Notes: a model not told the origin generated them from the sequence alone. 44,032 bases of DNA from Candidatus Zhuqueibacterota bacterium (GCA_016929055.1 JAFGJN010000206.1:1-44032), one strand, 5' to 3'; counted from the stretch's first letter, positions 1-44,032 are shown. Numbers and translations are program-made.

Positions 1-345
1 ATCCAACAAAAAGTATCTTAAAAATTCTTCTCTATTTACAGCAGCCAGCATTCCCACCTGATTGGTGAAAATATCCTGTTGTATTTATAGGGGATTCGGT
101 GCAAAGCTCCAAATCCGGGGCAGAATTGCTGTTTGGGCCGATCATGACCATCGACCCGACTCTGGCCTAGCGTCGGCCAGAGTTTATAAAACGATTAATA
201 AAAAGAATATACGGTTTCTAGACTTGTGAGTCAAGGTTTGTGCGCCCCAAGAATACACCTGATTCAGCAACAGACAAATACAACAAATGGAGAAAGCGGG
301 GTAAAAAGCCGAGTTTTCAAGGTTTGAGAATTTTCGAGTTCTTGA
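1..345. other. Non-coding leader region upstream of the heptose genes
   Basis: I see no convincing gene here. It holds an interrupted inverted repeat at 91-120, listed separately. A perfect 8-bp hairpin lies at 160-182 (CTCTGGCC, 7-nt loop, GGCCAGAG) followed by only three T residues, so it is at best a weak terminator for a gene left of the window. A possible promoter reads TTGGTG at 62-67, a 17-nt spacer and TTATAG at 85-90. From about 183 the sequence is AT-rich and runs into the heptose kinase gene. The promoter assignment is tentative. Confidence 0.4.
91..120 (+). repeat. Interrupted inverted repeat, copy 1 of a two-copy element
   Basis: GGATT at 92-96 and AATCC at 112-116 form an interrupted palindrome. 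The 28-bp core agrees at about 23 positions, with one gap, with an element at 40198-40227 upstream of the sugar ABC operon. The shared blocks are GGATTC, TGC, AAGCTC and TCCGGG. The flanks show no similarity. It could be an operator or a structured leader element; the sequence alone does not decide. Confidence 0.4.
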
Positions 346-429
346 GTGAAAAAAAAATTGAATAAACCCGCGTCAGTGCGTATATTCACACCAAGCAAGA
401 ATTTCGAACCAACAGCGGCAAGGGTTTCC

Positions 430-1425
430 ATGATCGACCTCCTCGACACTCGAAATCTCAACCCACTCATCGACCGGATGCGCGCCCAGAAAATCCTGGT
501 CCTGGGCGATGTCATGCTCGACGAGTTTATCTACGGCAAGGTTTCGCGTATTTCGCCCGAAGCGCCGGTACCGGTGGTGCAGGTCACACACGAGACGATC
601 TATCCGGGCGGTGCGGCAAATGTGGCGCGCAATCTGGCCGAATTCGGCGTTTCAGTTGTCGTCTCCGGCTTGATCGGCGACGGCTATAACGGCGCAAAGC
701 TGGTCGATTTGTTGCGCGACAGCGGCATTTCAACCGACGGATTGTTTTCGGTGCCCGGTTATTCGACCATCGTCAAAACCCGCATCATCGCCCGACAACA
801 GCAGGTGGTGCGCGTGGATCGAGAAAATGCGCTTCGACTGCCGGAATCGTTTTTGCGCGATTCGCTGCCGCGCCTGGAGCGCATTTTCCGGGAAATCGAC
901 GCGGTGATCATCGAGGATTACGGCAAAGGGTTCATCACTCAGCCTCTGGTCGATGCGGTCATCGATCTGGCGCAGGCCCACAACCGCATTGTCGCCGTCG
1001 ATCCAAATCCCAACAATCCGCTGAATTGGTCCGGCGCCACCGTGGTCAAGCCCAACCGCCAGGAAGCGTTTCTCGCCGCCGGATTACCCTATAGCGAAGC
1101 CGATCCCGATCTGCACCGGGCCGGAGAGCTCTTGCTTGAGCGCTGGCAAACCCCTTATCTGCTCATCACCCTGGGCGAATCTGGGATGGTCCTGTTTCAC
1201 CCGCCGCTAGCGCCTTACCATACCCCGACGCGGGCGCGCGAAGTATACGACGTTTCCGGCGCCGGCGACACGGTCATCGCCCTCTTTACAGCCGCCCTGG
1301 CCGCCGGTCTCAGCGGCGCCCAGGCAGCGGAAGTCGCCAACCACGCCGCCGGCGTGGTTGTGGGAAAACTGGGCACTGCCACCCTGACGCCGGAAGAGCT
1401 GGTTGCGAGTTTTTCGCAGCGATGA
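430..1425 (+). CDS. rfaE1: D-glycero-beta-D-manno-heptose-7-phosphate kinase (HldA / RfaE domain I)
   Basis: Cytoplasmic PfkB/ribokinase-family kinase that phosphorylates heptose 7-phosphate at O1 to give the 1,7-bisphosphate, a step toward ADP-heptose for the LPS inner core. At 331 aa it matches the kinase half of HldE and lacks the cytidylyltransferase half, so the adenylyltransferase must be encoded elsewhere. Family motifs are the GGAANVARNL substrate loop and the C-terminal DVSGAGDT motif with the catalytic Asp. I chose ATG 430 because homology starts just after it and AAGGG lies upstream. A GTG at 346 would add 28 residues of low-complexity, unlikely sequence. The gene is followed about 117 bp later by the phosphatase for its product, which supports the pathway call over a generic sugar kinase. 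Confidence 0.9.
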   Translation: MIDLLDTRNLNPLIDRMRAQKILVLGDVMLDEFIYGKVSRISPEAPVPVVQVTHETIYPGGAANVARNLAEFGVSVVVSGLIGDGYNGAKLVDLLRDSGISTDGLFSVPGYSTIVKTRIIARQQQVVRVDRENALRLPESFLRDSLPRLERIFREIDAVIIEDYGKGFITQPLVDAVIDLAQAHNRIVAVDPNPNNPLNWSGATVVKPNRQEAFLAAGLPYSEADPDLHRAGELLLERWQTPYLLITLGESGMVLFHPPLAPYHTPTRAREVYDVSGAGDTVIALFTAALAAGLSGAQAAEVANHAAGVVVGKLGTATLTPEELVASFSQR

Positions 1426-1479
1426 ACCATTCGGAAAATGCACGCCAATCGGCGTTCTTATTTGCAAGCCCTGTTACTC

Positions 1480-1498
1480 GTGTCCGGCGACCGGACAC
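1480..1498 (+). other. Intercistronic hairpin between heptose kinase and phosphatase genes
   Basis: A perfect 8-bp stem, GTGTCCGG and CCGGACAC, closes a 3-nt CGA loop. No T-run follows, so it is unlikely to be an intrinsic terminator. An mRNA-processing or stability role is possible. A second small stem, ACGCC-aatc-GGCGT, lies about 30 bp upstream at 1442-1455. Confidence 0.4.
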
Positions 1499-1542
1499 CA
1501 TCGGAATCCAGCAGGCAAAGAGACCAAGAATGAGCTTTGACC

Positions 1543-2091
1543 ATGAACAAAGCGGTTTTTTTTGATCGGGACGATACCTTGATACACGACGTCCCCTATC
1601 TGGCGGATCCGCATCAGGTAGAGCTGCTTCCCGGAGCGCAGGAGGCTCTGGAGGCGTTGTCGGGGCGGGGCTATCTCTTGTTCATCGTTTCTAACCAATC
1701 GGGCGTCGGCCGCGGCTGGATCACGCCGGAACAGGTGGCGGCGGTAAATGCCGAATTGCTGCGCCGGTTGGGTAAAAACTATTTTGCCGACATTCTCACG
1801 TGCTACGATGCACCGGACGGCGCCCAATCCGGCTGCCGCAAACCCAAGCCCGGTATGCTTTTTCAGGCGCAGCGCACCCACAATCTCGATCTCTCCCACT
1901 CGTTTATGATCGGCGACAAGCTTGCCGACATCGAAGCGGGGCGCCGCGCCGGCTGTCGGACGGCGTTATTGCTGCATTCACACACCCGGCCGGAAGTGGT
2001 GATGGCCCAGGCACGCGCCGATTTTGCCGCCACTTCCCTCACCGAGATCGTCGATTGGATTCTGACGCTCTCTCCCTCCACCTCGGGGTAA
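1543..2091 (+). CDS. gmhB: D-glycero-D-manno-heptose 1,7-bisphosphate 7-phosphatase (GmhB, HAD family)
   Basis: HAD phosphatase that removes the C7 phosphate from heptose 1,7-bisphosphate, the step after the kinase encoded upstream. Motif I is FFDRDDT near the N-terminus (nucleophile and acid Asp), motif II is VSNQSG, and motif III/IV are RKPKPG and IGDKLADIEAG. The length of 182 aa fits the family. The zinc loop is odd: the usual four ligands (Cys, His, Cys, Cys) appear reduced to two Cys in the segment CYDAPD...SGCRKPKPG, with the His position Asp and one Cys position Gly. ATG 1543 is preferred; a TTG at 1537 is in frame. HisB-type histidinol phosphatase is the alternative, but the neighbouring gene favours GmhB. 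Confidence 0.88.
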   Translation: MNKAVFFDRDDTLIHDVPYLADPHQVELLPGAQEALEALSGRGYLLFIVSNQSGVGRGWITPEQVAAVNAELLRRLGKNYFADILTCYDAPDGAQSGCRKPKPGMLFQAQRTHNLDLSHSFMIGDKLADIEAGRRAGCRTALLLHSHTRPEVVMAQARADFAATSLTEIVDWILTLSPSTSG

Positions 2092-2137
2092 AAAGCTGCT
2101 TTTTCAGACCCACAATAACAATACTTTAGAGAAATAA

Positions 2138-2166
2138 CACCCCGGGGTGTAGGCCACCCCGGGGTG
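2138..2166. promoter_or_regulatory. Tandem 12-bp palindromes upstream of desulfoferrodoxin
   Basis: CACCCCGGGGTG occurs twice, at 2138-2149 and 2155-2166, with a 5-bp spacer (period 17 bp). Each copy is a perfect palindrome. As RNA the two copies would pair into a 12-bp stem with a 5-nt loop, and six T residues begin about 13 nt later. It could therefore be the terminator of the heptose operon, a double operator just upstream of the -35 box of the next gene, or both. The core ACCCCGGGGT recurs at 30322-30331. Confidence 0.6.
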
Positions 2167-2175
2167 AATGACCTC

Positions 2176-2204
2176 TTGCTTTTTTACCAAAAGTTGCCTA
2201 ATTT
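2176..2204 (+). promoter_or_regulatory. Candidate sigma70-type promoter for desulfoferrodoxin
   Basis: TTGCTT at 2176-2181 and TAATTT at 2199-2204 are separated by 17 nt. Each box is an imperfect match to the consensus. The expected start near 2211 would leave a short leader with the AGGGAGG ribosome-binding site at about 2218-2224. The tandem palindromes end 9 bp upstream of the -35 box. Confidence 0.4.
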
Positions 2205-2231
2205 ATCAGTAACCCTTAGGGAGGAATCTCA

Positions 2232-2606
2232 ATGCAAAAAACATCGGTCTTTCGCTGCGAACACTGCGGCAACATCGTCGAGATGGTCTTTGTCGGTGGC
2301 GGTAAACTGGTCTGTTGCGGCCAGCCCATGACGCTGCTGGAGGAAAACACGGTCGATGCCGCACTCGAAAAACATGTGCCCATGGTGGAAAAAATCGACG
2401 GCGTCCTCCGCGTCCAGGTCGGCAGCGTCGCTCACCCCATGGAAGAAAAACACTATATTCAAATGATCGAAGTGACCACCAGCCAACACATTTATCGAAA
2501 ATGGCTGAAACCGGGAGAAGATCCAGTCGCCGAATTCCACATCGAAGGCGAGCCCATCAAAGTGCGGGAATACTGCAATCTGCATGGATTGTGGAGCGCC
2601 CGCTGA
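2232..2606 (+). CDS. dfx: Desulfoferrodoxin (superoxide reductase, two-iron class)
   Basis: Cytoplasmic non-heme iron enzyme that reduces superoxide to hydrogen peroxide without making oxygen, typical of anaerobes and microaerophiles. The 124 aa contain an N-terminal desulforedoxin centre (Cys9, Cys12, Cys28, Cys29). They also contain the catalytic square-pyramidal centre: His48 in the EKH motif, His68, His74, and Cys115 with His118 in YCNLHGLW. The Glu-Lys pair next to His48, important for catalysis in the family, is intact. A strong AGGGAGG site precedes the ATG. It is followed 51 bp later by a multiheme cytochrome gene, so a link between oxygen-stress defence and electron transfer is plausible. 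Confidence 0.96.
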   Translation: MQKTSVFRCEHCGNIVEMVFVGGGKLVCCGQPMTLLEENTVDAALEKHVPMVEKIDGVLRVQVGSVAHPMEEKHYIQMIEVTTSQHIYRKWLKPGEDPVAEFHIEGEPIKVREYCNLHGLWSAR

Positions 2607-2657
2607 TTTTCGAGTTTTTATTCGCCGCTTTTATGACTGCTCTAAAAGGAGCAACCA

Positions 2658-4001
2658 ATGAAAAAAAGCGCTATCGTTTCAATCGTCCTGCTGCTGGCGG
2701 GGGCAACGCTTGGCCAGCAACTCCCCAGTGGCGACGCCAAACTCGGCACTCACGGATATGACGCGTTTGAAAAACCACAAGCCTGCAAGAGCTGTCACGT
2801 GGATATCTATTTCCAGTGGCAGCAGTCGATGATGGCTCAGGCCTATACCCACCACTGGGACGAAATCGAGTATTTCGATCTGGCGGTCGAACACGCCAAG
2901 GTGGATCCCTCTCTCAAAGGAGCGGTGGATGGCTGCAACGGCTGTCATACGCCGATGGCCTACATGGCGGGCGACGTCACTCCGCCGCGGCCCAGCGAAA
3001 ACAGTCGGGCCAACGAGAGCGTCAACTGCGAAGTCTGTCACACCATCGTCGGCTGGAGCGGCGACGTGCCCTACAATTTCAGCTTTCAAACCTCTCCCGG
3101 CCGCATCAAGTATGGCGCCAAACCGGGGCTCGTCTCCCCGCACCACGAGACACAATTTCTCGATCTCTACCAGCAGACGGAATTCTGCGGTAACTGTCAC
3201 AACGAAAAAAGCCCTTTTGGCGCCTGGGTCAAGTCGACGCAGATCGAATGGAAAGAAGGTCCCTACGCTGCCGAAGGTGTCCCCTGTCAGACCTGTCACA
3301 TGCCCAAAGCTCTGAGCCGCAACGCTATCATGGCCGAGGAAGATCTGGTGGCCCAGCACCTTTTCCACGGCGCTCATGATCCTGGTAAATTGGCCGGAAC
3401 CGTTGAATTGCGCATGCATCCCGACGAAAGAGAAATCCCTTACGACGGCACGGTCCTCATCAGCGTCCAGTTGTTCAACGGTAAAGCAGGGCACAAATTC
3501 CCCACCGGCTCGGTGGAAGACCGCATCGTCTGGCTGCACGTCACGGCCACGGATTCCAAAGGGCGCACTTATCATCTGCCGGTCGACCGCAAGGGATTCG
3601 ATGGCGAAGAATACACCATAGCCGGCGACGTCCTGGCCTATCAGGACATGGGCATTCCCAAGGGCATTGCCGATTTTGCCGGCGTCCAGCGCGACGGTGT
3701 TCCGGCAGGCAACCGTATTTTTCGCATGCCCTATTTCGATCCGCAGGGCCGCATGACCATCATGCAGTGGAACACCCAGTCGTTCGGAGTCGATTATCGC
3801 ATCGGACCGCGCGAAACCAAGATCGAGACCTTTACCTGGCGTCTGCCGGAGGATATCCCGGTCGGCAAAGTCACCTTTCAGGCCGAGCTCTTTTATCAAA
3901 AACTGGTCAAGCCAGTGGCCGATTTTCTCGGTGTGCCGGAAGAGGAGAGCGAAATCATGCCGATCAATTTCGCAAACACCTGGATCGAGGTGTACGAATA
4001 G
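2658..4001 (+). CDS. Exported pentaheme cytochrome c family protein
   Basis: Probably a periplasmic or surface electron-transfer protein of 447 aa. It starts with a signal peptide (hydrophobic residues 5-18, likely cleaved near GQQ). Five CxxCH haem-c motifs follow, with Cys pairs at 43/46, 93/96, 124/127, 177/180 and 210/213. Additional His residues (for example 65-66, 234, 237 and 240) could be distal ligands. The region from about 245 to the end lacks haem motifs and contains AGHKFPTG near residue 275, a motif I recall from cytochrome c554-like multihaem proteins, so the C-terminus is probably a beta-rich domain. AAAAGGAG precedes the ATG. It lies between superoxide reductase and a monohaem beta-barrel protein. 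The partner and redox role are unknown; NrfA-type nitrite reductase is less likely because no CxxCK motif is present. Confidence 0.85.
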   Translation: MKKSAIVSIVLLLAGATLGQQLPSGDAKLGTHGYDAFEKPQACKSCHVDIYFQWQQSMMAQAYTHHWDEIEYFDLAVEHAKVDPSLKGAVDGCNGCHTPMAYMAGDVTPPRPSENSRANESVNCEVCHTIVGWSGDVPYNFSFQTSPGRIKYGAKPGLVSPHHETQFLDLYQQTEFCGNCHNEKSPFGAWVKSTQIEWKEGPYAAEGVPCQTCHMPKALSRNAIMAEEDLVAQHLFHGAHDPGKLAGTVELRMHPDEREIPYDGTVLISVQLFNGKAGHKFPTGSVEDRIVWLHVTATDSKGRTYHLPVDRKGFDGEEYTIAGDVLAYQDMGIPKGIADFAGVQRDGVPAGNRIFRMPYFDPQGRMTIMQWNTQSFGVDYRIGPRETKIETFTWRLPEDIPVGKVTFQAELFYQKLVKPVADFLGVPEEESEIMPINFANTWIEVYE

Positions 4002-4030
4002 ACACACGCGGTATGCAAATGGAGGACCCT

Positions 4031-5200
4031 ATGAATAGAAAATCCACTCTTTTTTCTCTCTGCATCGGCGCCATTCTGGTGATGCTTTTTTCATCGGAGG
4101 CACTGGCGATTCCGGCTCTGGCGAGGCGATACAAGATCTCGTGCAACACCTGCCATGCGCCGTTTCCCAAGCTCAAACCTTACGGCGAAGAGGTGGCCGG
4201 CAACGGTTTCATCATTCCCGAGGAAGAAAAAGAACGCGACTATGTGACGGCCGGCGACGACTTGCTGTGGCTGAACCGGGATTTTCCGATTTCGGCTCGT
4301 TTTGATGCCTACGGCGTCTATGATGACACCGAAGGCGGAAACAGCACCGACCTGCAGACCCCCTGGGGGGTCAAGCTCCTGTCCGGTGGTGCGCTCTATA
4401 AAAACATCGGTTATTATTTCTATTTCTACATGTCCGAACGCGGCGAGGTTGCGGGCATCGAAGACGCTTATATCCATTTCGACAATGTCTTAAACACGCC
4501 GCTGGACGTCATGCTCGGCCAATTCCAGACCTCGGATCCGCTGATGAAACGCGAGCTGCGCCTGACTTTTGAAGATTATCAGATCTACAAGACGCGAATC
4601 GGTCTATCGAGCACCAACCTCGCCTACGACCGCGGAGTGATGCTGGTTTATGGGATCGAACAAACCGGAACCGATATCGTCGGTTTGCTGGTCAACGGCA
4701 ACGGCATACCCGATGGCGGTTTCGATCAGGACAAATACAAAAATTATGGATTCCGCCTCAGTCAGGCGGTCAACGAAATTCTGACTGTGGGTGGTTTCTA
4801 TTATCGAGGCAAGGATGATCTCGGCCCCCAAATTGACGAAATCACTTACTATGGACCCGATTTCAACCTGGCGTTCGGCAAACTCGAGGTTACCGGACAA
4901 TACCTGCTGCGCAAGGATGACATCAAATGGAGCCACACCCCGCAATCTTCTGTTCGAACCATTGAAACCACGGGAATTGTTCTGGAAGCGATTTTCGCAC
5001 CCCAATTTGACCGTTCGCGCTGGTATCTGACCGCGCTCTATAACCAGGTCGATTCGGATTATAGCTGGGTCAATTATGAAACCGCCACCCTCAGTTATAC
5101 CTATCTGATGGCGCGCAATCTTCGTTTTATCGGCGAGTTTACCCGCGATCTCGAGCACGAAAACAACCGCCTGGTCGTCGGGTTTACCAGCGGGTTTTAG
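4031..5200 (+). CDS. Monohaem cytochrome c fused to a predicted outer-membrane beta-barrel
   Basis: A 389-aa protein with a signal peptide (residues 1-26, ending near ALA), one haem-c motif (Cys38, Cys41, His42 in SCNTCH) and then a long region of alternating polar/aromatic strands. The last residue is Phe in GFTSGF, the classic outer-membrane beta-barrel C-terminal signal. Segments such as YYFYFYM and YLTALYNQV look like transmembrane strands. I infer an outer-membrane pore with a haem at its periplasmic entrance. ATG 4031 follows GGAGG at 4021. An in-frame extension upstream overlaps the cytochrome gene and lacks a signal peptide, so I reject it. The gene starts 29 bp after the pentaheme cytochrome and is very likely co-transcribed, so the two may form an electron conduit. 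The function is not established. Confidence 0.75.
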   Translation: MNRKSTLFSLCIGAILVMLFSSEALAIPALARRYKISCNTCHAPFPKLKPYGEEVAGNGFIIPEEEKERDYVTAGDDLLWLNRDFPISARFDAYGVYDDTEGGNSTDLQTPWGVKLLSGGALYKNIGYYFYFYMSERGEVAGIEDAYIHFDNVLNTPLDVMLGQFQTSDPLMKRELRLTFEDYQIYKTRIGLSSTNLAYDRGVMLVYGIEQTGTDIVGLLVNGNGIPDGGFDQDKYKNYGFRLSQAVNEILTVGGFYYRGKDDLGPQIDEITYYGPDFNLAFGKLEVTGQYLLRKDDIKWSHTPQSSVRTIETTGIVLEAIFAPQFDRSRWYLTALYNQVDSDYSWVNYETATLSYTYLMARNLRFIGEFTRDLEHENNRLVVGFTSGF

Positions 5201-5220
5201 ACGGCCACTCCGTCCAGTAT

Positions 5221-5270
5221 TTGACTAAAAAAGGCCCGGCGATCGATTCGCCGGGCTTTTTTTTAGTCAA
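5221..5270. terminator. Bidirectional intrinsic terminator between convergent genes
   Basis: Long inverted repeat with arms of about 22 bp: TTGACTAAAAAAGG...GGCGA on the left and its complement ending TTTTTTTTAGTCAA on the right, with one bulge. The GC core GCCCGGCGA/TCGCCGGGC is flanked by an A-run on one side and a T-run on the other, so it can terminate transcripts in both directions. It sits between the 3' ends of the cytochrome-barrel gene (+) and the TrmH gene (-). Confidence 0.92.
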
Positions 5271-5289
5271 TCCAGATCAACCGCTAAAG

Positions 5290-6075
5290 CTACTCGCCCG
5301 CCTCTCCCCTCTCTTCGATCTGCTGTTTCACGACATCGATCCGCATCAATCGCTGGCGCATGGCTTCGGCCATGACAATGCTCGCCGAATGGGTCAGCGA
5401 CAGGGAGCCGATATCGGAAACCATGGGAATCTGGATAAACTGATCGCACTGTGAACGCACCGCTGCCGAAAGTCCGCGTTTCTCGCCCCCAAGGCAGAGC
5501 AGGATGCCGCGGGTAAGATCGACGTCATAGATGCGCCGCTTGACATTGGCGATGCAGCCATAGACGGCAACGTCATAATTGCGCATCTTGGGCAGAATGA
5601 TTTGGGGTTGATCAAAAACCACCAGCGGCATGCGTTCAAAGGCGCCGGACGAGGAACGCGACACCGCCGCCTCGTCGAAATCCCACAGATGTTTTTTCAG
5701 CAGGATCGCCTGAACGCCAAGCGCCTCGGCGCTGCGCATGACAAAACCGAGATTCTGGACATCGTCAACGCCTTCGAGCAGCAGCAAAAAGGGCGGCCGC
5801 GATGAGCGTTTGAGAAAGTCGAAAAACCTCTCGATTTCCCATGGTGGACGCGGTGAACCCAGCGCGAGGATGCCGCCGTGGGTCTTGCCGCCAGCCATGG
5901 CATCGATCTCTTCGCGGCTGACCGTCTTGACCGGCACCTGCAACTCTTTAGCCAGCGCAAAAAGCTCGGGCGCGTTTTCGTGGTGCAGTCCGTGGCGCAC
6001 AACGATGAGCGACAATTTTCGTGCACGCGCCTCGAGCGCCGCCTGAACGCAGATTTTTCCTTCCAGAGTGATCAT
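5290..6075 (-). CDS. TrmH/SpoU-family RNA 2'-O-methyltransferase
   Basis: SPOUT-fold methyltransferase of 261 aa, probably acting on the ribose of a nucleotide in 23S rRNA or tRNA with SAM as donor. The N-terminal 75 residues resemble the substrate-binding (L30e-like) domain, with GKICVQAALEA in place of the usual G-x-x-x-V-x-x-AL. The catalytic domain carries motif 1 (GVDDVQNLGFVMRSAEALG), motif 2 (LCLGGEKRGLS) and motif 3 (IPMVSDIGSLSLTHSASIVMAE region), which form the SAM-binding knot. RlmB is the closest well-known member, but motif 3 diverges slightly, so the target is uncertain. It ends at the shared terminator at 5221-5270. Confidence 0.88.
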   Translation of the reverse strand: MITLEGKICVQAALEARARKLSLIVVRHGLHHENAPELFALAKELQVPVKTVSREEIDAMAGGKTHGGILALGSPRPPWEIERFFDFLKRSSRPPFLLLLEGVDDVQNLGFVMRSAEALGVQAILLKKHLWDFDEAAVSRSSSGAFERMPLVVFDQPQIILPKMRNYDVAVYGCIANVKRRIYDVDLTRGILLCLGGEKRGLSAAVRSQCDQFIQIPMVSDIGSLSLTHSASIVMAEAMRQRLMRIDVVKQQIEERGEAGE

Positions 6076-6111
6076 AAGTCGGGGTTTCTCATTTCCTGTT
6101 TGAACCGCATT

Positions 6112-7773
6112 CTATTCACAAATCTCCATCACCGTCGGAATCAGCGGTGCGCACAACAATTCACTGAAATCATCGATACGCAAAATGGCAAATTCTTCAC
6201 CGGCTGCAGGAACCAAGCCGAAACGAAAATAGCGGATCAAACCATAGCCGGAGAGCGGTTCCAACAGCAACGGTACGAGCAAGCGAAATCGCCCGGTTGC
6301 CGGGACGACTATGGCACCGCGCGGCACGTCGGCCGTTGTTTTGACTGCTTCCAGCTTGATCAGAGACGGCGCTTCATAATCCAGCATGGAAGGCACAATT
6401 TCGAGGCACCTATAGCGCTCCACTCGAGCACGGCCGTTTTTCACAACGGTGAGCATCGGAATACCGTGATCGCCCAGCGTCCGCACCAGCTCGTCGTGTC
6501 CCGGCGGCACGAGGTAGGCCGCAGCCGGTTTGCGGCTGCTGGTCGATTCGACTCGTGGCCGCCAATCCTGTACGGTCTTTTCCACCACCACTCGATCGCC
6601 GGGCGTCACCAGCTCCAGCTCATCCCAGGTAAAGGGTTCTCCGGCCGCTTTGTCGGTTTTCAGAAATCCGGCTGTTCCCGGCGGCGGATCGGCAAAGGCT
6701 TTCAGCGTTAGATGGGGCTGGGCAGGATCCGACACATAGCGCATGCGAAGATGAACGGTTTCTGCCGTCTCGGCGCGCTGTCGTTCCCGGCGCACCAGCT
6801 CCAGAACCTCAGGCGCATATTCATAAAGACATCGCAAAAAAAGCTCGATGGTGCGAGCCTGCCTTTCCGTCCGCTCGCGAATGTTCTCCAGCCGCTTGGA
6901 CGAGACCCCTTCCTGAATAAATGACAGGGTTTGGAATAAGCCGAAACTGTTGCGACCATCGTTGATATCGGTTGTGCTGTAGCGATAGAGAACCGGAGTA
7001 TTCGCCTCTTCACTCGAATAGGCAGCGCCGGAAGCGTCATTGAATTCGATGCGTTGGCGTATCAGGTATTCATGAAAAGTCACTCCCGCCTGTGCCAGTC
7101 CTGCCTGGACAAAAGGCAAAACACGCCGGCGGGAAAACTCTTGGTGCTGTTGTGAAATGTTGAGATTGGAAACCACGCCGATTTGCTGTAAATAATAGTC
7201 GTCCCCTTTTTCATGCACATCGAGGGTCACTTGCGGATTCCAACGATGAAAGAGCGCATGCAGGGCACGAGTTTCCGGCGCTTCGAGCTTGACGTGATCT
7301 CGGTTGAGATCCAGATCCTGTCCGTTGTTGCGCAGATTATGTGTTGCTCCATGGGGATTGACAAGGGGAACGATCAAAAGATTGAGGCGATCGAGCAGAA
7401 AGACCAGATCGTCTTGAGCGGTACGGCGGATGATCTCGAGGGCGGCTTCTTTGGCGGATTGTTCGTCGCCGTGTTGAGCGGCAAAGATCAGAACGGTCGG
7501 TTTAGAGCTATCCAGAGTTTCGGGCGTGTGGCCGTTTTTGCTGAGGATGGCGACAAAGAGCGGCAACCGCTCCGCTGTTTCGCCGATCGTCTGAACCCGC
7601 AGAAACGGATTGTCTCGTGCCAGCTCGCTCAGAAAGCGATGAACATCCGCATTGTCGCTATAACGCCCATAGGAAGAGCGTTCGATCGGCGTCAGAGTTT
7701 GTCCGTTCAGGTGAAACAAAGCGAGCGGAGCGAAAAGCGACAAGAGAATACAGAACAGCGCGAGTTTTCGCAT
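6112..7773 (-). CDS. Secreted M14-family zinc carboxypeptidase
   Basis: Exported metallopeptidase of 553 aa that removes C-terminal residues from peptides or cleaves peptidoglycan stem peptides. It has a signal peptide (MRKLALFCILL to about residue 24). Zinc ligands are His101 and Glu104 in QHGDE and His187 in DVHEKGD. Substrate-binding residues appear in LDLNRDH (Asn157, Arg158). The C-terminal 230 residues contain no motif I recognise and probably form an accessory beta domain. ATG 7773 follows AGAGGGA; an upstream in-frame ATG at 7803 would put ten polar residues before the signal peptide. It ends 36 bp before the TrmH gene, in the same direction. Confidence 0.88.
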   Translation of the reverse strand: MRKLALFCILLSLFAPLALFHLNGQTLTPIERSSYGRYSDNADVHRFLSELARDNPFLRVQTIGETAERLPLFVAILSKNGHTPETLDSSKPTVLIFAAQHGDEQSAKEAALEIIRRTAQDDLVFLLDRLNLLIVPLVNPHGATHNLRNNGQDLDLNRDHVKLEAPETRALHALFHRWNPQVTLDVHEKGDDYYLQQIGVVSNLNISQQHQEFSRRRVLPFVQAGLAQAGVTFHEYLIRQRIEFNDASGAAYSSEEANTPVLYRYSTTDINDGRNSFGLFQTLSFIQEGVSSKRLENIRERTERQARTIELFLRCLYEYAPEVLELVRRERQRAETAETVHLRMRYVSDPAQPHLTLKAFADPPPGTAGFLKTDKAAGEPFTWDELELVTPGDRVVVEKTVQDWRPRVESTSSRKPAAAYLVPPGHDELVRTLGDHGIPMLTVVKNGRARVERYRCLEIVPSMLDYEAPSLIKLEAVKTTADVPRGAIVVPATGRFRLLVPLLLEPLSGYGLIRYFRFGLVPAAGEEFAILRIDDFSELLCAPLIPTVMEICE

Positions 7774-7841
7774 GGCGTCCCTCTGCAAATGGTTTGCACA
7801 CATACGATTTAGCCAAAAAATCGCGGCAGCTGCAGGTGCGG

Positions 7842-8546
7842 TTATAATTTTTTACCGGGGCGGGCGGAAAGCAGGAGCGGCCGAAAGCGGCTCGTCAAAG
7901 CCTGACACTCATCGCGCACGTGAACATAATTGCCATCAGTGGTACGGCACCAGATGAGAAAAACCAAATCGCCGCGCGGCAGCACACTGACCACCCAGAC
8001 CGGCGAATTCTCTTGCGGCAGCACAAGGGCATAATACCAACCCTGCAGAATGCGATGTGCCGGTGAGGTCGGCGGCTGCAAAATCTCCACCCGTTCCCCC
8101 TCTTTCTCGGCGCTGGCGATCATCTCATCCAACAGACCAATGGCGAGTTCTTTGACCTCTTGAACATCGCCGATCTGGAGAGCGCCGATGCGTGCATCGG
8201 CCAAATCGGGGCGCGCGAGATCGGCAAGCCAGTTGACCTGCGGTACTATCGCCTCATGGGGCTGATAGGGCGTCAGGATCGTATCGTACGAAACGGAGAC
8301 AAATCGCCAATTCGGGCCTGGGAGCGGGCAGGCAAAATGAAACGGATAATGATAATAGACGGAATCGACAATGCCGACGGTGTGATTTTCCGGTAAAATT
8401 GGATATTCGTCGGGCAGATCGGGAACCATCTTTTTCATCTCCAGCAAAAGCACGAGCACGACCACAAGCGCGAATGCACCGAGGAACAGGGCAAGCCACT
8501 CGATCCCTTTTTTGCGGAAGATTTTAGGTTTTTGACGTTTATCCAT
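7842..8546 (-). CDS. Membrane-anchored protein of unknown function
   Basis: I do not recognise this 234-aa protein. Basic residues at the N-terminus (KRQKPKIFRKK) precede one transmembrane helix (about residues 17-36, LALFLGAFALVVVLVLLL). The remainder would therefore lie in the periplasm. The soluble part has a Pro-rich start (PDLPDEYPILPE) and a mixed alpha/beta look with no catalytic motif. Its start overlaps the last 8 bp of the PfkB kinase gene, so the two are translationally coupled. It could be a lipoprotein-like or envelope factor linked to the cell-wall genes upstream. Confidence 0.7.
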   Translation of the reverse strand: MDKRQKPKIFRKKGIEWLALFLGAFALVVVLVLLLEMKKMVPDLPDEYPILPENHTVGIVDSVYYHYPFHFACPLPGPNWRFVSVSYDTILTPYQPHEAIVPQVNWLADLARPDLADARIGALQIGDVQEVKELAIGLLDEMIASAEKEGERVEILQPPTSPAHRILQGWYYALVLPQENSPVWVVSVLPRGDLVFLIWCRTTDGNYVHVRDECQALTSRFRPLLLSARPGKKL

Positions 8547-9432
8547 CGAGGGCCCTCACTTCCTCCAGGCTCCATTCTGGTACCGCGCCTTTGCGGGTGG
8601 CGACAAAAGCACCGAGGCGGTTGCCGAACTCGGCAATGGTTTCCAGATCGGCGCCCTGGAGATATTGAATAATCATACCGGCGGCGAATGCATCGCCGGA
8701 TCCGGTTGTGTCGATCGCCTTGACGGAAAAACCGGGGTGGCGCACGGTGCGATCGCCGGTCACCAGACAACAGCCTTTGGCGCCATAGGTTACGGCGGCA
8801 AGGCGAATGCTATAGATATCGAGCAATTGACGACAAAACATCTCGTCATTCTCGTCGCTGCCAAAGGCTGTTTTTAAAATTTGCAATTCATCGCCGTTGA
8901 GTTTGATCAGATCGGCCAGGGTCAAGGAAGCTTTGACGATCTTATCCGTCTCATCGGACCAGCCGCGCAAATTGACATCATAGACCTTGAGCGCTTTGCC
9001 AGCGGCCCTGAGAAAGGAGTGGATCGCCTGACGGGAAGCGTCCTGACGCTGGGCCAGTGTACCAAAGAGAACCGCATCCACCTGTCCCGCGATCGTTGCC
9101 CAGCTCTTTTCGAATTGCATCGCGTCAAAAGCGACATCCGCAGTGCAGACAAAAGTGGGCTGCCCAGCATTGTCAAGAGTGACGCGAACCGTACCGGTGG
9201 GTTTTTCGGGATCGATCTGAATACCCGATACATCGAGATTGCGGGATATCAATTCATGCATCAGCTGATCGCCGAGGCGATCGTTGCCTATGCGGCTGAG
9301 CACCAGGCCGTACTGGCCGGCCTGATTGACATGCGCGGCAAAATTTGTCGGTGCACCTCCCAAAAATTTTTTATCATCATAAATGTCCCAAAGGATTTCT
9401 CCGAGTCCGGCGATTTTGTACACGTGTGTCAT
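8539..9432 (-). CDS. PfkB-family carbohydrate kinase (fructokinase-like)
   Basis: Cytoplasmic ATP-dependent sugar kinase of 297 aa. The N-terminal GLGEILWD and the GGAPTNFAAHVNQAG motif match the fructokinase branch, which binds the sugar with Asp in the first motif and the GG loop. PfkB signature 2 is DTTGSGDAFAAG, with the catalytic base Asp near residue 245. ATG 9432 is preceded by GAGG; an upstream start at 9471 adds 13 unlikely residues. It follows the PBP1A gene by 35 bp in the same direction, but nothing else in the cluster indicates the sugar. Fructose or a similar ketose is the best guess. Confidence 0.85.
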   Translation of the reverse strand: MTHVYKIAGLGEILWDIYDDKKFLGGAPTNFAAHVNQAGQYGLVLSRIGNDRLGDQLMHELISRNLDVSGIQIDPEKPTGTVRVTLDNAGQPTFVCTADVAFDAMQFEKSWATIAGQVDAVLFGTLAQRQDASRQAIHSFLRAAGKALKVYDVNLRGWSDETDKIVKASLTLADLIKLNGDELQILKTAFGSDENDEMFCRQLLDIYSIRLAAVTYGAKGCCLVTGDRTVRHPGFSVKAIDTTGSGDAFAAGMIIQYLQGADLETIAEFGNRLGAFVATRKGAVPEWSLEEVRALDG

Positions 9433-9467
9433 ACAAAGATCCTCGTGTTTGATGCTAAGCGGATAAA

Positions 9468-11432
9468 TCAATTGCGGGCGGAGCGCTGCGCAACGGTTAT
9501 GTGTGGTCCCCCGGGTACGGGACCGGCACCGGTGCGCGGATCTATTTCAACAAATTCGATGCCGGGAGGAATAGGAAAATCGCTATAGGGCGAATTGGCC
9601 ACAGCCTGTTGCATGAATCGAGCCCAGAGGGGCAGTGCCGCCCCTGCCCCGGTCAGTTCCACCCCGCCAGAGGCGATCATGCGGCGGTTGTCGTCGAAAC
9701 CGACCCAAACCGCCGTCACCAGATCGGGAGTGAAACCGACAAACCAGCAGTCGCGATTGTCGCTGGAGGTGCCGGTCTTGCCGGCGCAGGGCCGAAGAAA
9801 TCCTTGAGCGCGCAGTGATGCAGCCGTGCCCGCTTCCACCACACCGCGAAGCATGTCGAGCAGCTGATAGGCGGTCTGGGCGTCGATGACCCGGGCGCTC
9901 TTGGCTGTATAGCGTTCCAGCTCCACGTTCTGTACGGTATGCATATGGCGGATCAGATAGGGTTCCCGACGGATACCCTGAGAGGCAAATGTGCAATAAG
10001 CGGCAGCCATCTCAAAGGGAGAAACGCCGGCAGCGCCCAGAGCGAGGGAGAGATTCTCAGGAAGCGCGCTTTCAATTCCAAGCCGATGAGCGTATTGAAC
10101 TGTGGCTGCCGGGCCAATGCGATCGATAAGTTTGACGGCAACGACATTGCGGGACTGCATCAGGGCCCATTTGAGCGTCATCGGACCGAGATAGGTTTTG
10201 TCGAAATTGCGGGGTTCATAAACGGTCTGGTTGTCGGCAAAGCTCACCGCTTCATCCACGAAAACCGTTTTAGGAGTTGCCACGCCCTGATCCAGAGCGG
10301 CAAGATAGGTAAAAGGTTTAAAGGCCGATCCGGCATGGCGAAGATTGCTGAATGCGCGATTGAATGGAGTGCGGCGGTAATCGCGTCCGCCGACAACCGC
10401 TTTGACCTGCCCGGTATGCGGATCGATTGCCACCAGCGCTGCTTGCGGATAATCGCTCCAGCTCTCACGCGGCGCCTTGGCATAGGGCGGCAGTTTAAAG
10501 AGCCGATCCAGGTTGTCCATTGCCTCCTGTACGGCGCGGTGAGCGAGGAATTGCAGGCGCAAATTCAGAGTGGTATGAATCTGCAAACCGCCATAATCGA
10601 CGGCAGCATCGCCGTATTTTTCCTTGGCGTGACGGCGGACCTGCTGGATAAAATAATCGGCGTGGCCGAGAAAGGGATTGATGCTGCCGAGAACCGGTTC
10701 TTCCTCTTCGGCAGCGAGGCGCTGTTCCCGGGTGATATGCCCTTTTTCTTCCATCCGCTTGAGAACAAAAATCTGGCGTTCCCGGGCCACGTCAAAGTTG
10801 CTGTAAGGGCTGTAACGCGCGGGCCAGCGCGGAATGCCCGCAAGCATGGCAGCTTCGGCCAGACTCAGTTCATCCGCATGTTTGGCGAAATAGGTCTGAC
10901 TGGCCAGTTCCACGCCATAGACTCCGGAACCAAAATCGATCTGATTGATATAGGCTTCGAGGATCTCTTTTTTGCTGAATTGCCGTTCGATCTGCAAGGC
11001 GATCAAAAGCTCCTTCGCCTTGCGCGACCATAGACGCTCAAAGGTAAAAAAGAGATTTTTTGCCAGTTGCTGGGTTATGGTACTGCCCCCTTCACGCACC
11101 CGGCCGCGAAAAGTGTTCAACACAAGAGCGCGTAAAAACCCCCGTTTGCTGAATCCATGGTGGCTATAAAACCGATGGTCTTCCAGAACGACGATGGCAT
11201 TCAGCAGATCGGGTGAGACCTGATCGATGCCGACAACCATCCGATTGGCCATCACTTTGATCACCTGCCCGTCGTCAGCATAGAGGGTTGTGGGTGTGCT
11301 CAAAGCGATGGTGTTGAGGTCGTTGGGCAACTGGGGCAGGGAAAGGGTGATCGTGACCCAGACCGCCACAGCCAGGACCAGCAACAGCAACACGATCGAA
11401 CGCAGAGAAAAAATACGCATTCGCTTGACCAT
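9468..11432 (-). CDS. Penicillin-binding protein 1A family (transglycosylase/transpeptidase)
   Basis: Bifunctional class A PBP of 654 aa that polymerises glycan strands from lipid II and cross-links the stem peptides. One N-terminal membrane helix (residues 10-31) anchors it in the inner membrane with the rest in the periplasm. The GT51 glycosyltransferase domain has EDHRFYSHHG (catalytic Glu84) and GGSTITQQLAKN. The transpeptidase domain has the SAFK motif (active-site Ser), a later SRN motif and KTGTSSDN. It lacks the long linker domain of E. coli PBP1A, as in many PBP1A-like proteins of this size. The preceding unknown membrane gene at 11434 is only one base away, so they likely share a transcript. 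Confidence 0.95.
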   Translation of the reverse strand: MVKRMRIFSLRSIVLLLLVLAVAVWVTITLSLPQLPNDLNTIALSTPTTLYADDGQVIKVMANRMVVGIDQVSPDLLNAIVVLEDHRFYSHHGFSKRGFLRALVLNTFRGRVREGGSTITQQLAKNLFFTFERLWSRKAKELLIALQIERQFSKKEILEAYINQIDFGSGVYGVELASQTYFAKHADELSLAEAAMLAGIPRWPARYSPYSNFDVARERQIFVLKRMEEKGHITREQRLAAEEEEPVLGSINPFLGHADYFIQQVRRHAKEKYGDAAVDYGGLQIHTTLNLRLQFLAHRAVQEAMDNLDRLFKLPPYAKAPRESWSDYPQAALVAIDPHTGQVKAVVGGRDYRRTPFNRAFSNLRHAGSAFKPFTYLAALDQGVATPKTVFVDEAVSFADNQTVYEPRNFDKTYLGPMTLKWALMQSRNVVAVKLIDRIGPAATVQYAHRLGIESALPENLSLALGAAGVSPFEMAAAYCTFASQGIRREPYLIRHMHTVQNVELERYTAKSARVIDAQTAYQLLDMLRGVVEAGTAASLRAQGFLRPCAGKTGTSSDNRDCWFVGFTPDLVTAVWVGFDDNRRMIASGGVELTGAGAALPLWARFMQQAVANSPYSDFPIPPGIEFVEIDPRTGAGPVPGGPHITVAQRSARN

Positions 11433-11433
11433 A

Positions 11434-12306
11434 TCACGGCCCCTTTTCTATCGGCATCATGAGCGGAGCGCTTTCCCCCATGGCGTTGAGTTTGGTAATC
11501 AGATAGGATACAGCATCAGCATCGGTCTCCATCACCACAATTTTGAGTAAATCGCCGCGCTTGACTTCAAAGGCCAAATCGACTTTTTTGGCACGGACAA
11601 TGCGTGAAATCGCCACCGCCTTAAGATCGCTTCCCCATTCGATGAGACGATAGAGATCGGGTATGAGATTCTGTTGCTGTTGCGAGCTCAAGCGGTCAAA
11701 GGCGCGAAAAAAAACCGCCGCCGGCACGATGCGTCCGGCAAAACGATCGTCTCTTGACAGCTGCGACATGCCGCTCGATAGGGGTGACTGGCGTTGGAGC
11801 GAGTCGACTGGCACATAGTGTTCATGCAAAAGTCGATTAAAGCCGTCGGTAAAAAGCAGCGCGAGCTGATCCGCTTCGAGGGTGAGGCTCACCCGCTGCC
11901 AGTCGGGATTGCGATAGAGTGCATAAAGATCTTTTGCTTCGACCAAAAGACGAGCCTCATACGGTTCGAGACGACGATAAAAACTCAAAAATTCGTTCCG
12001 GTTGATCGAAAGGCGGCTGCGGATGGAAAGGCTGCCGAGTAAATCGCCCAGATCGGCCAGCTGCGTGCCCTGTTTGCTGCTGTCGATGGGCAGACTCTGC
12101 AGGAACTCGGCGATTTGCTCCCCACCGCTTCGATCTTTGGCCTCCTCCTCCCACAAACGCCCGATTCGAGGGCGCAGCGGATTGATGAATCGCATCAACT
12201 CACCCACCCCGATTTCCATCCAATCAAAGAGCCCTTCCAGAACCACTGCTGCGAGCAAGACGAGCAACAACCCCTTAACAGAGTTCGACAGATGCATCTT
12301 TTTCAT
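11434..12306 (-). CDS. Membrane-anchored protein of unknown function next to PBP1A
   Basis: I do not recognise the family. The 290-aa protein has one transmembrane helix near the N-terminus (about residues 10-27, VKGLLLVLLAAVVLEGLF). The long helical periplasmic part has Glu/Asp/Arg-rich segments and no catalytic motif. It lies directly upstream of the PBP1A gene, with 1 bp between them, and 8 bp downstream of the M50 protease gene. A PBP partner or regulator is a reasonable hypothesis from context only. Confidence 0.7.
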   Translation of the reverse strand: MKKMHLSNSVKGLLLVLLAAVVLEGLFDWMEIGVGELMRFINPLRPRIGRLWEEEAKDRSGGEQIAEFLQSLPIDSSKQGTQLADLGDLLGSLSIRSRLSINRNEFLSFYRRLEPYEARLLVEAKDLYALYRNPDWQRVSLTLEADQLALLFTDGFNRLLHEHYVPVDSLQRQSPLSSGMSQLSRDDRFAGRIVPAAVFFRAFDRLSSQQQQNLIPDLYRLIEWGSDLKAVAISRIVRAKKVDLAFEVKRGDLLKIVVMETDADAVSYLITKLNAMGESAPLMMPIEKGP

Positions 12307-12314
12307 AGACCATC

Positions 12315-13184
12315 CTAGAAAAACTTGAACGGAACCGGTATAAAACTGATTATAAAAACAAACAAAAGGAAACCGGCAAGGATCTTGCGTCCAGGGTCGA
12401 TAGGGGTAATATCATTTACAGGGGCCGGATGTTTCCTGCCAAACCAGAGCAGCAAGGCAAAGAGCAAGGCCCAGCCGGGATAAAAGAACACCAACCCTCC
12501 GAACAGTGCAAGGATTACCAGATAAAGCCGTTTGGCTCGAGGTCCAAAGACGCTGTAAAGAATATGGCCGCCGTCCAGTTGCCCGATGGGAACCAGATTT
12601 ATGGCAGTTACCAGCAATCCCGCCCAGGCAGCATAAGCGGTGGGATGCAGCAACAGATCTGTTCCCTCCTCCAGGTTTCCATGTAAACAACGGACGAGGA
12701 ATTTGAATAAAAGCGAATCGCCAAGAGTCAACGACGATTCAGCTATTGACGCTGTTTCAACGAGTGTGGAACGCGCGATTCCAAAGATAAGCAACGGCAG
12801 AGTGACAACAAATCCCGCCAAAGGCCCAGCCGCACCGATATCGAACAACGCTTTGCGATTGGGAATCATGCCGCGCATTTGGATGACCGCACCCAGGGTT
12901 CCAAAAGGGTTGATAAGAATGTTGGTAAACGGCAGAACCGATGGAAAAGGGATGAAATAAGGCAAAGTCGAATGCATGGCGTAGTGACGGTTCATCAGAT
13001 AATGGCCCATCTCATGGGCGAACAGAATAGACATGATCGAAGCGCTGTAGGCAGCGCCACCGGTCGCCAAAGTAGTGACAACGGTGGCCAAAAAAAGCAA
13101 GATGTGCAGACCGATCCGACTGTTATGCCGACCGATGGTGTATCCGATTTGATCTCGATTATTCGTCGTAAACTCCCAAATGTG
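12315..13184 (-). CDS. M50 site-2-protease-like membrane metalloprotease, 5' end uncertain
   Basis: Multi-pass intramembrane zinc protease. The zinc motif is HEMGHY (HExxH) in the second helix, and the third ligand is the Asp in QLDGGHIL. The segment RKALFDIGAAGPLAGF is typical of the family. The reading frame is open to a stop at 13185-13187, and family-like sequence (IGLHILLFLATVV) starts before the first usable TTG at 13100, which would cut into helix 1. There is no ATG or GTG in frame between 13184 and 13100; only ATT (13181), several ATC and a CTG (13109) are available. A nearby ATG at 13198 with GGAAA upstream is in another frame, so a frameshift around 13165-13185 or a non-standard start must be considered. 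Substrate unknown. Confidence 0.75.
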   Translation of the reverse strand, partial: HIWEFTTNNRDQIGYTIGRHNSRIGLHILLFLATVVTTLATGGAAYSASIMSILFAHEMGHYLMNRHYAMHSTLPYFIPFPSVLPFTNILINPFGTLGAVIQMRGMIPNRKALFDIGAAGPLAGFVVTLPLLIFGIARSTLVETASIAESSLTLGDSLLFKFLVRCLHGNLEEGTDLLLHPTAYAAWAGLLVTAINLVPIGQLDGGHILYSVFGPRAKRLYLVILALFGGLVFFYPGWALLFALLLWFGRKHPAPVNDITPIDPGRKILAGFLLFVFIISFIPVPFKFF

Positions 13185-13187
13185 TTA

Positions 13188-13483
13188 GAGCCGGCCATGA
13201 GCCGTTTCCAATTTAGATCTTCCCTCAGCCCTCGGGCGAAAAACCCGACAGAAGGCGCGATGGCAGTCAAAAAGCTTTTCAATCGACAACCAAATCTGTT
13301 TCGATTGGATGATCTGGCTGCGCTATGCTGCACTGCCGATCGCAAAAAAACGACTGTTAAAATAAAAGATTTTTCCCCATTAATACAAGCAAAAGATCGT
13401 GCCGGATCAAGGATCGTGTTCCGAATGCAGGCAAACTCGGTTCGCCGCCATTTTGGTGTCGCGTAAGACAGAATTCGGGATAC
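13188..13483. other. Intergenic stretch upstream of the M50 gene
   Basis: About 300 bp separate the DUF62 gene from the M50 gene on the minus strand. A 116-codon minus-strand ORF overlaps it (12995-13345), but its composition is not protein-like and its 3' half is a shadow of the M50 gene. A plus-strand ORF (12879-13466) is also a shadow. I see no hairpin followed by a T-run and no clear promoter. The 5' part of the M50 coding sequence may lie here if there is a frameshift. Confidence 0.4.
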
Positions 13484-14278
13484 TCAGGCAAAAAGCACAT
13501 GCACGGCATCTCTAACGTGCAGATCGAGCGTCTCGGTTGCAGAGCCCTGATAGCAGGCGATTTCGAGATAACCGTGGCTGCCGATTAAATTCAACAAACT
13601 ACCGGCTGAAACCGCCGAATAGGTCGAGTATAATCCGGAAATGGCGGTGCCGCCGACATGGCTGGCGACAAAGCTGCAGTGCCGCCAGTCCTGCGGGGAC
13701 AGATTGGTGACACAGTTGCCAAAGCGATCGATATAGACCACCTGACCGGCCAGGCCGTTCGCGGTTGTCTGCACCGGGGGTTTGGGCGGAGACTGAAAAT
13801 CCGCGATCGCCGTTCCCAGATCCTCGACCGAAACGCCATTAACCAGATGAGCGGCGACCGGCGCAAAAATATCGCGTCCATGAAACGTGGTGCTCACCGG
13901 GGTGAGGAAATAGTGTGGATTGTTCAGCCGGCGGACGATCGCAGTCGGGTCTTGCCAAAAGACCCAATTCAACACGCCGTTATCGGGGGCGATAAATATC
14001 CCGTTCCGGGATTCGACCAACAAGGGGCGTCGATCCGATCCCACCCCGGGATCGACTACCACCACATGGATTGTCTTTGGCGGAAACCAGGAAAACGAGC
14101 GGCCTAGAACGAATGCCGCCGATTGAACATCTCCAGGATCGATCTGATGCGCCAGATCAACCAATACCGCCGAGGGCGCGATACGGAGAATCACCCCCTT
14201 GAGAATCCCAACATAGCCGTCCCGATCGCCAAAATCGGTGAGCAGGGCGATGATACGCGGTGAGTGATTGCACTTCAT
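13484..14278 (-). CDS. SAM hydroxide adenosyltransferase (DUF62, chlorinase/fluorinase superfamily)
   Basis: Homotrimeric-family enzyme of 264 aa expected to split S-adenosylmethionine with water-derived hydroxide into adenosine and methionine. Family marks are LLTDFGDRDGYVG near the N-terminus, DPGVGSDRRPLLVES and GIFIAPDNGVL. True halogenases need features I cannot confirm here, so SAM hydrolysis is the default call. The start overlaps the stop of the deoxynucleoside kinase gene by 4 bp (ATGA), indicating translational coupling. It ends a train that includes a radical SAM enzyme and a nucleoside kinase, so salvage or control of SAM and adenosine is a plausible theme. Confidence 0.88.
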   Translation of the reverse strand: MKCNHSPRIIALLTDFGDRDGYVGILKGVILRIAPSAVLVDLAHQIDPGDVQSAAFVLGRSFSWFPPKTIHVVVVDPGVGSDRRPLLVESRNGIFIAPDNGVLNWVFWQDPTAIVRRLNNPHYFLTPVSTTFHGRDIFAPVAAHLVNGVSVEDLGTAIADFQSPPKPPVQTTANGLAGQVVYIDRFGNCVTNLSPQDWRHCSFVASHVGGTAISGLYSTYSAVSAGSLLNLIGSHGYLEIACYQGSATETLDLHVRDAVHVLFA

Positions 14279-14928
14279 ACGGCACCTGCTCGATAGCGGT
14301 CGATTTGCCGATAGATCTCCTCCAAAACCTGGGGATCTTGATCAAAATCGAGATTATCGGCATCGATAGTCAACACGTTGAAATCATTGCGGGCCTGGGA
14401 TATCCAACGATCATAGGCTTGATTGAGCACATGGAGGTATTCGCTGGTAATGTTTTTTTCATAGTCGCGACCACGTTTGCGAATCCGAGTAATGAGGGTC
14501 CAGGTAGAAGCGCGCAAATAGAGAATGAGGTCGGGTTTGCGCAGATAGGAAGTCATGGTGTCAAAAAGCTCGCGATAGTTGTCGAAATCGCGATCGTTCA
14601 TATACTGCTGATCGTGAAGAATACGAGCAAAGATTTCTGCATCCTCATAGATGGTTCGATCCTGAACGCAGTTTCTGCCAGCCTCGGTGATCGTCTTTTG
14701 ATCCTTGAATCGCCTTGACAGGAAATAGACCTGCAGATGAAAACTCCAGCGTTTCATATCGCTGTAGAAATCCTCGAGATAGGGATTGTCGATTACGCGC
14801 TCATAATAGGCTTGCCATTCAAAGCGGTCGGCGATACGTAGGGTGAGAGTGGTTTTGCCGACCCCGATGTTGCCGGCGATGGCGACAAAAAAGGGGGTAA
14901 TCGGTTGAATCTTTTTTCTAGAGGGCAT
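14275..14928 (-). CDS. Deoxynucleoside kinase (deoxyadenosine/deoxyguanosine kinase type)
   Basis: Cytoplasmic kinase of 217 aa that phosphorylates a deoxynucleoside at the 5'-OH for salvage. The P-loop is GNIGVGKTT (residues 19-27). The catalytic QDRTIYEDAEIF segment corresponds to the DRS/ERS motif, and the arginine-rich LID is RIRKRGRDYEKN. The length is typical of bacterial dNKs. The base specificity cannot be read from the sequence. It is 12 bp downstream of the radical SAM gene and overlaps the next gene by 4 bp. Confidence 0.92.
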   Translation of the reverse strand: MPSRKKIQPITPFFVAIAGNIGVGKTTLTLRIADRFEWQAYYERVIDNPYLEDFYSDMKRWSFHLQVYFLSRRFKDQKTITEAGRNCVQDRTIYEDAEIFARILHDQQYMNDRDFDNYRELFDTMTSYLRKPDLILYLRASTWTLITRIRKRGRDYEKNITSEYLHVLNQAYDRWISQARNDFNVLTIDADNLDFDQDPQVLEEIYRQIDRYRAGAV

Positions 14929-14940
14929 GAGATCTCCTGT

Positions 14941-16350
14941 CTAGTGCGTGCTTGTTGAACGGCATCCAGAAAAGAGTCGATCGTCTGGATTTGCTGGTTC
15001 CCTATTCAGAGTTTTGATCCAGGCCCAGAATTCTCGACAAAATTCATAGCCATAGCGGTTGCGCCACAGCGGAAAAATCGAGTTGTTGCTCAACAAAAGA
15101 TCCGAGGTTGGATCCCATTCCCGGTTCTTTACTGCCTGGTTCCACGACCGGGTTCCGGGGATGGGAGAAAAGGAAGCGGCATCGACTCGAGCCCCGAGCT
15201 CACGGACCAAAAGACAGCTCTCCCGCACTTCTTGCGGCGGTTGCCCTGGCAGACCGAGGAGGACATAAACGCCGATTTGCCGGCGTTCATAGCCGGCGCG
15301 TTCCAAAACATTCAGAGCATTCTCAAGATCGGCTGGAGCGACCTTGTGCGAGATATCGTCCTGCCGCGCAGGCGAAGCGGATTCAAAGCTCAGGCGAATA
15401 GTCTTCACTCCAGCGGCAAAAAAAAGGTCGGCCAACTCTTTATCGATTTGTCGGGGATGGATGCCATTGGGCAAATGCAGGCAAAGCCGGCTTTCGCACT
15501 CAATGAGGAGACGCAGAATGGGTTTGATCGAGCTCTCGGGCTGGACAAGAAGAGCATCATCATAAAAAGCCGCATGCTGAATTCCGGCGGTTTCGGACCA
15601 GTGAAACAGTTCATCAACCACCCGTTGGGGCGCTCTGCGGCGAAATTCGGGCACCAGCAGATGGGTGGCGCAAAAACTGCAAGCAAAAGGGCATCCACGC
15701 GAGGTTTCGATGGCTACAGCATCGAGATTCGAATAGAGATCATAGGCCGGAAAGGGCAACGCCGCAAAATCGGGCACCGAAACGAGGCTTACGCCAAACA
15801 GTCGATGCAAGAGCTGTGGCAATTGTCTCTCTCCTTCGCCTTGTATCAGGATATCCGGGCGAACGGTCGTGCGCGCATGTTCGGGGCAAAGTGTGGCATA
15901 GATTCCACCGAGAACCAGGGGTGTATGAGGAAAGTGACGGCGCAAGATTTGCGCCATTTCGGAAACCGCTGGATACCAGTAGGTCATCATCGAGGTGAGC
16001 AGAATCGCATCGGGTTGGGGAAGTCGCTGCAGATAAGATTCGACCAACTCGAGGGGCAGGCCATAGCGGCAAAAATGGCGTGGAATCGGGCGCAAACACT
16101 GGGGTTTGGCGATGATTTGGCGAATGAATTTGCCACTGCCATCGCTCCGTTCGTGCGGACGATCGGTTTCCCAGTCATCGAGCAGAGGATGGTGGCGATC
16201 GAGGCAATCGACAAGTTCGACCGCATATCCGCATTGCCTCAACAGGGCAGCCAGGCGCAGCAGACCCAGTGGTTTAGCCCACAGATCATAAGCAGCGAAA
16301 TCGACAATCCAAGGATTGACCAAAAGCAGCCGATACGATTTGCGATTCAT
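14941..16350 (-). CDS. B12-binding-domain radical SAM protein
   Basis: Radical SAM enzyme of 469 aa. The N-terminal part (about 1-190) has the shape of a cobalamin-binding domain: LLVNPW at the start, GLLRLAALLRQCGYAVELVD, LVLGGIYAT and GEGERQL. The iron-sulfur cluster motif is Cys220, Cys224 and Cys227 in CPFACSFC, preceded by IETSRG. Later, RLSFESAS and VYVLLGLPGQ are typical radical SAM barrel strands. The substrate is unknown; the family includes methylases, cyclases and hopanoid/lipid-modifying enzymes. Its start overlaps the stop of the response-regulator phosphatase by 4 bp (ATGA), so it appears to be tied to the signalling operon. Confidence 0.9.
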   Translation of the reverse strand: MNRKSYRLLLVNPWIVDFAAYDLWAKPLGLLRLAALLRQCGYAVELVDCLDRHHPLLDDWETDRPHERSDGSGKFIRQIIAKPQCLRPIPRHFCRYGLPLELVESYLQRLPQPDAILLTSMMTYWYPAVSEMAQILRRHFPHTPLVLGGIYATLCPEHARTTVRPDILIQGEGERQLPQLLHRLFGVSLVSVPDFAALPFPAYDLYSNLDAVAIETSRGCPFACSFCATHLLVPEFRRRAPQRVVDELFHWSETAGIQHAAFYDDALLVQPESSIKPILRLLIECESRLCLHLPNGIHPRQIDKELADLFFAAGVKTIRLSFESASPARQDDISHKVAPADLENALNVLERAGYERRQIGVYVLLGLPGQPPQEVRESCLLVRELGARVDAASFSPIPGTRSWNQAVKNREWDPTSDLLLSNNSIFPLWRNRYGYEFCREFWAWIKTLNREPANPDDRLFSGCRSTSTH

Positions 16351-17513
16351 TTGAGATCCAACTCGGCGGCGAGCAAGAGCACATCGTCGCGCAGTTTTTC
16401 ACCGCTGTAAGATTTAACCGTTTCCACCATGCGATCGGCAAAATCCTCCAGCGGCAGGTTTGAAAAACGCAGCAGATTCTTTTTCAGGCCTGCGATCCCC
16501 AACGGTTTGTGTTGACCGTTCTCCGCTTCGATTGCGCCGTCGGTATAGATAAGCAATCGATCGCCGGAATGGATATCCACCTCCTCCTGTCGCGGGTTGG
16601 CCAGCGATGCATCGAACCCAATGATCATATTAAGCGAAGCCAATTCCTGCAGGTGACCGTTCTTTTTTCGCCACAGCAGAGCTGGCGGATGGGCGCTGCC
16701 GGCATACGACATCTTTTGCCGTGTTGTATCGATACAGACAGTCAAAGCGGTCAGAAAGAGCCCGGTTTGAGAAAAGGACTCGAAAAAAAAACGATTGAGC
16801 TTTTGCAGAATTTCCACCGGCTGCAGGTTCTCTCGCATCAGCTTCCGTCCTTCGCTGCACACCCGATTGACCAGCAGCGCCGCCGAGACGCCGTGTCCGG
16901 TAACATCTATCACCGTGAAATAAACCCGACCGTCGCTATTCGAGGCGATATCGGCAAAATCGCCGCCGAGACCAATCATCGGCCGGTATCGCACCGTCGC
17001 CATCACGCCATGAGCGGAAAATGATTCCGGCACCAATGAAGCTTGCACGCGCTTGGCCAAGGCCAAATCCCGGCTCAACATACGGTAGTACTGATCGAGG
17101 CGTGTCTGCTGCTCCTCGAGCTGCTGCCCGAGTTCGCGTCTTTCCAAAGCCTTGCGCACTTTAAAAAGCAGAGACTCGGAATGCACGGGTTTCGATAGAT
17201 AGTCGAAAGCCCCTTTTTTTATGGCATCAACAGCACTGCGAACGCTGCCAAAGCCGGTAAAAATCAACACCTGTGTATGCTTGTTCGCCTTTTTTGCCGC
17301 TTCCAGAACCTCGAGTCCTCCGACCTCATCCATGTGCAGGTCTGAAATCACCAAATCAAAGGGCTGTTCGGCGAGCAGACGCAAAGCGGTTTCGCCGCTT
17401 TCCGCTTCAGCAATCCTGTAGGATTCGCGCTGAAGGATCTGGAACAGAAATCGACGGACATTGTCGTCATCATCGACAACAAGGATTCGGGGGGCGGACT
17501 TAATTGATGACAT
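16347..17513 (-). CDS. Response regulator with SpoIIE-type PP2C phosphatase output (RsbU/HsbR-like)
   Basis: Two-domain signalling protein of 388 aa. The receiver domain (about 8-125) has the acidic pocket VVDDDD, phospho-acceptor Asp58 in LVISDLH and the conserved Lys in DYLSKP. A coiled linker leads to a PP2C/SpoIIE domain (about 165-385) with the metal-binding acids intact: GGDFAD, DVTGHG, YTDGAIEA and RDDVLLL. The design fits phosphatases that act on a phosphorylated STAS protein when a histidine kinase signals; HsbR of Pseudomonas has the same layout. No cognate histidine kinase lies in the window. It is 96 bp downstream of the double-GAF phosphatase and overlaps the radical SAM gene. 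Confidence 0.93.
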   Translation of the reverse strand: MSSIKSAPRILVVDDDDNVRRFLFQILQRESYRIAEAESGETALRLLAEQPFDLVISDLHMDEVGGLEVLEAAKKANKHTQVLIFTGFGSVRSAVDAIKKGAFDYLSKPVHSESLLFKVRKALERRELGQQLEEQQTRLDQYYRMLSRDLALAKRVQASLVPESFSAHGVMATVRYRPMIGLGGDFADIASNSDGRVYFTVIDVTGHGVSAALLVNRVCSEGRKLMRENLQPVEILQKLNRFFFESFSQTGLFLTALTVCIDTTRQKMSYAGSAHPPALLWRKKNGHLQELASLNMIIGFDASLANPRQEEVDIHSGDRLLIYTDGAIEAENGQHKPLGIAGLKKNLLRFSNLPLEDFADRMVETVKSYSGEKLRDDVLLLAAELDLK

Positions 17514-17609
17514 ACGTTTCTGGATCCGACTAAAGGTTAAGGAACTCGCACGGGGGGGGTAAAAAAATCCTGCAGACCGATTAAAGCAGAGGATGAAAAA
17601 GTGAACGGG

Positions 17610-19358
17610 CTAAGCGATCCGCACCCCAAGCACTGTCAAGTCATCCGGCAGTATTCCATCTTGGGCAAATTCGCGTACGCAGGTGAGCAGACGATCGACA
17701 ATTTCCTGCACAGAACAATCTCGATGGCTGAGCAAAAAGTTCTGCACGCCTGTTTCCTCAAATTCCTCGCCGTTTTGATTGCGCGCTTCGGTGACGCCGT
17801 CGGTAAACATAAGAATTAAATCACCTTTTTGCAATGGAATTGTTCCCGATCGATAGACGACATCGGGCATCATGCCGATGATGAGGCCGCCTTCCTCGAG
17901 CGGCAGAAGCGTTCCGTCGGATCGCATCAGATAGGGGGGGTTGTGGCCGGCATTGACAAAGGTCGCTTGCATGCGTCGCGGATCGATTTCGATAAAAAAC
18001 AAGGTGATAAATTTATCATAGCTGGTGCGGGAATAGATGAGATTGTTGATGCGGGCGATCATCGCCGCCCAATCGTTATAACCGGTGATCAAACTGTGGA
18101 TGCTGGCCTGGATATTGGACATGAGAAGAGAAGCCCCCACCCCCTTACCCGAGACATCGGCGATAACACAGGCGACCCTTGCGTTTTCCAGAGGAATCGA
18201 GTCGTAATAGTCGCCGCCGACCTGGCTCGACGGAATATTGAGTCCGGCAATCTGGACGCCTGGGATTTGGGGGTTATCGCGTGGCAACAGGCGTTGCTGA
18301 ATATCGCGCGCCAGAGCAAGTTCATCCTCGATTTTTTGTTTATCCAACGCTTCCTGAAACAGACGCGCATTCTCCAGAGATAGCATGGCGCGATTGGCCA
18401 AGTTGAAGAGAAAATCGATTTCGTCGGAATCGAACGGAGACCGGCGGCTCTTGGGGCCGATCAACAAAACACCTCGGGCTTGCGATTGAATCCGCATGGG
18501 AATAGCCAGAGCGATGCCCAGAGCTTGCAAACGGGTGATCTCCTCCGCTTCTGCGTCTTGGGCGACAAGCGGTTGCTCCAATTCCGAAAGATATTCTTGT
18601 GCAAGTCGAGCGATCTGAACTGCATCGGCTGATGGTATTCCGCGTTGTGCCATGAGCTGCAATCGCCCCTGACTTTTGAGTAAAACCATGCAACGCTGCA
18701 CCGCCATCTCGCCCATCACCGCATAGACCAGCATGGCAACGATCTTTTCTTCATCCAAAGTAGAGTTTAATTCGCGGCCGATCTCGAAAAGGGTTCCAAG
18801 TTCCTGCACTTTTTTATCCAATTGACGGTTGACCGTTTCCAGCTCTTTGAAGATCAGCGCGTTTTGGATTGCAGTGGCAGCGATATTCGAGAGCGAATCG
18901 AGATAGGCGATCTCGTCGGTGCTGAACTTTTGGTCTCCGACGCGAGCCCCCAGGCCGATGATACCGGACATATGCCCGTTGCTGTTGATGGGAAGAATCA
19001 GTGTGATGCGATGGGTTTCCAGAAAAGAGATGAATTCGCTGAATTCGTCTGTCAGATCAGTCGTCCGGACAGGTTGATCGAGTTGAGCGGGCAGTCGCAG
19101 GCGATGGTGCAGCACGTTGCTTGGCAAGCCCTTGGCGATCACGACTTTGAAATCATCGTCTTGCTGGCGAATCATGACCAAACCGCGTGTGATCATCATT
19201 CGCCCCATGGGTGTAAGCAGAAGGTTGTTGAGAATGGGGTTAAGCTGCAGCGAGGAGTTGAGAATTTGACTCAATTCAAACAGGGATTGCAGCTCAACGA
19301 GGCGCTGATCGAGCTGCCGTTCGATGCCAGAAAGTGGAGAATGGATCCGTCTGCTCAT
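17610..19358 (-). CDS. Double-GAF SpoIIE-type protein phosphatase
   Basis: Cytoplasmic phosphatase of 582 aa with two GAF sensor domains (about 25-165 and 185-335), a helical linker of the kind that transmits signals (DKQKIEDELALARDIQQRLLP) and a C-terminal PP2C domain. The catalytic acids are present in GGDYYDSI, DVSGKGVGASL, FTDGVTEARN and PDDLTVLG. The likely substrate is the phosphoserine of the STAS protein encoded two genes upstream. The GAF ligands cannot be read from the sequence. ATG 19358 shares one base with the TGA of the kinase gene; a GTG codon lies directly before it. This intimate arrangement suggests co-translation. Confidence 0.93.
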   Translation of the reverse strand: MSRRIHSPLSGIERQLDQRLVELQSLFELSQILNSSLQLNPILNNLLLTPMGRMMITRGLVMIRQQDDDFKVVIAKGLPSNVLHHRLRLPAQLDQPVRTTDLTDEFSEFISFLETHRITLILPINSNGHMSGIIGLGARVGDQKFSTDEIAYLDSLSNIAATAIQNALIFKELETVNRQLDKKVQELGTLFEIGRELNSTLDEEKIVAMLVYAVMGEMAVQRCMVLLKSQGRLQLMAQRGIPSADAVQIARLAQEYLSELEQPLVAQDAEAEEITRLQALGIALAIPMRIQSQARGVLLIGPKSRRSPFDSDEIDFLFNLANRAMLSLENARLFQEALDKQKIEDELALARDIQQRLLPRDNPQIPGVQIAGLNIPSSQVGGDYYDSIPLENARVACVIADVSGKGVGASLLMSNIQASIHSLITGYNDWAAMIARINNLIYSRTSYDKFITLFFIEIDPRRMQATFVNAGHNPPYLMRSDGTLLPLEEGGLIIGMMPDVVYRSGTIPLQKGDLILMFTDGVTEARNQNGEEFEETGVQNFLLSHRDCSVQEIVDRLLTCVREFAQDGILPDDLTVLGVRIA

Positions 19359-19828
19359 CACTTCCGGTCTCTTTTTTGCACCAGCTGTGAATCGTCCTTA
19401 TCGATAAAATACTTGACCATTCGAACTTGATTGCTGAGGCCCGGCCGAATTTTATAATCGACTTCATCCATCAGGGTGCGCATAAGATAAATCCCTAGCC
19501 CGCCGACGCGCAATTCGGCCAGGTATTCTTTCATATCAGGTATTTTGATTTCATCGGGATGGAATCCCTTGCCATGGTCCGTGACCAAGACTGTAAATTT
19601 TTGATAATCGATCTGAATCGCCACATCCAGCGCTTTTTGGTCCTTGGGATCATACGCGTGTTTGATCACATTGGTGCAAGCCTCATCTGTGGCCAGTTCG
19701 ATTTTGCCAATATCATCTTCTGAAAAGCCAACCTTGTTCGCCACAAGGCCGACAAAAGCGCGGATGAGCTCTAAATTTTCCGTTTGGCTCGGAATGCGCA
19801 GCTTGTATTCTGTTTTGCTTTTCACCAT
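19358..19828 (-). CDS. RsbW/SpoIIAB-like serine kinase (anti-sigma factor type)
   Basis: GHKL ATPase-fold protein of 156 aa. The N-box is ELATDEACTNVIKHAY (Glu49, Asn53), the G1 box VTDHGKGF (Asp84, Gly86, Gly88) and the G2 box VGGLGIYLMRTL. In known systems such a kinase binds and inhibits a sigma factor or other target and phosphorylates its STAS antagonist. Here the STAS gene lies 7 bp upstream. The target is not in the window, so it could hold a sigma factor or another output protein. The arrangement STAS, kinase, phosphatase matches a partner-switching module. Confidence 0.94.
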   Translation of the reverse strand: MVKSKTEYKLRIPSQTENLELIRAFVGLVANKVGFSEDDIGKIELATDEACTNVIKHAYDPKDQKALDVAIQIDYQKFTVLVTDHGKGFHPDEIKIPDMKEYLAELRVGGLGIYLMRTLMDEVDYKIRPGLSNQVRMVKYFIDKDDSQLVQKRDRK

Positions 19829-19835
19829 CGATTTC

Positions 19836-20219
19836 TCACTTTTGGTTATCCTGACTGCCCTTGTTCAGCGATGTTTGGAAAAATTTTTCCCGAGCGGTTT
19901 CCAAATCATCGACGATATCATAAAGAGTCGGGAATCCGAGCAAATCGAAAACGCGATAAATCTTGGTGTTCATACGGCACATTTTGATATCGCCACCGTT
20001 GGTTCGGATTTGTTCGATAAATCCCATAAACACCCCCAAACCGGCGCTGCTGATATATCCGAGATCGGCAAAATCGACCAGGATCTGAAACCGCCCCTCA
20101 TCCAGCAGTTTTTGGATTTCCCTTTCCAAGATCGGGGCGGTGTGTGCGTCGAGAAACCCGGCAACACGAAGCGAGCTCAATTGGTCTTCATCACTTCGTT
20201 TGACCTGGAAATTGCTCAT
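19836..20219 (-). CDS. STAS-domain anti-anti-sigma factor (RsbV/SpoIIAA-like)
   Basis: Small cytoplasmic STAS protein of 127 aa. The phospho-acceptor region is YISSAGLGVF, with Ser57/Ser58 at the position phosphorylated in SpoIIAA and RsbV. The unphosphorylated form would bind the RsbW-like kinase encoded next door and free its target. A C-terminal tail (about residues 110-127) is polar. Four phosphatases in the same cluster are candidate activators. Its start overlaps the previous gene's stop by 4 bp and is served by GGAGG 8 nt upstream. Confidence 0.95.
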   Translation of the reverse strand: MSNFQVKRSDEDQLSSLRVAGFLDAHTAPILEREIQKLLDEGRFQILVDFADLGYISSAGLGVFMGFIEQIRTNGGDIKMCRMNTKIYRVFDLLGFPTLYDIVDDLETAREKFFQTSLNKGSQDNQK

Positions 20220-22345
20220 CTATCAACCTCCGTTTCGATAGAGATATCTGAATTGGAATCCGGAAATTCAACCTCACGAGACCTTGGGGTCTCGATCGGG
20301 GTGAAATGCTCCGGCCAGTCGAATGTGATGACCACCAGGGTCAGGTCATCATGTGCTTTTGCATCACCGACAAATTGGTCGATTGCATTGAGCAGTCCCT
20401 GTCGCACCTGTTTTGCCGGCAACCCTTTAAGCGACGCCAGAGTTTCAATGAGACGTTGTTCTCCATACTCTTCGCCCAGAGTGTTGCGAATCTCTGTTGC
20501 GCCATCGGTATAGAGGAGCAAGGTCATGCCGGGATGCAATTCGATTTTTTCCTCGTTCAAAGCTGCATCGAAAACCGGACCGCTGTCGAGTCCGATGCCG
20601 AGCCCGTTGGGCTGCAAAGCCACAATCTCATCCTGATCCTTGTCGGCAAGTAAAACGGGACAATGCCCTGCACGACAAAAAGTAAAACACTTTTCCTGCA
20701 GGTCAATCATCCCATAAATTAACGTAATAAAATGATTGGATTCAATACTTTTATAGATGATACGATTGGCCTCGCGAACCACCCGCAAAGGATTGCACAG
20801 TGTCCGCGCCAGGGCATCTATTACTCCTTTGATTTCAGCCATATAAAACGCAGCCGACGCGCCTTTGCCCGACACATCGCCAACGACAACGCCCCATTTG
20901 CCTCCATGCTCGAGGTCGATAAAATCGTAATAATCCCCCCCCACTTCGTTGGCGGTCTTGCAGATTGCCTCAACCTGCAATCCGGGCAAATCCGGCAAAC
21001 ACTTGGGCAAGAGGTTCATTTGTGCATCATGGGCCAACCGCAATTCATGCTCAAAGCGCTCTTTGAGCAGAGACGCTTTTATCAGGCGGGTGTTTTCCAC
21101 GGCAATAACCGCCTGTGCAGCAAAGGCGTTCAACAATTCGACGTCCTCTTGCTCGAAACCGAATGTCCCGCTTTTGCCTGCATAGAGATAGCCGATGCTT
21201 TCCTGGCCCGAGACCATCGGCACGATCAACAGCGATCCCAGATTCGCTTTCCAGCGAGCGAAAAAACGCAACCGGCTATTGCGGGGCATCTGATTCTCGA
21301 CAAGCGCTTTTTTTTGGGTCAAATCCTCCATCTGCTCGATGCGCGGAAGATATTTTTGGCGCAGACGTTTTTCCTTGTCGGTCAGATTGCACCAGGCCAC
21401 CAGATCGAGGCTTTGCGATCCTTGATCGACCAACTCCAACCAGCTGTATTCGGCTTCAGTGACTTTTGCCGCCAATTTGACGATCTGACTGACCAATTTT
21501 TGTAGATCGAATTCAGAACTCATGGTACTGCTGAGCGCATACAATGACTCCATTTCGCGAATTTTACGATCGAACAAGTGTGCGGTGGGCAAATGTGCGG
21601 TTACAACGAGCAAAGCGATGGTCAGATAGAGTGCAAAAAAAAGAACCGACAACGCCAAAAAGGCACCGAGAAACGGAATCGCAATCGTTACGGCAGAGAA
21701 ATCAAATAAACGCGCTACCAAATGCCAGGCAAAGGGCAACAAAAAAAGACCGCCCCAAAAAGAAGCCAACTTTTGCCGGCGATTCAGATAGTGAATCCAG
21801 CTGACGCGAGAACCATTGATGCCAAACAAAACGAGAAGAATCAACCATCCCAGGCCGGCCATCACCCCATTCTCGGTAAAGGGAAGAGGCAGGTTTGCCA
21901 CCGGCTGTCCAGCGGATGTTCGCAAAAAAGCGATTAAAAGCATAAAAAAGATCATCCAGCCAAAATTTCTTTCCGTAGATGGTTTGCGTTTGATATAGAT
22001 CAGATGCCGAAAAAGTGAAAGTAAAATCAGGACAGCCGTCGTGCTATAGACGGCCCACAGCCAAACGAGAACGGAACTCTCGCCGGAAGAAGGTTCAACA
22101 AAATGGGAAGCAAGATCGGTAAAAAGAATGATAAAAAAGATCTGACGGATCGTCTGGATATTGCTTTGAAAAGCCAGCCACTTTTGAATCGGAATGAGAA
22201 AAAAGGAGAGCCATATAGCCAGGGCAATCATCAGGTTACCGCTAATGGAAAGCACCGTTGGAACAAATCGGCTGCCGACGATTGTCACAAGGAAAAGCAG
22301 CAGAGCGATAAAAATAGGTGTTTTTTTGACACGGTTTTGCATCAT
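20216..22345 (-). CDS. Polytopic membrane protein with GAF and SpoIIE-type phosphatase domains
   Basis: A 709-aa sensor phosphatase. The N-terminal 265 residues hold about seven or eight hydrophobic helices with short loops and no catalytic motif, probably a membrane sensor. A GAF domain follows (about 270-425), then a linker with the RFEHELRLAHDAQMNLLP segment, then PP2C. Metal-site residues are GGDYYDFI, DVSGKGASAAFYM, YTDGATEIRN and HDDLTLVV, followed by a polar tail of about 30 residues. It likely dephosphorylates the STAS protein, whose gene overlaps its stop codon. Two adjacent ATG codons at 22345 and 22342 could serve as starts. Confidence 0.92.
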   Translation of the reverse strand: MMQNRVKKTPIFIALLLFLVTIVGSRFVPTVLSISGNLMIALAIWLSFFLIPIQKWLAFQSNIQTIRQIFFIILFTDLASHFVEPSSGESSVLVWLWAVYSTTAVLILLSLFRHLIYIKRKPSTERNFGWMIFFMLLIAFLRTSAGQPVANLPLPFTENGVMAGLGWLILLVLFGINGSRVSWIHYLNRRQKLASFWGGLFLLPFAWHLVARLFDFSAVTIAIPFLGAFLALSVLFFALYLTIALLVVTAHLPTAHLFDRKIREMESLYALSSTMSSEFDLQKLVSQIVKLAAKVTEAEYSWLELVDQGSQSLDLVAWCNLTDKEKRLRQKYLPRIEQMEDLTQKKALVENQMPRNSRLRFFARWKANLGSLLIVPMVSGQESIGYLYAGKSGTFGFEQEDVELLNAFAAQAVIAVENTRLIKASLLKERFEHELRLAHDAQMNLLPKCLPDLPGLQVEAICKTANEVGGDYYDFIDLEHGGKWGVVVGDVSGKGASAAFYMAEIKGVIDALARTLCNPLRVVREANRIIYKSIESNHFITLIYGMIDLQEKCFTFCRAGHCPVLLADKDQDEIVALQPNGLGIGLDSGPVFDAALNEEKIELHPGMTLLLYTDGATEIRNTLGEEYGEQRLIETLASLKGLPAKQVRQGLLNAIDQFVGDAKAHDDLTLVVITFDWPEHFTPIETPRSREVEFPDSNSDISIETEVDR

Positions 22346-22365
22346 TGGAAAATTTCCAGCCAGAG

Positions 22366-24813
22366 CTAGAGAATCTTGACAACCAGCAGGGTCATATCGT
22401 CGTGCTGCAGGGTATTGCCAACGAATTCCTGCACGCGGTTTTCGATCTCGTTCAAAATTGTCTGGGCACTTCGATCCCCCACCGCGACAAGAATATCGCG
22501 CAGACGATCTTCGCCAAATTCTTCCTGCACGGCGTTCAAAGCTTCACTAAAGCCGTCGGTATAAAGTAGATAGACATCACCGCTCTCCAGCGGCAGGGTC
22601 ATTTCTTCGATCTGTCGGTCGAACAATGGGCCGCCTTCGAGTCCGAGCGCGATACCGCTGGGACAAAACATCTCGGTGCCGCCGCTGCGGTTGCGTTGGG
22701 CGATAATCGGATTGTGACCAGCACGGGCAAAAGTCAGTGTTTTGGCATCCAGATCAAAGACGGCATAAATCATGCTGATAAAGTGGCCGCGTTCGACATT
22801 TTCATAAAACAGCTTGTTTATTTCGCTCAGAACCGAACGGGGACTGGTCATGGTTCGGGTGCAGGAGCGCAGAAAACCTTTGGTCAAAGTCATATAAAAA
22901 GCAGCAGAAATGCCTTTCCCCGACACATCGCCTATCGCCACTCCGATACGTGAAGCGCCCATCGGAATGAAATCATAATAGTCGCCACCGACATCGAGTG
23001 CGGGAATACATTTGCCCGCCATCTGCAGATTGGCCATGCGCGGCAGGATGCGCGGCAAAAAACTCAACTGGACCTTTCGAGCGATTTCCAGCTCGCGTTG
23101 CAAACGCTGTCTTTCAAGAAGCTTGGTCACGTAGGCCGGTGTAAAACGCAGCAGTTGGCGCGAGGTAATCAACCGTTGGTACCCGACAAGAGCGAGAAAG
23201 CCCACACCTCCGGTCAGCAGCAAAACAGATAGAGCCGAGAACCGGAACGACGGATGGGCGAGATAATAGTATTGAATGATGTCGAAAAACAAGAAATAGC
23301 TCAGGTTGGCAAAAAGTGCGGTTAACAAATCGAAACGCCAGAAAACCAGTGCATAAATTCCGCCAGAGATCAAACCGATTACAAATCGAACCAGCACCGG
23401 CTGGGAAGGAAAGTCGGTGTTGAGACCAAGCCCCCAGAATATGCCAACCAGGACGACAACCCATATTGTGCGGCCGAAATAGCGCGCAATCAGAGTCGTC
23501 AGAAACGCTATAAAGATTACCTGCTGCCAAATAGAAACATTCAGCGCATGAATAACGGACTGAAAAAACCGGCTTTGAGAATTTATTTTCTGCAATCCGT
23601 AATTCCAGCGCGAGAGATCGAGCATATCGGCAGCCATCGTCACACGCAGAAGCAAGGCGGTCAGTCCAAGTATGAGAGCGCCATAGGCAAAACCGCGCAA
23701 AACCGCCAGAGCAAATGATCGGTGGCGCACCTGTCCGCGACGCATGGCGTCCAGCGTCAGCAATTTATCGTCCCAATAATGACGCACGACCGCATCAGAG
23801 CAAGCCAGAGCCGCAAGAGCGATAAAACCGATAAAGATAGCCGAAAATCCGACGGAGATGAATTTTTCCCAAAAAACGATACCGCCCACCTCGACCTTTA
23901 AAAATCCGCTCAGGAGGGTGATCACGGCCACAAGGACGGCAACGGGGGCGACGTATCTAAAACTCATACCATCTGCACGCAAATAGCGGACGAAAAAGAA
24001 CAGATAAAGGATCACGCTGCCCAAAATAACCAGGAGAACCGGAACGGTTTCCATAATGAGTTGAAACCGCGAAGGTGTGCTCGACGGAACATCGTAATTT
24101 ATTGCAATGCGGCCAATTCGATCGCCGAGCACGGCGATCTCGAGCAAGACAGGCAATCCAGCAACATTCTCTTCCGCTTTGTATTCGACGATCGTGTCGA
24201 CGCGATAGTCATGAGCCGTTTGGCGCAGGCGGAAGAATTGAAAGAAACCGACCCTATCGGCAAAGCGGACAGCCAAAAGTGAATCAGCGAGTTGTCGAGC
24301 CCGTTGTTGGTCGAGATTGACAGTGAGACTGTCATCGCGTCTGGAAAGATCCAGACCGATTTCGCGCCCGTGCGTATCAAAAGTCAATGATATCGATTGA
24401 ACTCCGACCGGCAGAGTGTCATGCTCCTCTTTACCTTTCGGGGCAGACCAAACTGTGGACCAGGTATAGATCGGCAGAACATCAAGTATCAAGCTGTCGG
24501 CTGCCTTGCTGGAAAATTCTTTTTCCACATGGCGCAATAGATCCTGATTGACCCCCAGTTCGCACTGGAGATCATTGGTCGAGACCCGATAGCCCATTTG
24601 CTGCAGGCTTTTTTGCGCTTTTTGACGAATCTCAACCGCATCGGATTTCAAACGAACAGCACCGAGCGGAAAAATTCGAGGATAACAGACGTAAAAAATG
24701 AGGATCCCGACCAATCCGGCCAGAGCTATCCAGTAATCTGATTTTTCGAGCCTTTGCTGCATTGATGACGCATCCATTTCTTGGGTTGTCGATACCGGCG
24801 CATCGATACACAT
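22366..24813 (-). CDS. Membrane SpoIIE-type phosphatase on a CPBP/CAAX-protease-like fold
   Basis: An 815-aa sensor phosphatase. A first helix (about 27-45) is followed by a roughly 210-residue region, likely periplasmic (46-255), then about eight more helices (256-545), a helical linker and PP2C (about 580-815). Catalytic acids are present in VGGDYYDFI, DVSGKGISAAF, YTDGFSEALN and HDDMTLLVV. The helices at 420-510 resemble a CPBP/CAAX protease, but the catalytic positions are changed: the Glu-Glu-x-x-x-Arg motif reads Gln430-Gln431...Ile435, and FxxxH reads Phe459...Gly463. I infer a dead protease fold reused as a membrane sensor. ATG codons at 24813, 24777 and 24762 are all possible starts; none has a strong ribosome-binding site. 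It begins the phosphatase train, 20 bp before the next gene. Confidence 0.88.
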   Translation of the reverse strand: MCIDAPVSTTQEMDASSMQQRLEKSDYWIALAGLVGILIFYVCYPRIFPLGAVRLKSDAVEIRQKAQKSLQQMGYRVSTNDLQCELGVNQDLLRHVEKEFSSKAADSLILDVLPIYTWSTVWSAPKGKEEHDTLPVGVQSISLTFDTHGREIGLDLSRRDDSLTVNLDQQRARQLADSLLAVRFADRVGFFQFFRLRQTAHDYRVDTIVEYKAEENVAGLPVLLEIAVLGDRIGRIAINYDVPSSTPSRFQLIMETVPVLLVILGSVILYLFFFVRYLRADGMSFRYVAPVAVLVAVITLLSGFLKVEVGGIVFWEKFISVGFSAIFIGFIALAALACSDAVVRHYWDDKLLTLDAMRRGQVRHRSFALAVLRGFAYGALILGLTALLLRVTMAADMLDLSRWNYGLQKINSQSRFFQSVIHALNVSIWQQVIFIAFLTTLIARYFGRTIWVVVLVGIFWGLGLNTDFPSQPVLVRFVIGLISGGIYALVFWRFDLLTALFANLSYFLFFDIIQYYYLAHPSFRFSALSVLLLTGGVGFLALVGYQRLITSRQLLRFTPAYVTKLLERQRLQRELEIARKVQLSFLPRILPRMANLQMAGKCIPALDVGGDYYDFIPMGASRIGVAIGDVSGKGISAAFYMTLTKGFLRSCTRTMTSPRSVLSEINKLFYENVERGHFISMIYAVFDLDAKTLTFARAGHNPIIAQRNRSGGTEMFCPSGIALGLEGGPLFDRQIEEMTLPLESGDVYLLYTDGFSEALNAVQEEFGEDRLRDILVAVGDRSAQTILNEIENRVQEFVGNTLQHDDMTLLVVKIL

Positions 24814-24864
24814 GCGCCAACAGTGATACGCAAATAATGGGGCAAAAGTTACGATTGCGGCGGG

Positions 24865-25446
24865 TTAAATGCTTTCGGTTGACCGGTCTGAAAATACTCG
24901 AGCGCTGAAAACAAAGATCCGAGTTTCAGGATCTTTCCAATCGTCCCTATCGAGTCCCGCTTTCAGACAGGTGTGTTGCAAAAAATGGGTTCGATCCCAC
25001 TGGTGTTCAACCGCCACCTGCGGTAAAAGCAAACCGCTTTGCATTCGGCGTTCGATAAAAAGGCCATGTCGCCCGATTTGAATCTCGTCAATCGAAACGA
25101 TTTTTTTCAAGGGTGTGAGCACCGATATTTCAATTTCCAGGGCGTCCAATTCGTCGACGCGGATAGTTGGAAAGCGGAAATCTCGTGAAGCAGCGGCTTG
25201 GGCCATCTCCACAACCGTCTCCCACAGAGGCCGGACGGCCTTGATATAGCCAATACAGCCGCGCAATTCGTCGTGCACATAAAGCGAGACAAAAGCTCCG
25301 CTAGGCCGTAGCAGCCTGTTGTTGTCGCCGGAATAGGCTGGCGGCGGCTCTTTTAGCAGCTGTTTTTCGATGCCGAGCCGGGCGAGCAGTAATAGCTCGG
25401 TTTGCTCGGCCGTGGTCAGTTCGTCGGCTTGATTGTTTTCTGCCAC
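24865..25446 (-). CDS. amrA: AMMECR1-domain protein (AmmeMemoRadiSam protein A)
   Basis: A 193-aa cytoplasmic AMMECR1-domain protein. Family marks are the LRGCIG motif with its conserved Cys, FRFPTI, and ISVLTPLKKI, with DRTHFLQHTCLKAGLDRDDW near the C-terminus. The biochemical role of the family is not settled; its gene typically sits with Memo and a radical SAM gene, as here. It starts with GTG (AGGTG upstream) and has no signal peptide or membrane segment. A second AMMECR1 domain is fused to Memo in the next gene upstream, so the cell carries two versions with presumably different locations. Confidence 0.92.
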   Translation of the reverse strand: MAENNQADELTTAEQTELLLLARLGIEKQLLKEPPPAYSGDNNRLLRPSGAFVSLYVHDELRGCIGYIKAVRPLWETVVEMAQAAASRDFRFPTIRVDELDALEIEISVLTPLKKIVSIDEIQIGRHGLFIERRMQSGLLLPQVAVEHQWDRTHFLQHTCLKAGLDRDDWKDPETRIFVFSARVFSDRSTESI

Positions 25447-25539
25447 AATTGCACCTGTTGTTTGGACTCGAATCGGCCTGAATGCCGGGATTTTTATATC
25501 GCATGCCGGGTAGCCGATTACCCGACACCTCTTTGCGAC

Positions 25540-27042
25540 TCAAGGATTGGAATCGAGCAAATGCTCATCAAAAACCTGAGTCCGATAGACCCAAAACTCG
25601 GCGTCTTTTTCCCAGGCATCGGGTGCCAGCCCCGCCTTGAGGCAGAGATGGCGCAATTCTTCTTCCTTGGTTTTCCAGCCCGCTTCGATCGGCACTTGAG
25701 GCAAAAAAGTTGCGCTCTTTCCATCCTTCACCAGAATAATGCCATGCACGCCCATTTCGAATTCATCGATCGAAGCGATGGGATAGACATTGGTCAAATA
25801 AACCGAGATTTCAATATCGATCTCGGGTAATTCATGCCGTTGCAGAGGCCGAAAACGCGGATCGAAAAAAGCCGCAGAAACCGCTCGGTCGGCCACCATC
25901 TGCACCAACGGCCTATCCGATTCGTGGGAACCGATGCAGCCATGCAACTGTCCGTTTCGCTCGAGGGTGACAAAAACACCGCGTTTTTCCTGAAGCATCG
26001 GCAATGCACTGCTGAATTGTGGTGTTTTGCCCTCTTGCAGGTAAGCTGCGATCGCCTGACGGGCGATCCGCAAGAGTTCGCGCTGCTCTTCCGGACCGAG
26101 TTCGGGGTGAACAACTACCCGGGGCATCTGTTTATAGACCACACCGCTTCCATAACCGACCACATAACCGCCGCGTTCGCCGGTGACGTCATTGGAATTG
26201 GTGCGTGCAACAATCTTTACCCGGTCGGCGCCCAGCTCGCGACAGGCGATCTGCATGATCACAGCCGCCGCCCCGCCGCATGCCTGACAGCGTTCATCGC
26301 AGAGATCTTGCCACAATTTTTCCGGCTCGAAACGCTGTAACGCCTTCAGAGTGCGATCATCAAAGAGCCGACCTTCCTCATAGGAATAGCCATGGTACAA
26401 ATCGGTGCTGGCGACCACCACCGCGCGTTTGCCCTGCAAGACCCGAGCCAGATCCTGTCCGATTTGCGCGTTCATTCCGGCATCGACCCGACCGATCACA
26501 ATTGGAAGAATGCGGGCCTGTGGGAAAAGCCGCTGAACAAAGGGTAGCTGCACCTCCAGAGCATGTTCTCCACCATGACCGGCATGGGAAAACTCGACGG
26601 CTCCGCAGCGATCGACGAATTTTTTCGCCGCTTTATCGTCGATGGCAATCTCGCCCAGCGGGGTGCGATAGGCACGACCGGGATAAACGCTGGCACCGGT
26701 CAGCGGGTCACGATGGCTGGGGGCAAGAATGACAACGAGATCGATACCTTCGTCTTTGAGCATAGCCCAGGCAGCCGAAGCAACCGAAGCCGAATAGGCA
26801 TATCCGGCATGCGGCACAAACAAACCGAAAATTTTTCCTGGCGCTTCAGCCGCCGTGGAATCAAGCAACCGATCGACCAACAACCGCAGTTGTTCGGGAT
26901 CATCCGGATAAAACTGTCCCGCTACCGCAGGCCGCCTTACTTCATCTTGCTCTTTTGCATCTCCCAGCTTCGGGGTTCGAAGGATCGAAAAAAGCAAAAC
27001 CATGACCAAAACCGGCGCCACAAACCAAAGTCGTTTGCTCAT
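25540..27042 (-). CDS. amrB: Membrane-anchored Memo-AMMECR1 fusion (AmmeMemoRadiSam proteins B and A)
   Basis: A 500-aa protein with an N-terminal hydrophobic helix (about 4-22) and then a Memo domain (about 38-305). Memo's metal-binding-type residues are seen as His in VPHAGYAYSA, His in APSHRD, His in STDLYHGYS and Cys in QACGGAAAV. An AMMECR1 domain (about 320-490) follows, with the conserved Cys in LHGCIG, FDPRFRPL and LCLKAGLAPDAW. The anchor implies the soluble part faces the periplasm or is tethered to the membrane. GTG 27045 and ATG 27042 are adjacent; AAAGGAAA lies upstream. Fusion of the two domains is known in the family. It is 31 bp downstream of the radical SAM gene. Confidence 0.92.
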   Translation of the reverse strand: MSKRLWFVAPVLVMVLLFSILRTPKLGDAKEQDEVRRPAVAGQFYPDDPEQLRLLVDRLLDSTAAEAPGKIFGLFVPHAGYAYSASVASAAWAMLKDEGIDLVVILAPSHRDPLTGASVYPGRAYRTPLGEIAIDDKAAKKFVDRCGAVEFSHAGHGGEHALEVQLPFVQRLFPQARILPIVIGRVDAGMNAQIGQDLARVLQGKRAVVVASTDLYHGYSYEEGRLFDDRTLKALQRFEPEKLWQDLCDERCQACGGAAAVIMQIACRELGADRVKIVARTNSNDVTGERGGYVVGYGSGVVYKQMPRVVVHPELGPEEQRELLRIARQAIAAYLQEGKTPQFSSALPMLQEKRGVFVTLERNGQLHGCIGSHESDRPLVQMVADRAVSAAFFDPRFRPLQRHELPEIDIEISVYLTNVYPIASIDEFEMGVHGIILVKDGKSATFLPQVPIEAGWKTKEEELRHLCLKAGLAPDAWEKDAEFWVYRTQVFDEHLLDSNP

Positions 27043-27076
27043 CACGCGATTTCCTTTCTTTTACCGGAATGGCCGA

Positions 27077-28222
27077 CTAATGCCAGACCCCGGGGATCGA
27101 TGTAGCGCAAGCGTCACATTTTCCGTCTTTGAGATGGTTTTCCAAAACAATAAATCCCCTGCGCCGAATCAGCACTTTGTTGCACGAGGGACAATAGGTA
27201 TGTTCCCCCGCATCCCCAGGAATGTTGCCGGTATAGCAAAAATGCAAACCGCAGTCCAGTCCGATCTCTCTTGCCTGACGCAGAGAAGCGATCGGCGTAG
27301 AGGGAAGATTCTTGAGCCGATACTGGGGATGAAAGCGGGTAAAATGAACAGGCGTATTCGCTCCCAGTTCGGCATGAACCCATTTGCACATTTTTTTCAG
27401 CTCGTCCGGGCTGTCATTCTGTCCGGGGATAACCAGGTAGACAATTTCCGTCCAGATCCCTTCCGCTTTGAGTATAACCAGCGTATCCAGTACCGGCTGC
27501 AATTCACCGTCTACCAATTCATAATAAAAACGATTGGAAAATGCCTTGAGATCGATCTTGACGGCATCCAGCACGCGGCACAGGTCGCGCATGGGTTCGG
27601 CATTGATATAGCCATTGGTAATCATGACATTGCGGACACTCAGCTCCGCAGCCGCGGTAGCGGTGTCATACAGATATTCGGCGCTCACCACCGGTTCGGA
27701 ATAGGTATAAGCGATGCAGTCGCTCTGTTTTGAATGGGCCAGTTCGGCGGCCTTTTCCGGGGGTAGGTCATAACTTTTAACATCTTCCGGCCGTGCCTGC
27801 GATATCTCCCAGTTCTGGCAAAATAAACACCGCACGTTACATCCGACTGTGGCCATTGAAAAAGCCGAGCCACCAGGCAAAAAATGAAATAGTGGCTTTT
27901 TTTCGATAGGATCGATGTGCATTGTGCACGGATAGCCATAGACCAGACTCACCAGCCGGCCATGGCGATTTTCGCGGGTCCGACAAAATCCGCGCTCTCC
28001 TTTTTCGATCGCGCATTGTCGCGGACATAAAAGGCAGCGCACAACACCTTCTGCGATGGGACGATAATAACGCGCTTCTTTGTAAAAGCGAACGGCAGCG
28101 TCCGAGGTCTCGACAATAGTGCCGAGACCGCTCAGAGCCAAAGCGCCGCTCGCTCCCAAAGATCTCAGAAACGTCCGGCGGTTCCATGGATATGGGGGGA
28201 AATCCAAGTTAATCGGCTCCAT
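27077..28222 (-). CDS. amrS: AmmeMemoRadiSam system radical SAM enzyme with a twin-arginine-like N-terminus
   Basis: Radical SAM protein of 381 aa. The cluster motif is Cys128, Cys132 and Cys135 in CNVRCLFC. An N-terminal Cys group (63, 66, 70, 80) and a C-terminal pair of CxxC motifs (CPSC and CDAC) probably bind zinc or a further cluster. The start chosen, ATG 28222, gives NRRTFLRS (Arg15-Arg16) followed by a hydrophobic stretch (GASGALALSGLG), which resembles a Tat signal. The longer ORF to 28342 adds 40 residues overlapping a terminator, so I reject it. The ribosome-binding site is weak. It leads the AmmeMemoRadiSam cluster. The reaction is unknown. Confidence 0.9.
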   Translation of the reverse strand: MEPINLDFPPYPWNRRTFLRSLGASGALALSGLGTIVETSDAAVRFYKEARYYRPIAEGVVRCLLCPRQCAIEKGERGFCRTRENRHGRLVSLVYGYPCTMHIDPIEKKPLFHFLPGGSAFSMATVGCNVRCLFCQNWEISQARPEDVKSYDLPPEKAAELAHSKQSDCIAYTYSEPVVSAEYLYDTATAAAELSVRNVMITNGYINAEPMRDLCRVLDAVKIDLKAFSNRFYYELVDGELQPVLDTLVILKAEGIWTEIVYLVIPGQNDSPDELKKMCKWVHAELGANTPVHFTRFHPQYRLKNLPSTPIASLRQAREIGLDCGLHFCYTGNIPGDAGEHTYCPSCNKVLIRRRGFIVLENHLKDGKCDACATSIPGVWH

Positions 28223-28298
28223 TTTTATGAGTCCGACAGGTTGAATGATTGAGAATACCGACTTTTTATTTAACACCCTAAAGCGGTGCAATTGTTTC

Positions 28299-28347
28299 AA
28301 AAAAAAACCGCGCTCCACCGTTAGACAAAGCAGCCGGAGCACGGTTT
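28299..28347 (-). terminator. Intrinsic terminator of the PAS-GAF-GAF gene
   Basis: On the minus strand AAACCGTGCTCC, a 19-nt loop and GGAGCGCGGTTT form a 12-bp stem with one wobble or mismatch. A T-run of about nine bases follows (the A-run at 28299-28307). It lies 22 bp past the 3' end of the PAS-GAF-GAF gene and separates it from the AmmeMemoRadiSam cluster. Confidence 0.85.
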
Positions 28348-28369
28348 CAATCTCAATGATGATCGAAAA

Positions 28370-29980
28370 TCAACGCAAAAACTTTTCCACCAGTTTTCGA
28401 AGTCCTCCACCGGCATAATCGTCTTCTTTTTCCTCAAAAACCTGTTTTTCGGTTTCAGCCGCCGATTCTTCCGGAGGATTGGGATCGAGGCGCTCTTTTG
28501 CTTGCACGTACATCACACGATTGTCGATAGCAATCGCGATCTGATTGGCCATGATTTCGAGATTGCCGATGGTTTCGCGGGTGGGCATCTGGTTGTCCAG
28601 TGGATCGTCTGCCAGAAGAAAACCGATGATCTTGCCTTCGCATGATTTGATCGGCACAAGGATCAGGCCCCAGACGGGCCAACCGCCGCGGAAAGGTTTG
28701 TTCAAACGCGAACCGTAATAAATCTGTTTCAGATGGCGGAGAACGGATTCTTCATTGATAATAAAATAGGAACGACCCTGACGGTATTCGTCGCGCAGAA
28801 TATCGCTGAATTCTTTGAGATCGTATTTGATCTCGCGTACCTGCAGCAGCTTTATTTTGTCGTCACAGGCCACGGCCTTGGTTTCCAACAAACCCGATTT
28901 TTTACTGATCAGGACCAAGGAGACAAAATTGAAATCGAGAGAAAACTTGACCGACCAGACAACTTCTTTGAGCAGCTCGTTGAGGCTGAGATAGAGCTTG
29001 AAAATGTTGCTGTTGACCAGCATCTGTTTTAGCCGGCGGTTACGGCGTTCCAGGGTGGAAAATCGATAATAGTTCTCGATAGCCATGGAGATCATGGCGG
29101 CAAAAAGTTCGAGATTGTGAAAAGTGGTGCGGGTCGGATAGGTATTGTCCAGCGGATCGTCCAGCGAGATGTAACCGAAGGTATTACCCTGATGATCCAT
29201 GAGATTGAGAAGGATCAGATCCCGTTTGTGCCACTGATCCTCGGGCAGGCGTTTGACCGATCGGCGTTCGGGCATACCCGAGGTGAGATAGTTTTTGGCA
29301 TCCCTTTGATCCTGATTGTGATAGATCACCTTGATCTTGTAGCGATCGGAAAAGATGCGATCGATCACCTCTTGCGGCACCTCGATGGCTCGGCGTTCGA
29401 TGGAAGAGTTGGCATCGCTGGAATAGCCGACCATCGCCTGTTTGACAAAGACCCGGCGGCGGCGATCCAAAAGCGCAATGGTAGAGCGTTTGAATCCGAA
29501 AACCTGACAGATGCTCTCTGAAACACGTTTGAGCAGCATGGCCAAAGGTTCGGAATAGCCGAGGTGAATGATATTGATCAAATCTTCGATCATGCCGGCC
29601 TGATCGACTTGTCCATGTCTGGCTGGCAGTGTGTTTTGTTTGCTCGGTGTGGGGATCAGATTGCCGCGAAAGCCGATAATCGCTTCAGAAGATTCATCCG
29701 TGATCAGACGCACACGAATCTCTACTGCATGGCGTTCGCCGATTTTGTCGACGATTTCAGTGGAGAATTCAATCGTCTCTTCTTCTTCCGCCTTGTCATA
29801 GAGCTCGGTGAGGAAGTCGTGGGCGATCTCTTTGGACATCAGATCAGTGATGGCGAGCTCAAGTATCTCCTCTTCCGCATAGCCGGTCAAGGAGAGAAGA
29901 ATATCATTTGTGGAAAGAAACCGGCCCCGTTTGTCGCAGATGAAATACCCCGTGTTCAAACTGATCGTTTCTTCTTGCAC
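28370..29980 (-). CDS. PAS-GAF-GAF signalling protein without an output domain
   Basis: A 536-aa cytoplasmic sensor. A PAS domain lies near the N-terminus (about 5-105, with GYFICDKRGRF and LTGYAEEEIL). Two GAF-type domains follow (about 150-310 and 330-500). The two GAF domains share a repeat, DDPLDN-x-x-PTR-x-T-x-x-NLE followed by IxIAIxN, so they probably arose by duplication. There is no kinase, GGDEF, PP2C or DNA-binding domain. The acidic tail (about 500-536) may contact a partner. GTG 29980 is preferred because AAAAGG precedes it and the PAS domain starts at once; a TTG at 30085 would add 35 less likely residues. It may feed the nearby phosphatase network, but no direct evidence shows this. 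Confidence 0.82.
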   Translation of the reverse strand: MQEETISLNTGYFICDKRGRFLSTNDILLSLTGYAEEEILELAITDLMSKEIAHDFLTELYDKAEEEETIEFSTEIVDKIGERHAVEIRVRLITDESSEAIIGFRGNLIPTPSKQNTLPARHGQVDQAGMIEDLINIIHLGYSEPLAMLLKRVSESICQVFGFKRSTIALLDRRRRVFVKQAMVGYSSDANSSIERRAIEVPQEVIDRIFSDRYKIKVIYHNQDQRDAKNYLTSGMPERRSVKRLPEDQWHKRDLILLNLMDHQGNTFGYISLDDPLDNTYPTRTTFHNLELFAAMISMAIENYYRFSTLERRNRRLKQMLVNSNIFKLYLSLNELLKEVVWSVKFSLDFNFVSLVLISKKSGLLETKAVACDDKIKLLQVREIKYDLKEFSDILRDEYRQGRSYFIINEESVLRHLKQIYYGSRLNKPFRGGWPVWGLILVPIKSCEGKIIGFLLADDPLDNQMPTRETIGNLEIMANQIAIAIDNRVMYVQAKERLDPNPPEESAAETEKQVFEEKEDDYAGGGLRKLVEKFLR

Positions 29981-30308
29981 CTTTGTCGCCTTTTCCCTTT
30001 TGTCATTCCCCTGAAACCAGACATTCCCCGACGAAAACGCAGGGCGGCTATTGCCGATGGAAGCAAAGTCGTACCCAAGCAGCAAGACACAACAAAGGGT
30101 GCTTCACCTCGCCTTCAGTCTGAGACGAATGTGGCGTGCCGGACAGGATGTCAACTGATTGCTGAATACAGACTGGATAACTCGCCTGACGGATGCCGAT
30201 TCCGAGGGTGCGGGTTGCAAAAGTCGAGTCATGGAGCGAAAGTTCATCAACAATAAACAAAATCTTTTAATATTTGTCAAGTAAATTAGTGTTTTTAAAC
30301 GACAAATT
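29981..30308. other. Long leader between the branching enzyme and the PAS-GAF-GAF gene
   Basis: About 330 bp with no convincing gene. Minus-strand ORFs of 70-80 codons overlap it (30048-30260 and 30104-30340) but have no family resemblance or strong ribosome-binding site. It contains the promoter given at 30252-30280, so the transcript leader to GTG 29980 would be about 265 nt. I could not match it to a known riboswitch. Confidence 0.4.
30252..30280 (-). promoter_or_regulatory. Candidate sigma70-type promoter for the PAS-GAF-GAF gene
   Basis: On the minus strand a perfect TTGACA (30280-30275), a 17-nt spacer and TTTATT (30257-30252; 4 of 6 consensus bases). The surroundings are very AT-rich. 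The predicted start is near 30245. Confidence 0.6.
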
Positions 30309-32570
30309 TCACTTTTCAGGAACCCCGGGGTTCCCTTCACTCCTTTTCACCTTCAGCACCACAGTCGCCAGCGGGGGCAGTTGCAGATTGAGCGAAAAAG
30401 GCCGACCATGCCAGGGAAGCGCTTCACTGTAAATGCCGCCGTGGTTGCCTTTGTTGCTGCCCCAATAAAAAACCGAATCGGAATTAAAAACTTCTTCATA
30501 AAATCCCTCGACCGGCGCGCCGACACGGTAGGAAAAATGATATTCCGGAGTAAAATTGCACACAAACACCAGACTGTCCTGAGGATCTTGGGTTTTGCGG
30601 ATAAAGGAAATCACGCTGTGGTCCGAGTCCTGAAAGTCGATCCATTCAAATCCGCGATAATCGAAATCGATGCGATAAAGCGCCGGTTCATTCCGATAGA
30701 GATGGTTCAAGTCGCGCATCATGCGCTGCATACCCTGGTGCGGTTCGTATTGGAGCAAATGCCAATCGAGGCTCTTGTTTTCCTGCCACTCTTGCCACTG
30801 TCCGATTTCAGCTCCCATAAATAACAATTTTTTCCCCGGATGGCCATACATAAAGCCGAGCAGAGCACGCAGGTTGGCGAATTTTTGCCAAAAATCTCCC
30901 GGCATCTTGTCCAACAACGACCGTTTGCCGTGCACAACTTCATCGTGGCTCAAAACCAGAATAAAATTCTCGTGAAAAGCATAGAGAAAGGCAAAGGTAA
31001 TCATGTTGTGGTGATATTTGCGATGGATCGGATCTTTGGAAAAATAGGTCAAAAAATCGTTCATCCAACCCATATTCCATTTAAAATTAAAACCGAGTCC
31101 GCCGAGATAGGTGGGTTTGGAGACCCCGGGCCAGGCGGTGGATTCTTCAGCGATCATCATTACGCCGGGGAAATATCCGAACACCAGTTCGTTGAGCCGT
31201 TTGATAAAAGAAATGGCCTCGAGATTTTCCCGACCGCCGTATTGGTTGGGAATCCATTCACCCTCATTGCGCGAATAATCGAGATAGAGCATGGAGGCTA
31301 CCGCATCGACCCTCAATCCGTCGATATGGTATTTTTCCAGCCAGAACAAGGCGTTGGCGACGAGAAAATTGCGCACTTCGTTGCGGCCATAATTGAAGAT
31401 CAAGGTGCCCCAGTCCTTGTGTTCCCCTTTGCGGGGATCCTGATGCTCATAGAGGTGAGTGCCATCGAATAGAGCCAAACCATGTGCATCTCGGGGAAAA
31501 TGCGCCGGAACCCAGTCAACAATCACGCCGATTCCATTGCGATGGCAAATATCGACAAAAGACATAAAGTCTTCAGGCTTGCCAAAGCGCGAACTCGGCG
31601 CGTAATAGCCGGTCACCTGATATCCCCAGGAGCCGTCAAAGGGGTGTTCAGCGACGGGCAGCAATTCGATATGGGTATAGCCCATCTCGTTAACATAAGC
31701 GACGAGCTCCTCGGCCAGTTCATGATAGTCGAGAAAATCGCGGCCGTTGTCACCTTTTCGTTTCCAGGATCCGAGATGGACTTCATATATGGAAATCGGC
31801 TGAGCGAGCGGATCACTTGCCCGGCGTTTTTCCATCCAGGCGCTATCCCCCCATTCATAGGTATTGATATCTGCGACGATAGAGGCGGTGTTGGGTCGCT
31901 TTTCGAATTCAAATCCGTAGGGATCCGATTTGATATAAAAATTGCCGCCATGGTCCTTTATCTCGTATTTGTACTTTTCGCCGACTCCGATATCGGGTAT
32001 AAACAGCTCCCAGATTCCAGCTCCTCCGAGCACACGCATCTGATGTTTTCCACCGTGCCACTGGTTAAAATCGCCAATAATGCTGACATTGCGGGCATTG
32101 GGCGCCCAGACGGCGAAATAGACGCCTTGCACCCCATCCACTGTCATAGGATGGGCTCCGAGTTTTTCATAGATTTTATGATGGTCGCCCATGCTGAACA
32201 GGTATTGATCCAGTTCCCCAATCTGCGGCAAAAAGAAATAGGGATCGTGCACATAGCGTTCGTGACCGTCTTCTGCGATCACGTGAAACTGGTAGGGAAT
32301 CAGCTCAGTCCATTCCTGCAAAACAGCTTCAAAAAAATGATCGCTATGCACGGAGCGCATAGGAAATTCCCGGCGTTTTTGCGGATCGCGAACAAAGACC
32401 TGTTTGGCGTCCGGGAACCAGGCGCGGATAGCCCAATGCTCCTGATCGCCTATGGCGACGCGGTGCGGTCCGAGCATGGTAAAGGGGTCGTGAAGCTGAT
32501 TGTTGGCGATTTGCGCGACCTCTTCCGGAGTGACCGTGGGAAAATTCAGGCGTTTGGATCCTGCGGTCAT
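30309..32570 (-). CDS. glgB: 1,4-alpha-glucan branching enzyme
   Basis: GH13 enzyme of 753 aa that makes alpha-1,6 branches in glycogen by transferring a cut chain. N-terminal carbohydrate-binding and CBM48-like modules (about 20-240) precede the catalytic barrel. Conserved sites are VDWVPAHFP, the nucleophile Asp422 in [10 protein letters not shown], the acid Glu475 in IAEEST, and [10 protein letters not shown]. The length is typical of long-N-terminus GlgB proteins. GGAGC lies before ATG 32570. No glycogen synthase, ADP-glucose pyrophosphorylase or debranching gene is in the window. It follows a methyltransferase gene by 9 bp. The codons near the stop contain the palindrome GGAACCCCGGGGTTCC (30319-30334). 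Confidence 0.97.
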
Positions 32571-32579
32571 AACTTGCTC

Positions 32580-33542
32580 CTATAGTTTGGGCCTGGCGCG
32601 GAGGAAAAGATGATCTCCGCGCAGCCAGCCGTAGCGAACCAGACAATCGTCCAGACGTTTCATAAATTTCAAAAATGAATATCGAAACCTTCCGTCCTTT
32701 AAATCGCCGGCAATTGCGGCACGAAACCCGATTCCGGTATGTCGTTGCTTTTCGAGAATCTCGAATCGGAGCTGTGTCAGGTGATAGAGGTTGCCTTCGG
32801 CCGCTCCTTCAAAGGGGGATCTTTTGCTCATCTGTTCCTGAACAGCTCCGAGTCCCTGAATAGCAATCCGCAATTTCGTGGCATAGCCGACTCGGGTGGG
32901 AAGAACAAAATAGATGGTGCCGCCGATCAATCGGTTCAGCAGCGGTTGTCCAACAGAATCGGAATAGATCAATTCACCGCCCGACCTCAGAGCGAAGGAG
33001 ATCTGCTTCATCAGGTTGTACAGACGAAGGATGTGGTGCAGACCGTCCCAGGCGACGATGGCATCGTAGCGTTTGGGTTCAAGTTTGATATAATTCAAAT
33101 CAGCACAGCGATAGACGAGATCCACCGCTCCTTCCCTTTTTCGGCATTCGTCGGCAAACCGCTGTGCCACCAGCAAAGCTTTGGGGCTGATGTCGATTCC
33201 CTCGACCCGGTGCCCCTGGCGTGCAAGCTCGAGACTCAAGCCGCCCGCGCCGCAGGCGAGCACCAGCACATCGGCAGGTCGAGATACAGCATTGACCGCT
33301 GCAAACAGGCGTTCATACCATTCTCCGTTCATCAGTCGCTCGATGTCCGGATCATAGCTCTGGAGCTGCGGTAAACCCGGACCACGAAATATCTGCATCC
33401 GCTCGGCACGTTGCATATCGGCGCTGAACGGGATTCCTTTTGCCGCTGCAAGTTGCGCTTCCTGTCCCCAGTAATCAGCTTCCTGTTGCAAAGCTCGACG
33501 ATAGGTCTCGTCTTGCAAAATTTTTTCTTTGCCACAACCCAT
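32580..33542 (-). CDS. Class I SAM-dependent methyltransferase
   Basis: A 320-aa Rossmann-fold methyltransferase. Motif I is VLVLACGAGGLSLELA; next come EGIDISPKALL and the substrate-region motif AWDGLHHI, and SGGELIYSDSVG follows. The N-terminus (about 1-85) is helical, polar and without recognised features; the C-terminal 90 residues are also unassigned. Substrate unknown. Its ATG directly follows the stop codon of the outer-membrane protein gene, and it lies 9 bp before glgB, so it is part of one operon. Confidence 0.88.
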   Translation of the reverse strand: MGCGKEKILQDETYRRALQQEADYWGQEAQLAAAKGIPFSADMQRAERMQIFRGPGLPQLQSYDPDIERLMNGEWYERLFAAVNAVSRPADVLVLACGAGGLSLELARQGHRVEGIDISPKALLVAQRFADECRKREGAVDLVYRCADLNYIKLEPKRYDAIVAWDGLHHILRLYNLMKQISFALRSGGELIYSDSVGQPLLNRLIGGTIYFVLPTRVGYATKLRIAIQGLGAVQEQMSKRSPFEGAAEGNLYHLTQLRFEILEKQRHTGIGFRAAIAGDLKDGRFRYSFLKFMKRLDDCLVRYGWLRGDHLFLRARPKL

Positions 33543-34181
33543 TTAGCGAATAAAAAAGAGCACACCCAGGGTGATGGCAAAAGCTGTTGCATCGCTTTGT
33601 ATGGTAACGGTCCGACCCTCTTGCATAAATTCGCTTTTCACAGCGTTTGGGATTCGCTGGTATTTAAAGCCGAGATCCAGATGCGGACCGATACGAATGT
33701 CAACATGAAAGCCGCCGCTGATTTCCCAGCCCAATTTCGTCTGGCTGAATGTTGTTTTCGACCCGCCAACTCCCCAATAATAATCATAAATCGATTGAAC
33801 AGAACGATAATTAAAAACCCCGGCAGTAGGGGCAAAGTAGAAATGGAACGCTCGCAGCGAATAGGTGAGCTGCGGTCCCAGAGTGAGTTGCAGAGATTCA
33901 TTGCGCGTGGTATAGGTGGTCAAGCCATAACTGGATTGATCGCCTTCGCCATAGGAGAGGTATGCGAGATCGGCACGCAAATGAAAATAATCCCTGCCGG
34001 TCAGATCATAGAGCAACTTGCCCCCAAATCCTTCTCCCAGGCCGGAGACGTTGGCGAAATCCTGTTGAGGGATGGAGAAGACCAGATGCGGCCCGCCAAG
34101 CCAATCCGGCCAATCGGCTGCGGAGGCCGAATAGGTCACCGCCATGCTCGAAACCACTACGACAATCGCTAGTTTATTCAT
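33543..34181 (-). CDS. Predicted outer-membrane beta-barrel protein of unknown function
   Basis: A 212-aa exported protein. It has a signal peptide (MNKLAIVVVV to about AASA) and then alternating strands rich in Tyr, Phe and Gly (for example YFHLRADLAYLSYG and FHFYFAPTAGVFNY). The last residues are LGVLFFIR, so a C-terminal Phe is not terminal but hydrophobic residues are present. The fold may be an eight-stranded barrel, OmpA-like or OmpW-like. ATG 34181 follows GGAGCGG; in-frame ATGs upstream add an unlikely polar leader. It is the first gene of a three-gene unit with a methyltransferase and glgB. Confidence 0.72.
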   Translation of the reverse strand: MNKLAIVVVVSSMAVTYSASAADWPDWLGGPHLVFSIPQQDFANVSGLGEGFGGKLLYDLTGRDYFHLRADLAYLSYGEGDQSSYGLTTYTTRNESLQLTLGPQLTYSLRAFHFYFAPTAGVFNYRSVQSIYDYYWGVGGSKTTFSQTKLGWEISGGFHVDIRIGPHLDLGFKYQRIPNAVKSEFMQEGRTVTIQSDATAFAITLGVLFFIR

Positions 34182-34368
34182 TTCCGCTCCTGCATGCATT
34201 TGAATCCTATCATACTGTCCTTTCGATTCTCTAAACAGCAAAGATCGCCGGCTTATTCAGCCCTTGTTTTTTATGCGGGGCTGTTTTCGAATAATAAAAA
34301 GTACGCGTTTTTTGCTTTGCGAACAAGCTATTTTGCCCGATCGTGCGAAGACCTTTTTTGGGGGGTGG

Positions 34369-35640
34369 TCATAAAGTTTTCAGCTGGTTTTCCAGGCGCT
34401 CGAGATCGCGGTGAACGCGCTCGTAGCGAGGGTGATCCGGAAAACGCGTCAAAAAAAGCCGCCAATAGGCAACTGTTTCAAAATCATTTTTCAATTTTTT
34501 TCTGCACAAATCGGCTGCGTGCAACAGTGCTTGAGCAGCGCAATTGCTGTCGGATTCCGCCTTTGCAAAGTCGGCCCAGGCCTGAGCGGCACGGGAATAA
34601 TCCTTGATCTTTTTTTCATACAGCAGCGCGATTGTTTTTTGTGCTTCCAGCGAGCGGAGCGAATCGGGGGCTTCCCGAATCCAGCGGCGATAAACTCCGA
34701 TGGCCAACGCCGGTTGTTCGAGCTCCTGTGCATAGAGTCTGGCCAGTCCGAAATAGGTGTCGGGCACCCGGACGCCGAAACGATCGATCGTATCCTGATA
34801 GATCTGAATCGCGTCGGAAGCACGACCGAGACGGAGCGCCAGCAAATCGGCACGGTAAATGGCAAGGTCGGCCGCAACCGGATGATCAGCCAAATCCGCA
34901 GGCCAGGCATCGAGCACAGCAAGAGCGCCTTCCGAATCCCGACGATTTTCGCTTAGCAGACGCGCTTTGAACAACAGGGCACGCCCCTTAAGATCACACT
35001 CGTTTTCAACGCCCAAAACCCGGTCGACATGCAAAAGAGCAGATTCTACTTGACGTTGAAAAAGCGCCGCTTTGGCGATCCAGAGCCATAGCCACTCCCG
35101 CCGCGGATCATGCGGAAATCGGCCCAAAAAATCGCGCATCTCCAGTTCGCATCGCGCTGCCGTCACGGATGTCATCGATGCATACAAGGCAGCGCACAAA
35201 TCGAATCTCCTATCCGCTTTCTCCCTGCTCCAACCGTGTTTTTCGAACCGGATTATGAATGAATCGACCGCGGCGGTTCGGTCTTTGTCTGTGCTGCGAA
35301 TTTGTTGCAACAACTCTTTGGCCGAATCCGCCCGCACATCGGCAGGATAGAGAAATAAAAGAACAGCGCAATCGATCATCAGATTGTCGAGATCGCCATT
35401 TTCACGGCTGAGCAGGGCACGTTTCCAGGCGACAGCAGGAGCCTGCGGATGATCGCCAAAGTGCTGCAGCCAACACCCCATTTCGGCATGCAACAGAGCG
35501 GCGTCCATCCGGCCCACCTGTTGCCTGGCGAACAGGAGCGACGCTTCATGCCGTGCCCGATCCGGTTCGGATCGAGCGCTTGTACTCCAGCCGATCAGAA
35601 TCAACAGGAAAAGCCAGATCATCGGTGTCAATCGTTTCAT
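34369..35640 (-). CDS. Exported TPR-like repeat protein
   Basis: A 423-aa protein with a signal peptide or signal anchor (MKRLTPMIWLFLLILIG) followed by helical pairs typical of TPR or Sel1-like repeats (for example ARLYAQELEQPALAIGVYRRWI, AARLLY-type helices and AQALLHAADLCRKKL). Such scaffolds bind other proteins, often in envelope assembly. The ATG at 35640 has GGAAAA upstream. A longer ORF to 35739 overlaps the sialidase-like gene and is rejected. No specific partner can be named; an outer-membrane assembly or gliding role is possible but unsupported. Confidence 0.72.
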   Translation of the reverse strand: MKRLTPMIWLFLLILIGWSTSARSEPDRARHEASLLFARQQVGRMDAALLHAEMGCWLQHFGDHPQAPAVAWKRALLSRENGDLDNLMIDCAVLLFLYPADVRADSAKELLQQIRSTDKDRTAAVDSFIIRFEKHGWSREKADRRFDLCAALYASMTSVTAARCELEMRDFLGRFPHDPRREWLWLWIAKAALFQRQVESALLHVDRVLGVENECDLKGRALLFKARLLSENRRDSEGALAVLDAWPADLADHPVAADLAIYRADLLALRLGRASDAIQIYQDTIDRFGVRVPDTYFGLARLYAQELEQPALAIGVYRRWIREAPDSLRSLEAQKTIALLYEKKIKDYSRAAQAWADFAKAESDSNCAAQALLHAADLCRKKLKNDFETVAYWRLFLTRFPDHPRYERVHRDLERLENQLKTL

Positions 35641-35705
35641 CAGTTTTCCAGCATTTTTGACGACCAAATCGTCGCCAGTTTGTCGATAAATAGAGCGACT
35701 CGAGC

Positions 35706-36887
35706 TCAGCGCCGATCGATCGGCGCAGGAAGCGTCCAAATCGTTCCAGTAATATCGGGTTTGGAACGTTCGGGATCGGGCGGATGCATTCGCTGATCGC
35801 GGTCGTTTACGTCGGGTTGGTAATAAACGGTCAGAACCGTGCCGGGTTCCAATTCAATGGAAACCGGGTAACCCAGGTCCGGGTTCGCCGCATCATCGCG
35901 CAAAACCACCTCATCGGCCAAATTCCAGTTCAATCCATCTGCGCTGATGCAGGCGCGCTGGCCATAGGGAGGCCGGCGGTAGCCATAGGTGCACAGCACC
36001 CGGCCGTCCTCGAGCAGCAACAGGTGCGGTGGAAAACCCCAGAGCGGCGTGGGAAACGGGTCGGCCCAGGTGTCTCCGCCGTCATCCGAGTAGGATTGCC
36101 ACAGGACACATTTCGGATCCTGATCGTTATAGGGTATGGCAGTGGCACGCATCATCAGGATGATGCGTCCTGAGGGCAGTTGCACCAGATGCGGCTCGCC
36201 GAAACGCAGAGAATCGGCTATCTCTGCAGGAGGGGCGACAATCGCCGCCAGTTCCCAGTTGATTCCGGCTGAGTCGGCGCGATAAATAGCGGCGGCGGAT
36301 TGTTCTTTGCGGTAGGCCGGCACCAACAAACGGCCGTCGTTCACATGAATGCCGCCGTGATTGGAATCCGGACCGCGCCTGGGTTCGGACCAGGTTCGGC
36401 CATGATCGCGCGATTCGATAATCCAGCTGCCCTCATGATCCCGGGCAGTCGAATAAGACGGCTGTTCGACCCAGTCGATCCATCGCGACAGCACCTGAGG
36501 CTCGTAGGCTTTGTCCGGCAAAGATTCATAATAGGAGCGGGTGAAGCGCATGGAATAGATGTGCACCAGGATTCGGCCGTCGCGAAGAGGCGTCAGACCC
36601 GATTCCCGATCGTCCAAAGGGCTGTCATAAATTACCTGGGGCCCTTCCCAGCTCTGCCCGTTGTCCGTCGAGCGCATCAGCAGGATTCGGCCGTCCGGTC
36701 CCAGATGCTCCTCGGATTGGCAAAAGGTGACCAAGATATCGCCGTTTTCGGCCCTGACCATGGACGGCCAGGCGCAATATTCCGAAGGCGCGCTGTAGAT
36801 GGAGAGATGGTTTCGCACCAAAGACGGTTCGCGGGAACAGAAAACAAACAAAATACAGACGAGAAACAAAAATACCGATCTATTCAT
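35706..36887 (-). CDS. Sialidase-like BNR-repeat protein (exo-alpha-sialidase family)
   Basis: A 393-aa exported protein with a six-bladed beta-propeller layout. Asp-box (BNR) motifs of the S-x-D-x-G-x-x-W type appear as STDNGQSW, SRDHGRTW and SDDGGDTW, with a weaker SADGLNW. The N-terminus is a hydrophobic stretch with FVFCSRE (Cys17), lipoprotein-like but not a perfect lipobox. Sialidase activity would release sialic acid from glycans, but many BNR proteins have other activities, and I cannot place the arginine triad with certainty. ATG 36887 has a perfect AAAGGAGG. It diverges from a sodium:solute symporter gene, so a substrate link is attractive. Confidence 0.8.
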   Translation of the reverse strand: MNRSVFLFLVCILFVFCSREPSLVRNHLSIYSAPSEYCAWPSMVRAENGDILVTFCQSEEHLGPDGRILLMRSTDNGQSWEGPQVIYDSPLDDRESGLTPLRDGRILVHIYSMRFTRSYYESLPDKAYEPQVLSRWIDWVEQPSYSTARDHEGSWIIESRDHGRTWSEPRRGPDSNHGGIHVNDGRLLVPAYRKEQSAAAIYRADSAGINWELAAIVAPPAEIADSLRFGEPHLVQLPSGRIILMMRATAIPYNDQDPKCVLWQSYSDDGGDTWADPFPTPLWGFPPHLLLLEDGRVLCTYGYRRPPYGQRACISADGLNWNLADEVVLRDDAANPDLGYPVSIELEPGTVLTVYYQPDVNDRDQRMHPPDPERSKPDITGTIWTLPAPIDRR

Positions 36888-37023
36888 TCGAGCCTCCTTT
36901 GCGATTTCGCCAATCGACGGATTTCCATGTTGAAAAAAACACAAATCGTTCTTGCACTTTAACGTTTTTTTTTCGACCTTGTTTTCCCTTCATCCGGACA
37001 CGCCTAAAGCAAAGGACACCGCC

Positions 37024-38808
37024 ATGCAAACAATCGATATTCTGATTATCTTTGCCTACCTGATTTTGGTCGTGATCATCGGTTTTCTCTTGTCCCGGCG
37101 AGCCGGCCGAGACATGGACAGCTATTTTCTCGGTGGCAAAACGGTGCCCTGGACTCTGCTCGGCATCTCCAACGCCTCGTCCATGTATGACATGAGCGGC
37201 ACCATGTGGCTGGTCTATATGATCTTTGTCTACGGTATGAAAGGCTTGTGGATGCCGTGGGTTTGGGTGACGTTCAATCAGGTCTTTTACATGGTTTATT
37301 TGTCGATTTGGATTCGGCGCTCGAACGTTTTGACCGGTGCCGAATGGATCTCGACCCGTTTCGGCAAAGGTCTGGGCGGCAACCTGTGCCATATCAGCGT
37401 GGTCTTTTTCGCCTTTATCAGTGTGATCGGGTTTCTCTCGTATGCTTTTCAGGGCATCGGCAAATTCGCCGTCATCTTTTTGCCCTGGGATCTTGCTCCG
37501 CATACCTATGCCATCATTTTCATGTCGATCACCACTTTGTATGTAATTGTCGGCGGCATGTACAGTGTCGTGATGACCGACCTGTTGCAGTTCCTCTTGA
37601 TGACCATAACTTCGGTGGTGATCGGCATCATTGCTATGGTGCGCGTCTCTCCGGCAATGCTTCGTGCCGTGGTCCCCGAAGGCTGGATGGATCTGCATTT
37701 CGGCTGGCATCTCAATCTCGACTGGTCAGACGTGCTGCCGGCGGTGAACGAACAAATCGCACAAGACGGATATCAACTGTTCGCTATTTTTTTCGGCATG
37801 GTGCTTTTCAAGGGCATCCTGGTGAGCATGGCCGGACCAGGGCCCAACTATGACATGCAGCGCGTTCTGGCGGCGAAAACGCCCAAAGAGGCGGGGCTCA
37901 TGAGTGGCATGGTCACCATCGCCATCATCCCGCGCTGGTTGATGGTTCCGGGAATCACCATCCTGGCTCTGGTCTTTTTTCAGCCGCAACTGCAGGCCAT
38001 GGGCGGCAACATGGATTTCGAACAGCTTTTGCCCTATGTCATCGCCAAATTTCTTCCAAGCGGTTTGATCGGTCTTTTTCTCGCCGGTCTGCTGGCCGCT
38101 TTTATGTCGACTTTTGATTCGACGGTCAATGCCGGAGCGGCCTATTTGGTGAACGACATTTATAAAAAATATATTCACCCGAATGCGCCGGAAAAACGCT
38201 ATGTCTATTTCGGCTATGGGGTCAGCATCGGACTGGTTTTGATCGGTATTGTGTTCGGATTTATGTCCGATTCGATCAACCGAATAACCGAATGGCTGGT
38301 TTTCGGCCTCTATGGCGGCTATACTGCGCCCAACGTCCTCAAGTGGCACTGGTGGCGTTTTAACGCTTATGGCTATTTCGGCGGCATGATCGCCGGAGTC
38401 GTTGCGGCTCTGACCCTTCCACTCCTCTTTCCCGGACTTTCGGCAGTCAACAGTTTTCCGGTCATTCTGGCGATCGGATCGATCGCCAGCATCGCAGTCA
38501 GTCTCGCGACCCCACCCGATCCGGAAGAGGTTTTGCTTTCTTTTTATAAAAATGTGCGGCCCTGGGGTTTCTGGCGGCCGATCCACGAAAAAGTAAAAGC
38601 GCAGGATCCGCATTTCATCAACGACAGTTCGTTTAAACGCGACATGACCAATGTCGGCGTCGGGATCGTTTGGAAATTGTCGCTGCGCCTTTTCCCTGTT
38701 TTTCTCGTGATGCGCTGGTTTGGACCGACGGCAGCGTGGCTTGCTGTCGGATTGCTCACCACCTGGTTCCTGAAAAAGAATTGGTATGACCGGCTGCAGG
38801 AAAATTGA
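37024..38808 (+). CDS. Sodium:solute symporter family transporter
   Basis: A 594-aa inner-membrane transporter of the SSS family with about 13-14 hydrophobic helices. Family-like segments are SYFLGGKTVPW near the N-terminus, GGMYSVVMTDLLQF and AAFMSTFDSTVNAGAAYLVNDIYKKY, with Ser/Thr residues that form the sodium site in the family. Substrates in the family include sugars, sialic acid, amino acids and vitamins. The divergent sialidase-like gene and neighbouring sugar genes hint at a sugar or sialic acid. ATG 37024 follows AAAGGA. A long antisense ORF across this gene is a shadow. Confidence 0.92.
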   Translation: MQTIDILIIFAYLILVVIIGFLLSRRAGRDMDSYFLGGKTVPWTLLGISNASSMYDMSGTMWLVYMIFVYGMKGLWMPWVWVTFNQVFYMVYLSIWIRRSNVLTGAEWISTRFGKGLGGNLCHISVVFFAFISVIGFLSYAFQGIGKFAVIFLPWDLAPHTYAIIFMSITTLYVIVGGMYSVVMTDLLQFLLMTITSVVIGIIAMVRVSPAMLRAVVPEGWMDLHFGWHLNLDWSDVLPAVNEQIAQDGYQLFAIFFGMVLFKGILVSMAGPGPNYDMQRVLAAKTPKEAGLMSGMVTIAIIPRWLMVPGITILALVFFQPQLQAMGGNMDFEQLLPYVIAKFLPSGLIGLFLAGLLAAFMSTFDSTVNAGAAYLVNDIYKKYIHPNAPEKRYVYFGYGVSIGLVLIGIVFGFMSDSINRITEWLVFGLYGGYTAPNVLKWHWWRFNAYGYFGGMIAGVVAALTLPLLFPGLSAVNSFPVILAIGSIASIAVSLATPPDPEEVLLSFYKNVRPWGFWRPIHEKVKAQDPHFINDSSFKRDMTNVGVGIVWKLSLRLFPVFLVMRWFGPTAAWLAVGLLTTWFLKKNWYDRLQEN

Positions 38809-38836
38809 TTCGTGTTTTTCATGCACGAAAGATCAA
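38801..38836 (-). terminator. Candidate terminator for the UroD-family gene
   Basis: On the minus strand TTGATCTTTCGTG and CACGAATCAA pair with a small bulge around a loop of about 9 nt, followed by TTTT. It overlaps the stop codon of the convergent symporter gene at 38806-38808. The stem is modest and AT-rich, so this is a moderate call. Confidence 0.4.
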
Positions 38837-39990
38837 TAAACACAGCGCCGTGCTTCGTCGCCAAAAGCTTGCAGCAGCGGCAAATCGGCATCGAAGAAAT
38901 GATCGGATGGCGCCAGGATATAGCCCCCGCCCTCACCGGCGGATTCAAAGGCGCGGCGAACAGCGGCGCGGGTGTCCGCGGGCGTGCAGCCCTTGAAGAA
39001 ATGGAACTGGTCGAACCCGCCGATCATGCAGACCCGATCGCCTATACGCCGTTTGGCTTCCGCCAGATCCACATCGGCGCCCATGTCGCGGGGTGTAAAG
39101 GTTTCCATTGCATCGGGCTGCATGGCGGCAATGTCCTCCAAAATCGGCATCATACCGCCGCAGGTGTGATAGACAATGCGTTGACCGGCCTCATGGGCCG
39201 CCGCGATGACCTCTGAATCATAAGGCGCGACGAATTCGTTGAAAAGACGGGGCGAGATAACCGTGGTCGATGCATCACCTCCGCCGAGCTCGAGTATATC
39301 ATAGCGCGCGCCTGCCAGAGATCGGGCGAATTCGATTTTGCGGCGCTGCAGAATACGCAAAAATTCGTGAACCCATTCAGGATCGTCCACCGTCTGCATG
39401 ATCATGGCCTCGGTGCCGTAGAGGCAGCAGGCATCTTGCCAGCATCCCGGTTGTCCGAAAACTTGAAAGCCGGGAATGTGACCGCGAATCAATCCGCGCT
39501 CGCCGAATGCCTCCGCATCCGCATTAACCGCCTCGACATTGCAGAGGGGCGTCGATGCGAATTCGGCTATGATTTCGATATCCGATTTTTCCTTGATCAG
39601 ATGCTCCACAACCCAGGTGGTCTGCTCATTTGATTGCGTCACCACCGAAAGCGTTTTTCGCGGAGTGACAAAATCGTGGCGGGTGGTGGGATATTCCTGA
39701 TCCGGAACCGAGCGACTTGTATAGCGCCAATTGTCGCTGATGATACGCTCGCTCTCGAGAAAACCGGGTTTATCCTGTTGCGGATCGATGTATTCCGGGG
39801 AACCGTGTTTAGGCCGATGCGGAACGGTCCATAGAATCGGATCCAGACCAAAGGCATCGAAAAATTCCTGAAAGGAAATTCCATTCATGTAGGTATCGAC
39901 AAAGTACTGCATGACATGATGGGTGGTAACCGGCAACCGATCCGGCACCTTGCGCTCAAGCGCGGCGATCATTCGTTGTTTTGATGTCAT
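38833..39990 (-). CDS. Uroporphyrinogen-decarboxylase-family protein
   Basis: A 385-aa UroD-fold protein. It has the YHTCGG segment (His-x-Cys), as in the zinc-binding methyltransferases MtaA and CmuA, and a later Cys. The N-terminus (RMIAALERKVPDRLPV) is typical of the family. The dedicated haem-synthesis UroD differs from such proteins, which often belong to corrinoid-linked methyl transfer or occur next to carbohydrate genes. Its place between a sodium symporter and a sugar ABC importer argues against haem biosynthesis. GGAGG precedes ATG 39990. Activity unknown. Confidence 0.85.
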   Translation of the reverse strand: MTSKQRMIAALERKVPDRLPVTTHHVMQYFVDTYMNGISFQEFFDAFGLDPILWTVPHRPKHGSPEYIDPQQDKPGFLESERIISDNWRYTSRSVPDQEYPTTRHDFVTPRKTLSVVTQSNEQTTWVVEHLIKEKSDIEIIAEFASTPLCNVEAVNADAEAFGERGLIRGHIPGFQVFGQPGCWQDACCLYGTEAMIMQTVDDPEWVHEFLRILQRRKIEFARSLAGARYDILELGGGDASTTVISPRLFNEFVAPYDSEVIAAAHEAGQRIVYHTCGGMMPILEDIAAMQPDAMETFTPRDMGADVDLAEAKRRIGDRVCMIGGFDQFHFFKGCTPADTRAAVRRAFESAGEGGGYILAPSDHFFDADLPLLQAFGDEARRCVY

Positions 39991-40160
39991 TGTTTCCTCC
40001 TGTGTTGGTTCAAAGTACAAAAAAGCTCCAAAATGTCAAAACGATTTTCCCGGCATCGCTTATTTTTTACGGGACCCGAGTATCCCTCAGGGGGACACCC
40101 CTGTACCAGACTCTATTTTGGACAGGTCTGGTTTTTGATCTAAATTTTTGCAGGCAAGTG

Positions 40161-40188
40161 TTGTTTTTTTAATTTATTCAGCTATATT
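40161..40188 (+). promoter_or_regulatory. Candidate sigma70-type promoter for the sugar ABC operon
   Basis: TTGTTT at 40161-40166, a 16-nt spacer and TATATT at 40183-40188 (5 of 6 consensus bases). The expected start near 40195 puts the palindrome at 40198-40225 just downstream, where a repressor could block transcription. Confidence 0.5.
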
Positions 40189-40197
40189 AATTGACAA

Positions 40198-40227
40198 CCG
40201 GATTCCCTGCGAAGCTCGAATCCGGGT
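40198..40227 (+). promoter_or_regulatory. Operator-like interrupted palindrome, copy 2 of a two-copy element
   Basis: CCGGATTC (40198-40205) and GAATCCGG (40218-40225) form a perfect 8-bp inverted repeat with a 12-bp gap, so the half-sites are about two helical turns apart. It starts about 10 bp past the -10 box. The 28-bp core matches the element at 91-120. A LacI- or GntR-type regulator site is possible; no such regulator gene is in the window. Confidence 0.5.
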
Positions 40228-40342
40228 CACACAAACGACGACACTGCTTTGCATCCGTGTGAACGTTCCTGTCTGATCCGCAATGCTTTCGTCTGTTGGG
40301 AATGCAATCCGGACAAACCGTGCAAACCTGAAGAAAGGATAA

Positions 40343-41356
40343 ATGATGAATCCTGGACGTACACCTTTTCGTGCTGCACTCGTTTTTGTGATCCTGATCC
40401 TGGTTTTGGTCGTCTTTTTCGGTTGCCGCAGCAACACAGGAGAGGGGAGCGACAGCCGTTACAAGATCGCCGGCATGGTCTTTCAGGAGGATCAATTCTT
40501 TCGTCTGGTGCGCTATGGCATGATACAAGCCGCCGCTGCCTACGATGCCGAGCTGCTTCAGGCCAACAGCCTGGGGAAACCGGACAAAGAGATTCAACTG
40601 GTCAACACCTATATCGCCCGCGGAGTCGATGCTATCGTGATCTCTCCCTTGAGCGCCACAGCATCGGTCACAGCGCTGAAACGCGCCCACGACCGCGGTA
40701 TCGTGGTGGTCACCTACAATTCCACCATCGAAGGCGATATCCCCACCTCATTTGTTGAAAGCGACCAGCGCGATTTGGGCGCCAAGACAGGACAAGCCGC
40801 TGTGCGTTACATTCAGAAAAAGCTGAGCGGCAAAGCCAAAATCGCCATTCTCGCGTTCAAATCCAATCTGCCGGAACAGAGCGATGCGCGCACGGGCGGA
40901 TTCAAGGAACAGGTTCAGCAATTACCCGGGGTGCAAATCGTTGCGGAACAGGATGCATGGATGGCGGAAACCGCGGTTAAAAAAGCGGGCGACATCCTTA
41001 CCGCCCATCCGGATCTCGACATTCTCTTTGCCGCCAACGAAGGCGGAACTGTTGGTTCGGTCATGGCGGTCAAGAACAGCGGCAGGGCCGGCAAGGTGGC
41101 CGTTTTCGGCACCGATGTAAGCGAGCAGTTGATCGATTTTCTGCTCTTTGAGGACAATATTTTGCAGGCCATCACCGGACAGCAGCCCTTTGAAATCGGA
41201 TTTAAAGCCGTCGAATACGCTGTCAAAAGCCTCAATCAGGAACCGGTCGAGACCAAGCTCGCGCTGCCGGGGGTTCTGCTCAGCCGCGAGGATCAGGAGG
41301 GCGTGCGCGCGTTCAAAAAAAGCCTGCTGGAATTGATCGCCGGGAGTGCCTCTTGA
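40343..41356 (+). CDS. Sugar ABC transporter substrate-binding lipoprotein (RbsB-like)
   Basis: A 337-aa periplasmic-binding protein of the type I sugar family. It has a hydrophobic N-terminus with a lipobox-like end FFGCRS (Cys28), so it is probably a lipoprotein anchored to the membrane. The two lobes are seen in YKIAGMVFQEDQFFRLVRYG, DAIVISPLSATA, IAILAFKSN and DILFAANEGGTVGSVMAV, typical of ribose/galactose-type binding proteins. The substrate is not readable. AAGAAAGGAT precedes ATG 40343; ATG 40346 follows immediately. Its stop overlaps the TTG start of the ATPase gene. Confidence 0.92.
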   Translation: MMNPGRTPFRAALVFVILILVLVVFFGCRSNTGEGSDSRYKIAGMVFQEDQFFRLVRYGMIQAAAAYDAELLQANSLGKPDKEIQLVNTYIARGVDAIVISPLSATASVTALKRAHDRGIVVVTYNSTIEGDIPTSFVESDQRDLGAKTGQAAVRYIQKKLSGKAKIAILAFKSNLPEQSDARTGGFKEQVQQLPGVQIVAEQDAWMAETAVKKAGDILTAHPDLDILFAANEGGTVGSVMAVKNSGRAGKVAVFGTDVSEQLIDFLLFEDNILQAITGQQPFEIGFKAVEYAVKSLNQEPVETKLALPGVLLSREDQEGVRAFKKSLLELIAGSAS

Positions 41357-42849
41357 GCGCGACCAAACTGGAAACCCTCGCCCTGCGCAAGGAATATCCC
41401 GGGACTGTGGCGCTCGACTCGGTTTCGGTGTGTTTTGAAGGGGGGAAAATTCACGCCTTGCTCGGCAAGAACGGCGCCGGTAAAAGCACGCTGGTCAAGC
41501 TTCTGGCCGGCGCCATCCAACCAACATCCGGCTGCATTCACGTCGACGGCCGCGATGTGCGTATGCGTTCGCCGAATGAAGCTTTTGCCAACGGCATCGC
41601 CACGGTTTATCAGGAATTGAGCCTGGTGCCGCAGCTGACGGTGGCGGAAAATATTTTCCTTGGCCGAACCCCCAAACGGCGCGGTTCGCGAGGATTGATG
41701 ATCGATTGGCCGCAAACATTTGCCGACGCACAAAAATTGCTCGCAGAGATCCAGGTCGATCTCGACGTGCGGCGAACGGTCGCGGAACTGGGAGTGGCGC
41801 AACAGCAACTCGTGGAAATCGCCAAAGCCATGTCATTCAGACCTTCGGCCTTGCTGCTGGACGAACCCACTTCGGCGCTGGCCCAGCACGAGACAAAAAA
41901 TCTATTTGCGTTGATCCGCCGTCTGGCAGCAAACGGTGTGGCGATCATCTATATCACCCACCGGTTGCAGGAATTGGAGGCCATCGCCGACTGCATAACC
42001 GTTCTTCGCGACGGCAAGCTGATCGGCAGCATCGACATGGCCGATGCCAATGCCGAGGGAATCTTTACGATGATATTCGGCCGGGTGGAACAGAAAGAGC
42101 GACCCGCTTCGCTCAAAGCCGGGGACGAAGCGATTCTGCAGGTCAACAACCTGCGGCGTAAAAACGCCTTGACCGACATCAGTTTCACCCTGCACACCGG
42201 CGAAATTCTCGGCATCGCCGGCATGCTCGGCTCGGGGAGAACCGAACTTCTCAAGGCACTGTTTGGTGCCGAACCCTTTGATGGCGGCGAAATCCGTGTC
42301 GGCGACACGCTCGTGCGCAGCGCCAATCCCATGCGCATGAAACAACTCGGAATAGCCTTTACCCCGGAAAATCGCAAGGCCGAAGGACTGGTTCAGATTC
42401 TCAGCACCCGGGTGAACATGTGTTTGGCCGGACTGAACCGGATCGCCCCGCGGGGTTGGCTCAACCGGAGGCGCGAAAAAAAAATCATCGATCAACTGGC
42501 GGGTGATCTCGACATTCGAGTCTCAAACATCGATTTCCCGGTTTCTTCACTCAGCGGCGGCAACCAGCAAAAAGTGGTCATCGCCAATTGGCTGACCACC
42601 GAACCTCGAATCATCCTATTTGACGAGCCGACCCGCGGCATCGATGTCCAGGCCAAACAGCAGATCTTTCAGATCATGTGGGATCTCGCTTGCCGAGGAA
42701 TCAGCTCGATCTTTGTCTCCAGCGAACTGGAAGAGCTTTTGGAGGTTTGCCATCGCATCCTCATCATGAAGAGCGGTCGAATCGTCGGACAAGTCCGCCC
42801 CGAAGAGATCAGCGCAGACGAGTTGTTTGTCCGCTGTCTGGAAAAATAA
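41353..42849 (+). CDS. Sugar ABC transporter ATP-binding protein (RbsA-like, two ATPase domains)
   Basis: A 498-aa double nucleotide-binding protein. Domain 1 has Walker A GKNGAGKST (residues 38-46), a degenerate signature in LGVAQQQLVEIA, and Walker B LLLDEPTSAL. Domain 2 has a divergent Walker A (GMLGSGRTE), signature LSGGNQQKV and Walker B ILFDEPTRGIDV. The asymmetry is normal for RbsA/MglA proteins. It starts with TTG that overlaps the preceding TGA (TTGA), and GGGAG is the ribosome-binding site. It powers import with the permease encoded next. Confidence 0.96.
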   Translation: MSATKLETLALRKEYPGTVALDSVSVCFEGGKIHALLGKNGAGKSTLVKLLAGAIQPTSGCIHVDGRDVRMRSPNEAFANGIATVYQELSLVPQLTVAENIFLGRTPKRRGSRGLMIDWPQTFADAQKLLAEIQVDLDVRRTVAELGVAQQQLVEIAKAMSFRPSALLLDEPTSALAQHETKNLFALIRRLAANGVAIIYITHRLQELEAIADCITVLRDGKLIGSIDMADANAEGIFTMIFGRVEQKERPASLKAGDEAILQVNNLRRKNALTDISFTLHTGEILGIAGMLGSGRTELLKALFGAEPFDGGEIRVGDTLVRSANPMRMKQLGIAFTPENRKAEGLVQILSTRVNMCLAGLNRIAPRGWLNRRREKKIIDQLAGDLDIRVSNIDFPVSSLSGGNQQKVVIANWLTTEPRIILFDEPTRGIDVQAKQQIFQIMWDLACRGISSIFVSSELEELLEVCHRILIMKSGRIVGQVRPEEISADELFVRCLEK

Positions 42850-42851
42850 TT

Positions 42852-42890
42852 CGATTGCCGCTCCGTTCATTTACGAACAGATGGCAATCG
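42852..42890 (+). other. Intercistronic hairpin between the ABC ATPase and permease genes
   Basis: CGATTGCC (42852-42859) and GGCAATCG (42883-42890) form a perfect 8-bp outer stem. An inner GTTC-atttac-GAAC stem lies at 42865-42878. There is no T-run, so it probably does not terminate the operon fully. It may tune the ratio of the proteins or protect mRNA ends. The permease gene starts about 60 bp later with its own AAGGAG site. Confidence 0.55.
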
Positions 42891-42950
42891 GCCAACCACC
42901 CGAGCTTCGAGCGGCCATGAGCCGAAGGAGCTGACAAGGAGTCCTTAAAC

Positions 42951-43922
42951 ATGCCACTGGATCGCATCATCGGCACAGTCAAGCATTCCATACTGGAAAT
43001 CATACTTTTCACCCTCTGCCTTTATCTCGCTTTCCAGGCGGATGGTTTTTTCTCGACCCAGAATCTGTTCAATGTCCTGCGCAATGTATCCATGCAAGGT
43101 ATCATCGCTTTCGGCATGACCATGGTCATCATCAGCGGTGAAATCGATTTATCCGTTGGTTCGGCTGTGGCCTTTAGCGGTTGTCTGACAGCGTATCTGG
43201 TGCGCTATCTGACCGGCGCAACGATAGGTCTCTCCATGCCGATTGCCATCCCCGCGGCTATATTGGTCGCTCTGGCGACGGGTTATTCGCTCGGTTCGCT
43301 GACCGGCTATATTCGAATCCGGTTTCAAGTACCGACCTTTATCACGACATTGGCACTGATGACAGCCTTGACAGGCGCAGCCCAACTCATCACCAATGGT
43401 TTTCCCATCACTCCTTTTCCGGAATGGTACAACTTTTTGGGCGGCGGCTATGTTTTGGGCATCCCCTTTCCGGCGTTGGTCTTTATCGCTGTTTTCCTTC
43501 TCACCCAATTGATCATGAACCACACGACATTCGGGCGTTCGATCTATGCTGTCGGAGGCAACATCGAGGCAGCCCGGCTGAGCGGCATCAACATCAAAGC
43601 GGTTAAAATGCGGGTCATGGCCATCGTCGCTTGTTTGGCCGCTTTGAGCGGCGTGATGCAGTCCGCTGAAATCATGTCCGGAACCGCCACCACCGCCAAG
43701 GGTTGGGAACTGGACGTCATATCCGCCGTCATCATTGGCGGCACCAGCCTTTTGGGCGGCGAGGGAAAAATCAAAGGCACCCTGATCGGGGTGATCTTTC
43801 TCGGTGTGTTGGTGAACGGTATGACCCTGCTGAATATCAGCGAATACTGGCAGCATGTTGTGCGGGGATTGCTGATCCTGGCGGCAGTCTTGATCAACCG
43901 CGCCCAACATGCCAACAAATAA
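42951..43922 (+). CDS. Sugar ABC transporter permease (RbsC-like)
   Basis: A 323-aa inner-membrane permease with about 8-10 hydrophobic helices. Family-like segments are MTMVIISGEIDLSVGS, FITTLALMTALTGAAQLITNG and the ATPase-coupling segment VGGNIEAARLSGI. It ends in a short basic tail (INRAQHANK). ACAAGGAG lies before ATG 42951. With the binding protein and ATPase it forms a complete importer; no sugar-metabolism enzyme follows before the window ends. Confidence 0.95.
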   Translation: MPLDRIIGTVKHSILEIILFTLCLYLAFQADGFFSTQNLFNVLRNVSMQGIIAFGMTMVIISGEIDLSVGSAVAFSGCLTAYLVRYLTGATIGLSMPIAIPAAILVALATGYSLGSLTGYIRIRFQVPTFITTLALMTALTGAAQLITNGFPITPFPEWYNFLGGGYVLGIPFPALVFIAVFLLTQLIMNHTTFGRSIYAVGGNIEAARLSGINIKAVKMRVMAIVACLAALSGVMQSAEIMSGTATTAKGWELDVISAVIIGGTSLLGGEGKIKGTLIGVIFLGVLVNGMTLLNISEYWQHVVRGLLILAAVLINRAQHANK

Positions 43923-44032
43923 ATCAGTTACCAATCGATACAACAGGCAGAATTGCAAGCAGCGCACGAGGTTTGCAACTGAATTTATAAAAAGCGCTGC
44001 TGCAGCCACAAAAAAAAATCTATTTTTTTTTC
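43923..44032. other. Non-coding tail after the ABC permease gene
   Basis: No gene is visible in these 110 bases. An A9-TCTA-T9-like stretch near 44011-44031 pairs only A with T and is cut by the window edge, so I do not call it a terminator. Confidence 0.3.

Follow-up and report, generated by a model that had tools for sequence, protein, structure and literature searches.

A constant kinase-STAS core is surrounded by a variable set of sensor phosphatases

Four SpoIIE-type PP2C phosphatases, a STAS protein and an RsbW-like kinase are the products of six adjoining genes, all on the minus strand (positions 16347-24813). The genes lie on contig C282 of a Candidatus Zhuqueibacterota genome, in a window of 44,032 nucleotides, by which we mean the whole stretch of DNA that was analyzed. 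On balance, we favor reading this block as a multi-input partner switch, in which several sensor phosphatases would act on one kinase-STAS pair. The genes have intact active sites and are linked throughout the phylum, where a constant core is accompanied by a phosphatase set that varies and is not fixed at four.

In order of transcription, the block comprises an 815-aa PP2C, a 709-aa PP2C, the 127-aa STAS protein, the 156-aa kinase, a 583-aa PP2C and a 388-aa PP2C. Open reading frames and Pfam matches agree on this composition, which had been proposed in the initial annotation, and the catalytic and phospho-acceptor residues are in place. All four phosphatases match the SpoIIE family (PF07228; E-values of 1.5e-44, 3.1e-47, 4.5e-50 and 1.5e-41), and the chance of finding four of the genome's ten SpoIIE genes within six neighboring genes is about 7e-6, assuming 3400 genes in the genome. 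The two overlapping joints described earlier within the block are both 4 bases long (20216-20219, between the 709-aa PP2C and STAS genes, and 19358-19361, between the kinase and 583-aa PP2C genes), and a third 4-base overlap joins the 388-aa phosphatase gene to the radical SAM gene downstream. One inner joint, ahead of the 388-aa gene, is a gap of 96 bases. The downstream gene encodes a B12-binding radical SAM protein (14941-16350, minus strand) whose place is conserved in order-level relatives. Directly upstream are genes for AMMECR1, Memo-AMMECR1 and radical SAM proteins (24865-28342, minus strand), which are co-conserved in order-level relatives. None of these neighbors was counted as part of the switch.

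An ortholog of the kinase was found in all 60 relatives, through the level of class, with best matches of 51-79% identity. Kinase, STAS protein and phosphatases are adjacent across 54 named loci, and a survey of the cluster in these relatives, as the initial annotation had proposed, found one conserved unit, not genes split into separate, unlinked systems. The usual layout places the membrane-GAF PP2C on one side of the STAS-kinase pair and the double-GAF PP2C on the other, with the response-regulator PP2C coming next in much of the phylum. The double-GAF type (583 aa) is the kinase's most constant phosphatase neighbor, and orthologs of the 709-aa type are present in most loci, including those of Calditrichota. 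Among the 29 of 54 loci whose sequence extends far enough to either side, 22 have three to five phosphatases around the pair (three in 13 loci, four in six and five in three), and the others have two (three loci), one (two loci) or none (two loci). The 815-aa type is an optional member of the cluster. It had no match in a genome of the same genus (G001). Of 40 genomes, 27 gave matches, and some weaker matches lay on contigs other than that of the kinase. In several relatives at the level of order (L074 to L080), a fifth phosphatase is encoded after the radical SAM gene; that of L074 has a HAMP-GAF-PP2C architecture. The core is therefore constant and the phosphatase set variable; the four phosphatases initially annotated are not a stable trait, as the count ranges from one in minimal loci up to five.

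Most named relatives of the kinase carry the label candidate division KSB1, which is now proposed as the phylum Zhuqueibacterota of the FCB group (PMC11683472), and the more distant ones fall in Calditrichota. Other phylum labels occur on loci L067, L095, L108 and L113, which may be mislabeled bins or transfers.

The STAS protein and kinase retain the residues of a partner switch

The STAS protein (127 aa; 19836-20219, minus strand) is of the anti-sigma-factor-antagonist type, scoring above the cut-offs of both PF01740 (7e-14) and TIGR00377. An alignment of 29 orthologs has 27 invariant columns, and the motif SSAGLGVFM is kept in 29 of 29. Its Ser57-Ser58 pair (codons at 20046-20051, minus strand) is the predicted phospho-acceptor, which we assume from knowledge of the family, where the corresponding residues are S58 in SpoIIAA and S56 in RsbV.

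The RsbW/SpoIIAB-like serine kinase (156 aa; 19358-19828, minus strand) contains a HATPase_c_2 domain (PF13581, 1e-30). The Glu and Asn of its N-box (DEACTN, codons 48-53; 19670-19687, minus strand) are both invariant in the 21 orthologs aligned, and from family knowledge we take Glu49 to be catalytic and Asn53 to be Mg-binding. The nearest solved structures in the PDB are RsbW (6m36, the best at 98.9 bits) and then SpoIIAB (42 bits). An invariant Arg23 aligns with Arg20 of SpoIIAB, a residue known to contact both SpoIIAA and sigma-F. Against the NCBI RsbW model PRK04069, the kinase scores 107.3 bits, below the cut-off of 145. The parts that define partner switching are all encoded in the block: SpoIIE PP2C domains with metal-binding Asp, a STAS-only protein with a conserved acceptor Ser/Thr, and a GHKL serine kinase with its N-box and G-boxes.

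In the RsbU-RsbV-RsbW scheme, the kinase phosphorylates the STAS protein and holds the client, and the phosphatase frees the STAS protein, which displaces the kinase (PMC8256260). At rest, the kinase described here would likewise phosphorylate its STAS protein at Ser57/58 and stay free to hold a client, as its family and intact residues suggest. A signal on any of several sensors (a ligand or redox state at a cytoplasmic GAF domain, a membrane signal, or an envelope signal sensed by the external domain) would switch on a PP2C domain by way of the helical linker. Sensor domains are thought to order such linkers, leading to dimerization and PP2C activation (PMC12143880). The activated PP2C would remove the phosphate from the STAS protein, which would then bind the kinase, and the client would be released. 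All of these catalytic steps are predicted from family membership. The client itself would be neither a SigB/SigF-type sigma factor nor, obligatorily, the second RpoD-like sigma factor of the genome (see below).

The four phosphatases carry different sensor modules

In each of the four phosphatases a sensor module is followed by a helix leading into the PP2C domain, and the sensor types initially annotated (response regulator, double GAF, membrane-GAF, and membrane with a large external domain) were borne out by Pfam and the reading frames. The 815-aa protein (22366-24813, minus strand) has one transmembrane helix, a large external domain (residues ~48-245), a polytopic membrane region (residues ~249-545) and a C-terminal SpoIIE domain (residues 621-814). 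Pfam matches to a DUF4901/YcdB-like external domain and to an Rce1/CPBP-protease-like membrane region were each obtained in 3 of 21 orthologs and not in the 815-aa protein itself, whose external domain may be a domain of the DUF4901/YcdB kind, and whose membrane part may be a degenerate member of the Rce1/CPBP-protease kind. An AlphaFold2 model of this protein (mean pLDDT 86.3) matched the phosphatase domains of RssB, SiaA and SpoIIE in a Foldseek search of the PDB; among the matches listed, all were to the phosphatase domain and none to the membrane part. The 709-aa protein (20216-22345, minus strand) contains a hydrophobic N-terminal membrane region, a GAF domain and a SpoIIE domain. Two GAF domains precede the SpoIIE domain in the 583-aa protein (17610-19361, minus strand), which has no membrane part, and the 388-aa protein (16347-17513, minus strand) joins a response-regulator receiver to a very divergent SpoIIE domain.

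Across the four types, including the response-regulator type, almost every ortholog retains the Asp positions that bind metal. Three of the cluster phosphatases are 34-40% identical to one another. The 815-aa and 709-aa types group with the fifth type and with a phosphatase encoded outside the cluster (L141) with an SH-aLRT of 99, and by this grouping the 815-aa and 709-aa phosphatases are of common origin. L141 resembles the cluster phosphatases as much as those resemble each other. The response-regulator phosphatase forms a very divergent, separately conserved clade, with a branch length of 3.68 changes per column and conserved motifs of its own (DVTGHG, SAHPA and SQN-IIGF).

Probable sharing of the STAS protein among phosphatases

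The block was initially interpreted as one switch that sums signals, and this interpretation is upheld in part. The conserved unit and the similarity of three phosphatases argue for it, whereas the divergence of the response-regulator phosphatase and the ten STAS genes in the genome argue against extending it to every member. The three related phosphatases likely share the STAS protein of the cluster. The response-regulator phosphatase may have another substrate. In SpoIIE and RsbU, the flap sequences contribute to substrate selection (PMC11418112). The four phosphatase types display three different flap patterns, which therefore give no support either way for a common substrate through shared docking loops, and such loops were set aside as proof of one.

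The genome encodes ten STAS proteins, five strong RsbW-like kinases among its HATPase_c_2 matches, and six PP2C genes outside the cluster, so that cross-talk or other pairings are possible. The strongest competing explanation, which we consider rather unlikely, is a mixed signaling island without a single integrator: one or two phosphatases (the response-regulator type being the likeliest) would target STAS proteins encoded elsewhere in the genome. It would be consistent with the long branch and separate motifs of the response-regulator phosphatase, with the 96-base gap ahead of its gene, and with the fact that several of the ten STAS genes have no kinase or phosphatase neighbor in the stretch read. 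However, only one STAS gene is seen in the cluster, and the phosphatases have stayed beside the STAS-kinase pair throughout the phylum, which argues against a mixed island.

Candidate clients of the kinase

The absence of a visible sigma gene, initially annotated for the 44 kb of the window, extends to the related loci. Twelve sigma queries from the genome itself found no sigma gene in the window or in 54 related loci (779 kb); as a control, these queries detected each other within the ECF set and within the RpoD-like set. For the SigB/SigF type the absence extends to whole genomes: none of 60 genomes, of which 39 had a completeness of 90% or more and a contamination of 5% or less, contained a SigB/F/G-type sigma factor above the TIGR02980 cut-off, which one of 14 controls exceeded. 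In searches with sigma-70 regions, the window's own genome gave two RpoD-like sigma genes, eleven other region 2 matches with lengths like those of ECF factors, and no group 3 sigma factor. As far as these data go (the genome's own sigma genes and the 60 genomes), a SigB-type sigma factor elsewhere in the genome is excluded. Two hallmarks of a SigB system are lacking, namely a cognate group 3 sigma factor (0 of 60 genomes) and a kinase that reaches the PRK04069 cut-off.

The first RpoD-like sigma factor (C87) has orthologs in almost every genome, with identities of 82-99%, and was therefore taken as the primary sigma factor. The second (C308) was found in many relatives, but no ortholog was found in eight genomes that are 96-98% complete and all encode the kinase (G006, G009, G017, G025, G036, G038, G042 and G045), and it was therefore rejected as an obligatory client. 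With no SigB/F-type sigma factor and a patchy C308, an obligatory client would be the primary sigma factor, an ECF sigma factor or a non-sigma target.

The phylogenetic profile suits control of the primary sigma factor, which is near-universal where the second is patchy, and there is one precedent, the chlamydial RsbW, for which the primary sigma factor (sigma-66) has been proposed as client (PMC4552016). From this profile and precedent, the universal primary sigma factor is tentatively the single most likely client; a non-sigma target and an ECF sigma factor, taken jointly, are as likely or more so. A more speculative extension is a phylum-wide growth throttle, in which the kinase-STAS pair would sum the inputs of three to five sensor phosphatases and set the availability of the primary sigma factor directly, without an alternative sigma factor.

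A cyclic-di-GMP enzyme or another enzyme is an unlikely, though not far-fetched, output, in which the STAS protein in one phosphorylation state would bind the enzyme and no sigma factor would be freed. Precedents are HsbA-HsbD and SiaC-SiaD in Pseudomonas, and in the same phylum an RsbW-like kinase without a sigma factor is linked to a transporter. At the place that the response-regulator phosphatase would occupy after the module, the Calditrichota loci L103 and L110 encode a response-regulator-GGDEF diguanylate cyclase; a similar response-regulator gene stands there in L109 and L112. However, conservation of the response-regulator-GGDEF protein at full length does not extend to the window's class, where the GGDEF domain alone finds matches, and a diguanylate cyclase encoded with the module, as in HsbA/SiaC-type systems, is present in Calditrichota loci only and not here. 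A conserved neighbor as the client was rejected: clustering of neighbors across the 54 loci yielded metabolic genes, a propeller-like lipoprotein and the Calditrichota response-regulator-GGDEF gene, the last not conserved at full length in the class.

Less probable again is a kinase that serves as the anti-sigma factor for an ECF sigma factor encoded elsewhere. The eleven region 2 matches of ECF-like length, counted without sorting into orthologs, would offer candidates, but none lies near the module in the 54 loci, and the RsbW/SpoIIAB class of kinases is known mainly for its ties to group 3 sigma factors. An ordinary SigB system whose sigma gene falls in a missing part of the assembly (4.05 Mb in 366 contigs, 90.5% complete) is very improbable and already largely refuted, given the lack of a SigB/F/G-type sigma factor above cut-off throughout the 60 genomes.

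Comparison with known partner-switching systems

The families encoded in the block are known throughout, and its configuration is unusual relative to the Bacillus, Chlamydia, Pseudomonas and Synechocystis systems with which we compared it in the open-access literature. The SigB network of Bacillus subtilis uses the same domain families, with a STAS-kinase pair and more than one sensor phosphatase, as both RsbU and RsbP act on RsbV (PMC12143880), and among solved structures its RsbW is the one closest to the cluster kinase. In contrast to the two phosphatases of that network, there are three to five here, the cluster is devoid of RsbR/S/T stressosome genes, and the sigma factor encoded by the SigB gene in Bacillus has no SigB/F/G-type counterpart in the 60 genomes. 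The Rsb network of Chlamydia trachomatis (RsbU, RsbV1/V2 and RsbW) similarly contains an RsbW-like kinase without a SigB-type sigma factor, but has one main phosphatase and two STAS proteins, whereas a cluster here has a single STAS protein and as many as five phosphatases.

The HsbR-HsbA-HsbD and SiaABCD systems of Pseudomonas also combine a PP2C phosphatase, a kinase and a STAS-type protein, with a non-sigma output (a diguanylate cyclase), and the response-regulator-PP2C architecture described here resembles RssB/HsbR. They differ in having far fewer phosphatases per kinase and in their diguanylate cyclase, a type of enzyme that accompanies the module in Calditrichota relatives but not in this phylum. 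The IcfG cluster of Synechocystis reportedly also groups PP2C, STAS and kinase genes with no adjoining sigma gene, but is said to contain a single phosphatase alongside two STAS proteins.

Three to five sensor phosphatases per STAS-kinase pair across a phylum, without a SigB/SigF-type sigma factor in the 60 genomes searched, would represent a conserved partner switch with a non-textbook output, the candidate clients of which are narrowed to a small, defined set. Clusters with one to five phosphatases would furthermore provide a natural series on the addition and removal of inputs to a fixed switch.

Partner-switching genes in relatives and elsewhere in the genome

In order-level relatives, the AMMECR1, Memo-AMMECR1 and radical SAM genes found at 24865-28342 in the window still adjoin the hub. 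An optional hub member, the 815-aa phosphatase (22366-24813, minus strand), had a Pfam match to the Rce1/CPBP intramembrane protease family in 3 of its 21 orthologs. Its membrane part may be derived from such a protease, and if so, its combination with a PP2C domain would be an unusual fusion.

A gene for a lipoprotein-like protein of about 426 aa with propeller-like repeats (L070:3698-4975) was located upstream of membrane phosphatases at 14 loci (L070, L071, L074, L089-L092, L094, L100, L105, L109, L112, L117, and L118), including distant ones. It was absent from the corresponding place in the window, and the two copies scanned had no Pfam match. One of the membrane phosphatases may have this protein as its partner in the envelope.

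Two Calditrichota relatives (L103 and L110) encode a response-regulator-GGDEF diguanylate cyclase downstream of both the partner-switching module and an additional GAF-PP2C gene. This assignment comes from a Pfam scan of these two loci, and L109 and L112, also from Calditrichota, have a similar response-regulator gene at that position.

A second, fused partner-switching module is present on another contig of the window's genome (G000:C247), where a single reading frame combines an RsbW-like kinase domain with a SpoIIE domain and a STAS gene lies nearby (L137:5686-9498 and 4867-5526), and many relatives have kinase matches within frames of similar length. Two clusters contain a tandem pair of kinase genes (L095:9974-10878 and L099:1080-2000).

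An RsbW-like kinase linked to Mla transporter genes

On a further contig (G000:C260, L143:1965-4336), an RsbW-like kinase gene lies directly 5′ of a gene for an MlaB-like STAS protein, followed by those for the MlaE permease and MlaF ATPase. The kinase-MlaB-MlaE order was found at 28 of 30 loci across this genome and its relatives (L146-L175); at the other two (L160 and L164), the kinase alone was detected, within a short stretch of sequence only. Whether and how MlaB is phosphorylated is described as an open question for E. coli (PMC7367683), and a dedicated kinase linked to MlaB would make it testable.
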